A DNA stretch of 39,604 bases from a virus, in the IMG/VR virus record IMGVR_UViG_3300046694_000359, positions 1-39,604 of that record. One strand, 5' to 3'. This document shows positions 1 through 39,604 of this stretch, one piece after another. The position numbers and the translations under genes were made by a program. The number at the start of each line of letters is the position of its first letter. Position 1 is the stretch's first letter. Below the pieces are notes generated by a model. It did no database searches and had not been told where the DNA came from. It saw only the letters and a program-made list of their open reading frames with translations.

Positions 1-398
1 ATTTACTTGCTGAACGTCGTTGGCAAGAGATCCAGAAGACTGAAGCTGAAGCACGTCGTGTAGCAGAATTAAGCCGTGTTCGACTTTCTGAAATTACTTA
101 TAGTAATAAGAAAGTACATACTATGGCTGAACATCTTAAACATCCTGTAGATGAAGCTGGTATGGGTATGCTAGCTGATGGTGGTTTTATTCATCACCAT
201 AATCTAATTGATCCAGGTCATAGTAATTCTCTTTATGACCCAAATAGAGAGCTAGTACATTCGCATTCTTTTAGCGATCCCGGTACTGATCATAGTGCTA
301 GTCGATATGCCTCTGTAGCTGATCAACAGCATCATTTTGATCCAACTGCATTAGCAATGGCAGGCCTCAATCCAACAATGGATACTGAGAATACATGA
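1..398 (+). CDS. Unrecognised phage protein, 5' end outside window
   Basis: An open frame (codons begin at base 3) runs from the left edge to TGA at 396-398, so the start lies outside; 131 residues are visible. The first 40 are highly charged and helical (AERRWQEIQKTEAEARR). The rest is rich in His, Asp and Ser, with loosely repeated DPGHSNS / SDPGTDHS units, and looks disordered. An internal ATG at 123 exists, but the frame stays open upstream of it, so I treat the whole stretch as coding. The stop overlaps the next start. Function unknown; the His/Asp-rich tail could bind metal or be a linker, which is a guess. Confidence 0.7.
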   Translation, partial: LLAERRWQEIQKTEAEARRVAELSRVRLSEITYSNKKVHTMAEHLKHPVDEAGMGMLADGGFIHHHNLIDPGHSNSLYDPNRELVHSHSFSDPGTDHSASRYASVADQQHHFDPTALAMAGLNPTMDTENT

Positions 399-559
399 AT
401 GTCCGTGAACTCATTGAAGCTGCAAAGAATTTTCAACCTACTGAAGCACAAGTTGAAGCTTTTGTAAATAGGCTTAATGAAAGAGAAAAAGAATATGAAC
501 AGAAAGCATGGGATTCTCGTGTGACGAATGAAATGCTAGAACGAACTTATTCTATTTAA
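395..559 (+). CDS. Small helical hypothetical protein (54 aa)
   Basis: A 54-residue ORF starts at an ATG that overlaps the TGA of the upstream gene (ATGA), the usual sign of translational coupling in phage operons. It ends just before a strong hairpin terminator at 566-592, so it closes its operon. The product is charged and predicted helical (NRLNEREKEYEQKAWDSR), with no membrane segment or Cys motif. I do not recognise a family. Confidence 0.65.
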   Translation: MNVRELIEAAKNFQPTEAQVEAFVNRLNEREKEYEQKAWDSRVTNEMLERTYSI

Positions 560-565
560 AAGATT

Positions 566-592
566 CCCTATACTCTCATAAGGAGTATAGGG
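566..592 (+). terminator. Hairpin of the CCTATAC family
   Basis: CCCTATACTC (566-575) pairs perfectly with GAGTATAGGG (583-592) around a 7-base loop, directly after a stop codon. No U-tract follows. It belongs to a dispersed family sharing this core (also at 4683, 11096, 13186 and 14822). Confidence 0.75.
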
Positions 593-617
593 ATATCTAA
601 AATCAATTGTCTTTTTA

Positions 618-639
618 TAAATATATTATATTATTGAAG
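618..639 (+). promoter_or_regulatory. Phage promoter motif, copy 1 (plus)
   Basis: This 22-base match to the motif TRRATATATTAT-N5-TG sits in the gap after the 566 terminator and before the first gene of the next unit. It is one of nine copies in the window, all intergenic and correctly oriented. That it is a promoter is inferred from position and conservation. Confidence 0.7.
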
Positions 640-666
640 TACCTTAAATAACTCTTCTAAGTTATC

Positions 667-834
667 ATGACCAATACTCTTATCCTCGTTATGTGCCTTA
701 TTATTTTCTGTATTCTTACTTTGAATATGGGAGGTAGCGACAATAAATTTCCTAAACAATGGAGATTCATTGGTTGGTTTCTGATGATCGGTATCATGTT
801 TCGTATTGTACATATTCATTTCCATCTTATTTAA
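667..834 (+). CDS. Small two-pass membrane protein (55 aa)
   Basis: The ATG at 667 opens a 55-residue ORF ending four bases before the next gene. It is dominated by two hydrophobic segments: residues about 3-20 (TLILVMCLIIFCILTL) and about 33-54 (FIGWFLMIGIMFRIVHI), joined by a short polar loop. It lies on the same strand as all its neighbours, just downstream of the 618-639 promoter motif. An overlapping minus-strand ORF (631-825) is judged a shadow. No clear ribosome binding site precedes the start. Function unknown; it could be an inner-membrane protein made early in infection. Confidence 0.6.
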   Translation: MTNTLILVMCLIIFCILTLNMGGSDNKFPKQWRFIGWFLMIGIMFRIVHIHFHLI

Positions 835-837
835 ACC

Positions 838-1095
838 ATGTCAGACTATATCAACCTAGCTAATCTTTTAGCTCGTTCGGCAGGTTTAACTCACTCTGTT
901 GGTTATAAGTATTTTGACAAACAGTTTGACGGTGATTATAAGTTCTGTGGAGATGGAATTCGATTCAATCGTCTCCATCCAGATCCTTTGGTATGGGATA
1001 TCCATAAAGATGATGCAGAAGAAGCAGTAGCTCGTGTTAAAGCAGCACGCCAAAAAGAAAATGAACGTAAGTATTTTCCATTGAATATTTTGTAA
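838..1095 (+). CDS. Hypothetical protein (85 aa)
   Basis: The ORF starts 3 bases after the stop of the small membrane gene. The product is soluble with mixed charge, an aromatic/Gly-rich middle (GYKYFDKQFDGDYKFCGDG) and a helical C-terminal half (DDAEEAVARVKAARQKENERK). No good Shine-Dalgarno is visible, so translation may be coupled to the upstream gene. I do not recognise the family. Confidence 0.7.
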   Translation: MSDYINLANLLARSAGLTHSVGYKYFDKQFDGDYKFCGDGIRFNRLHPDPLVWDIHKDDAEEAVARVKAARQKENERKYFPLNIL

Positions 1096-1129
1096 TATCC
1101 CTCAATTAATAACTCTACTAAGACCTACC

Positions 1130-1606
1130 ATGTTGCTCTACGAAAATGCACTCGCTTCAATTAGTCAAGATCCGACTTTGATGGAAAAGCAGATTGATCA
1201 GATCTTTGCTGCAGGTGAACACTATGCGCAAGTATGTAAAATGGACTTGATTAAGAAGCGTAAAGATGTATCTGAGCTTCACAAACTTATCCTTCTCTTT
1301 ATTGCAGAAGGTGGAGACCCACTTCCAGAAGAAGAAACTTTGGAATTAGCTAATAAGTATATTGATCGTTATCCAGAATTTAATCTGTATCTAATTCATA
1401 ACTTTGATGCTATCGATAAATGCCTCAAATGGATGAATGGATATTATGCTGAATACTTCGGCAATGGTAAGAAGATGACTAAAGGTCTTATTACCACTAT
1501 GCTAGCTATTCATCAAGAAGTTATTAAGGACATTGTCAAGGAGATTGTATGTCAGGATATTATGACTTCTTTGGACGATACTATGGATGGATCATCCTCG
1601 GATTGA
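1130..1606 (+). CDS. Hypothetical helical protein (158 aa)
   Basis: A soluble, predicted all-helical protein with an acidic C-terminus ending in a Ser/Asp tail (DDTMDGSSSD). Its 3' end overlaps the next gene by 58 bases in another frame, which is long for this window. The next start has a strong ribosome binding site inside this gene, so both frames are probably translated. No family recognised. Confidence 0.75.
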   Translation: MLLYENALASISQDPTLMEKQIDQIFAAGEHYAQVCKMDLIKKRKDVSELHKLILLFIAEGGDPLPEEETLELANKYIDRYPEFNLYLIHNFDAIDKCLKWMNGYYAEYFGNGKKMTKGLITTMLAIHQEVIKDIVKEIVCQDIMTSLDDTMDGSSSD

Positions 1607-1833
1607 TTATCCTATCTACTCATGGAAATTTTGTAGGTCAGCGAATTATTCGTATTAAAACTGATCTTATTAGATGCCCTCTTTGGTGTCTATATTTTCC
1701 ATTAGTAGTTGTATTCGATATGATTCCAAGTGCAGTTATGGCAAAACGCAATATCTTTGAAAGAAGATTTTGGAACTTCACTTGGTTAATTTTCCTCGTT
1801 GGATTTGATGGAATGTTTTGCGAAGATGAATAA
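1549..1833 (+). CDS. Membrane protein (94 aa)
   Basis: Its start at 1549 is supported by an AAGGAG seven bases upstream, inside the previous gene. Three hydrophobic segments can be seen: WIILGLIILST (residues about 14-24), CPLWCLYFPLVVVFDMIPSAV (about 43-63, slightly broken) and WNFTWLIFLVGF (about 75-86). They are separated by basic patches, as in an inner-membrane protein. Its stop overlaps the start of the secreted protein that follows. Function unknown. Confidence 0.65.
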   Translation: MSGYYDFFGRYYGWIILGLIILSTHGNFVGQRIIRIKTDLIRCPLWCLYFPLVVVFDMIPSAVMAKRNIFERRFWNFTWLIFLVGFDGMFCEDE

Positions 1834-2053
1834 GATTCTCTTTGGTATTTGGGTTTTCTGTTATTCCGTACTTGCCCATGCCAATTTAATCAGTGAACAT
1901 GGGTTTCTTTTTGTACAAGATACTCATGGTGAGCTTGTAGAAATCGTAGATACTCGAACTCTAGCTTTTTGTGAAAGACTTAAAGTAAAAGCTATGAAGA
2001 TTGATTCTAACAAGAATAAAAAGTATACTTGTACTGATATTAATGATGATTAA
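1826..2053 (+). CDS. Small exported protein with signal peptide (75 aa)
   Basis: The chosen start is the ATG at 1826, overlapping the previous stop; an upstream TTG in the same frame lacks support. Residues 1-19 form a classic Sec signal peptide: MNK, then a hydrophobic core ILFGIWVFCYSVL, then AHA before the predicted cut. The mature part is about 56 residues with two Cys, and could act in the periplasm. It sits next to another membrane protein gene, which suggests a small group acting on the host envelope, but the function is unknown. Confidence 0.6.
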   Translation: MNKILFGIWVFCYSVLAHANLISEHGFLFVQDTHGELVEIVDTRTLAFCERLKVKAMKIDSNKNKKYTCTDINDD

Positions 2054-2246
2054 GAATCTTATAAAATACTTTAGTAAAAAATCTTTTCTTAAGAAAGAAG
2101 AGATGGAAGTTAGATGTCCAGTATGTTATGGAAAAATCACTCCAGAATCTAAAGTATTTATAGATTCTAAAGGTGTTAGAATCCATGATTCATATCTATG
2201 CCGTATTAATTTGAATAAGAAAAATGGCCATCAAAAGCACAACTGA
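2043..2246 (+). CDS. Small basic protein with CxxC motif
   Basis: The frame is open from 2001, but the first ATGs are at 2043 and 2046, overlapping the previous stop; I chose 2043 with low certainty. A basic N-terminus (KNLIKYFSKKSFLKK) is followed by RCPVCYGKITPE and a further Cys near residue 58 (YLC). It resembles half of a zinc ribbon but lacks the second CxxC. Its end overlaps the next gene by 23 bases. A further possible start is the ATG at 2102. Confidence 0.5.
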   Translation: MMIKNLIKYFSKKSFLKKEEMEVRCPVCYGKITPESKVFIDSKGVRIHDSYLCRINLNKKNGHQKHN

Positions 2247-2436
2247 AAAGATTAAGCTTGATATTGATCGAAAAGCAGCAATGGAGATTACTAATGGTAT
2301 TCTTCGTTTAGCTGGTGGTTCAATGAAGCTTCATGAATCTGAATTTTATAAGCAAAATAAAGGATTAATTGATCTTTTCAATATTTTGCAAGCTAATTTC
2401 AATGAGTCACACAATCATATTCATATAGAAGGTTGA
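2224..2436 (+). CDS. Hypothetical helical protein (70 aa)
   Basis: The ORF starts with an AAGAAAA stretch before the ATG and overlaps the end of the upstream gene. The product is a small, mixed-charge helical protein (KIKLDIDRKAAMEITNGIL) with a His-rich C-terminus (SHNHIHIEG). No family recognised. Confidence 0.65.
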   Translation: MAIKSTTEKIKLDIDRKAAMEITNGILRLAGGSMKLHESEFYKQNKGLIDLFNILQANFNESHNHIHIEG

Positions 2437-2438
2437 TT

Positions 2439-2807
2439 ATGGAATATCAGCAAATAACTGCGACTAATAAAACTACCCATATTAATGGGAATCGTTTTAG
2501 AATTCTTGTCACTACATCAATAAGAGGATTTACTCAATCTTATTGGAGTGGTAATGAAAAAACAGTAAATCATCCAGCAGTAGCACTGACTACTGAAGTT
2601 ATTGAATTTAATGATCCAGATGATGCTATTGTTGCACTTGATGCAGTGAATAAGACTTCAGTTAGCCAAAGTGAAGTAAGCCAAACAGCTACCGCACTAT
2701 TTAATCATGAATACTGGCGTGCTACAAAGAAAGAACGTGATGAACGTTTGCAAGAAAGATTTGATCGTATTGGTTTAGGTTTAGGTAAAGGATCATCAAA
2801 TGACTGA
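2439..2807 (+). CDS. Hypothetical protein (122 aa)
   Basis: The ATG at 2439 is preceded by AGAAGG eight bases upstream, so I prefer it to the TTG at 2433. The N-terminal two thirds looks like beta strands (NRFRILVTTSIRGF); the C-terminus is a charged helix (RATKKERDERLQERFDRI). It overlaps the next gene by 8 bases. Function unknown. Confidence 0.7.
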   Translation: MEYQQITATNKTTHINGNRFRILVTTSIRGFTQSYWSGNEKTVNHPAVALTTEVIEFNDPDDAIVALDAVNKTSVSQSEVSQTATALFNHEYWRATKKERDERLQERFDRIGLGLGKGSSND

Positions 2808-3030
2808 AGCACAGCTTAAAGTGATTGAAGTAGAAGTTTCAAAGATTAAACTTGAACCGGGTCAAGTTCTTGTAGTATCTGTTCCAAAAGAACAGTATAC
2901 TAAGATGGCTACTAATAAAGATAGTCTTGCTTTTACGCATTTGTATAGTACTCTTCAACAGCTTTTCCCTGCTAATCAGATTCTGATTAAGCATGATGAA
3001 ATTGAATTCTCTGTAGTAGATCCAGAATAA
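2800..3030 (+). CDS. Hypothetical protein (76 aa)
   Basis: It starts inside the previous gene with AAAGGA upstream. It is a small alpha/beta protein with the segment KLEPGQVLVVSVPKEQYT. Phage proteins with the pattern LxxGxxLVVxVP are common, but I cannot assign a function. It is the last of a run of overlapping genes before a 63-base gap. Confidence 0.7.
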   Translation: MTEAQLKVIEVEVSKIKLEPGQVLVVSVPKEQYTKMATNKDSLAFTHLYSTLQQLFPANQILIKHDEIEFSVVDPE

Positions 3031-3093
3031 CAACTGATTTAGTAGTAAACATTTTTCCATAAAACTTCATAAAAAATTTACTGTAATACTGAA

Positions 3094-3291
3094 ATGGCTA
3101 AAGAAATCATTGCACCAAATAAGAACGTTCAAGATCAAGATGCTCGTCTGTCGAAGGGCTTTAAAAAAGAACAGAACCGTGGTGCGAAAGCTAAAACTAA
3201 ATCAGATTTTAATCGTAACGTTCGTAATCTTACTCCTAATGACTTCCGTCGTATTCAGGAAGATGAGGATGATGTAGAACTACAATACTAA
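3094..3291 (+). CDS. Small charged protein (65 aa)
   Basis: A short ORF, very rich in Lys, Arg, Asn and Asp, with a strongly basic first half (KGFKKEQNRGAKAKTKSDFNR) and an acidic C-terminus (EDEDDVELQY). It is probably disordered. No Shine-Dalgarno is apparent. Such dipolar small proteins in phages often bind nucleic acid or are virion-packaged, but nothing here shows that. Confidence 0.6.
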   Translation: MAKEIIAPNKNVQDQDARLSKGFKKEQNRGAKAKTKSDFNRNVRNLTPNDFRRIQEDEDDVELQY

Positions 3292-3324
3292 GTAGTTTAT
3301 TCTAACTTACATAAATCTTATACT

Positions 3325-3939
3325 ATGTCTTATCCTATTTTCCGTAAATCAGAAATCCGTGTATTTTCAATGATGCAAATCCGTAATTATATCGGTGCAT
3401 TATTTCAGAATATGTGGTATCAGGATGATGATAAGGATATTAAGCATCATTACAGCATCCAACTTAATCAAGAAATTGCTGAAAGTGATGTAACTTTGAT
3501 TCCAGATAGACTTGGTTTGACAGATGGATTCTTTAATCTTATGATCTGTCATCCTAATGGTGTAAGATCTCATACAGATAAATTTTCTAATACAACAGGT
3601 CTTACTTTCTTTATGAATAATGCGGAAGGTGAGTTTATTTATGATGGTGCATACATGCACCATAATATTGCTCGCTTCGATACAGTTCTTTTCGACGACC
3701 ATATTCAACATTCCTTTGAGAACCAACGTGAAAAAGAGAAGGCGGTTTTGCCCTTTTTCATGCTTACAAATGATAATCAAAGAAAAGAAAGTAACCGTCC
3801 TTATATCATAGAAGGCTTTTCACTTCATGATATTCGAGTAGAAACCGATCGAGAGTATAAGCTTGATAGGAACGGGGTACCTTATATGCTTCAATACGAT
3901 CGTATTGGTCGACACAAACGAGTTAAATTGGAAGCTTAA
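3325..3939 (+). CDS. Possible 2-oxoglutarate/Fe(II)-dependent oxygenase-like protein
   Basis: The 204-residue protein has an H-x-D at residues 83-85 (SHTD), a beta-rich stretch with a Gly-Glu turn (LTFFMNNAEGEFIYDG), then FDTVLFDDHIQHSF with His126/His129 and a following Arg (residue 135). This HxD...H...R order and the strand around VLF match the double-stranded beta-helix oxygenases (prolyl-4-hydroxylase-like) found in several large phages. That is pattern recognition only; a cupin without this chemistry would look similar. The next gene starts two bases after its stop. Confidence 0.5.
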   Translation: MSYPIFRKSEIRVFSMMQIRNYIGALFQNMWYQDDDKDIKHHYSIQLNQEIAESDVTLIPDRLGLTDGFFNLMICHPNGVRSHTDKFSNTTGLTFFMNNAEGEFIYDGAYMHHNIARFDTVLFDDHIQHSFENQREKEKAVLPFFMLTNDNQRKESNRPYIIEGFSLHDIRVETDREYKLDRNGVPYMLQYDRIGRHKRVKLEA

Positions 3940-3941
3940 AA

Positions 3942-4157
3942 ATGGACATAGTAAGACCTGTAGATCCAAAAGATATTCTTGAATTTCCTTGTGGAAAGCT
4001 TTATTTCCGTGGAAATAAAGATATCAATGATTATTCCGAAGTTGTAGTACATCCATTTGATACTATGGATTGGCACAACAAGATGGATCAAGTATTTAGT
4101 GAGCAGAAAGTAATCGAAATGCCTCCAGCAATCAATCTTGTAAAGGTAGAAGACTAA
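3942..4157 (+). CDS. Hypothetical protein (71 aa)
   Basis: It begins two bases after the oxygenase-like gene and its stop overlaps the next start by one base. The product is small, soluble and mostly beta or irregular (PCGKLYFRGNKDINDYSEVV). It may be a partner of the upstream enzyme, but only the tight linkage suggests this. Confidence 0.65.
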   Translation: MDIVRPVDPKDILEFPCGKLYFRGNKDINDYSEVVVHPFDTMDWHNKMDQVFSEQKVIEMPPAINLVKVED

Positions 4158-4507
4158 TGGAAAACGTTGTTCAAGAAGTGGCGCTAGAAGCTTTTGATGA
4201 AGAAGGCTATCGTAAATTCCAGGAATTAATTATGGAACAACGATACAATATTGAGCTAATGCTTCAAGCTCATACTGGTTCCGCAGTTCGTTTCCAAATT
4301 GCTGATGCTTGGAAGACAGCTTTCCCACGTAATCTGTATCATAACCTTGCATCAATTCAGATTATCAAACCATTCCGAGGAAGGCTTGATATTGATCTGC
4401 CTCGTGCATCTAGTATTAATGATGCTTATGAAGGCGCTGGTCCATTTGTAACACAAATCAATGTCATTCGACAGGAAGAATTTGATTTTTATGTGACCAA
4501 CCAGTAA
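4157..4507 (+). CDS. Hypothetical protein (116 aa)
   Basis: The start overlaps the previous stop, and the stop overlaps the next start. The first half is helical and acidic; the second half holds beta-like segments (IQIIKPFRGRLDIDLP). No family recognised. Confidence 0.7.
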   Translation: MENVVQEVALEAFDEEGYRKFQELIMEQRYNIELMLQAHTGSAVRFQIADAWKTAFPRNLYHNLASIQIIKPFRGRLDIDLPRASSINDAYEGAGPFVTQINVIRQEEFDFYVTNQ

Positions 4508-4671
4508 TGGATAATTCAATACCAACACCAGATCTTGAAGATATTTTTGAATGGGCCGATGGTACTACATGTACCAGAGAAGAACATCATTTCATGAATC
4601 ATATGTCTGATGATTTTACCATTCATTATTATGGTTCACCATCATGGCAGAAATTATCTTCTGATAAATAA
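4507..4671 (+). CDS. Small acidic protein (54 aa)
   Basis: The ATG at 4507 overlaps the TAA of the preceding gene, and the frame runs to TAA at 4669-4671, just before a terminator hairpin. The product is acidic with several His and two Trp (DIFEWADGT, SPSWQKLSSDK). It is the last gene of its operon. Function unknown. Confidence 0.6.
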   Translation: MDNSIPTPDLEDIFEWADGTTCTREEHHFMNHMSDDFTIHYYGSPSWQKLSSDK

Positions 4672-4682
4672 GTAAGTTAGAT

Positions 4683-4715
4683 AACCCTATACCTTCCAAG
4701 TGAAGGTATAGGGTT
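4683..4715 (+). terminator. Hairpin terminator, CCTATACC family
   Basis: A perfect 14-bp stem (AACCCTATACCTTC, 4683-4696, with its complement at 4702-4715) closes a 5-base loop CAAGT. The arms and loop are nearly identical to the hairpin at 13186-13212. It separates the small-gene operon from the structural genes. Confidence 0.85.
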
Positions 4716-4800
4716 CTATTCTACTTCGTTTTCTTTTTTGTATATTTTTCAAAAGAAATAAGGCTATAACAAGAAATTAATTAAAGCATTAGGATAAAAC

Positions 4801-5334
4801 ATGCCTAGTATCAGTTTACTTAAAGAACAATTTGACGCTTTGCCTATTGATTCGACTAATATTGATCTCTATGCAGCGTTACTTAGGTCAGATATTTCTG
4901 ACTATAAACCGCTTATGCAACAAATTCTAGCTGGTACTCTAGATATTGAAGATACCAGAAAGCTACTACCTAATGATGCACAGTATAATCGATTTGGCGA
5001 TAAGAATACTGATGCACGAATTGGTCTTACTGATGAACAGTTAGCTCAGAATATGAAAGATAATCTATCAGCTAGATTATTTGGTGGAGAAGTTATTAAA
5101 GAAAATGTCATGTTTAGGCCTGATATTTCTTCGATGCAAACTCTCATTGCTGAGAACTTTACAAAGCTTACTGGACAGACTCTTACCCAAGATCAGATTA
5201 ATTCAATTCTACCAATCATGAATGAAGAAGTCATTCAAGAGTTGAATGTAGCAAATCTGTCTATGGATGATGTAAAGCAAGTCCAGTTAGTGTTTTCTGA
5301 TTTACTATCGACTAAGCCGATTTCGTCATATTAA
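4801..5334 (+). CDS. Helical protein upstream of portal (177 aa), paralogue 1
   Basis: It begins after TTAGGATAAAAC (AGGA ribosome site) and opens the gene run that ends with the portal. The protein is all-helical. Around residues 38-60 it has PLMQQILAGTLDIEDTRKL, which lines up with NTIMYYLVYGQLEINSLYTM and KRIMSMLYLRQINLSQLANM in the next two genes, so the three probably share one fold and origin. Position suggests a head or neck structural role; that is inference. Confidence 0.75.
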   Translation: MPSISLLKEQFDALPIDSTNIDLYAALLRSDISDYKPLMQQILAGTLDIEDTRKLLPNDAQYNRFGDKNTDARIGLTDEQLAQNMKDNLSARLFGGEVIKENVMFRPDISSMQTLIAENFTKLTGQTLTQDQINSILPIMNEEVIQELNVANLSMDDVKQVQLVFSDLLSTKPISSY

Positions 5335-5343
5335 AGGATTTAT

Positions 5344-6390
5344 ATGTCACAAGTTCTAGTAAATAAAACGGATTTAGATGCGTATCTATCTACTTTAGAT
5401 ATGACAAATCCTGATATCAAACGAGTAATTGCAGCACTTAATACTATAGATACTAGTATTCTCAATACTATCATGTACTATCTAGTATATGGTCAATTAG
5501 AGATTAATAGTCTATATACAATGCCTATTAGTAATGAGTCAATGAAGTTACTCATTACCTCTGTAGAAAATGGACAGAATACTCTAGTAAGTAAATATAC
5601 TTACTACCGAAATAAGATTAAAGCATTTCCAACTTGGATCCAATTTGAAAAAGATCAAATGGCCAATGCTGGACTGCGTATTACTCGTCGAAGTGTATCA
5701 GCAATTCGGTTTTGTACACAGATTATTTTTGACACATTGAATATCATTCCAGGTTCGTACTATGATGTCAATATTGTACGTACTAATTATATGGCTTTAG
5801 TAAATGGTAGTGTAGCTCAAACACTATTAGCTGCTGCCAAAAATAATATTTCTGAGATTAAGGCATCTTTCAATCTTGATATTAGTCCTTTAATGAATGC
5901 ATTGACAACAGCTACTAATAATAGCTATTTTGTCTATTCAAATGAAGGTACTATTCCTATCAAGGGTGGCTTTGATACTATTAATGGCTATATTTACCGT
6001 AAATCCTTTCTAGATGTCATCTATGAGAATTATGTTGATAATATAACATCATTCACTAAGGAAATGGCTACGGATTATGCAAATGATACAACAAAAGATG
6101 GTACTTTTACCATCAATAGGTTGATGGCTGATCCAAACTATTCTTGGCAGTCTATTTTTAATCAGGCTTTAATTGCTAATGAAGCTGATTTTATCAATGC
6201 ATTCCGTAAGGTAGTATTTCTACGCTATGTATTATTTACAAAGATTTATGGTTCTGCATTCTTTGATTCGAAACTAATTGCTACTGAAGTAAGTACATAT
6301 AATGCACTTATTAACTTCTTTACTAATTATCAGCTATTCCAAGCTAACGTCCAATCTCAGACTGCAACTCAATTTGCGACCACATCATGA
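5344..6390 (+). CDS. Helical probable virion protein (348 aa), paralogue 2
   Basis: It begins ten bases after the upstream stop with AAAGGA before the ATG. The N-terminus (DLDAYLSTLDMTN...LNTIMYYLVYGQLEINSLYTM) is alignable with that of the next gene (DLQSYLDRF...FKRIMSMLYLRQINLSQLANM), showing tandem duplication and divergence. The sequence is Asn/Thr/Ser-rich with few charges, typical of virion proteins. It overlaps the next gene by four bases (ATGA). It may form part of the head-tail joint next to the portal; no specific homologue recognised. Confidence 0.75.
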   Translation: MSQVLVNKTDLDAYLSTLDMTNPDIKRVIAALNTIDTSILNTIMYYLVYGQLEINSLYTMPISNESMKLLITSVENGQNTLVSKYTYYRNKIKAFPTWIQFEKDQMANAGLRITRRSVSAIRFCTQIIFDTLNIIPGSYYDVNIVRTNYMALVNGSVAQTLLAAAKNNISEIKASFNLDISPLMNALTTATNNSYFVYSNEGTIPIKGGFDTINGYIYRKSFLDVIYENYVDNITSFTKEMATDYANDTTKDGTFTINRLMADPNYSWQSIFNQALIANEADFINAFRKVVFLRYVLFTKIYGSAFFDSKLIATEVSTYNALINFFTNYQLFQANVQSQTATQFATTS

Positions 6391-7442
6391 CAACCATTTC
6401 CAATAGTGACTTACAAAGTTATCTAGATCGGTTTGTAACTCCAAAGACCTTCCTAGTGTTTTCTAAGTTATATTCATTAACCAACGTTGATAATTTCAAA
6501 CGAATTATGTCTATGCTTTACCTTAGACAAATTAATTTGAGTCAACTAGCTAATATGAGTATTTTAGATGACCAAGCGATTCAGGATTTTCTTGATCTAT
6601 ATGACAGGATCAATACTTCTACTGACACATCAGGTACACCAACGACTTTCAATGCAAGACAATGGTTACTTGGAACAGATAGTCAGCCAACCCCATTAAT
6701 GAGTTTTTACTCAGGTTATAGTGATTGGCTAAATACTACAATGTATGATGAGTTGGTACCTCTTAAGACAGTATCAGCGCCATATGTTGAATATGGTCTA
6801 GCCAATGGTAGTATTTATGATAATGAGACATCATTTAAGGAAGAATTCTATCAAAAGGTAACTTCTTCTTTATTAGCTACTCATAATGTCACAGATGTAT
6901 CAGCATTATTACCTAGCTGGACTATTGATCCTAGTATTACTGGAAGAAGTGCTACAGTATTGAAAGCAGTGTGGGCCTATTTAATGGAACCATTTGCTAC
7001 ATTCAATAATGATCAATTAGCTTCATTCATTGTAGATTATTCAGGTAATTCATCTACATTTTCAGATAATCTAGTATTTTTTCATAGTCTTATTAACTAT
7101 CAACCTTATTCAAAGCTATTGGATGACTATTTAACTTCAAGGATTTTTGAATTAAATATCAAAGGTCGTGGTTACAATAATACTGAACTAGCGGTATATG
7201 CTGATGACGTAGTGACTACTACCAATTCCGATAATATCAGTAAATACAATTTGACTGACCTCTTTACATACTTATTCTTTGAGAATAAAGTAGCATTGAC
7301 GTATAAAGCTAACAATGGTTTAGCTCTAACTAGTCCTTATGGAGACACTCTAGTAACTTTTCAGGGTGTTATTGCACAGCTTACAAGTTTATTTAACGAA
7401 GTACTGGCACTAGTTACAAATACGCTTCAAGTAAAAGTCTAA
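6387..7442 (+). CDS. Helical probable virion protein (351 aa), paralogue 3
   Basis: Its start overlaps the previous stop by four bases. It is nearly the same length as its upstream paralogue and shares the N-terminal pattern (DLxxYL, then IM-x-x-L...QxxxxxLxxM). It is Asn/Ser/Thr-rich with regular helices. The portal gene follows after 12 bases with AAAAGGAATC as ribosome site. Probable structural protein; exact role unknown. Confidence 0.75.
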   Translation: MTTISNSDLQSYLDRFVTPKTFLVFSKLYSLTNVDNFKRIMSMLYLRQINLSQLANMSILDDQAIQDFLDLYDRINTSTDTSGTPTTFNARQWLLGTDSQPTPLMSFYSGYSDWLNTTMYDELVPLKTVSAPYVEYGLANGSIYDNETSFKEEFYQKVTSSLLATHNVTDVSALLPSWTIDPSITGRSATVLKAVWAYLMEPFATFNNDQLASFIVDYSGNSSTFSDNLVFFHSLINYQPYSKLLDDYLTSRIFELNIKGRGYNNTELAVYADDVVTTTNSDNISKYNLTDLFTYLFFENKVALTYKANNGLALTSPYGDTLVTFQGVIAQLTSLFNEVLALVTNTLQVKV

Positions 7443-7454
7443 AAAGGAATCGAT

Positions 7455-9352
7455 ATGGCAGATAAGGATCAGGACAATAGTATCTTTACTAGTCCAATTT
7501 CTCCTTCAGCACGTAGAAAGCTGCAAGATAGATTTGACAATTCTACAAAAAAGATTCAAAGAAAACAGCTAGAGATGGATAATGATGATCTAGATCTAGC
7601 TGATAAAACTAAGAAGCTTACTCAAAAAATTGACCTAAATATCACAAAGATTTTAGGTCAATTCGCTAGTGCAGGTAATCCAACAAATAACGTTGAAGTT
7701 ACTGATACAATGATCACTCTAGCTCAAAAGAGTGGTGCTGCACAGCGTCGTATGAATGGTAAGAAATTTAAGAAAGAACTAGATGCTATTAAAAATGAAG
7801 TACTAACAAGCAATAAACAACAGCTTTCTAGTATGATTGACCTTAATCGTCGTAAAGTAGGTGATGCAATTGCTACCTACAATATGATCATTAAGATCAT
7901 TCCTAAAATGCGTTTAGCTCTTACTACAATTGCCAATACAATCATTTCTCCAGATGATTTTACGAAAGATTCTTTATCGATCCATATTAATGCTGAAGGT
8001 GTAGCTGAAGAAGATCAAAAAGTAATTCGTGAACGTATTGAGAAACTTCTTGTTGATCATAATATCAATAAAAAGCTAAAAGAAGATGTAACAGCATTTC
8101 TTAAGAATGGTAAGTTATTCTTCTTAGCTCTATCAATGAATGATCAGATCAAGAAGATGCTTTCTGAGCATGCTGGAGAGCAACCATTAAGAACTTATCA
8201 AAAACTAACTACTATTCTTTCAGACAAAGATAAACGTCTTATGGAAGGTAGTGAATGGTCTACAGAAGCATCACAGCGTACTGAATCAGATTATTCTAAG
8301 TGGTTATCTGAAGGTGTTCAAGAAGCATTTGGTATTGATCGTAGTAAAGTTCCAGATGCACTTAAAAACGTAGATACATTTCTACAAGAGCACTTTATTA
8401 TTGGTAATTCTAGCCATCTTGCTGCGGAACATAGTCAAATTTCATCTTTATCTGAAGATGTAAATATGAACTTCTTTGGAGTTGATCCTACTTCTGTTAT
8501 GCAAAATAACGTTGCTCAACAGAATAAGGGTGCTCCGCAAGATGGAAAGGTAACTCCTGAAGATGTTCCTGTAGGTGGTCGTGAACGTCCTATCTTTAAG
8601 CGTGTCAATCCAGCTAATATTGTACCATTAGAATTTGATGGTAATGTACTAGGTTATATCCATCTTGATATCGTTGAAATTGATCCAGATGGTACAGTAC
8701 TTCCTTCAGATAAGAGTCAAGACTCAGAAGACAATGTAACCTTTATGCCAGCAGCTACACAATCAGGCGGCAATGGTTCCATTCTTCAAAATATGGTAAT
8801 GGCTCGTAATGATATCAGTATGGATGGTAATAACCGTATGGGTAATCAAGCTAAGGCTGAAAATCCAAATGGTTCACCACAGCTTGATGCTGTAGATGAT
8901 GCACGTCTAATGTTCATTGCTAATGTCTTTGCAAATAAGATGAGCAGAGACTCAAATATTAAGCTTCTTCGTAAGAATGAGACATTGAAGTATGCAATCT
9001 ATTCAGGTCTAGCTATTAAGAAGCTTACAGGTAATGAAAAGATTCGTATTGTCTATTTAAAACCTGAAGAAGTTATTCATATCAATCGTGGTCAATCAAT
9101 TTTTGACAATATTCTATTCTTTGCAAAGCTTTATATTGCTACACTAGTTACTATTCTAATGCAGAATGTACTACGTGGTGCAGATAAGCGTGCAGTATAT
9201 GTAGATATCGGATTAAATAATGATGCATCAGCATCTGTACAACAGGTTGTCCGTGACTTAAAGTCTAAGGAAATTACCGGTGTACATAATCTAGATATGC
9301 AGACTATCTTGAATGTGGTAGGTGAATTTAACGACTATTACATTCCCACGAT
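7455..9352 (+). CDS. Portal vertex protein, exon 1 (T4 gp20-like)
   Basis: The first 632 codons plus two bases of an 866-residue portal protein; codon 633 (ATA, Ile) is completed by the first base of exon 2 at 10369. Similarity to T4 gp20 is visible in order: a charged N-terminus, the strand-rich middle (RPIFKRVNPANIVPLEFDG), then VYVDIGLNND, and FNDYYIPTI, matching YxDVG and EDYWLP in gp20. The protein would form the dodecameric ring through which DNA enters and leaves the head. Unspliced, the frame runs only seven bases into the intron and stops at 9357-9359, giving a truncated 634-residue product. Start: AAAAGGAATCGAT before the ATG. It is longer than T4 gp20 (about 520 aa), mainly in the N-terminal half. 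Confidence 0.85.
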
Positions 9353-10368
9353 AAAATAACATGTAAATAAGTTTAATTACTATTTTACATGCTATGCCAA
9401 AGAAAATTTCACATGAAGATTTTTGCAACACTTTAAAAGAAAAGTGGGGTACAGAGTACGAAGCTTTAGGTACATATATCAAAAATAATGTCAAGATTTT
9501 ATTTAGACATACTATTTGTGGTAATGAATTTGAGTCTCGTCCAAATGACCTTCTTCAGAATAAAGGTGGATGCTTTACTTGTAAGTATAAGAAACTTCAT
9601 AAGCTCAGAGCAAAAACACCTGAGCAATTTGAAGAACAAGTAAAATTGCTTCCAAATGCTTCTGAATATACTTTTTTAGAGAAGTACTATAATAATGATA
9701 CTAAGATTAAAATTAGGCACGATGTATGTGGCCATGAATATAGTGTAGCTCCAATAAAATTTTTAGATAATAGGCGTTGCCCACAGTGTAATATGGGTAA
9801 ATTGCCTAAAGTATCTAAAGGAGTTAAAACTATTGAAGAATTTTTAAGAAATAATGGAATTTCTTTTGATACTGAAGTTTATTTTGATAATTGTAAATCA
9901 GATAAAAATAGGAAACTCTATTTTGATTTTGCAATACATGTATCGGATACAGAATATTTCTTAATTGAATTCGATGGTAAACAGCACTTTCAAACATCTA
10001 AGGCATTTACAGGCCATAATCTTAGTGAAAGTATTAAACGTAATTCAGTAAAAGACAATTTTTGTAAAGATAATGGAATTACTTTACATCGTATCATCTA
10101 TACTGAAAATATTGAAGAACGTTTAAGTGAAATTTTTGGTAAATAACCATCTGTCGTGGTTAAATTTTCTTAATTGCTGGAAGTCCTTAACATGTAATGA
10201 TGAAGGTGATCAGCAGCGAAGCCTCTTAAGAGGAACGTTCAACGACTATAATGTACATTTCAAGTGAAATGGAAACAGAAAATACTCTATTTATAGGGTA
10301 AAGATATAGTCTGATCTTATATGAAAATATAAGTATTATGAATTAACTATTCATACAAACTACACCAG
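9353..10368 (+). ncRNA. Group I intron in the portal gene (1016 nt)
   Basis: The ribozyme core is recognisable downstream of the endonuclease ORF: a P-like element AATTGCTGGAA, Q-like CAGCAGCGAAG, R-like GTTCAACGACTA (about 10229) and S-like AAGATATAGTC, with GACTATA/TATAGTC forming P7. A 7-bp stem with a GAAA loop (10316-10333) fits P9. The guide GTCGTGG at 10153-10159 pairs with exon CCACGAT (9346-9352), leaving a U-G pair at the splice site (P1). The six bases just before it, CCATCT (10147-10152), pair with AGATGG at 10369-10374 (P10). The intron ends in G10368, as the class requires, and splicing restores the portal frame. The ORF lies in the P1 loop. Confidence 0.9.
9394..10146 (+). CDS. 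Homing endonuclease with two zinc ribbons and a Vsr-like nuclease domain
   Basis: The protein has 250 residues. Two similar zinc-binding repeats come first: HTICGNEF...GGCFTC (about 38-62) and HDVCGHEY...RRCPQC (about 109-132). A C-terminal nuclease domain with KLYFDFAI (about 173) and LIEFDGKQHF (about 189-198) follows, matching the Vsr-like EDxHD homing endonucleases such as I-Bth0305I. It sits in the intron P1 loop and ends exactly where the splice guide begins. It should cut intronless portal genes at the insertion site and spread the intron. There is no Shine-Dalgarno; a 7-bp hairpin (9361-9367 with 9384-9390) lies just before the ATG and may limit translation. Confidence 0.88.
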   Translation: MPKKISHEDFCNTLKEKWGTEYEALGTYIKNNVKILFRHTICGNEFESRPNDLLQNKGGCFTCKYKKLHKLRAKTPEQFEEQVKLLPNASEYTFLEKYYNNDTKIKIRHDVCGHEYSVAPIKFLDNRRCPQCNMGKLPKVSKGVKTIEEFLRNNGISFDTEVYFDNCKSDKNRKLYFDFAIHVSDTEYFLIEFDGKQHFQTSKAFTGHNLSESIKRNSVKDNFCKDNGITLHRIIYTENIEERLSEIFGK

Positions 10369-11071
10369 AGATGGTGAAAAGCCTGTTACTTTTGAAAATA
10401 TTGATGCACAGCCAGCTAAGAATCTTGACGATGATTTTCTAAATTGGTTAAGCAATAATATCTTTTCTGGTATTGGTCTTCCTTCATCCTATTTGACAGA
10501 AGTTGAGAATGTTGATTTTGCAAAGACTCTTTCAATGCAAAATAGTCGATTTATTCGAGACATTATTTCTGAGCAAGGTATTTTAGGTGAAGGATATACT
10601 AAACTTTTACGTCGTCTATATGATCTAGAGTATAAATCAAATGAACGTGATAGTTCTGATCAAAGTGAAGAAGCTAAGAATAATCCAGCAGATATCATTA
10701 ATTTTGATCTAAATAATATCAGTATCGTTTTCCCATCACCATCAAGCTTGAATATGACCAATCTTACAGAAATGATTAATAACGTTTCTGCATTGCTTGA
10801 TTCATTGACACAAAACTTGAAGGTTAAGGGTATTCCTGATGATCAGCATGAAGCATTTATTGGTGTACTGAAACAAGGTATGCTAGAAAAGTATATTACC
10901 AACTTTGATTGGGATGACTTTAATGCACTTGTAGATACTGAAAAGGTAGCATTCCTTAAAGCATCATTAAAGGAAACCATTACCAAAACTAATGATCCAG
11001 CTAATGCACAACCTGATATGGGTGGTGATGAAAGTATGGATGATGGTTCAGGTGAAGAAGAAGAAGTATAA
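10369..11071 (+). CDS. Portal vertex protein, exon 2
   Basis: This exon continues the portal frame from the split codon: ...YYIPTI is joined to DGEKPVTFENIDAQ. It contains FLNWLSNNIFSGIGLPSSYL, corresponding to YFQKKLYxxLNVPxSRL in T4 gp20, then the helical region SRFIRDIISEQGILGEGYTKLLRRLY, and ends in a very acidic tail (DDGSGEEEEV). A stand-alone reading from the TTG at 10493 would be an artefact, since the frame is open and homologous right back to 10369. It is followed at once by a terminator hairpin. Confidence 0.85.
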
Positions 11072-11095
11072 AAAAAAAATAGATATTTTACTATT

Positions 11096-11125
11096 CCCCT
11101 ATACCCTCGAAAGAAGGTATAGGGG
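11096..11125 (+). terminator. Terminator after portal gene, CCTATACC family
   Basis: CCCCTATACC (11096-11105) pairs with GGTATAGGGG (11116-11125), followed by TTTT. It closes the structural operon and faces the end of the convergent minus-strand gene at 11141, so it may work in both directions. Confidence 0.85.
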
Positions 11126-11140
11126 TTTTAACTTTACAAT

Positions 11141-11536
11141 TTATTCTTTTTCATCGTCAGTAATCAATTCGCTTTCATACAATTGATATACTTTCCGACA
11201 AACTTTCATCGCTTCAAAGAATAGACTTTTGCAGATGTCGTCTTCAAAGCAATTGGATCCTGGATATTCGCAACGGAATTCTGATGTTCTGAGTATATTA
11301 CTATAGTCCGTTTGCGAGAAATATTCTGATTCAATAATAAAGGAGAAGACTTGAAGATTCTCAAGCAGAAAGAATTTAGAAGGTGAAAGAGTGTACGAGA
11401 TCTTAATGGCCTTAACACGACTATCTCCAGCAAGCGGATCAACTAATGTAACTTCTAAGGATTTTAAGAACCGTGTATTAATATTGATATCACGGATTAG
11501 TGTTTCTAACTCAGCGACTACTGCAGTAACAGTCAT
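11141..11536 (-). CDS. Hypothetical protein (131 aa), isolated minus-strand gene
   Basis: A single gene on the opposite strand, between a convergent terminator and a divergent promoter pair. Its start has AAGGAAGG 14 to 7 bases upstream, and a minus-strand copy of the 22-base promoter motif lies about 40 bases further up (11575-11596), so I take it as real. The product is a soluble mixed alpha/beta protein (LEVTLVDPLAGDSRVKAIKISY) with three Cys in the C-terminal half. Function unknown. Confidence 0.7.
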   Translation of the reverse strand: MTVTAVVAELETLIRDININTRFLKSLEVTLVDPLAGDSRVKAIKISYTLSPSKFFLLENLQVFSFIIESEYFSQTDYSNILRTSEFRCEYPGSNCFEDDICKSLFFEAMKVCRKVYQLYESELITDDEKE

Positions 11537-11574
11537 CTTTGTATAGCCTTCCTTAATAGTTAAAATATTATTTA

Positions 11575-11596
11575 CAGCATTAAAATAATATATTTA
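11575..11596 (-). promoter_or_regulatory. Phage promoter motif, copy 2 (minus)
   Basis: On the minus strand this reads TAAATATATTAT followed by TTTAATG, matching the family. It points to the isolated gene at 11141-11536 and is 24 bases from a divergent plus-strand copy. Confidence 0.7.
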
Positions 11597-11620
11597 TAAA
11601 GAATTTTTAATGACGGATTG

Positions 11621-11642
11621 TAAATATATTATATTAATGATG
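11621..11642 (+). promoter_or_regulatory. Phage promoter motif, copy 3 (plus)
   Basis: TAAATATATTATATTAATG lies 20 bases before the ATG of the next gene, with AAGGAG in between. It is the closest motif-to-start spacing in the window, which implies a very short leader. Confidence 0.75.
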
Positions 11643-11661
11643 CAATAAGGAGAAGTATTAA

Positions 11662-12198
11662 ATGATTATCGGTTCACGGCATCATTATGCTGAAAAGGCA
11701 CTATATCCAAATGACTTCAATTTAAATGAAGTTGAATATAAAGAAGTCAAAAGAAAAATTCAAAGTGAATTCTTAGTAGCTGCTGAAAAAGATCCAGCTA
11801 TTATTGGTAAGAAAACCATAATTCATGCCGAGAGTACCATTCGTATTGGTACTTTCTATGAGGATATCTATAAAGAACCTACTAATTTTCTAGCTTTTCT
11901 TCATAGATTACTTAATATAGCCTATGATGTAGGTCAAGAATATCCTCAATCAGTATTTTCTGAAAATTTAGAAGTTATTCATTTTAATTTATACCTATAT
12001 GTACAAGCAACTATGCTTGATGATAGAGATCTACTTTGGCAGTATGCTCAAGATAAATCAAATGAAATCTTTAGATTCTTAAAAGATACTAATAATGTAT
12101 TGGGTCTTGATTTCAAACATCCAAAAGCTCGTATTCATTTAGCTATTATTACTTATAATCAAAGTAGTACTACACCAGTACCATACTTGGAGTTCTAA
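11662..12198 (+). CDS. Hypothetical protein (178 aa)
   Basis: A strong AAGGAG precedes the ATG, right behind a promoter motif. The protein is soluble, with helices in the middle (FLAFLHRLLNIAYDVGQEY) and a strand-like segment (VIHFNLYLYVQATM). It abuts the next gene with no spacer and is followed by two more genes before a terminator, so three genes form one unit. Function unknown. Confidence 0.75.
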   Translation: MIIGSRHHYAEKALYPNDFNLNEVEYKEVKRKIQSEFLVAAEKDPAIIGKKTIIHAESTIRIGTFYEDIYKEPTNFLAFLHRLLNIAYDVGQEYPQSVFSENLEVIHFNLYLYVQATMLDDRDLLWQYAQDKSNEIFRFLKDTNNVLGLDFKHPKARIHLAIITYNQSSTTPVPYLEF

Positions 12199-12669
12199 AT
12201 GCATTTGATCTATCAAGGTCTTGATAGTCAAGAAATCATTGGCTTTCCTAATGTCGATAATTTTATTCTTGATAGGAAACAAATAAGGGATATCTTTAAG
12301 AAGGTCTTATGCTGTACTAGTTTAAGAAAAGGTCATCGAACTCCGCCATATGTAGTATATGATCAATACTATGGTATGATGATTGATATTAGCATTAGCA
12401 CACAAGCTTATTTCTTGAAGCAATATACCCTTGAAATGGTAATGCTAATGATTTCTTTTAAAGAAGAAATTAAAAGGATTAATCCAGATACTCAAACTCT
12501 TTTGAATCTTAGTTTTGCAATTCCTACTCATATGGACAGTTGGACTGCATTTCGTCAAAAGGTCTTTGATGAGTTGACCTTATTAGGTGATCAACCTACT
12601 CAAGAATTTAATTTTGGTTTTACTTATAAGATAAGAGAACCAGGACCGGGTGAAGTGATCAATCACTAG
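12199..12669 (+). CDS. Hypothetical protein (156 aa)
   Basis: The ATG immediately follows the previous stop. Features are a Cys pair (KKVLCCTSL), Met-rich helices (LEMVMLMISFKEEIKRI) and a beta-like C-terminus (EFNFGFTYKIREPGPGE). No membrane segment is convincing. I do not recognise a family. Confidence 0.75.
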   Translation: MHLIYQGLDSQEIIGFPNVDNFILDRKQIRDIFKKVLCCTSLRKGHRTPPYVVYDQYYGMMIDISISTQAYFLKQYTLEMVMLMISFKEEIKRINPDTQTLLNLSFAIPTHMDSWTAFRQKVFDELTLLGDQPTQEFNFGFTYKIREPGPGEVINH

Positions 12670-12698
12670 ACAAATAAATATTATATCTAGGAGCAATC

Positions 12699-13178
12699 AT
12701 GAGCACAAATGGTACAGTAAGCTTTTCATATAAGCTTTTAGAACCACAGGATATCATTAGTACTCGTACTAATGAAACAATTAAAACTGCAGTAAGTGTA
12801 GATAAAAACTTTGTTATCGATGTCAGTAAAGACTATGATGCTGAGTTTATGAAGAATGTGATCAACCCTTATGCAATGTCAGTTACACCTTGGGTCTTTA
12901 GTTACAATTATGGTGATGAAAATAAATTCTTAAATACACTTGTTAAGTGCCTTGAGAATTTTTATAAGATTACCACAGGTGACTTTTCAAATAGTAAAGT
13001 ATTTATTCAATGCCGTGTTGGTATAGATACTTTCCCAAATATCGCAATGCCTGAGTTAGTAATTAATGGTATCCGTACTAAGATTCCAACTCAGTTTGGT
13101 ATTATGTATGGTGATGCTGCTGCAATTAAAGCACGTCAATCATTAATTATTGGTGTAGAACCAACTTCATTATTCTGA
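12699..13178 (+). CDS. Hypothetical, possibly structural protein (159 aa)
   Basis: It starts after CTAGGAGCAATC (AGGAG). The sequence is strand-rich, with regular Asn/Thr/Ser content and few charged helices, including TPWVFSYNYGDENKF and FIQCRVGIDTFPN. It is the last gene of the unit, ended by a CCTATACC-family terminator. Composition suggests a virion protein; no specific homologue seen. Confidence 0.7.
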   Translation: MSTNGTVSFSYKLLEPQDIISTRTNETIKTAVSVDKNFVIDVSKDYDAEFMKNVINPYAMSVTPWVFSYNYGDENKFLNTLVKCLENFYKITTGDFSNSKVFIQCRVGIDTFPNIAMPELVINGIRTKIPTQFGIMYGDAAAIKARQSLIIGVEPTSLF

Positions 13179-13185
13179 TAGAAAT

Positions 13186-13212
13186 CCTATACCTTCCAAG
13201 TGAAGGTATAGG
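13186..13212 (+). terminator. Hairpin terminator, CCTATACC family
   Basis: CCTATACCTTC (13186-13196) pairs with GAAGGTATAGG (13202-13212) around the loop CAAGT. Stem and loop match the 4683-4715 hairpin base for base in the core. Confidence 0.8.
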
Positions 13213-13249
13213 AATCTACATATAAATAATAATATTTTTTAGGAAAATC

Positions 13250-13993
13250 ATGGCAACAGTACATTTGATTGAGTTTCACACTGATGGTGCCAATAAGAAA
13301 CAAGGACCAGGTGGTGGTGGTATTTTGACATATTTTGATAAGCAACTAATGCATATTGGTCAAATTACATCACATGAAACTACCAATCAGCAAATGGAAG
13401 CAGGTTCTGCTTTATGGGCACTTTTCTATATTTACCATTATCTAAAGCTTACATTTCCTGACTACAATAAAAAAGAGACTCACTTTCGTATCCGAGGATT
13501 CTCTGATTCAGAGTATACTGTCAAGGGTAACAATGAGTGGATGTGGAATTGGGCTAAGAAAGGATGGACTAATAATACCGGTAAACCTATCTCCAATATG
13601 GGTTACTGGAAGGCATTCTATGCTATTCGTAGACGTCTTCAAGAAGAATTTACCATTACTAAGCTAGACTTTCAATGGTATAAAGGTCATTCAGGTATTC
13701 AATATAATGAAGCTTGTGACAAAATTGCTACTGAGTCATACGCTAAGAATATTTACAAAGAAACAGAGCATTTCTTAGATATTAAAGAAGGTAATACACC
13801 AAGTCCAGCAGACCGACTTTATGATCTAGTATCAGGATTTAGCTTCTTGAAAGATAACATCAATTATGAAGATCGTCCTCTTTGTACTTTCAATCCATTC
13901 AATATCTCTACGTCGGCGAAAGATGATGTAAAGATCATTCTTCCATATATTGACGAGAAAATTAGACATGGCTTCAAACGATATCTTGAATAA
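13250..13993 (+). CDS. Ribonuclease HI-like protein with C-terminal extension
   Basis: The N-terminal 165 residues have the RNase HI fold pattern and all four metal-binding acids in order: Asp12 (FHTDGANK), Glu near 49 (QQMEAGSALWAL), Asp near 86 (FSDSEYTVKG) and Asp near 157 (NEACDKIATES), plus the active-site His near 147 (YKGHSG). It should cut the RNA strand of RNA-DNA hybrids, for example primers or R-loops in phage replication. At 247 residues it is about 90 longer than E. coli RNase HI; the extra C-terminus has no recognised motif. Start: TTTAGGAAAATC before ATG, after a terminator. Confidence 0.9.
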   Translation: MATVHLIEFHTDGANKKQGPGGGGILTYFDKQLMHIGQITSHETTNQQMEAGSALWALFYIYHYLKLTFPDYNKKETHFRIRGFSDSEYTVKGNNEWMWNWAKKGWTNNTGKPISNMGYWKAFYAIRRRLQEEFTITKLDFQWYKGHSGIQYNEACDKIATESYAKNIYKETEHFLDIKEGNTPSPADRLYDLVSGFSFLKDNINYEDRPLCTFNPFNISTSAKDDVKIILPYIDEKIRHGFKRYLE

Positions 13994-14375
13994 TGATAAA
14001 TATAGAATAGTCTGCGAAATATCATTATGGGATGATTATGCACAATGTATGGATAAGAAATTTATTCATTTGGATGATCTTTCTAAGCTAGGTAAAGATG
14101 ATTTGGATAATGCTTATGTTTGGACTGAAATTACATTATGGAATCATAAAGATGACGATTCACTAATGAGCATTATTCAGCATCTTGAATGGTTACTAGT
14201 TCAAGAGATAAAAGAAGGAATTTCATTCAATCATAATATAAGATTATCAACTATTAATTGCTTGGGTAAAGACTTTGAAAGTCTATATCAGCGATGGAAT
14301 AACTTCATGCAGTTACTATATGGATTCACTAAAACCTGCTCTATTAATGGTGATCCAATAGTAGGATATGTATAA
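13968..14375 (+). CDS. Hypothetical protein (135 aa)
   Basis: The chosen start is the ATG at 13968, overlapping the RNase H gene by 26 bases; a TTG at 13950 is in frame. The product is soluble and Trp-rich, with two similar strands (CEISLWDDY and TEITLWNHK) and helical stretches (SLMSIIQHLEWLLVQEI). No family recognised. Confidence 0.65.
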   Translation: MASNDILNNDKYRIVCEISLWDDYAQCMDKKFIHLDDLSKLGKDDLDNAYVWTEITLWNHKDDDSLMSIIQHLEWLLVQEIKEGISFNHNIRLSTINCLGKDFESLYQRWNNFMQLLYGFTKTCSINGDPIVGYV

Positions 14376-14383
14376 GGATAAAA

Positions 14384-14815
14384 ATGGGTATCATGCCAAA
14401 TATGACAAAAGATAGTGTTATCATTCATATTGAAGATGCTATGGAAGACTTCCGTATGTTTCTTATGTTTGATCTTCCTATCAATATGGAATTAGATAGT
14501 CAGGCGGAAGCAATTCGTACTTTTGCATTACATCTAGCTAAAGAAACTTATAGGAAAGTATCGGTAACTATCCATTTTAGAGAATATGCATTAGGTCACG
14601 AACGAATCATTCCTAATGTCATTAAGATGATGCATACACTATTTAATAGTGTGATGAATGTCGATTTACTGACTAAGGCAAGCATCAACTTTACTATCAA
14701 TGTAAAGGATTCTAGTCACGGACCAATTCTTGAATCGAATATTAAAAAGCTTCTAACTGAAGCAGATCTTATTGCACCTACTAAGATTACCTTTCAAGGT
14801 TATCGTGTAGAATAA
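14384..14815 (+). CDS. Hypothetical protein (143 aa)
   Basis: AAGGAT five bases before the ATG supports this start; a second in-frame ATG lies at 14393. The protein alternates strands and helices (KVSVTIHFREY, ASINFTINVKD), ending in TKITFQGYRVE. It is the last plus-strand gene before a bidirectional terminator. Function unknown. Confidence 0.7.
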   Translation: MGIMPNMTKDSVIIHIEDAMEDFRMFLMFDLPINMELDSQAEAIRTFALHLAKETYRKVSVTIHFREYALGHERIIPNVIKMMHTLFNSVMNVDLLTKASINFTINVKDSSHGPILESNIKKLLTEADLIAPTKITFQGYRVE

Positions 14816-14821
14816 ATAATT

Positions 14822-14850
14822 CCCTATACCTCCTTGACGGGGGTATAGGG
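14822..14850. terminator. Bidirectional terminator between convergent genes
   Basis: CCCTATACC (14822-14830) pairs with GGTATAGGG (14842-14850), with extra CC/GG pairs inside, then a run of more than ten T. It lies between the convergent stops at 14815 and 14864 and belongs to the CCTATACC family. Confidence 0.88.
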
Positions 14851-14863
14851 GTTATTTTTTTTT

Positions 14864-16279
14864 TTAAGTTAATTCAAATCTATCTTGTTTAGGGATAGAA
14901 TCTGTAATAGGCTTACTAGGCTTAATCTTAACAGATGCTTCTTCTACATAGTCATTTAGATTAAACTCTGTAGGTTTAAGAGCCATATTGTGGAATGCCT
15001 TCATTGACAATAGCATGATTCGAGTTGAAATACGGGCAATGTGCATACCAATATTTTCAATCTTCATCACATAGAACATATCACCTAGGCAATGATTACA
15101 AATTTTTTGTGTCTTACAAAACATCGGACTTCTAAATTTGCTTACTTTGCCAAGATATTTGTCTTTATTATCATCGTCTAGACGAACTAATTTACTACCC
15201 TCTTTGATATACCTAAACTTGTAGTTATCATAGTTCTTGTTAGTGATAATGGCATCAATTGTTCTAGTTGATCCACAATCAGAACCTTCTTTATCTGCAA
15301 CTACACCAGAGAATGCATTAATAAAGATCTTATTTAGATAACCACCCTTTTGGGTGTCAATAGCACGACCTGCTGCACCTTGAACAGCCAAGTCAGCATG
15401 GGCAGGAATATCTTCTTTAGATACACCTTCAGTAAGGTTAGATAAGCAAATTTCAAAAGCATTTGGATCTGCAGTCTTCGTAGCAACTCCACGGAAAACT
15501 GATGTAACTTTATAGTTGTTACTCCACGATCCATTATATCCACTATCGTAAATGAATTTACCAGTGGCACCCTTTTTAGTAAGCTCTTCTGATGCTACAT
15601 CAAGAACCTTATTCTCAATTTCAGTGAATTTAAGAACGTCTTTATTTTCAATAGCATCTCGGTTATCTGCAATAAGCTTATTCTTGACTCTTGTAGTTTC
15701 TTCATCAGGTACAATAGTCTTAAGATCAAGACTAGGTAAAGTAAAGATAGCGGATGTATAACCTAACCACTGCAATCTATCAATATAATCAGTTAGAACT
15801 TGGTGATCTATTTGACTATTGATATAGAGTTTAACTATATTAGAGTCAGCATTTTTCATTGTCTTAGCATCAAAAGCTGCATCAACAAAGTTGACTAATA
15901 GATATAGTGGATAATCTGCAATGCCACCTTCTTTTTTAGCAAAGTGGACATAAATACCAAAAATGAATAAATTTACTATGATCCGGCCGATGGTAGTTTC
16001 CTTACCAACCAAATCTTTGTAATTCTTAAACTGAGTAATCGGACTACCTTCAGGAATTACTTTTGGATCAATCTTGATAGGAGTATTTGGAGGTACTATT
16101 GCATCATCAGCATCTCCATTTACTGCAAACATTTCCATCAAGAATGATTTTGTAATATCGGATTCAAGCAAACTAAATACCGAATTAAGATCTTTTGGAT
16201 CAATTCTTTTTGGTGGTTTAGGTTGCTCTTCAGTGGCGATATCCGTATTCTCTTGATTTTCGATATCAGTATCAGCCAT
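14864..16279 (-). CDS. RNA polymerase beta-prime subunit, C-terminal part (phage multisubunit RNAP)
   Basis: A 471-residue split version of the C-terminal half of bacterial RpoC. Landmarks in order: TTIGRIIVN (RpoC TTVGRxLL), IYDSGYNGSWSNN in the place of the bridge helix (MADSGARGSxxQ), GAAGRAIDTQKGGYLNKIF in the place of the trigger loop/helix (GARKGLADT...GYLTRRL), then SDCGS and SPMFCKTQKICNHCLGD, the four Cys of the second zinc site, and IARISTRIMLLSMKAFHN (IAAQSIGEPGTQLTMRTFH). The Mg-binding NADFDGD motif belongs to a separate subunit outside this window. The start at 16279 (AGAGAAA upstream) is preferred to 16309. Split subunits of this kind are known from phiKZ- and AR9-like phages. 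Confidence 0.92.
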   Translation of the reverse strand: MADTDIENQENTDIATEEQPKPPKRIDPKDLNSVFSLLESDITKSFLMEMFAVNGDADDAIVPPNTPIKIDPKVIPEGSPITQFKNYKDLVGKETTIGRIIVNLFIFGIYVHFAKKEGGIADYPLYLLVNFVDAAFDAKTMKNADSNIVKLYINSQIDHQVLTDYIDRLQWLGYTSAIFTLPSLDLKTIVPDEETTRVKNKLIADNRDAIENKDVLKFTEIENKVLDVASEELTKKGATGKFIYDSGYNGSWSNNYKVTSVFRGVATKTADPNAFEICLSNLTEGVSKEDIPAHADLAVQGAAGRAIDTQKGGYLNKIFINAFSGVVADKEGSDCGSTRTIDAIITNKNYDNYKFRYIKEGSKLVRLDDDNKDKYLGKVSKFRSPMFCKTQKICNHCLGDMFYVMKIENIGMHIARISTRIMLLSMKAFHNMALKPTEFNLNDYVEEASVKIKPSKPITDSIPKQDRFELT

Positions 16280-16315
16280 AATTTCTCTTATAAAAAAAAA
16301 ATGAAGCAAACAGAA

Positions 16316-16740
16316 TTAATCCTGAAGACCCATATAGGATCTTCAGGACCAAATTTTGATCACGTCTACCACACAATGCTATTTTTGATATATGGGTGAC
16401 TTCTACAGATCACTCCTATATACCCTGCACTTTAAAGCATTTTTGCTAGTCTACGATGTATCAATTACGATGTAGCTAGTCTTCCCATTAGTTGCCTATG
16501 ACTATCCAGGCGCACTTATATTTATTAGTACTACTAAACTTCCGGTCCTGAATCCATTGAAGGATTCGGTACTACAATAAAACCCCTAAGGATATACTAC
16601 AGTTGGCAAATATCTTAGTTTCGTAGAGATACAGCAACTACGAGACTCCGTGGCATCGGAATCATTTTACTACTTTGGTCCTCGCAAACCAAATAACTCC
16701 AATACTCTGGAGACCCTACTATATCCTACTACACTAATGA
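16316..16740 (-). ncRNA. Hairpin-rich non-coding region, candidate structured RNA
   Basis: No convincing ORF lies between the beta-prime start (16279) and a 34-codon ORF (16766-16870). Instead at least six stems are visible: 16321-16328/16340-16347 (8 bp); about 16387-16399/16410-16421 (about 10 pairs); CTAGtCTAC 16446-16454/16472-16479; GAATCC 16550-16555/16562-16567; and a 7-bp helix 16590-16596/16720-16726 enclosing four hairpins (16621-16626/16638-16643, 16647-16650/16657-16660, 16674-16678/16689-16693, 16697-16700/16709-16712). Two minus-strand promoter motifs lie upstream, so the minus strand is the likely transcript. It is not a canonical tRNA. It could be a long 5' leader or a stand-alone ncRNA. 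Confidence 0.5.
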
Positions 16741-16765
16741 ATCTTTTTTATATATCAATAGATCT

Positions 16766-16870
16766 TTAACGAAGTGCTTGCCACCAATCATCATCCCGGC
16801 GATCATCTTCCGGGCTGTTAACTGTATGTGCTTGCTGTTCTTCGCTAAGATCAATGATTTGTGATTGCAT
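16766..16870 (-). CDS. Possible 34-residue acidic protein
   Basis: A short frame from an ATG at 16870 to TAA at 16768-16766, with AAAGAAG nine bases upstream. The C-terminus is PEDDRRDDDWWQALR. It is the first ORF downstream of the minus-strand promoter motif at 16973-16994 and precedes the structured region. The small size and an otherwise uninformative sequence leave it uncertain whether it is translated. Confidence 0.35.
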   Translation of the reverse strand: MQSQIIDLSEEQQAHTVNSPEDDRRDDDWWQALR

Positions 16871-16908
16871 TAGCTTTGCTTCTTTATCGTAAATATAATA
16901 GGATATAT

Positions 16909-16940
16909 CTTAAGCTTTCTAGTGATTCATTAAGCTTAAG
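16909..16940 (-). repeat. Inverted repeat in the leader of the 34-codon ORF
   Basis: CTTAAGCTT (16909-16917) and AAGCTTAAG (16932-16940) are perfect 9-bp arms around a 14-base loop. It lies about 35 bases downstream of the promoter motif on the minus strand, so it would fold in the transcript leader. Confidence 0.55.
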
Positions 16941-16972
16941 TACGGTACTTCAGGCTCTTATTAACATCATAA

Positions 16973-16994
16973 GTGCATTTAGATAATATATCCA
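16973..16994 (-). promoter_or_regulatory. Phage promoter motif, copy 4 (minus)
   Basis: The minus strand reads TGGATATATTAT followed by CTAAATG. It is placed to transcribe the 34-codon ORF, the structured region and the RNA polymerase beta-prime gene. Confidence 0.7.
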
Positions 16995-17028
16995 TAAATA
17001 TTGCAATAATACGGTTTGCATATTTATT

Positions 17029-17081
17029 AGTATTCTCTATGAATTACATTATCATGAAAATAATATATCCATGAGAATACT
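17029..17081 (-). terminator. Inverted repeat after the 17090-17782 gene
   Basis: AGTATTCTC (17029-17037) pairs perfectly with GAGAATACT (17073-17081), just downstream of the stop of the minus-strand gene. The 35-base loop contains a copy of the promoter motif. It may end upstream transcription, but the loop is long for an intrinsic terminator and no U-tract follows. Confidence 0.45.
17050..17071 (-). promoter_or_regulatory. Phage promoter motif, copy 5 (minus)
   Basis: The minus strand reads TGGATATATTAT followed by TTTCATG. It lies inside the loop of the 17029-17081 inverted repeat, 56 bases upstream of copy 4 in the same orientation, giving a tandem promoter pair. Confidence 0.65.
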
Positions 17082-17089
17082 ATATTTAC

Positions 17090-17782
17090 TTAGGCATATA
17101 CGTAGTAATCGATATTCAAACCTTTACTAGTGTCAATTGACATTGGTTCAGTTTGGAAGGTAATACGAGTAAATAGTTGATAATTGGACCATGTATTTGT
17201 AGTAGAATTATTCATTGCGGTGAATAATCCAAGTTCACTAATAAGTGCGCCACGAGCATCTAAATCTGAAATATCAAGAGTTAGATGGACATAATCTTCA
17301 TCAGTATTAGTATTTAGTACTAGCTCCATATCAGTGAAGGCTTTCTTATAATATAAGAAGCCACCAGTACCATCTGAACGTTGGTCGTTATATAGACCTA
17401 ATTCAGTATCAGTTAATGGAGCAGTAGTTGTAGCTGAACGGAAAGCTACTTCATTATTTAGCTTTGAATCTGCTGGAGTTGGAGCGATAGGCATAAATGG
17501 ATCAGCTACAGGAGTGCCACCTGAACCAATACCAAAGAATGCTACCTTACGACTACAAAGTTGACTTGCAGTTTCACCAGCATAAGGAATATTAAATAGC
17601 TTACGGAGTGTAAACTCACGACCACCATTAACTACTAGATTGTGTCTAGTCCAAAGAATTTCACCTGTACGTGGTGAACGAACTACAATGAAGTTTTTGG
17701 TGCGCTTACTACCAGCCATATCCTTCATTAGCATCTGATCTTCCAGACGCATAATCCTTGGTTCATCTAAAAATTCGATCAT
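17090..17782 (-). CDS. Virion structural protein, probably tail or baseplate (230 aa)
   Basis: The sequence has the pattern of phage tail-fibre or baseplate-edge proteins: HNLVVNGGREFTLRKLF, then FFGIGSGGTP, ISELGLFTA and YQLFTRITFQ near the C-terminus, where a fibre-type fold puts strands. It is preceded by TTGGA before the ATG and follows the large putative baseplate gene on the same strand, which supports the assignment. The exact protein is not identified. An inverted repeat follows the stop. Confidence 0.6.
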   Translation of the reverse strand: MIEFLDEPRIMRLEDQMLMKDMAGSKRTKNFIVVRSPRTGEILWTRHNLVVNGGREFTLRKLFNIPYAGETASQLCSRKVAFFGIGSGGTPVADPFMPIAPTPADSKLNNEVAFRSATTTAPLTDTELGLYNDQRSDGTGGFLYYKKAFTDMELVLNTNTDEDYVHLTLDISDLDARGALISELGLFTAMNNSTTNTWSNYQLFTRITFQTEPMSIDTSKGLNIDYYVYA

Positions 17783-17832
17783 TATATATCCAAGATAGTT
17801 ATTGAAAGCTATAAATTCTAAAGGTTTGTTGG

Positions 17833-19743
17833 CTATGAGTAATCTACATGATTAATAGTAAAAGAATCATTTACTCGTACATAATCACGCCACATAAATC
17901 CTTTCTTTCTATAAGCATCCATTTTTCCATGCATAGGATTGATAGCATCACTTAAATCAGGAATTCTGTCAGTCCATTCCATATGTGCATGGAAATAGTA
18001 ATCATCAATAAGCTTATATACAGTCTTATCTTTGACAAGAATAGATACTTTCATATCTTTTAGCATTACTGTATATGCTTTGAATACATCCACTACTTCA
18101 CGGATATATGAAGCCATAATGTCAGTAGCATCATTATCAAATACAAGAGTATTATCACCTAATGCATTTTTAACAGCATCTGTTAGATATACAATTTGGC
18201 GTTCAATTTCATCTTTACGATCAGTGTCACTTACAATATCAGTGATAGCTTGAAGGTAAGTACCAAGGTCTTTATTATTGGCTCTGATATAGTCAGTATA
18301 AGTAGCATATGGTTTAAATACACTATTATTATACTTTTGGATGAATTTAAACTTGTATAAATCTACAAGAGCTTTAAATTTAGGATACTTTGTAGTTGAT
18401 TCTAAAAGATCTTCATAATATGAACGGACCTTTTTACCTTGCTTATGTAAAGCATTAGTATCAGTAAAACCAAAACTATTTACACTATCCATATCAGTGA
18501 GCATTACTGTCTCACGAACTGAAGCATCATCAGTATTGAATGATTTCTTAGTTTCGACTAAACTGTCATGAATATTGTACATATAAATGTCACCAATATT
18601 ATCTAGATCATATTGGATTACATCTTGTACACCATGATACATCAAGCTTAGTACTTGTAAAGTAAGAATCAAATCTTCAATTTTGATAGGAAGGTTAGAG
18701 ATATTAGTGAGATAGATCGTCATCTTATCTCTAGCTGAATAATCTCTACGAACTTCCTTAATGACATTCAATAGATATGTAGTATCCATTGCACTTTTAA
18801 ATAGTTCAAAGTTGGATTCAACTGAGAAGTATTTAGTTTGAATATGATCAAAATTGTATGAAGCTACTTCATTTGGATCAGCTTGCCATGTAGGATCATC
18901 ATCAACTACTGAATTATAATTCCATACCTTGTACTGATTAGTTTTAATAGCCACTGCCAATGAAGGTAGAGCAATATTATGACTAATGAATTTAGGCTTA
19001 GTAATGATACTATTAAACTTATTTTTTGGATCGGTGACATCACGTACTAGATGGTATCGATGTAGCTCAACGTTATCGAATCCAAAGACATTGACGATAT
19101 CAGTAATGACTCGGTCAGTACCCTTCTCTGAAATTAGAGTATTAAGTCTACGAGCAAGATTTTGCTTATAGTAAATAGGGAAACGACGGAAATATGAGAT
19201 ACCAAAGTTCATCATGAACTTATCTAGTTGGTTCTCATTCATCAAATCGATATCGTAAGGAGTTTCTAGTTGTACATGAATCATCTTAATGAATGCCATA
19301 AGATTGATAATGTATAGTGCTAGATTACGATAATTATCTTGCCCTTCCAATGCTTTGGAATAGGAAGTAAAATAGAAATACGTTAAGCACTCTTTATATA
19401 GAGAGCGGTAATTCTGTAGGAGTGGTTTAGATGTAAATACTGCAGTGGGCTGATATACAATATCTAAGTCTTTAGCTAGACGAGAAGTGTAGTAAGGTAC
19501 ACCATATTTACGCCATAACCATTTGTAATACTTATTCTTTTCAACGTATGTCTTAATAATGACAGCACGTTGAGCTTCAGTATTACCATCAGTTTTCAAT
19601 ACTGCTGAAAGATATGTAGCCGCTGCAGCAGCAGATTCTTGAGTCTCTTGCTTATCTGCTTCTTGCTCATCTTTAAAGACAAGAAGCGAGATAAAGTTGA
19701 CAATATCTTCGACAACACTAAACGTTTCTTGTGCAATCTGCAT
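17833..19743 (-). CDS. Probable baseplate wedge protein (636 aa)
   Basis: A large, soluble, helical protein. Around residues 175-235 is a segment (ISYFRRFPIYYKQNLARRLNTL followed by ISEKGTDRVITDIVNVFGF) recalling the KGT-x-x-A-I-x-x-x-L-x-x-x-G element of P2 gpI and of T4-type wedge proteins (gp7 region). Many Tyr/Phe and long helices fit a wedge component. It lies between the lysis genes and another virion protein. The gpI/gp7 comparison rests on one short motif, so the general role (tail/baseplate) is safer than the specific one. No good ribosome site precedes the start, which is seven bases from the upstream stop. Confidence 0.55.
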   Translation of the reverse strand: MQIAQETFSVVEDIVNFISLLVFKDEQEADKQETQESAAAAATYLSAVLKTDGNTEAQRAVIIKTYVEKNKYYKWLWRKYGVPYYTSRLAKDLDIVYQPTAVFTSKPLLQNYRSLYKECLTYFYFTSYSKALEGQDNYRNLALYIINLMAFIKMIHVQLETPYDIDLMNENQLDKFMMNFGISYFRRFPIYYKQNLARRLNTLISEKGTDRVITDIVNVFGFDNVELHRYHLVRDVTDPKNKFNSIITKPKFISHNIALPSLAVAIKTNQYKVWNYNSVVDDDPTWQADPNEVASYNFDHIQTKYFSVESNFELFKSAMDTTYLLNVIKEVRRDYSARDKMTIYLTNISNLPIKIEDLILTLQVLSLMYHGVQDVIQYDLDNIGDIYMYNIHDSLVETKKSFNTDDASVRETVMLTDMDSVNSFGFTDTNALHKQGKKVRSYYEDLLESTTKYPKFKALVDLYKFKFIQKYNNSVFKPYATYTDYIRANNKDLGTYLQAITDIVSDTDRKDEIERQIVYLTDAVKNALGDNTLVFDNDATDIMASYIREVVDVFKAYTVMLKDMKVSILVKDKTVYKLIDDYYFHAHMEWTDRIPDLSDAINPMHGKMDAYRKKGFMWRDYVRVNDSFTINHVDYS

Positions 19744-19749
19744 AATAAA

Positions 19750-20097
19750 TTACTTTTTTGCTGTGTCAGGTTGATTTGCTTCAAGAATCTTTGCAGCAGT
19801 CTTATCATAAGTAACTTGAATATTTACCATTGACTTATAACATTGAACTTGTGCAGCATAGGCTTCATTGAAGGCGGCGTCTAGTTCCTTTTCGTAAACT
19901 TCTTTATTTGCCAGATTAGTAAACTTAGACTTTACAGGCTGTGGTTTTGGGCAACTAAAAAGATTCTTATCTAGTGGAACTACTGTTAGTTTTTCTTTAG
20001 CAACTATTTGAGCAGGTACTTTTGACTGGAAGATTCCACAACCAGTAAGAAGATAAATAACAGCTAATGCGATGGTGACCTTAAGAAGTGTTTTCAT
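19750..20097 (-). CDS. Outer-membrane lipoprotein, probable o-spanin (Rz1-like)
   Basis: The protein has 115 residues. The signal is MKTLLK, then a hydrophobic core VTIALAVIYL, then the lipobox LTGC with Cys20 as lipidation site. The mature part is Lys/Pro-rich, then helical (EVYEKELDAAFNEAYAAQ). With the i-spanin-like gene two places upstream it would span the periplasm and fuse inner and outer membranes at lysis. It is longer than lambda Rz1 and not embedded in another frame. It starts two bases after the DUF3307 gene stop. Confidence 0.7.
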   Translation of the reverse strand: MKTLLKVTIALAVIYLLTGCGIFQSKVPAQIVAKEKLTVVPLDKNLFSCPKPQPVKSKFTNLANKEVYEKELDAAFNEAYAAQVQCYKSMVNIQVTYDKTAAKILEANQPDTAKK

Positions 20098-20099
20098 AA

Positions 20100-20522
20100 T
20101 TATTTTACCAAGAAGTGACTGTATTTATTACAGATGACAATGAATATGAAGCTATAGTGAGTCAAATGATGGCACATTTGATCTACTCCTAAAGCAATCC
20201 AAAATTTCGGTTTATCAATAGTAACTTTACGACTTGCAATGACTTTAAGACGATCAATTACAAAGTGAATTATAAAATCAATCAAGCCAATTAGAACTCC
20301 ATTGAAAATTCCAATATAACTTGCAATGATAGCAAATGTGATTGATCCATGAACCAATGCATGGGCTGATAAAGGAAGAACCCAACTAGTATCTTTAAAT
20401 TTTCCAAGCATGTATTTAGTTTGGAAAATATAGTCAGCAACAAGGTGCTTTAGCTGAAAAATTACTAGAAGTATTAGAGTTTCAGCTAGCATATAAGTAG
20501 CTACTGATGGAATTGGTGTCAT
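20100..20522 (-). CDS. DUF3307-type membrane protein, possible holin
   Basis: The protein has 140 residues with about four hydrophobic segments. The segment LKHLVADYIFQTKYM followed by HALVHGSITFAI matches the DUF3307 pattern (HLLADFxLQ...H...HG). Members are found in many phages and bacteria with no firm function. Here it lies between two spanin genes, which makes a holin or other lysis role reasonable, but this is inference from context. AAGGAAAAG precedes the ATG. Confidence 0.7.
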   Translation of the reverse strand: MTPIPSVATYMLAETLILLVIFQLKHLVADYIFQTKYMLGKFKDTSWVLPLSAHALVHGSITFAIIASYIGIFNGVLIGLIDFIIHFVIDRLKVIASRKVTIDKPKFWIALGVDQMCHHLTHYSFIFIVICNKYSHFLVK

Positions 20523-20532
20523 GGTCTTTTCC

Positions 20533-20934
20533 TTATTTTAGGTCTGGTAGATTAGCTACATCTTCATCAAATTGATCTGATAATGCTTGAATTGCATTGA
20601 CAGTATCATTTGATACTTTTTGATTTGTGCTAATAGCTTCATTAGCTTTCTTAACTATGTCAGTCTTCTTTCTAATATCACTAGCTGTAGCGATAGTAGC
20701 GGAGACTGCATCACTTTGAACCACAGTAATCTCGGCTTTAGCTTTGTCTGCTTTTGCATTCGAGGTAACTGTATTCTTCAAAACGATGTTATTTTCACTG
20801 ATGATTTGGTTTTTCTCACTAGTCTTGATATAAGAATGGATATAGTATCCAGCAAATGCAATGACTAGTAAGAGTAGTACATACCTAAGATTACCTACTA
20901 GGTTATGTAAAAATGATAGTGCGATTTTAAGCAT
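20533..20934 (-). CDS. Probable inner-membrane spanin (Rz-like)
   Basis: The protein has about 133 residues: a short cytoplasmic N-terminus, one membrane segment (YVLLLLVIAFAGYYIHSYI, about 18-36), then an Ala/Lys/Asp/Thr-rich periplasmic part that should form a long coiled coil (KADKAKAEITVVQSD, DIVKKANEAISTNQ). This is Rz-like architecture. The start is the in-frame ATG with AAGGAC upstream; a TTG six codons earlier is the alternative. It is first in a lysis cassette with the DUF3307 protein and the lipoprotein. No endolysin is seen in the window. Confidence 0.65.
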   Translation of the reverse strand: MLKIALSFLHNLVGNLRYVLLLLVIAFAGYYIHSYIKTSEKNQIISENNIVLKNTVTSNAKADKAKAEITVVQSDAVSATIATASDIRKKTDIVKKANEAISTNQKVSNDTVNAIQALSDQFDEDVANLPDLK

Positions 20935-21026
20935 GATATAAGTCCTTTGCAAAAAGAAGAGAAGTTACAAACTAATTAACTGTTTAACAACTTTATAATA
21001 CTATATTGCAACTCTCATATAAAATC

Positions 21027-21734
21027 ATGGCAAAACAATTTGTGTTCCCCTTGGATAAGGCTAAGTTTTCAACTAAGGCACAGATGTACGCTTATATTGA
21101 AGAAAAGTATCCAAACCTACTTTCAGACGATATGTCACCTTCACGTCTTTATTTCAATCTGAAATATAAAAAGACACAAGGTAGGTCTGTGCTTTCTGGA
21201 AAACCGACGCCTTGGAATGAAGTAACTGAACGTTATGAACGCTTTGCTAATGAAGAAGAGCGCCTTCAATATCGTGAAGACTTTAAGAAGAAGATGCTAG
21301 CTAAGTATGGTAAATACCATATTCTAGATGATCCAGAGCAGCAAAAGAAAATGTTAGATAGTCGTTCAATTTCGAAGGACTATGTATGGAATAATGGCGA
21401 TGTAACTCGTGTTACAGGTGATTATGAATATGATTTTCTCAAGTATCTTGAGGTAGTTTATAAATTCAATTCACAATGCTTTGCTCCAGCACCAACTATT
21501 TACTATCGACAGGGTGATGTAGCATCATTCTATCTACCAGATTTTTATATTCCATCACTGAATCTTATCATCGAAATTAAAGGTTCAAATGCTCACTATC
21601 AAGCTCGTGATGAATATAAAGAGGAACTAAAAGCAAAGGCAACTAAAGATGAAGGTTTTGAATTTATTCAACTTACCGATCATATCTTCTTGCCATTCAA
21701 TGATTATTTTGCAAAAACAGTCATCAATAACTAA
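21027..21734 (+). CDS. PD-(D/E)XK-type nuclease, possibly head-completion (gp4-like)
   Basis: The protein has 235 residues. The catalytic core is visible near residues 180-195: SFYLPDFYIPSLNLIIEIKGS, where Asp of PDF and E-x-K of EIK form the PD-(D/E)XK site. Before it, GDYEYDFLKYLE recalls the SxEx-x-FLxYLD stretch of phage nucleases such as T4 gp4. The N-terminal 120 residues are Lys/Glu-rich. The start is MAKQFVF at 21027 rather than a TTG at 21006. It leads a run with gp25- and gp26-like baseplate genes, which fits a role in virion completion; a DNA-repair or recombination nuclease is the alternative. Confidence 0.65.
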   Translation: MAKQFVFPLDKAKFSTKAQMYAYIEEKYPNLLSDDMSPSRLYFNLKYKKTQGRSVLSGKPTPWNEVTERYERFANEEERLQYREDFKKKMLAKYGKYHILDDPEQQKKMLDSRSISKDYVWNNGDVTRVTGDYEYDFLKYLEVVYKFNSQCFAPAPTIYYRQGDVASFYLPDFYIPSLNLIIEIKGSNAHYQARDEYKEELKAKATKDEGFEFIQLTDHIFLPFNDYFAKTVINN

Positions 21735-21771
21735 AATAGTAGAATCATAACGTAAGCTTCTAAGGAAAATC

Positions 21772-22341
21772 ATGACTCCGTTAACATATTCAGATTTAAA
21801 AAGTCTTGTGAACAATGGCGACATCACCATTGATTTCAATGAAGAGCTATATAATTGCTTTCCAGAAAAGACAATTTCTGAAATTGATAGTGGGCTTAAA
21901 GATTATACATTTGATGGTGAATTTGTAAAGCTTTTTGCTCAAGTAGGAACTGTAAGTAAGTTTGCACTTTTAGCACAATTTATTACAACTCCTTATATTT
22001 TTAGTCGTCTCTTTAATATTAATACATTTAAAAATAAATTTTTAAATAAATTAATTTATATATTAAACACTTTAATCTTTAAAAGATATGAAACTTTTAT
22101 TAAAGGTAAAGTATATTCTTTAAATACTTCTTTAAAGATTAAAATTAATAAAAGAATTAAACTTATTATGTGTATTGAATTTAGAGAAGATTTTAAAAAT
22201 AAAAATGATTTAAATATTTTAAACAGTTTAACTATCGGTACTGACGGTTCTGAAATTGGATCAGTGCAGGTCTTTGCAAAAAAGACAGTACACATTGATA
22301 ATTTCGCTGACATTTTCCGAGTTACCCTTTACAGGATTTGA
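21772..22341 (+). CDS. Hypothetical protein with an extremely AT-rich core (189 aa)
   Basis: The start has CTAAGGAAAATC before the ATG. Residues 1-78 and about 154-189 have composition like the neighbours, but residues about 80-152 are almost only Lys, Asn, Ile, Leu, Phe and Thr, encoded by DNA nearly lacking G and C (22010-22230) and using TTA, AAA, AAT and ATT. The core may be an insertion or a fast-evolving segment. Context suggests a virion or baseplate protein; no homologue recognised. Its TGA ends one base before the next start. Confidence 0.65.
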   Translation: MTPLTYSDLKSLVNNGDITIDFNEELYNCFPEKTISEIDSGLKDYTFDGEFVKLFAQVGTVSKFALLAQFITTPYIFSRLFNINTFKNKFLNKLIYILNTLIFKRYETFIKGKVYSLNTSLKIKINKRIKLIMCIEFREDFKNKNDLNILNSLTIGTDGSEIGSVQVFAKKTVHIDNFADIFRVTLYRI

Positions 22342-22342
22342 C

Positions 22343-22756
22343 ATGACAATTTTTCTTAAACTCAAAGAGGAAGTGCTCACTGAAGATGAGGATAAAGGAT
22401 TCTTTGCAGATAAGATTGAAGACCTAAAACATTGGGTCACTAAGACATACAAAGATTTCTCACTTACTCAAGCTGATAAGCTTATTGAACGTGCAAAGCA
22501 TATTAAATCTCATAGTGATAAGACTGAACTTCTTACTGAGATTGATAATGTTCGCCAGAAAGCTCAAGATGGTTTGAAAGAAACTAAGCCTTCTGATGAA
22601 GATCGTTGTAAAGAACTACGTGCTCAAATTAAAGTATTGAATATGCTTAAGGCTAAAGTTAAGACATTCAATGCACTAGAGGGTAAGTATCCTGAGCATG
22701 AAGATAAAGAAAAAGATGAAGATCATCATCGTAAAATCAATCTAGACGAGCAGTGA
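22343..22756 (+). CDS. Charged helical protein (137 aa)
   Basis: The chosen start is the ATG at 22343, one base after the upstream stop, with ACAGGA before it. The upstream open frame to 22256 overlaps the previous gene and is not needed. The product is almost entirely Lys/Glu/Asp helices (KLIERAKHIKSHSDKTELL, KVLNMLKAKVKTF) and ends in a Glu/Asp/His/Lys tail. It may be a scaffold or assembly chaperone for the adjacent baseplate proteins; this is a guess from composition. Confidence 0.65.
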   Translation: MTIFLKLKEEVLTEDEDKGFFADKIEDLKHWVTKTYKDFSLTQADKLIERAKHIKSHSDKTELLTEIDNVRQKAQDGLKETKPSDEDRCKELRAQIKVLNMLKAKVKTFNALEGKYPEHEDKEKDEDHHRKINLDEQ

Positions 22757-22757
22757 T

Positions 22758-23261
22758 ATGCCAGCACCAATCTCTCCTAATGCGTCGATTGCTTCTACTT
22801 TAGCTACATTTAGCAATGTATTTACAGATGCACAGACTGAAGCATTGAAAGATGAAATTTCTTTCACTATGAATGCATTCAATCAAACACAAGCATACTC
22901 AGATTACATTGCATTAGCTTTCCGCTTGAGAGATTTACTATTAATGGAACGTGGTACCAATCCTGCAGCTCCAAGCATGGGAGTTGGTATCCGTAACTAT
23001 CTAATGGAAATTGCTGATAGTATTACTCTTTCAGATCTCAAGCAAGCTATTCAAAGTCAAATTGATATATGGCTTCCAACCGATCAAATTGTTGATTTCA
23101 CTTTAACACCAAATCCTCAGATTACCGATCGAAATAAAGTAGCAATTATTTTTCAGCTAAAGAATACTAATACTCAATTCAATAGCTCAAATGCATTCGC
23201 TATTACAGTAGATGGTAATGTGACAAGATCTGGTAGTTTAGTTTCACAGATTTATATCTAA
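22758..23261 (+). CDS. Baseplate wedge protein, gp25-like
   Basis: The protein has 167 residues. From about residue 50 it follows the GPW/gp25 family layout: RLRDLLLMERGTNPAAPSMG (family: L-lltr-GeR...PdyG), IRNYLMEIADSITLSDLKQ (lLfep...), IQSQIDIWLPTDQIVDFTL (aI...wEPRi...v), then alternating strands. gp25 and P2 gpW-class proteins sit in the inner wedge around the hub and resemble the type VI secretion sheath initiator. It lies directly before the gp26-like gene, as gene 25 lies before gene 26 in T4. It starts one base after the previous stop. Confidence 0.65.
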   Translation: MPAPISPNASIASTLATFSNVFTDAQTEALKDEISFTMNAFNQTQAYSDYIALAFRLRDLLLMERGTNPAAPSMGVGIRNYLMEIADSITLSDLKQAIQSQIDIWLPTDQIVDFTLTPNPQITDRNKVAIIFQLKNTNTQFNSSNAFAITVDGNVTRSGSLVSQIYI

Positions 23262-23282
23262 TAAGAATTTTCATCACATTTT

Positions 23283-23336
23283 GGTAGGAGATTCAGAATT
23301 CGAACTTCAAATTAGTCGAAGTCTGTTTCTCCTATC
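23283..23336 (+). terminator. Intercistronic double hairpin
   Basis: GGTAGGAGA (23283-23291) pairs with TCTCCTATC (23328-23336), and inside it ACTTC (23304-23308) pairs with GAAGT (23318-23322). It lies in the 104-base gap between the gp25-like and gp26-like genes. With no U-tract it could attenuate transcription or be an RNA-processing site. Confidence 0.5.
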
Positions 23337-23365
23337 GTATCACAATAACTTCTTTGGAAAGAATT

Positions 23366-24763
23366 ATGGAAAATCAATCATTTGGTTCAGTCACAGACCT
23401 AATCAGTTCATTTCAGACTCCCGGTCAAGTAGCTGCACCAACAGCAGCCATTAGTGATGCCGATCTAACTCCTGAACAGATGGCAGTACAACAAGCTCAA
23501 GAAGCAATTGCACAGCAATCATCAACAACTTTACCACAAGAACTAGCACAGCCAGTAAGCACTGCTGTTCAATCAACTACTATTGATCCAGTGGCTGTAA
23601 TTCCAGCTGCACCTGCTACTCCTGTTAAGGCAGAAGTTAAGCCAACTCTTGAAGCTACTCTAGCTGAAGATGTTGAGGCTGATGAAAAAGATCCTAACCG
23701 TATGGAAGTAGTTAATCTACTACTAGATGCAATGCAAGAGCTATTTGCACAGCGTAAAGCTCAAGGTGCTGGTGCTCAAGTTGATAAGATTAGGAATATT
23801 CTTAATAATGTATCAGTGGACGTAGATGCCATTGTACCTGTTAAAGCAGATAATCCACTACCAATTCAACAACAACTACAGATCATTAACACAATTGATG
23901 CATCACCATCATTTCCTGTTATTGCTCTAAAGAGTGGCTATCGTCTTTCATTTAAGGCACTGAATAATAACGACAAGATTGCAGTTCGTAATTTCCGTGG
24001 AACTCCTTACGATCAGACAATTAAGCTGCTAAAGCTAGTTTTCTCTAAAATTGCAGAAACATCAGTTGGCTCAATGAAGTTTGCTGATTTTCTGAACGTA
24101 ACTGCGGATGAAGATTATGAAACACTTCTGTATGGTATCTACTATCCTACTTTCCCTCAAGCTACAGAATACACTGTGCAATGTCCCCATTGTGCTGCGA
24201 AAAACAACGTCAAGCTATTACCAGACACTCTAATTGAAGTAGTCGATCAAGAAAAAGCTGGTACATATGTTGCTGATGTTCTTCAAGGTGTAAACCGTGG
24301 TCGTGAGTTCCTAAGTAACTCAATGGTAGCTAAGACCAAGCGTATTATTCTTCCAGATTCACGTATCGTTATTGAACTACTTACGCCAACACTGCAGCGT
24401 ATGCTAGACAATATGAGTCTGACACAAAAGTTTGCTGGTAAATTTGAAGATGAAATCATCGTTCTTCACAAGTATATCAAGCAAATCATGGTACCAGACG
24501 TTGAAGCGTTTAGCCGTGGTCAAGTTCGATACTATGAAGTCTCTGATATTCATCAGATTCTACCTTCAATTGCTAATCTTTCAGCAGGTGATCTAAAGGT
24601 ACTAAATAAGGCAATTAGTGATCGTATTCGTCAATATCGAGTACAGTACCGTATTCCTGCTTTTAATTGTGCCGGTGATACTTGTAAAAAGCTAATTGAA
24701 AATATCGATGTAGATATTACAAGTCTGCTTTTTTTCGCTATCGCCGAAGCAACTTCGGTATAA
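23366..24763 (+). CDS. gp26-like baseplate hub assembly protein, zero-frame product
   Basis: The unshifted product has 465 residues. The first 100 residues are Ala/Gln/Pro/Thr-rich and probably disordered. The main domain has LKSGYRLSFKALNNND, then LLYGIYYPTFPQATEYTVQCPHCAAKN with a CxxC, and near the end FNCAGDTCKKLIENIDVDI with two more Cys, so a four-Cys zinc site is possible. This layout resembles T4-type baseplate hub assembly proteins (gp26 region, T4_baseplate family). GGAAAG precedes the ATG at 23366. A slippery heptamer and hairpin lie 24 bases before the stop and lead into a -1 extension. Confidence 0.68.
   Translation: MENQSFGSVTDLISSFQTPGQVAAPTAAISDADLTPEQMAVQQAQEAIAQQSSTTLPQELAQPVSTAVQSTTIDPVAVIPAAPATPVKAEVKPTLEATLAEDVEADEKDPNRMEVVNLLLDAMQELFAQRKAQGAGAQVDKIRNILNNVSVDVDAIVPVKADNPLPIQQQLQIINTIDASPSFPVIALKSGYRLSFKALNNNDKIAVRNFRGTPYDQTIKLLKLVFSKIAETSVGSMKFADFLNVTADEDYETLLYGIYYPTFPQATEYTVQCPHCAAKNNVKLLPDTLIEVVDQEKAGTYVADVLQGVNRGREFLSNSMVAKTKRIILPDSRIVIELLTPTLQRMLDNMSLTQKFAGKFEDEIIVLHKYIKQIMVPDVEAFSRGQVRYYEVSDIHQILPSIANLSAGDLKVLNKAISDRIRQYRVQYRIPAFNCAGDTCKKLIENIDVDITSLLFFAIAEATSV
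24730..24758 (+). promoter_or_regulatory. Programmed -1 ribosomal frameshift signal
   Basis: A zero-frame slippery heptamer T-TTT-TTC (24730-24736) is followed after seven bases by a hairpin: CCGAAG (24744-24749), loop CAA, CTTCGG (24753-24758). A one-base slip back continues from CGC at 24736 with no stop until 24993. All three parts (heptamer in the right phase, 5-8 base spacer, GC-rich stem) fit the standard bacterial/phage -1 signal. Confidence 0.85.
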
Positions 24764-24993
24764 TTGAAGTAGTTGCTGAGGCAGAAGCTACATCAGAAGA
24801 ATTCTATAAGATGCAGCTAAAGGGAGTGGTATCTACTTTGGATTTATTTCAAGGTCGGATGTCACTCTCTGAACTTCTCCAGATTCCAATCCCTTTCTTA
24901 AATGATCTGACTACTGCTCAGATTGATTATCTTAAAGAAAAGAAGAAAGCTGAAGAAGATGCGATGAAAGAACAACAACGAAAGAGAACTTAA
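24736..24993 (+). CDS. -1 frame extension of the hub assembly protein (possible gp51-like part)
   Basis: Reached by a -1 slip at 24730-24736, this frame adds 85 residues and gives a 542-residue fusion. The extension begins RYRRSNFGIIEVVAEAEA and continues with SEEFYKMQLKG, FQGRMSLSELLQIPIPFLNDL and a Lys/Glu helix. The MSLSELLxxPIxxLN part recalls the Sxx-x-LLxMxIxELN element of T4 gp51, the hub catalyst encoded near gene 26; that link is tentative. An ATG at 24811 could start a separate 60-residue protein, but it lacks a clear ribosome site (AATTCTATAAG upstream), which favours frameshifting. Confidence 0.78.
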   Translation, partial: RYRRSNFGIIEVVAEAEATSEEFYKMQLKGVVSTLDLFQGRMSLSELLQIPIPFLNDLTTAQIDYLKEKKKAEEDAMKEQQRKRT

Positions 24994-24998
24994 AAATA

Positions 24999-25029
24999 CC
25001 CGAACTTCTTATTAGACAAGAAGTTCGGG
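24999..25029 (+). terminator. Hairpin terminator
   Basis: CCCGAACTTCTT (24999-25010) pairs perfectly with AAGAAGTTCGGG (25018-25029) after the frameshifted gene. An AT-rich stretch CTATTTATTT follows. It separates the baseplate unit from the chaperonin. Confidence 0.82.
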
Positions 25030-25065
25030 CTATTTATTTACTCATAAAAATTTAGGAAAGAATCA

Positions 25066-26979
25066 ATGACTATCAAGGCAGCTATTAAAGCATTCATTCG
25101 TGAACTAGTAGCAGAAAATAAGCTATCTGACATTGACTTTAATGATACCCCTGCAGGTGAAATTGTCAAGACAGAGTCTACTAAGAGTAAGCTTATTGAG
25201 AACATGTTTGATGCTAAAACTCTTACCGACAATACATCAAAGGTTCTTCAAGAAATTTCAGATGTACTTCGTAAATCATATGGTCCATATGGTGCGAATA
25301 CAGTAATTCGTCAAGGTGGTGAGCAATTAGTAACTAAGGATGGTTTAGCTATCCTTAAGTCAATGAAGATTCCAACCATTAGTGCTGATACTATCTATCG
25401 TTTAGTGATGAGTATTTCATCTAATCTAGTACAAAAGGTTGGTGATGGTTCAACATCAGCTATTCTGGCAGCTAATGAAGTATATAAAGTACTCAAAGAT
25501 ACATTTGATGAAAATGATCAAAGTATTCTAGATACTTTCCGTACTCGTAAGCAGTTTGTATCATTTTTAGACCTGCTTCAAAAAGATCTAGAGACTATCA
25601 TTAAGCGCTATTATACATATCGACTTGATGAATTGTCACAAGAAGATAAGCTTCGTATTCTAACTACTGTAGCAACCTTATCAAATAATAATGATAAGAG
25701 TATTGGTCAAGAAGTTGCACAACTTATGTCAACTCTTAGCTCACATTCAGTAGTAGCTATCAAGCTTGCTCCAGACGATAATGAAGGTCTTAAGATCAAT
25801 AATCGTTATGGCTATCATACTACTGCATTAAGTATGGTTCATCCTTCTCTATTTAAGTCAGAGACTTCAGTAGAGCTAGAGAACCCTATGATCTTACAAG
25901 GTTATGAATTTTTCGATTTCCATTCAAAGATTGTGGATGGTATCAAAGCTAATATGTCTGTAGTGGCTAATGGTAAGGATGGAAAGCTTCCTCCAATCGT
26001 AGTTATTGCTGATGTATATCAAGCTGAAATTATTCAAAAGATTGTACAGGAATCATTCTTAGCTAAAGAACTTTCAGTATACTATCTTAAGACAGAAAGT
26101 CTAGAAAGTAATGATGCTAATGAGAAATTCCTTGATTTGGCAGCTTATATTAAGACTGACCCATTAGGTCTTTCACAAGTATCTCCAGACAATATTAAAG
26201 ATATGGATCTTGGCTCATTTATTGGTAATGCACGTAAAGTTACTATTACTCCTCAAGGAGTATTATTTGAAACTGGTGCTGGAGTTCGTATGAGTACTGA
26301 AGCATATACTAAACGTATGGCTGATATTCAGAAAGAACTTGATGAGACTTCCAAGAATCTAATCATTAAGCGTGGTCAGTTACGTAATCGTCTAGCAAGT
26401 CTAGTAGGTGTTCATTCAACTATCTTTGTTGGTGGACGTACTGAAGATGAAAAGACTTCTATCAAAGAACTAGTAGAAGATTCAGTTTTAGCTTGTCAGT
26501 CAGTAATGCGTAATGGTTATACAATGGGTGGTAACGTTGTTCCATTGTATGCATTGATTACTCTTAAAGCATTGTATGAAGTAGATCCATCATTGAATCT
26601 ATATAAATACAATGAAGATATGTGTGCATGGGACGTTATTAATGATTTAATTATTGCATACGTTAGTCTAGCTATGATTCCATTTGAGAATCGTGATATG
26701 CCGACAGATGCAGAGAATGATTATGAGGCATGGCTATCATATATCAATGATATGCCAACTAAGGTTAATACATTCTATGAAGATTCAATTGAACTAAGTG
26801 TAGGTGAAATTGAATGCAATGCTAAGAGCTTCCCAAAGATTCTTAATATTGTAAATGATGAAATTGAAAGTATTACAACTACTTCAGTTTTAGCTCCAGT
26901 AGAGACAGACCTTGAAATTTTAAGGGCATCATTCTCTATTGTAGGTCTACTACTTAATTCAAATCAATTGTCCCTTTAA
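25066..26979 (+). CDS. GroEL-like (group I) phage chaperonin
   Basis: The protein has 637 residues. The ATPase motifs are present: SYGPYGANTVI (GroEL GPKGRNVVL), LVTKDGLAIL with the Asp equivalent to Asp52 (about 91), KVGDGSTSAILAA with the Asp87 equivalent (about 127), and LVEDSVLACQSVMRNGYTMGGN with the Asp398 equivalent (about 472; GroEL [21 protein letters not shown]). So it should hydrolyse ATP and fold proteins, likely phage structural proteins. It is about 90 residues longer than E. coli GroEL, has an extra N-terminal stretch of about 50 residues, and lacks the GGM tail. No GroES partner is nearby. Chaperonins of this kind are known in phage EL and relatives. It stands alone between two terminators, with AGGAAAG before the ATG. 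Confidence 0.93.
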   Translation: MTIKAAIKAFIRELVAENKLSDIDFNDTPAGEIVKTESTKSKLIENMFDAKTLTDNTSKVLQEISDVLRKSYGPYGANTVIRQGGEQLVTKDGLAILKSMKIPTISADTIYRLVMSISSNLVQKVGDGSTSAILAANEVYKVLKDTFDENDQSILDTFRTRKQFVSFLDLLQKDLETIIKRYYTYRLDELSQEDKLRILTTVATLSNNNDKSIGQEVAQLMSTLSSHSVVAIKLAPDDNEGLKINNRYGYHTTALSMVHPSLFKSETSVELENPMILQGYEFFDFHSKIVDGIKANMSVVANGKDGKLPPIVVIADVYQAEIIQKIVQESFLAKELSVYYLKTESLESNDANEKFLDLAAYIKTDPLGLSQVSPDNIKDMDLGSFIGNARKVTITPQGVLFETGAGVRMSTEAYTKRMADIQKELDETSKNLIIKRGQLRNRLASLVGVHSTIFVGGRTEDEKTSIKELVEDSVLACQSVMRNGYTMGGNVVPLYALITLKALYEVDPSLNLYKYNEDMCAWDVINDLIIAYVSLAMIPFENRDMPTDAENDYEAWLSYINDMPTKVNTFYEDSIELSVGEIECNAKSFPKILNIVNDEIESITTTSVLAPVETDLEILRASFSIVGLLLNSNQLSL

Positions 26980-26998
26980 TACAAATTAATGTAATTCT

Positions 26999-27041
26999 AA
27001 TCCCGATATATTCCAACTAACAATAGGAATATATCGGGATT
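26999..27041 (+). terminator. Intrinsic terminator after the chaperonin
   Basis: A 16-bp perfect stem (26999-27014 with 27026-27041; core CCCGATATATTCC) around an 11-base loop is followed by TTTTT. It is the longest stem in the window. Confidence 0.9.
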
Positions 27042-27064
27042 TTTTCATTTTAGGTGTTATAATT

Positions 27065-27961
27065 ATGGCTCAGCCGAATGCAGCGCCTATAGGTAAAGTA
27101 AGTCCAAAAGATTTACAGAACATTGGGAATGAAAAGAAAGTTCCTAAGACATTTACTGTAAATTCTTTCCTTACTAATCCAACAGGCAATCCTGGAAATG
27201 CCTCAGCTCAAGCAAAGCTTTATCTTGATTCTATTAGATCAAAACTTGCTAATATGCTAAGAAGGGGTAAGAAATTTACCCATAGTTATTTTAGAGTAGC
27301 CTCAAGTATCTTTGTAACTGTCAAAGTACCTTCAGAATCTTATGATGATCTATTCTATGATGTCGTATTTGAGTTTCAAGAAGTTGAAGGAACTCCAACA
27401 TCATTGACTACTTACAATATTCGTTTCTTTACGAATGGCCCATCATTTAACTTTACATATGCTTATATTTTCAATTTTCATGATCTCTTAATTGAGTTCT
27501 TGAAAGATAAGCTTGCTAAGAAAGCACTAGATACTTATCCAGAAAAGCGTAACCCAGATGCAATCATGTTCTTTGAAAAGAGCATTACTTTTGCACTGAT
27601 TTATCTTAAAGATAATCATCTATTAGATCGAAGTGCTTATGCTACATCGATGGTTCCGCTAAATAAGATTAAATTTAAGCAAAGTGTACCTTCTTCTGTC
27701 ACTAAGTTAGAAGAATACAATAAAGCTAAAACTGCTGCGGAGCATACAAAAATTGCAGAAAAGAAGGCTAAACGTATAGCACGACAGGCTCCTAAAGAGA
27801 CTATCACTGCTGGTTTGGATCATCTTGAGAAGGGTAGAAAGAATCGTTCTAAGAAAGGTATTTCAGTTACCAATACTGGTAAAAATAAAGCTAACTTTAC
27901 AGTCAATAACAAAGTTGACAATAAGTTGAATAATAAAGTTAATAACAAAGTTAAAAAATAA
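27065..27961 (+). CDS. Basic protein with Asn/Lys/Val repeat tail (298 aa)
   Basis: Residues about 30-190 form a compact mixed-fold region (YFRVASSIFVTVKVPSESY, YNIRFFTNGPSFNFTY). The C-terminal third is strongly basic, with KKAKRIARQAPK and KGRKNRSKKG, and it ends in a tandem tail built on NNKV/DNKL units. The tail suggests nucleic-acid binding or a virion-packaged role. No family recognised. It is a single-gene unit between the chaperonin terminator and a promoter motif. Confidence 0.7.
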   Translation: MAQPNAAPIGKVSPKDLQNIGNEKKVPKTFTVNSFLTNPTGNPGNASAQAKLYLDSIRSKLANMLRRGKKFTHSYFRVASSIFVTVKVPSESYDDLFYDVVFEFQEVEGTPTSLTTYNIRFFTNGPSFNFTYAYIFNFHDLLIEFLKDKLAKKALDTYPEKRNPDAIMFFEKSITFALIYLKDNHLLDRSAYATSMVPLNKIKFKQSVPSSVTKLEEYNKAKTAAEHTKIAEKKAKRIARQAPKETITAGLDHLEKGRKNRSKKGISVTNTGKNKANFTVNNKVDNKLNNKVNNKVKK

Positions 27962-27965
27962 AGTA

Positions 27966-27987
27966 TAAATATATTATAATATTGACG
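27966..27987 (+). promoter_or_regulatory. Phage promoter motif, copy 6 (plus)
   Basis: TAAATATATTATAATATTG begins five bases after the stop of the basic protein gene and 53 bases before the next start. It drives the replication-like unit that includes the primase. Confidence 0.72.
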
Positions 27988-28018
27988 TACTTTAATAAAT
28001 CTTTTAATTAGGAAAAGC

Positions 28019-29485
28019 ATGGCCGCTAAATTTGTAACACACAACGGAGACAAAATTGTCAACATCGACTTCAAGAATAAAGTTTTTGAAGGACATATCT
28101 CCGATGAAAGCCTTTTGGATACCGTGTCGTTTGGATTTAGCTTTCTTAAGAAGCGTGTTTTCCATAAGTCAATTGATATTTTCATTGACGATGTAAATAC
28201 TTTTTTGGGAAAGAACCCACATCTTGCAGAAACATATTTGACTATCAAGGGGCTACTGGACCAAGGTGAATATGGTGATAACCAAGAAGATCGTATCCGT
28301 CTTGCAGAAGCAATTCGTGATTATATTATTGAGGATGAACCTCTAATTCAATCTATTTATGATTACGTTGAAGAGAATTATCAAATCACTATTGAAAGTC
28401 CTTCTAAAGACAATCAATTGCAGTTCAAAGATTCCTATGCAAAGCGAATTATTGGTTCTGCAATCCTTTTCCGGACTGTGATTCCTCTTCTCTGTCATTT
28501 CATGGCAGTACATAATATTCGTAAAGAAGATACACTCTTTCTAGAAGTTGTCCACCATATTCTCCAGAAGTTCAACTTTGATGATGATGGTGAACCACTG
28601 GATCTAGTCATCAAGATTCAGAAGTTTGTTGAAACAGCAGTAGCAAATACATTGTATTCTGATAAGGTCATGTGGTCTTATTTGAAGAATTTATCTATCA
28701 ATGATAAGACAATGGCTATTGAAATCCATCGTAATGTATTGACAAGTATTCTTCCAAAGCTTGATGTTAATAAGTCAATTGTCTCATTCTTTCACGTTGT
28801 TATTAAGAAACAAATTGAATACAATTTTACTGCTAACTTCCGGTTAACCTATAAGCCACTGAGTATTACTAAGACTGATTCAGATGCTTCCAATCCTTTT
28901 GTAAAGGTTGAACAGAAACTACTGAAGACATCTAGTGAGCTTCAAATTGTATTGATGCGTGAAGATATCGCTAACTTCATTGATCGTAATATGAAGTATG
29001 TCGATCCTGCACTATTTGATTATTATAAGAAGCATATTGACATTCATACAGGGCAAACCAAAATTCTCAATTTCTTTATCTCAAATCAGATTGGTAAAGG
29101 AATTGATTCTTATATGATGAATAAAGAGGACTATGTTAAGGTAGTTCTTATTGCAAAAGAATGGTTTGAACGTAATAACTATCCATTTATTAGCTATATT
29201 CTTCTTGGTAAGCCAGTACCAAAGCATACCATCAAACACAATTTTACTCGTGGTAAGAATTTCTTAGAGATTAAAGAATCATCTGTCTTTAAGAATATTG
29301 CCGATAAGTATAAGCATCTCGATACCAAAGCTGATATTACAGTGATTACTCAATTTATTGGTGAAGTTATCAATACAGACTTTGCTGAGTATAATCTACC
29401 TAATGGTGAGCCTTATCAGCCTACCAAGGAAATCAGTATTAAATCAGCAATGGTCGAAATCCTTAATTATGTGGAGCAACTATAA
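28019..29485 (+). CDS. Unrecognised phage protein (488 aa), primase operon
   Basis: A large soluble protein starting after TTAGGAAAAGC. It is mainly helical with scattered aromatic residues (IPLLCHFMAVHNIRKEDTLFLEV, YIIEDEPLIQSIYDYVEENY). I see no Walker, zinc or nuclease motif. It is co-transcribed with a small acidic protein and the primase, so a role in replication or transcription is likely from context only. Confidence 0.75.
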   Translation: MAAKFVTHNGDKIVNIDFKNKVFEGHISDESLLDTVSFGFSFLKKRVFHKSIDIFIDDVNTFLGKNPHLAETYLTIKGLLDQGEYGDNQEDRIRLAEAIRDYIIEDEPLIQSIYDYVEENYQITIESPSKDNQLQFKDSYAKRIIGSAILFRTVIPLLCHFMAVHNIRKEDTLFLEVVHHILQKFNFDDDGEPLDLVIKIQKFVETAVANTLYSDKVMWSYLKNLSINDKTMAIEIHRNVLTSILPKLDVNKSIVSFFHVVIKKQIEYNFTANFRLTYKPLSITKTDSDASNPFVKVEQKLLKTSSELQIVLMREDIANFIDRNMKYVDPALFDYYKKHIDIHTGQTKILNFFISNQIGKGIDSYMMNKEDYVKVVLIAKEWFERNNYPFISYILLGKPVPKHTIKHNFTRGKNFLEIKESSVFKNIADKYKHLDTKADITVITQFIGEVINTDFAEYNLPNGEPYQPTKEISIKSAMVEILNYVEQL

Positions 29486-29486
29486 A

Positions 29487-29756
29487 ATGAGTACTGTTAT
29501 TACTAACCCTGATGATATCATTGTTTGTGATGATGAAACTCTTCCTAAGTACCGCTTTTCAAAGCATTCAATTAGGGATTGGTTGAACAATTGGCTTATC
29601 ACCGATGAGCAAATTCTTGCTGTTGTAAATATCCTTGCAGCAAATATTGAAGGCGATGTAGAAACCAATGAAGTCGTTGAACTTGTACGTGAAAACTTCA
29701 ATGATGGTTTCCATGATATGCAAGAAGATCTCCGTGAAGACTATGGTAATCCCTGA
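29487..29756 (+). CDS. Small acidic protein (89 aa)
   Basis: The ATG at 29487 is one base after the upstream stop. An open frame further 5' overlaps the previous gene and is ignored. The product is acidic (ENFNDGFHDMQEDLREDYGN) and helical. Its stop overlaps the primase start, indicating coupling. Function unknown; it could be a primase accessory. Confidence 0.68.
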   Translation: MSTVITNPDDIIVCDDETLPKYRFSKHSIRDWLNNWLITDEQILAVVNILAANIEGDVETNEVVELVRENFNDGFHDMQEDLREDYGNP

Positions 29757-30817
29757 TGTCAGATAGCTCAAGCTTACTAGTTGAGTTCGAGCAAAACCTA
29801 AGGTCTAATAGTAAAGTAGTTTATCGTAATACTTCTGGTAGTGAGTTGATTATTCGGTGTCCATATTGTGGTGACTCGAAGAATGATTTAACACATGCTC
29901 ACTTATATATCTCCACTACCAGTCCATTTGCTTTTTATTGCCAGCGTTGCAATACTAAGGGATTCTTGAATAATGGATCTCTTAGAGATATGGAAGTTGA
30001 TGACCAAGATCTAATCAATCGAATTGGTAAGACTTCTAAAAAGACTTTAAGAGATACAGGTCGTTATGTCAGTGATACTGATAACCCATTTCTAGAAAAG
30101 AAACGTTTTAAGAGACCTCCAATTAGTCTAGGTAAGAAGCATTATCGAGACAAGATCGAATATTTAGTAGATCGAATGGGTGTTGATTTAACGATGCAAG
30201 ATCTAGAAGATTTAAAGATAGTTACTTCATTGAATTCTTTTATGAAATTGAATGAAATGGAGCATCTAAAAGAGTATTATGAGCAGTCAAATGGTTTGGC
30301 TAGCTTGAGAACTTTCTTAGAGAAGTATTCATTGGGATTTCTATCAATGGATACTAACTATATGGGTTTTCGACACACTCAAGATCATCATAGTGGACGA
30401 CGTTACTATACTGAGTCAATGAATAGACCATTTGATATAGGTAGTAAAATCTATACAATTGGTGGTGAACTAGATCTACTGTCACCAACTTTGAATTTAG
30501 TCTTAACTGAAGGTGTTATGGATATTACTTCAGTATGGCTAAATCTTTATGACAAAGAAAAGTCTAAAGATACAGTCTTTTGTAGTGCTAATGGTAAGTC
30601 ATTTCTATTAGTGGTAAAAATGCTAAGACGACTTGGATTCCTAAGCATGAATCTTGATATGTATTCGGATAATGATGTTGATCTAGATTACTATAAGTTT
30701 ATCTTGGATTACGATAACTTTAATTCTATTCGTATTCACTATAATACGTTTAAGAAAGAAAAAGACTTTGGGGTAAGCAAGGACAAAATAAAAGAAAAAG
30801 TGTTTAAACTCAAATGA
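29756..30817 (+). CDS. DNA primase, DnaG-type (zinc ribbon plus TOPRIM)
   Basis: The protein has 353 residues. The zinc-binding domain is near residues 35-65: IIRCPYCGDSKND...FAFYCQRCNTKGF, two CxxC pairs. The TOPRIM acidic motif is at about 246-258, LNLVLTEGVMDITSVWL (family: hhhxEGxxD), with further acids in YSDNDVDLDYYKF (about 303-315). It should make RNA primers at the phage fork, like T4 gp61, with the helicase elsewhere in the genome. It is shorter than bacterial DnaG and lacks a helicase-binding C-terminal domain. Start overlaps the upstream stop. Confidence 0.88.
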   Translation: MSDSSSLLVEFEQNLRSNSKVVYRNTSGSELIIRCPYCGDSKNDLTHAHLYISTTSPFAFYCQRCNTKGFLNNGSLRDMEVDDQDLINRIGKTSKKTLRDTGRYVSDTDNPFLEKKRFKRPPISLGKKHYRDKIEYLVDRMGVDLTMQDLEDLKIVTSLNSFMKLNEMEHLKEYYEQSNGLASLRTFLEKYSLGFLSMDTNYMGFRHTQDHHSGRRYYTESMNRPFDIGSKIYTIGGELDLLSPTLNLVLTEGVMDITSVWLNLYDKEKSKDTVFCSANGKSFLLVVKMLRRLGFLSMNLDMYSDNDVDLDYYKFILDYDNFNSIRIHYNTFKKEKDFGVSKDKIKEKVFKLK

Positions 30818-30818
30818 A

Positions 30819-30840
30819 AGGATATATTATTAATGTGATA
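30819..30840 (+). promoter_or_regulatory. Phage promoter motif, copy 7 (plus)
   Basis: AGGATATATTAT followed by TAATGTG begins two bases after the primase stop. The first base differs from the other copies (A instead of T), but the core and the TG spacing are kept. Confidence 0.62.
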
Positions 30841-30890
30841 GGTAAAGTAATTTGCCTATCGCACTAATACTTAAAGGAAAAGGAAGAGAA

Positions 30891-31640
30891 ATGACTCTGC
30901 TAGTATCGAGCGAAGAATCTGTTGATCAGATGTTTATCACTGGTATTGACATTAAGACTGATAAGAAAAAATATCTAGAGAAACTAGAACTCTTACTTGC
31001 ATATGTAGCAAAAGTAGTTAAAGCAAAACCAGATGGTGTTTTCATGGGAATGGTAAAAGAGTATAAGACACCAGACCATCAATCCATCTTGGATATTATT
31101 GTAGATAATAACCATAACCTAGATGAAGACCAAGTAGACGGCGTTTTACAAGTCCTTCAATATCTAGATGGCGAATTCCGTCATCCATTGGCAAATCATC
31201 GACATCATTTCACATATCATGACGAGATTCAATGTGATATTGTATGGGATGAAGAAAAGCAATGCTACCGCCAATGGATTGATACTATCCTCACAATGAG
31301 GAATAGTGAATCTGAGCTAAGTCAAGATCGTGCAACAGTAGAAAATCTAAGTGCAATGAGTTTCCTAGAAATTGCTGATGGTATTCTCTACTCATGGGCA
31401 TTTGGTCAACATGACTTTGCTTCATTCCGTAAAGATAATATCAGTGATTATGTTAATATCATTGATATGAATAAATCAGAAGTAGAGCGATTCGTACAAG
31501 TAGCTAAACATTCAGGTGTTGCTCACTTCTATATTCGAGGTAAGTTTATTGATGGAATCTGGGTTGATGATGAGCCAGATGTTAATCGAGAAGCTCAAGG
31601 TCTCGATGAAATCATTTTCGATCAACTGACTTGGAAGTAA
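30891..31640 (+). CDS. Tandem paralogue family, member 1 (249 aa)
   Basis: The start ATG at 30891 follows AAAGGAAAAGGAAG; an earlier in-frame TTG is not needed. It aligns with the next gene along most of its length: IQCDIVWDEEKQCYRQWID with VQSDILYDPNVNSYRIWID, GILYSWAFGQHDFASF with LLFTQWALGGKDFSDAF, NIIDMNKSEVERF with RIIDMTKTPDERF, and the ends IIFDQLTWK and LVFDSLTWK. No known domain recognised. A promoter motif lies just upstream and a terminator just downstream. Confidence 0.75.
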   Translation: MTLLVSSEESVDQMFITGIDIKTDKKKYLEKLELLLAYVAKVVKAKPDGVFMGMVKEYKTPDHQSILDIIVDNNHNLDEDQVDGVLQVLQYLDGEFRHPLANHRHHFTYHDEIQCDIVWDEEKQCYRQWIDTILTMRNSESELSQDRATVENLSAMSFLEIADGILYSWAFGQHDFASFRKDNISDYVNIIDMNKSEVERFVQVAKHSGVAHFYIRGKFIDGIWVDDEPDVNREAQGLDEIIFDQLTWK

Positions 31641-31648
31641 CGTGATAA

Positions 31649-31677
31649 ACCCTAACCTTCAAAAAGAGGGTTAGGGT
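31649..31677 (+). terminator. Hairpin terminator
   Basis: ACCCTAACC (31649-31657) pairs with GGTTAGGGT (31669-31677), followed by ATTTATTTTTTT. It resembles the CCTATACC family but with CTAACC in the arm. Confidence 0.85.
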
Positions 31678-31711
31678 ATTTATTTTTTTCTTTATTCTTC
31701 TAAAATAAATC

Positions 31712-32500
31712 ATGCAAGCTATCTTTAACGATGTAGATGTAAAAGAGATTAAAGCATCGTCCGATCGTTATGGTATTACAGATTTTTCAGCATATAATCA
31801 AAGGCTAGATCTTCTAGCAGGTTACTTTGATTATCTAATTACCTTACGACCCAATGGTCTTTTCTTCACTAATATGAAGGAAATTGGTAATACTGAAGAT
31901 ACTGTTTTCAATAATATCATGGAACAGTTTGCTGATTCATTTGAGCAGACTAAAGTATTTAGCCTCCTAGATGCAATCGCTTACCTTGCTCATGATTTTA
32001 AGAAGCAAGAAGCAAATATTCGACGTATTTTTACTGTATATGAAGAAGTACAATCAGATATTTTGTATGATCCGAATGTAAATTCGTATCGTATTTGGAT
32101 CGATGGTGAGCTTCAAAAGCATGATAATAAAGTTCCTGTTGGTTTCGAAGAAAAGGCTCAGTATCATCAACTTGATGTCTCTTCCCGTATGGATCTTATT
32201 GATGTAGTAGATCTTTTGTTCACTCAGTGGGCACTTGGCGGTAAAGACTTTAGTGATGCTTTTGATCAGAATCTTCCAATCGAACAACGGTTTATTCGTA
32301 TCATTGATATGACTAAGACACCTGATGAAAGATTCAATGAGGTTGTCAAGTATACTGGAGTTGGTGATCTGTATCAGTATTTTATTAATGTTAATAATAC
32401 TCTAGGTTGTAATACTACCAAAACTAAGATTGATTTCTTGGTCTTTGATTCACTAACTTGGAAAGATGAACCATTTTTCAGCTATGCCAAAAAGCAATGA
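31712..32500 (+). CDS. Tandem paralogue family, member 2 (262 aa)
   Basis: This is clearly related to the preceding gene, with shared blocks QSDILYD, YRIWID, LLFTQWALGGKDF, RIIDMTKTPDERF and FDSLTWK at the same relative positions. The variable middle shows long divergence. The region before the ATG is AT-rich with no evident Shine-Dalgarno. Soluble; function unknown. Confidence 0.75.
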   Translation: MQAIFNDVDVKEIKASSDRYGITDFSAYNQRLDLLAGYFDYLITLRPNGLFFTNMKEIGNTEDTVFNNIMEQFADSFEQTKVFSLLDAIAYLAHDFKKQEANIRRIFTVYEEVQSDILYDPNVNSYRIWIDGELQKHDNKVPVGFEEKAQYHQLDVSSRMDLIDVVDLLFTQWALGGKDFSDAFDQNLPIEQRFIRIIDMTKTPDERFNEVVKYTGVGDLYQYFINVNNTLGCNTTKTKIDFLVFDSLTWKDEPFFSYAKKQ

Positions 32501-32663
32501 GCAGCTAGAGCAAGAAATCATAACTCTTAGAAAAAGGAATGACGATCTTAGTAAGAAATATGAGAATCTTTCTATAAAATTTAGAGAAATTGAAAGAATT
32601 GTAAAAGGTCTTAATACCTACCTTCCAGGTGAAAGACGAGTAAAGGTACCTAATCTCTGGTAG
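32466..32663 (+). CDS. Small coiled-coil protein (65 aa)
   Basis: It overlaps the 3' end of the preceding gene. From residue 7 the sequence forms a clear coiled coil (NEQLEQEIITLRKRNDDLS, continuing KKYENLSIKFREIERIV) and ends in a basic tail. The start could be 32466 (GGAAAG very close upstream) or 32484. A perfect terminator follows. Function unknown; it may be a small oligomerising regulator or adaptor. Confidence 0.6.
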   Translation: MNHFSAMPKSNEQLEQEIITLRKRNDDLSKKYENLSIKFREIERIVKGLNTYLPGERRVKVPNLW

Positions 32664-32670
32664 TATAGAG

Positions 32671-32690
32671 ACCGTGGATTTAACCACGGT
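32671..32690 (+). terminator. Intrinsic terminator
   Basis: ACCGTGG (32671-32677), loop ATTTAA, CCACGGT (32684-32690), then TTCTTTTTTG: a compact classic rho-independent terminator. Confidence 0.9.
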
Positions 32691-32707
32691 TTCTTTTTTG
32701 ACTAAAT

Positions 32708-33616
32708 ATGGATACTAATATGAATAAAGAAGAACTACCAATTCCGTTCCAGTCTTTACTTGACGTATTTCATGGTCGTGTAGATTATTCAGGAGTGACT
32801 AATATGTCAGCTTTTGAAGACTTCTACTATCAGCATCTTAAACGATTCATGCATACCTGTGATGATTTCACAGGTCTAAATGGTTTAGTTACTAAATTCA
32901 TTGAGGGTGAAGCTACCATCCTTACTGATGCAGATATCACTGATATTACAGAGTCTATTGCATATATTGATAAGATGATGGATGAAGATCTCAACCATTG
33001 TCATTTCATGTATATTGAATCATATGTATGCAGTTTCATTGTATTCTATGATGTATATTTCAAGTGCTTTCGAATTCTCAGTGACCTAGCTGATCGAGAA
33101 TTTCTTATTGAATTGAATAGTTGGAATCGTCAGCTACCACAAAGTCTTCAAAGTGCTTCAAAGTCAACTAAAGAGCAAGTGATTGACCTTTTAATTCATT
33201 ACTGGATCGAGTTTCATATTTCTGATCCATTTGATCTCAATCAAGAACGTCAACCAATGATTGAGTATATTGCAGCAGAGTTTGATCATACAGAAAATAC
33301 TTCCGGTGATATTATGGAAGCGTTTCTTGATACTTTTGATGTACCAAAAGATTTCTTACTGATTGATGATGTAAGCAAACTTTACTATGTCATTATTTAT
33401 CAATTGATAATGGATCGTCAATTTCCAAACATCGAAGCAATAAGTGCTGGTATTTATGGAATGATGCCAATGGATATGGTTAGGCTTGAACCTGAATCAA
33501 TAGAACCTAGTCGTAGTAAAGCAATAAAGGATTTTGAGAGAAACCTACAAAACTTCTTATATGGTCCTCATGCAATGCTAATGTCGTCGTATCCAATGAT
33601 TCGTAAGCAACCATAA
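32708..33616 (+). CDS. Tandem paralogue family, divergent member 3 (302 aa)
   Basis: The first 175 residues follow the layout of the two preceding relatives: YIESYVCSFIVFYDVYFKCFRIL in place of the QCDIVWDEEKQCYRQWID block, and VIDLLIHYWIEFHISDPFD in place of the GILYSWAFGQHDF block. The C-terminal 125 residues are new. Identity is low, so the relationship is probable rather than certain. ATGs at 32708 and 32720 both lack a ribosome site. Function unknown. Confidence 0.7.
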   Translation: MDTNMNKEELPIPFQSLLDVFHGRVDYSGVTNMSAFEDFYYQHLKRFMHTCDDFTGLNGLVTKFIEGEATILTDADITDITESIAYIDKMMDEDLNHCHFMYIESYVCSFIVFYDVYFKCFRILSDLADREFLIELNSWNRQLPQSLQSASKSTKEQVIDLLIHYWIEFHISDPFDLNQERQPMIEYIAAEFDHTENTSGDIMEAFLDTFDVPKDFLLIDDVSKLYYVIIYQLIMDRQFPNIEAISAGIYGMMPMDMVRLEPESIEPSRSKAIKDFERNLQNFLYGPHAMLMSSYPMIRKQP

Positions 33617-33637
33617 ATCTTCTAATATTAGGAAACT

Positions 33638-34030
33638 ATGATGTTGAATAATACTATCTTCCATCGCATGGTCGTTCAAAATGAAAAACATGGTGCTTGG
33701 GGTACTGTAAAACTAGCTCAAGAATTTCTTCATCGACCTGTAGGGAAGGTATTTGACGTTTCTTTTAAGGTATTGAATGATAATATGGATTGTATTATGA
33801 CATCCTTATTTTCATTTGCACCTGATGTTCAATCATCAATGCCGGAAATGATTACTGAGCTTGCAAATTCAACCATGGACCGAGTTGTTTCGATTTTGCA
33901 ACATGGAAATAATACGGAAAGTGAAAATTCCATTTTGCGGAAATCAAAGGTTCTTATGGTTGTGGCAACAGTCTCTGATTTGGATGACTTAGCTACACCG
34001 ATCCTTGGTACCGTTTCATTATGTTTATAA
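33638..34030 (+). CDS. Hypothetical protein (130 aa)
   Basis: ATTAGGAAACT precedes the ATG. The protein is soluble and Met-rich, with helices (MPEMITELANSTMDRVVSIL) and a hydrophobic C-terminus (VLMVVATVSDLDDLATPILG). It is directly upstream of the RecA-like gene (17-base gap) and likely co-expressed. No family recognised. Confidence 0.7.
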   Translation: MMLNNTIFHRMVVQNEKHGAWGTVKLAQEFLHRPVGKVFDVSFKVLNDNMDCIMTSLFSFAPDVQSSMPEMITELANSTMDRVVSILQHGNNTESENSILRKSKVLMVVATVSDLDDLATPILGTVSLCL

Positions 34031-34047
34031 ACTAGGAAAAGTGAGCT

Positions 34048-35265
34048 ATGGGTATTCTAAAGAAGAGTCTTCAAGAAAAGCAAAAGAAGGAAGTTAAAAT
34101 TCTTCCAGGCTCTGTTACTGAAGCACTTTCAATTCAGACCGGTTTTGATATCATTGATTATCGTTGTGCAACGATCTGTATCAATGAAGATGGTGAAGAA
34201 TTCCTTAATCTTGGTCTACCAATGGGTAAGATCATTGAGGCAATTGGTAACTCACAAGGTGGTAAATCAACTCTAATTGCTCAAATTGCATGGGCAATGG
34301 CATCACCACTAAATGGCGACATTGTATATTGTGACTTCGAACGTGGTCTAAATAATCCTGAAGCACGTCTACGTCAGATTACTGGCTGTTCAGAAGAAGA
34401 GTATCATAATACCTTTACAATCTTTAATCAGATTGATCTTACTACTGAATTCTTCAAGAAACTCATTTTCGATATTGCGGAAATGAAGAAGAAGCTTACA
34501 GCAAAGGATATGGTTGAGTGGCTCGACTTTAAGGGCAATACAATCAAGATTTATCCTCCTACCATCGTCATTCTGGACTCAGTACCAGCAATGAAGCCAA
34601 AGGAAGTTGTTGAGAATCCTGATCTTGATAATAATATGATTCCGGGTAAGATGGCAGCATCTAATAAGGCAATGCTCACATCAGTTGTATCGATTCTTGA
34701 GCAATACAATATTACGATTCTAGCAATTAATCACATCACTACAAAGATCAATACGAATGCTTACGCTCCACGTAAGGTTCAACTTCCTGGTCTTGGTGAT
34801 GATGAGAATCTACCGGGCGGTAACTGCTGGTCGTTTATGCCTTCATATGTATTCAAGCTTACTTCTGGCGCTGAAATGAAGGCCGATAAGGATCTTCAGA
34901 TTGAAGGTCGTGCTACTGATGTCCGCTTTATTAAGACACGTTCAGGCTTCAATAATAGCCGTGAGAAGTTTATTCTTACTGCTAAGAAAGGCTTTAGTAA
35001 CGTTCTTGCTAACTTCATGCACTTGAAGGAAAATGGTTTCCTAGTAGGTGGTGGTAAATCAGGTTTCTCATTGAAGGGTCATGAAGAGTGGAAGTTCACG
35101 CAGAAGCAATTTATTCACCTATATAATTCAGATGAAGGCTTCCAAGAAGCATTCAATAGCGTTATTAATGAAGTATATAGTGGATTCGTTCAAGATAAGT
35201 ATACTGAACTTGATGGTTCATCAAGTGAAAATGAACTAGCTGAAGAATTCGGCGAAGAAGAATAA
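34048..35265 (+). CDS. RecA/UvsX-like recombinase
   Basis: The protein has 405 residues. Walker A is GNSQGGKST (residues about 66-74), followed by LIAQIAWAMA; after it comes DIVYCDFERGLNNPEAR, with the Glu that usually activates ATP hydrolysis. Walker B is TIVILDSVPAM (about 172-182). DNA-binding loop regions fall around KINTNAYAPRK and GLGDDENLPGGN. The acidic C-terminal tail (SSENELAEEFGEEE) is like those of RecA and UvsX, where it regulates DNA binding. It should drive strand exchange in recombination-dependent replication and repair. AACTAGGAAAAGTG precedes the ATG. Confidence 0.9.
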   Translation: MGILKKSLQEKQKKEVKILPGSVTEALSIQTGFDIIDYRCATICINEDGEEFLNLGLPMGKIIEAIGNSQGGKSTLIAQIAWAMASPLNGDIVYCDFERGLNNPEARLRQITGCSEEEYHNTFTIFNQIDLTTEFFKKLIFDIAEMKKKLTAKDMVEWLDFKGNTIKIYPPTIVILDSVPAMKPKEVVENPDLDNNMIPGKMAASNKAMLTSVVSILEQYNITILAINHITTKINTNAYAPRKVQLPGLGDDENLPGGNCWSFMPSYVFKLTSGAEMKADKDLQIEGRATDVRFIKTRSGFNNSREKFILTAKKGFSNVLANFMHLKENGFLVGGGKSGFSLKGHEEWKFTQKQFIHLYNSDEGFQEAFNSVINEVYSGFVQDKYTELDGSSSENELAEEFGEEE

Positions 35266-35272
35266 GTAATAT

Positions 35273-35304
35273 AACCCTAATACCAAATTATCGGTATTAG
35301 GGTT
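35273..35304 (+). terminator. Terminator after recA-like gene
   Basis: AACCCTAATACC (35273-35284) pairs with GGTATTAGGGTT (35293-35304), then CTTTCTTT. It is a variant of the genome-wide hairpin core. Confidence 0.87.
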
Positions 35305-35329
35305 CTTTCTTTACTAAGGATTATAAGAA

Positions 35330-35776
35330 ATGAGTGAACTAAATGCAATGCAATTGGCATTCTTGCAAGCACAACAAAAATCACAAGATGTTGAAGTAAA
35401 TAATACTAATAATCCTAAATTTATTGAAACAGATCTTTCTGAAGTAGTTCCAAATACTAGAAAGACTCTATCAATGGTAGTACCTAAGAAAGAAGTAAAG
35501 CTTCCAACTTCTGTAGCTGTATTTGGCTCTGGTAACTATCAATCTCTTAATGGGTTTGAATTAGAGATTGTAAAGGTTACTCCAAAATATATTGTCACTA
35601 AGCAAGCATTTGCTCTAGGTGTTGAATCTAAACCTAGTACAATTGAAAGGCGTGATGGTATTATTTATTGGGATAAGGTAACTCTTCGTCGTCGTTGGAA
35701 GTTTCGTGAAGATCAATTTAATGCAGTTTGGTTGTCTAAAGAAATCTTAAAATATATTGGTGGTCAAGATGAATAG
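35330..35776 (+). CDS. Hypothetical protein (148 aa)
   Basis: CTAAGGATTATAAGAA precedes the ATG. The N-terminal 55 residues look disordered (QAQQKSQDVEVNNTNN). The rest is beta-rich, with GFELEIVKVTPKYIVTKQAF and a basic stretch TLRRRWKFRED that could bind nucleic acid. It overlaps the next gene by eight bases. No family recognised. Confidence 0.7.
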   Translation: MSELNAMQLAFLQAQQKSQDVEVNNTNNPKFIETDLSEVVPNTRKTLSMVVPKKEVKLPTSVAVFGSGNYQSLNGFELEIVKVTPKYIVTKQAFALGVESKPSTIERRDGIIYWDKVTLRRRWKFREDQFNAVWLSKEILKYIGGQDE

Positions 35777-36197
35777 TCAAATTGTAGAATATGGTGATAA
35801 TCCAAATAAGATTAATCTAGCTTCAATTGAATTGCCAAAGATTATGAAGATTGATGATGAAGATGACATCACAGTCATTCTAGTCAATCTAGGTAAAGGT
35901 AAGTATTACTTTGGCCATGTAGCTATTGCCAATTTAGCTGATCTAGAAGTATGTGGTACGCTTCAAATTCATCTTCCATTTGAAATGACTACAGATGAGT
36001 TTGATGCTAATTGTGAGATCAAACCTAAAGAATCACCCTATGCTGATGAGGATGGCCGTCTTAAAACTGTTCGTCAATATTCAATAGATATACCTATGCA
36101 TCGAGTTGTAGACTTTACAGATTCAATTCATAGAAGTCTTACTGAAAAATGGGTTGCTGAATACAATTCATATGTAGGTGCAAGACAACACGACTAA
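35769..36197 (+). CDS. Hypothetical protein (142 aa)
   Basis: The ATG at 35769 lies within the end of the previous gene with GGTGG upstream; a TTG at 35757 is the alternative. The protein is mostly beta strands with acidic loops (IDDEDDITVILVNLGKGKYY, GTLQIHLPFEMTTDEFD). It is followed by a terminator. Function unknown. Confidence 0.68.
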   Translation: MNSQIVEYGDNPNKINLASIELPKIMKIDDEDDITVILVNLGKGKYYFGHVAIANLADLEVCGTLQIHLPFEMTTDEFDANCEIKPKESPYADEDGRLKTVRQYSIDIPMHRVVDFTDSIHRSLTEKWVAEYNSYVGARQHD

Positions 36198-36204
36198 TGT
36201 TGGT

Positions 36205-36226
36205 GGAGGGTACTAGTTACCCTTCC
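36205..36226 (+). terminator. Intrinsic terminator
   Basis: GGAGGGTA pairs with TACCCTTCC (one bulged base) around CTAGT, followed by a run of ten T. Confidence 0.87.
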
Positions 36227-36258
36227 TTTTTTTTTTCATTGTAAACTGAATTCTTTTA

Positions 36259-36280
36259 TGAATATATTATATTAATGCTG
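36259..36280 (+). promoter_or_regulatory. Phage promoter motif, copy 8 (plus)
   Basis: TGAATATATTATATTAATG lies between a terminator and the start of the Ser/Arg-rich gene, 35 bases from its ATG. Confidence 0.75.
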
Positions 36281-36314
36281 TAAATAATATAGTCTATTCA
36301 TGAAGGAGTACACC

Positions 36315-36968
36315 ATGCCTATTCGATCCCAAGCGCAAAGCAGGTTGTTCCGTGCAGTTGCTCACAATCCAGAAATCGCTAAGCGAACTGGTATTGCGAT
36401 TGAAACTGCAAAAGAAATGATAGCCTCAACAGCAAAGATTAAAGAATTACCACAGCATGTAGAAACGATCGTCAAAGGGATTGAGGGTCAAGTAGTAAAT
36501 AATCATTCTATTAGTCATAGTGAAGCTGTTAAAATAGCTAGAAATGTATCTAAGGGGCTATCAAATGAAGGAGCTAGAGATCCCAACACTGCACCAGTGG
36601 ATAAGCGAGCTTCAAGTGATAGCAATAGTCGAAATGATAATACTTCACAACGACGGCAATCTAGTCAAAGCAATGCTAGTTCCGGCTCCAATACTCAAGA
36701 AAATTCATCAAGAGGGCGTTCAACAAAGAACGACGATGATAACGTCAAAAAGATGGCAGAGCAGATGGTTCAAAAAGGAGAAATCCCACACCATCGAGGA
36801 AGACGATCACAAGTTGAAGAGGCTGCAATAAAGATTGCTCAAAAAGAAATGGGTAATCGACAGCAAAATGATAGTAATAAATCATCATCTTCCTCATCTA
36901 GATCAAGGCAAGATGACAACAATAAGTCATCTTCCGGATCTTCCAATAGGAGAACGATGAAGAGGTAA
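36315..36968 (+). CDS. Ser/Arg/Asn-rich, largely disordered protein (217 aa)
   Basis: The ATG at 36315 has AAGGAG eight bases upstream, so I prefer it to the ATG at 36300. The N-terminus SQAQSRLFRAVAHNPEIAKRT resembles the SKAQQRFM-type start of DUF3008-like small phage proteins. A helical unit HSEAVKIARNVSKG (about 70) is echoed by VEEAAIKIAQKEMG (about 170). Between and after them lie long Ser/Asn/Arg/Gln stretches with very low complexity, net basic. It has its own promoter and terminator. It may bind DNA or RNA or form condensates; that is speculation. Confidence 0.7.
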   Translation: MPIRSQAQSRLFRAVAHNPEIAKRTGIAIETAKEMIASTAKIKELPQHVETIVKGIEGQVVNNHSISHSEAVKIARNVSKGLSNEGARDPNTAPVDKRASSDSNSRNDNTSQRRQSSQSNASSGSNTQENSSRGRSTKNDDDNVKKMAEQMVQKGEIPHHRGRRSQVEEAAIKIAQKEMGNRQQNDSNKSSSSSSRSRQDDNNKSSSGSSNRRTMKR

Positions 36969-36984
36969 CTGAATTCTCCTTAAG

Positions 36985-37055
36985 GAAAGGATCTATTAGG
37001 ACAGTGGGGATTCTACCTATAGATCTCCCAAGACTTCCCTACTGAAGATCCTTTC
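36985..37055 (+). terminator. Branched terminator with nested stems
   Basis: Outer arms GAAAGGATCT (36985-36994) and AGATCCTTTC (37046-37055) are perfectly complementary. Inside, AGTGGGGA pairs with TCCCTACT (one G-U). A run TCTTTTTTT follows. It is far larger than the other terminators here. Confidence 0.78.
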
Positions 37056-37076
37056 TCTTTTTTTATTGTAAAATTA

Positions 37077-37098
37077 TGAATATATTATCTTAGTGTAG
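37077..37098 (+). promoter_or_regulatory. Phage promoter motif, copy 9 (plus)
   Basis: TGAATATATTATCTTAGTG lies between the branched terminator and the 37135 start, 37 bases before its ATG. It is placed to transcribe the RNA polymerase beta gene. Confidence 0.75.
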
Positions 37099-37134
37099 CA
37101 GTAACATCTATTTCTCTATACTAAGGAAAAGAAA

Positions 37135-37683
37135 ATGCGCCGCAATGAATTGATTATTAAGAATGCTTATAATAAAATCAATATTCTCACTGGTAGTGAT
37201 GAGCATTCAATGTCAATGATTAATCATAAGATGCAGCTTGTTACATTTATGCATCTACCAACATGTACTGTTGTTATTGGGCATCTAGATAGTCCTTATA
37301 CACTACAAGAGCAATTGCAAAAAGGTACAATCAAAATTGTAAGCCCAATTCATACTTTAGCTCATAATAATGGAAAAGCTAAGTATGAACCAATGGGATT
37401 TCCTGTTCATAATAAGGAATCAAAGAATTCTATTCACTGTGTGACTTTTCTAGCCAAAGATATTGCTATGGCTACTGAAGATATTCATTATCTTAATCGT
37501 AATGAATGGATTCGTCATTATCTTAATTACATTGAATCTACAGTTGATGCTAAGTATGTAGAAGAAATTCAAGTAGAATTTGATAAACTTGGCTTTACTG
37601 AAACCAAACTTGTTAAAATGGGTATTATGGATTTTGATGAGCAAATGGCAGAAAGTCTTGGCAGTGCAATCGATTCAGAATAA
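37135..37683 (+). CDS. Hypothetical protein (182 aa) upstream of RNAP beta
   Basis: CTAAGGAAAAGAAA precedes the ATG. The N-terminal half is strand-rich with several His and Cys (MHLPTCTVVIGHLDSPYTL), and the C-terminal half is helical and acidic. It shares a transcript with the RNA polymerase beta gene 18 bases downstream. No RNA polymerase motif is recognised in it; it could be an accessory factor. Confidence 0.7.
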   Translation: MRRNELIIKNAYNKINILTGSDEHSMSMINHKMQLVTFMHLPTCTVVIGHLDSPYTLQEQLQKGTIKIVSPIHTLAHNNGKAKYEPMGFPVHNKESKNSIHCVTFLAKDIAMATEDIHYLNRNEWIRHYLNYIESTVDAKYVEEIQVEFDKLGFTETKLVKMGIMDFDEQMAESLGSAIDSE

Positions 37684-37701
37684 TTCTTAGGAAAGAGATT
37701 C

Positions 37702-39604
37702 ATGTCAGATACACCAACAAAAGAAATTTTAGATCATTCATTCTTGGCAGAAGAACTACTGATTCCCAATGTCAATCACTGTGATGGTGGTCGAGTCAAT
37801 ATGTTTACTAGTCATCAAGGTCAGCTTCTTGTATATAAAGGTGCTGAACCACCAAAGGTATTTACTCGTTTTGAAAAGCAGATCGGTAAGTATTCTACTG
37901 GTCTTAAGATTGCAAAGAAAGATCTTCAGATTATGGAGATTCTTGAATTTAATCAGAATCATAAGCTAATCATTACTTTTGATGGTGATGAATATAATAT
38001 CATCAATTGGACCAAGGCTAAGAATCTTACTGAAACTTATGGCTTTGAACAAGAACTAAATGAAACAGAAGTAGTCAAAGGTAATACAATTGCTGAAGGT
38101 GACTGGATTTATAAGAATGGTATGTATGATGAAAACCTGAACCTTAAGTTTGGGAATAATCTCAAGTCAGTATTCATTCCATTTCACGGTCTTACCTATG
38201 AAGATGGTATTGTCATTGGTCAATCTGCTTCAGAGAAATATGGTCACCAGCAAGTTCAGATCTTCGATATCGTTCTTAATCAGAATGATATCTTAATTAA
38301 TCTTCTAGGTACCAAAGAAGTTTATAAAGGTATTCCTCGTATTGGTGAAAAGATTACTGGCGGTATTCTAGCTGCTCGTCGTCGGATTAACTATAGTACA
38401 ATGCTAGATGAAATGCGTGATACAGAGTTTCGTAAGGTAAATCCTAATGATACTCCATTCTATGCATCAGGTACTGTTACTGATATCGAAGTATTCTGTA
38501 ATCTTCCAGAAGAGCTAGATTTAGCATACAATAGCTATTTTAAAGAGATTGCTGATACCCAAGATAAGATTTATACTAAGCTTATTAATCTTGTGGAAAA
38601 ATACAAGAAAGCAGGTAGTAAGCTAAGTGAGGATCTATCTTATTGGTACCAGAAAGCTAAAGACTATAAGAATCCTGAAATCAAGTTTAGCTTCGATAAG
38701 CGTGAATTTGAAGGTATTGTAGTCCGTGTAACAGTCATTATTGATGTTCCACTAGCTGTAGGTGCTAAGCTTACTGGTCGATACGGCAATAAGGGTGTTA
38801 TCTCGAAAATTGTACCTGATGATGAAATGCCTATGTCAGAAGATGGTCTCCATCGTGCTGATATTGCACTGAATTCTCTAGGTGTTATTGGTCGTATGAA
38901 TCTGGCTCAGTGTTTTGAGCAAGAATTAAACTTCATTGCAGACTATATCATCCGTGAGAATAAAGATGATGATGAGAAGCTTCTCAGTGAAATTATGACA
39001 TTCTATGAAATGGTCTGTCCGAAGTATGGTCAGTTCATCCAAGAGAATATCATTGACACTGATGATGGCGAGAATGAAGTACTTGCTTTGTGGCTTGAAG
39101 AGGCTAAAGAGCATGGTATTCTTATCCATCAACCACCATTCTATGAGAATTCAACACCTCAACTCATGGAAGACTTGTATACTCGGTTCCCTGTAGAAAA
39201 GATTAAATTCAAGGGAGTTGAAGATAAGCTCGTTATTGGTGATATGTATTTTATCATGCTTAAGCACGTACCAGCAGGTAAGTTCTCTGCACGAGCGGCG
39301 GAAATGACAAGTCTGCTAGATGTGCCGTATAAGAATAATGATAAGTACAAAAAGGGAAATGCACTTTTCAATTCAAATCCTATCAAATTTGGCGAACAGG
39401 AATATTTCAACTTCGCTTTGCTTGAGCAACCGGAAACAGTTGATAAGTTCCTTAAGGCATATTCATCAAGTCGTACCAATCGACAAAATATGATTCGGAC
39501 TCTTCTACAGAAGGATGTAAAAACTCTAGAATCTATTGAAGTTGATCAAGATATCGATGCATCGAATGCTGCACAGTCAGTACGTGCAATGTTTAATGGT
39601 ATCG
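37702..39604 (+). CDS. RNA polymerase beta subunit, C-terminal part (phage multisubunit RNAP), 3' end outside window
   Basis: 634 codons are visible and the frame is open at the right edge. After about 145 unfamiliar residues, RpoB landmarks appear: VFIPFHGLTYEDGIVIGQS (RpoB AFMPWNGYNFEDSIVIS), IGEKITGGILA, then GAKLTGRYGNKGVISKIVPDDEMP (RpoB GDKMAGRHGNKGVVSKIxPxEDMP, both catalytic-region Lys kept), ADIALNSLGVIGRMNLAQ (DIVLNPLGVPSRMNxGQ), and YFIMLKHVPAGKFSAR (YMLKLxHxVDDKxHARS). TTAGGAAAGAG precedes the ATG. With the beta-prime part at 14864-16279 it would form part of one of the phage enzymes; whether virion-packaged or late-type cannot be told from this window. Confidence 0.92.
   Translation, partial: MSDTPTKEILDHSFLAEELLIPNVNHCDGGRVNMFTSHQGQLLVYKGAEPPKVFTRFEKQIGKYSTGLKIAKKDLQIMEILEFNQNHKLIITFDGDEYNIINWTKAKNLTETYGFEQELNETEVVKGNTIAEGDWIYKNGMYDENLNLKFGNNLKSVFIPFHGLTYEDGIVIGQSASEKYGHQQVQIFDIVLNQNDILINLLGTKEVYKGIPRIGEKITGGILAARRRINYSTMLDEMRDTEFRKVNPNDTPFYASGTVTDIEVFCNLPEELDLAYNSYFKEIADTQDKIYTKLINLVEKYKKAGSKLSEDLSYWYQKAKDYKNPEIKFSFDKREFEGIVVRVTVIIDVPLAVGAKLTGRYGNKGVISKIVPDDEMPMSEDGLHRADIALNSLGVIGRMNLAQCFEQELNFIADYIIRENKDDDEKLLSEIMTFYEMVCPKYGQFIQENIIDTDDGENEVLALWLEEAKEHGILIHQPPFYENSTPQLMEDLYTRFPVEKIKFKGVEDKLVIGDMYFIMLKHVPAGKFSARAAEMTSLLDVPYKNNDKYKKGNALFNSNPIKFGEQEYFNFALLEQPETVDKFLKAYSSSRTNRQNMIRTLLQKDVKTLESIEVDQDIDASNAAQSVRAMFNGI

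Follow-up and report, generated by a model that had tools for sequence, protein, structure and literature searches.

The closest described systems are tail assembly chaperones (TACs) made in a short and a long form. A passage of the review by Atkins et al. 2016 (PMC5009743) describes lambda gpG and gpGT as such a pair, with a common N-terminal body and a −1 frameshift near the 3′ end, and names T4 as the exception to this conserved G–T frameshifting. For the TAC of phage Adele and of the Vandenendeviridae/Andersonviridae, a section of another paper (PMC12846349) proposes a −1 shift at GTTTTT near the end of TAC-N, and mentions that the second ORF is routinely annotated as a separate hypothetical protein. 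The PRFect paper (PMC10274946), in a passage that cites Vladimirov, Gautam, and Davidson 2022, refers to some T4-like phages with one short and one long fused gene. The shift in T4-like TACs is in the same −1 direction, and at the same point at the end of a gp26-like body, as in the jumbo-phage locus described here. Vladimirov, Gautam, and Davidson (Virology, 2022) reportedly found frameshifting to be conserved in several T4-like groups, with T4 using genes 26 and 51. Because that work, known to us via citations, has been published, we treat the T4-like part as already known, and a link to T4 gp26/gp51 was dropped as a claim of novelty.

Titles and abstract openings in the literature searched contained no report of a frameshift in PBS1/AR9/phiR1-37-type phages, a level at which papers on single phages may escape. 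Literature mentioning a frameshift alongside these phage names concerned SPP1, Potyviridae, and base editing. What appears to be new here, judging from comparative sequence data, is that this jumbo-phage clade carries a TAC frameshift, with weaker slip sites.

The locus lies in the window, that is, the whole stretch of 39,604 nucleotides that was analyzed (IMG/VR virus record IMGVR_UViG_3300046694_000359, positions 1 to 39,604). Its features are the following.

22758–23261, + strand: upstream gp25-like baseplate wedge gene (phrog_261, E 2.9e-8; phrog_43, E 3.2e-5)
23356–23361, + strand: Shine-Dalgarno-like GGAAAG, 4 nt 5′ of ATG 23366 (read directly)
23366–24763, + strand: 0-frame gene, gp26-like, TAC-N-like short form, 465 aa (ORF reading, phrog_18873, profiles, Foldseek)
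24728–24736, + strand: slip site CTT TTT TTC, with the in-phase heptamer T_TTT_TTC at 24730–24736 (read directly)
24736–24993, + strand: −1 frame extension, TAC-NC-like C-terminal part (ORF, conservation, −1 selection)
24737–24788, + strand: larger alternative stem-loop that re-uses the bases of the hairpin in the next line, a possible stimulator (−19.9 kcal/mol, z −3.14)
24744–24758, + strand: hairpin CCGAAG-CAA-CTTCGG, 7 nt past the heptamer (−8.5 kcal/mol, z −1.55)
24994–25035, + strand: strong intrinsic-terminator-like hairpin directly 3′ of the extension stop (−20.3 kcal/mol, z −8.1)
25066–26979, + strand: downstream phage chaperonin (GroEL-like) gene (phrog_5725, E 9.5e-69)

The arrangement matches the short/long −1 architecture of lambda gpG/gpGT. 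The lambda slip site differs from that of the window and, in contrast to the lambda system, the window gene adjoins no recognized tape measure gene; the terminator and the GroEL-like gene come next. T4 gp26 is likewise not directly upstream of gene 29, and adjacency to the tape measure gene is a usual, not an obligatory, feature of TACs. The Adele-type TAC belongs to different phage families and is likened to the window locus by description, both having a short T run near the end of TAC-N. The direct homologs are those of PBS1, AR9, phiR1-37, BpSp, and the Staphylococcus jumbo phages (phrog_18873), which have a −1 ORF in the same place. A chaperonin gene is likewise found downstream in PBS1, AR9, and phiR1-37.

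The 0-frame gene runs from ATG 23366 to a stop ending at 24763 (465 codons), and its product matches phrog_18873 with an E value of 1.8e-86 and has two conserved Cys-pair (zinc-ribbon-like) sites. The −1 frame is without a stop from 24700 until the one ending at 24993. The first-pass annotation of this DNA, made from the sequence alone, had read 85 extra residues after LLFF in this frame, and this reading was confirmed; the long form would thus have 542 aa, compared with 465 aa for the short form. That annotation had also stated that the extension has no good start of its own, which is fair because the potential starts in the −1 frame (ATG 24811, GTG 24826, and TTG 24838) all lie at least 27 codons in, level with the conserved core of the extension or a little ahead of it. 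The window extension had no direct family match at an E value of 0.001. At a laxer limit, four extensions gave weak matches only, to families whose function is unknown or unrelated (best E value, 0.0023). Sequence searches against solved structures gave no useful match.

At its 3′ end, the 0 frame reads CTG CTT TTT TTC GCT ATC GCC GAA GCA ACT TCG GTA TAA, in which the first six codons (24725–24742) place the heptamer in the correct X_XXY_YYZ phase. The heptamer and the 7-nt spacer (24737–24743) that had been reported to follow it were both read directly. The reported hairpin is also present, with CCGAAG at 24744–24749, CAA at 24750–24752, and CTTCGG at 24753–24758. Taken alone it is unexceptional (39 nt folded; 16 of 200 shuffles fold as well). 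The larger stem-loop is exceptional (54 nt folded; none of 200 shuffles match it). ORFs of at least 100 aa in the window contain 37 in-phase XXXYYYZ sites, 25 on the + strand and 12 on the − strand; the open −1 run after T_TTT_TTC spans 87 codons, and the next longest among these sites spans 31. A chance origin is untenable because of the comparative evidence from relatives.

Searching proteins from phage records with the 0-frame product gave matches in 20 records, from Yersinia phage phiR1-37, Bacillus phages PBS1, AR9, Goe21, and BpSp, ten Staphylococcus phages, and Listeria phage LPJP1. We examined 16 of these records, the remaining four being extra records of phiR1-37, PBS1, and AR9. The LPJP1 sequence stops before the end of the gene and was left out, which leaves 15 named phages with a readable 3′ end. 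A 249 kb IMG/VR contig carries a 99% identical copy of the locus; together with the window and the named phages, it makes a set of 17 jumbo loci. The window groups with the PBS1/AR9/phiR1-37 jumbo phages. In each of the 17 loci, a −1 extension of 83 to 98 codons begins at the equivalent CTT TTY codon pair, and its first 26 codons are free of ATG, GTG, and TTG; in BpSp, SA1, and LY01, there is no such codon anywhere ahead of the conserved core. In a protein alignment of eight sequences, Leu-Phe at the slip site is invariant. All 15 named relatives are annotated with a separate small ORF at this position, starting at extension codon 18 (CTG) in AR9 and at codons 31 to 47 in the others, and both proteins are labeled hypothetical. 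The present analysis thus suggests a likely function for a gene pair that is labeled hypothetical in 15 of 15 PBS1/AR9/phiR1-37-type records, and corrects its gene model.

The slip site itself varies. A full heptamer occurs in three of the 17 loci, namely the window, the near-identical contig, and BpSp (T_TTT_TTT); the other 14 lack an XXXYYYZ heptamer and have CUU_UUY instead, with CAT, ACC, AAG, or CGG as the codon that follows CTT TTT or CTT TTC. The T run has a length of 7 in the window and the close contig, 8 in BpSp, 5 in PBS1, AR9, phiR1-37, and the S6-type Staphylococcus phages, and 4 in Machias, PB50, and AH12. A passage of the review cited above (PMC5009743) gives Z_ZZN, with anticodon re-pairing at the overlapping −1 codon, as the minimal −1 site. 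U_UUY satisfies this minimum, and at CUU_UUY at most one tRNA would be able to re-pair fully. Downstream structure over 50 nt is not conserved in the clade, with z values of −3.0 for the window, −2.3 for phiR1-37, −1.0 for PBS1, −0.4 for SA1, −0.2 for S6, +0.8 for BpSp, and +1.3 for Machias; folding of BpSp and of three Staphylococcus loci (L006, L007, and L008) revealed no unusual structure downstream. An alignment of relatives had been proposed to see whether heptamer and hairpin are conserved. It showed that the −1 ORF and the position of the slip are kept across the jumbo clade, and that the heptamer (three of 17) and the hairpin are not.

In the four S6-type Staphylococcus loci that were checked, CGG directly follows the slip site and is the sole CGG in the five genes counted per locus (1 in 1,384, 1,321, 1,381, and 1,359 codons, respectively). 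On the tentative reading given next, slow decoding of this codon in the A site, and not a heptamer or a hairpin, may drive the shift in these phages. This rather doubtful reading of the whole clade is that its slip signal changed type while the product was kept, with a −1 shift at CUU_UUY in 14 of the 17 loci and at a full heptamer elsewhere; as one part of that same tentative reading, the window and BpSp could have gained the full heptamer through a longer T run. If true, the clade would be a natural series with P-site slippage at a rare codon at one end and classical tandem slippage at the other. With this clade comes a further lineage in which the body is related, the shift point is the same, and the slip sites vary, so that the evolution of slip sites can be tested in phages growing on laboratory Bacillus subtilis.

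Selection on the −1 frame was assessed in the Staphylococcus phages for the stretch bounded by the 0-frame stop and extension codon 30. Eight comparisons were made between the Machias type (L006 and L016) and the S6 type (L007, L008, L010, and L011), which gave 11.5 to 13.3 synonymous changes over approximately 12 sites and 6.7 to 10.5 nonsynonymous changes over approximately 51 sites in the −1 frame. For L006 versus L008, the 0-frame split was 2.8 and 16.2. Within the S6 type, L007 and L008 differ by 5 synonymous changes over 12 sites and 4 nonsynonymous changes over 50 sites in the −1 frame; in the closest Staphylococcus pairs, changes are too few to tell. These counts indicate that the −1 frame of this stretch is under purifying selection in the Staphylococcus phages. 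The 30-nt overlap of the two frames is unchanged among L007, L008, L010, and L011, which differ by 6 to 22 positions in the 150 nt upstream. Between the two types, 6 of 30 positions changed in the overlap and 29 to 37 in the 150 nt upstream, so that the overlap is no better kept.

T4 gp26 (residues 1–206 of 208) and gp51 (residues 1–201 of 249) both match PF12322 (T4_baseplate) over its full length and are therefore paralogs, gp51 being a gp26-like body with an extra tail fused in frame. Both are listed as hub assembly chaperones in a passage of a review (PMC3004832). The window protein has no match to PF12322, and the BpSp homolog scores 17.4 bits (E value, 0.0038), under the curated cut-off of 24.5 bits. 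Comparing fused jumbo with fused T4-like alignments in hhalign gave a probability of 95.5 and a score of 69.2 (maximum in 150 column permutations, 25.6), and the bodies alone gave a probability of 92.5 and a score of 55.5 (maximum in 150 permutations, 21.0). The smaller pair of alignments (A1 versus A4) gave a probability of 42, compared with 92 to 95 for broader alignments. The extension alone scored 15.4 against the gp51 tail, which is not significant because 3 of 150 permutations reached this value; when the fused forms are aligned, the two run collinearly. The core of the window protein was modeled with AlphaFold2 (mean pLDDT, 62), and a Foldseek search of BFVD with this model retrieved proteins named T4-like baseplate hub assembly protein, with a best E value of 3.1e-7, and Gp26 of Aeromonas phage 25, with an E value of 1.7e-4. 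Profiles and predicted structures thus indicate that the 0-frame body is a remote relative of T4 gp26/gp51. T4-like gp26 differs from the jumbo protein in that the long N-terminal region and an inserted segment of the latter are absent. A search of the PDB for folds like that of a cyanophage gp26 model gave nothing at an E value of 0.001 or below. In that search, the HK97 tail assembly chaperone 2ob9 ranked second and third, with E values of 1.1 and 1.5, which is not evidence.

The suggestion that the extension might take the role of gp51 needs revision. The counterpart of gp51 is the fused long form rather than the 85-residue extension alone, because gp51 holds a whole gp26-like body plus the tail.

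In several phages that have gp26 and lack a full gp51 gene (Sf-FS3, Rhizobium phage IC12, Aeromonas phage phiAS5, Syn33, and ValKK3), the heptamer of the window stands in identical form, T_TTT_TTC, where gp26 ends; HTVC008M, which also lacks a full gp51 gene, has T_TTT_TTT there. Among viral contigs, the heptamer is in phase at the gp26 end in all 84 cyanophage-like and phiAS5-like loci (52 distinct forms), a set that comprises the best 80 of 591 relatives of Sf-FS3 gp26 and four phiAS5-type loci. It is also present in both loci found with ValKK3 gp26 and in 9 of 11 found with HTVC008M gp26, the exceptions being one broken frame and one contig that stops too soon. A search with gp26 of PhiSH19 (Ackermannviridae) gave 15 loci; none has the heptamer, and in each a −1 ORF at ATT TTC ATT TAA encodes a gp51-like tail. 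The T4-like −1 ORF aligns with the tail of gp51. At the site, 63 of 63 distinct gp26 genes from the 80 loci use the codons TTT TTC, a combination that is never used for the other Phe-Phe pairs in the same genes (TTC TTT, 43; TTT TTT, 14; TTC TTC, 6). In all 63, a candidate SD-like motif is present no more than 22 nt upstream of the cyanophage site. The cyanophage site is followed by a hairpin in which 86% of the cells are paired and whose covariation score is above that of all 500 shuffles; both sides changed in only 1 of 10 pairs, so that the covariation is weak.

T4 itself was correctly described as encoding gp26 and gp51 separately; in place of the heptamer it has two paralogous genes, a short gp26 and a long gp51. 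T_TTT_TTC is absent from the gp26 end in six phages whose gp26 and gp51 are separate genes (TTC TTT in T4). In two of these phages, a different XXXYYYZ heptamer lies in phase no more than 30 nt from the end of gp26; we attribute it to chance. An extension encoded in frame in relatives had been named beforehand as a finding against a frameshift. Such an in-frame extension does occur in T4-type phages; these keep a separate short gp26 beside gp51, and the presence of two products therefore supports the reading that two isoforms are made.

The small ORF that annotators drew in all 15 named relatives (from a CTG at codon 18 in AR9), together with ATG 24811 in the window, could mean that the extension is a separate small gene, expressed by re-initiation or from an internal start with no frameshift. 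Some T4-like loci offer better starts. All 80 cyanophage-like loci have ATG within the first six extension codons, ValKK3-type loci have ATG at codon 3, and single loci have GTG at codon 5 (L109) or TTG at codon 2 (L111); separate initiation is therefore possible in the cyanophage-like and ValKK3-type loci. Against this stand Syn33, IC12, phiAS5, HTVC008M, L110, L146, and L148, which have a heptamer with a run of 6 to 7 T and no ATG, GTG, or TTG in the first 16 extension codons, and T4 gp51, in which the tail is fused in frame to a gp26-like body. For the jumbo clade, a gene with its own start was rejected on the basis of the missing early starts in all 17 loci and the purifying selection in the −1 frame on a stretch 5′ of any such start, and we regard a separate gene as very improbable. 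Transcriptional slippage would equally yield a −1 product, if the phage RNA polymerase stuttered at the run of T and produced a −1 mRNA that was then read normally. PBS1/AR9/phiR1-37-type phages use their own multisubunit RNA polymerases, RNA polymerase genes were detected, and the T runs of 7 and 8 in the window, the close contig, and BpSp would suit such slippage. The same −1 ORF is, however, kept in relatives with T runs of only 5 or 4, which is short for polymerase slippage, and this shrinkage makes the explanation highly unlikely.

In one genome, much the same picture would result from a single change within a T homopolymer, and a mutation or an assembly error could then have split one gene of the window, with no two products being made. 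Such an error was ruled out by the same arrangement in the 15 named relatives, to which the many T4-like loci can be added, and is scarcely conceivable. Finally, the frameshift could be real and the proteins not be tail assembly chaperones, the long form having another role. The body is only a remote relative of gp26, and no tape measure gene was identified alongside; on the other side are the matches to the gp26/gp51 family by profile and by fold, the shared frameshift architecture, and the placement of the gene after a gp25-like gene, and a role outside tail assembly seems improbable to us. The claim of a programmed −1 frameshift in a gp26-like hub-assembly gene, with which the first-pass annotation had begun, is well supported by the conservation and by the T4-like homologs that share the heptamer.

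We consider it very probable that the locus encodes a lambda G/GT-like tail assembly chaperone, consisting of TAC-N and a frameshifted TAC-NC. The site, the conserved −1 ORF, the selection on it, the missing early starts, and the remote homology of the body to gp26/gp51 are seen in the sequences; slippage in cells, its ratio, and the functions of the proteins are inferred. Most ribosomes would stay in the 0 frame and stop at 24763, yielding the 465-aa TAC-N, which would correspond to lambda gpG and T4 gp26. A minority would slip back by one base at CTT TTT TTC (24728–24736), bypass the stop, and add 85 residues, yielding the 542-aa TAC-NC, the equivalent of lambda gpGT and T4 gp51. If the system works as in lambda, binding of the tape measure protein would fall to the shared body and recruitment of the tail tube subunit to the extension, and neither form would stay in the virion. 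In phiR1-37, g241 and g242 have no “phage structural protein” note; support from this for absence from the virion is weak because g238 and g243 are also without one, and the genes that carry the note are g239, g240, and g244. The phiR1-37 record also has a terminator annotated just 3′ of the second ORF.

The fold modeled for the core of the putative tail assembly chaperone in the window is matched in BFVD by uncharacterized proteins of Erwinia phages Special G and phiEaH2, Klebsiella phage Eowyn, Aeromonas phage PS1, and Tenacibaculum phages PTm1 and pT24. Based on this modeled similarity, all of these proteins are candidate tail assembly chaperones.

In the ackermannvirus PhiSH19 (family Ackermannviridae) and in 15 contig loci (L123–L137), the end of gp26 is overlapped by a −1 ORF that includes a gp51-like tail; in the PhiSH19 record, this ORF carries no annotation. 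The overlap site of this type contains a U_UUC tetramer only.

L119 2289–2474: −1 ORF with gp51-like tail, PhiSH19

For the “gp51” of Syn33 and HTVC008M and the small ORF of phiAS5, the annotated start was drawn at an internal ATG, so the beginning of the conserved tail is missing from them. In an HTVC008M-type contig (L140), the gp26 frame ends early and the heptamer is absent at that end, which is possibly a sequence error.

L120 1558–1695: ORF annotated from internal ATG, Syn33
L117 1552–1689: same, HTVC008M
L022 3262–3384: same, phiAS5

The window also encodes a chaperonin, recognized by the Pfam Cpn60 and PHROG groEL profiles. Since the Cpn60 match is limited to residues 64–147 while the groEL profile covers residues 47–635, the protein is a divergent GroEL. 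A small gene lies between the extension and GroEL in PBS1- and Staphylococcus-type phages and is absent from the window and phiR1-37.

Window 25066–26979: phage chaperonin, 637 aa
L003 4234–4566: small gene between extension and GroEL
L007 (S6-type Staphylococcus phage) 4282–4575: same

Two RNA polymerase subunit genes sit apart from each other in the window; AR9-type phages have split polymerases, and scattered subunit genes are expected there. Elsewhere, an HNH homing-endonuclease-like gene adjoins a portal-like gene.

Window 14864–16309 (−): RNA polymerase subunit, phrog_2962
Window 28019–29485 (+): RNA polymerase subunit, phrog_25005
Window 9394–10146: HNH homing-endonuclease-like gene
Window 7455–9359: portal-like gene
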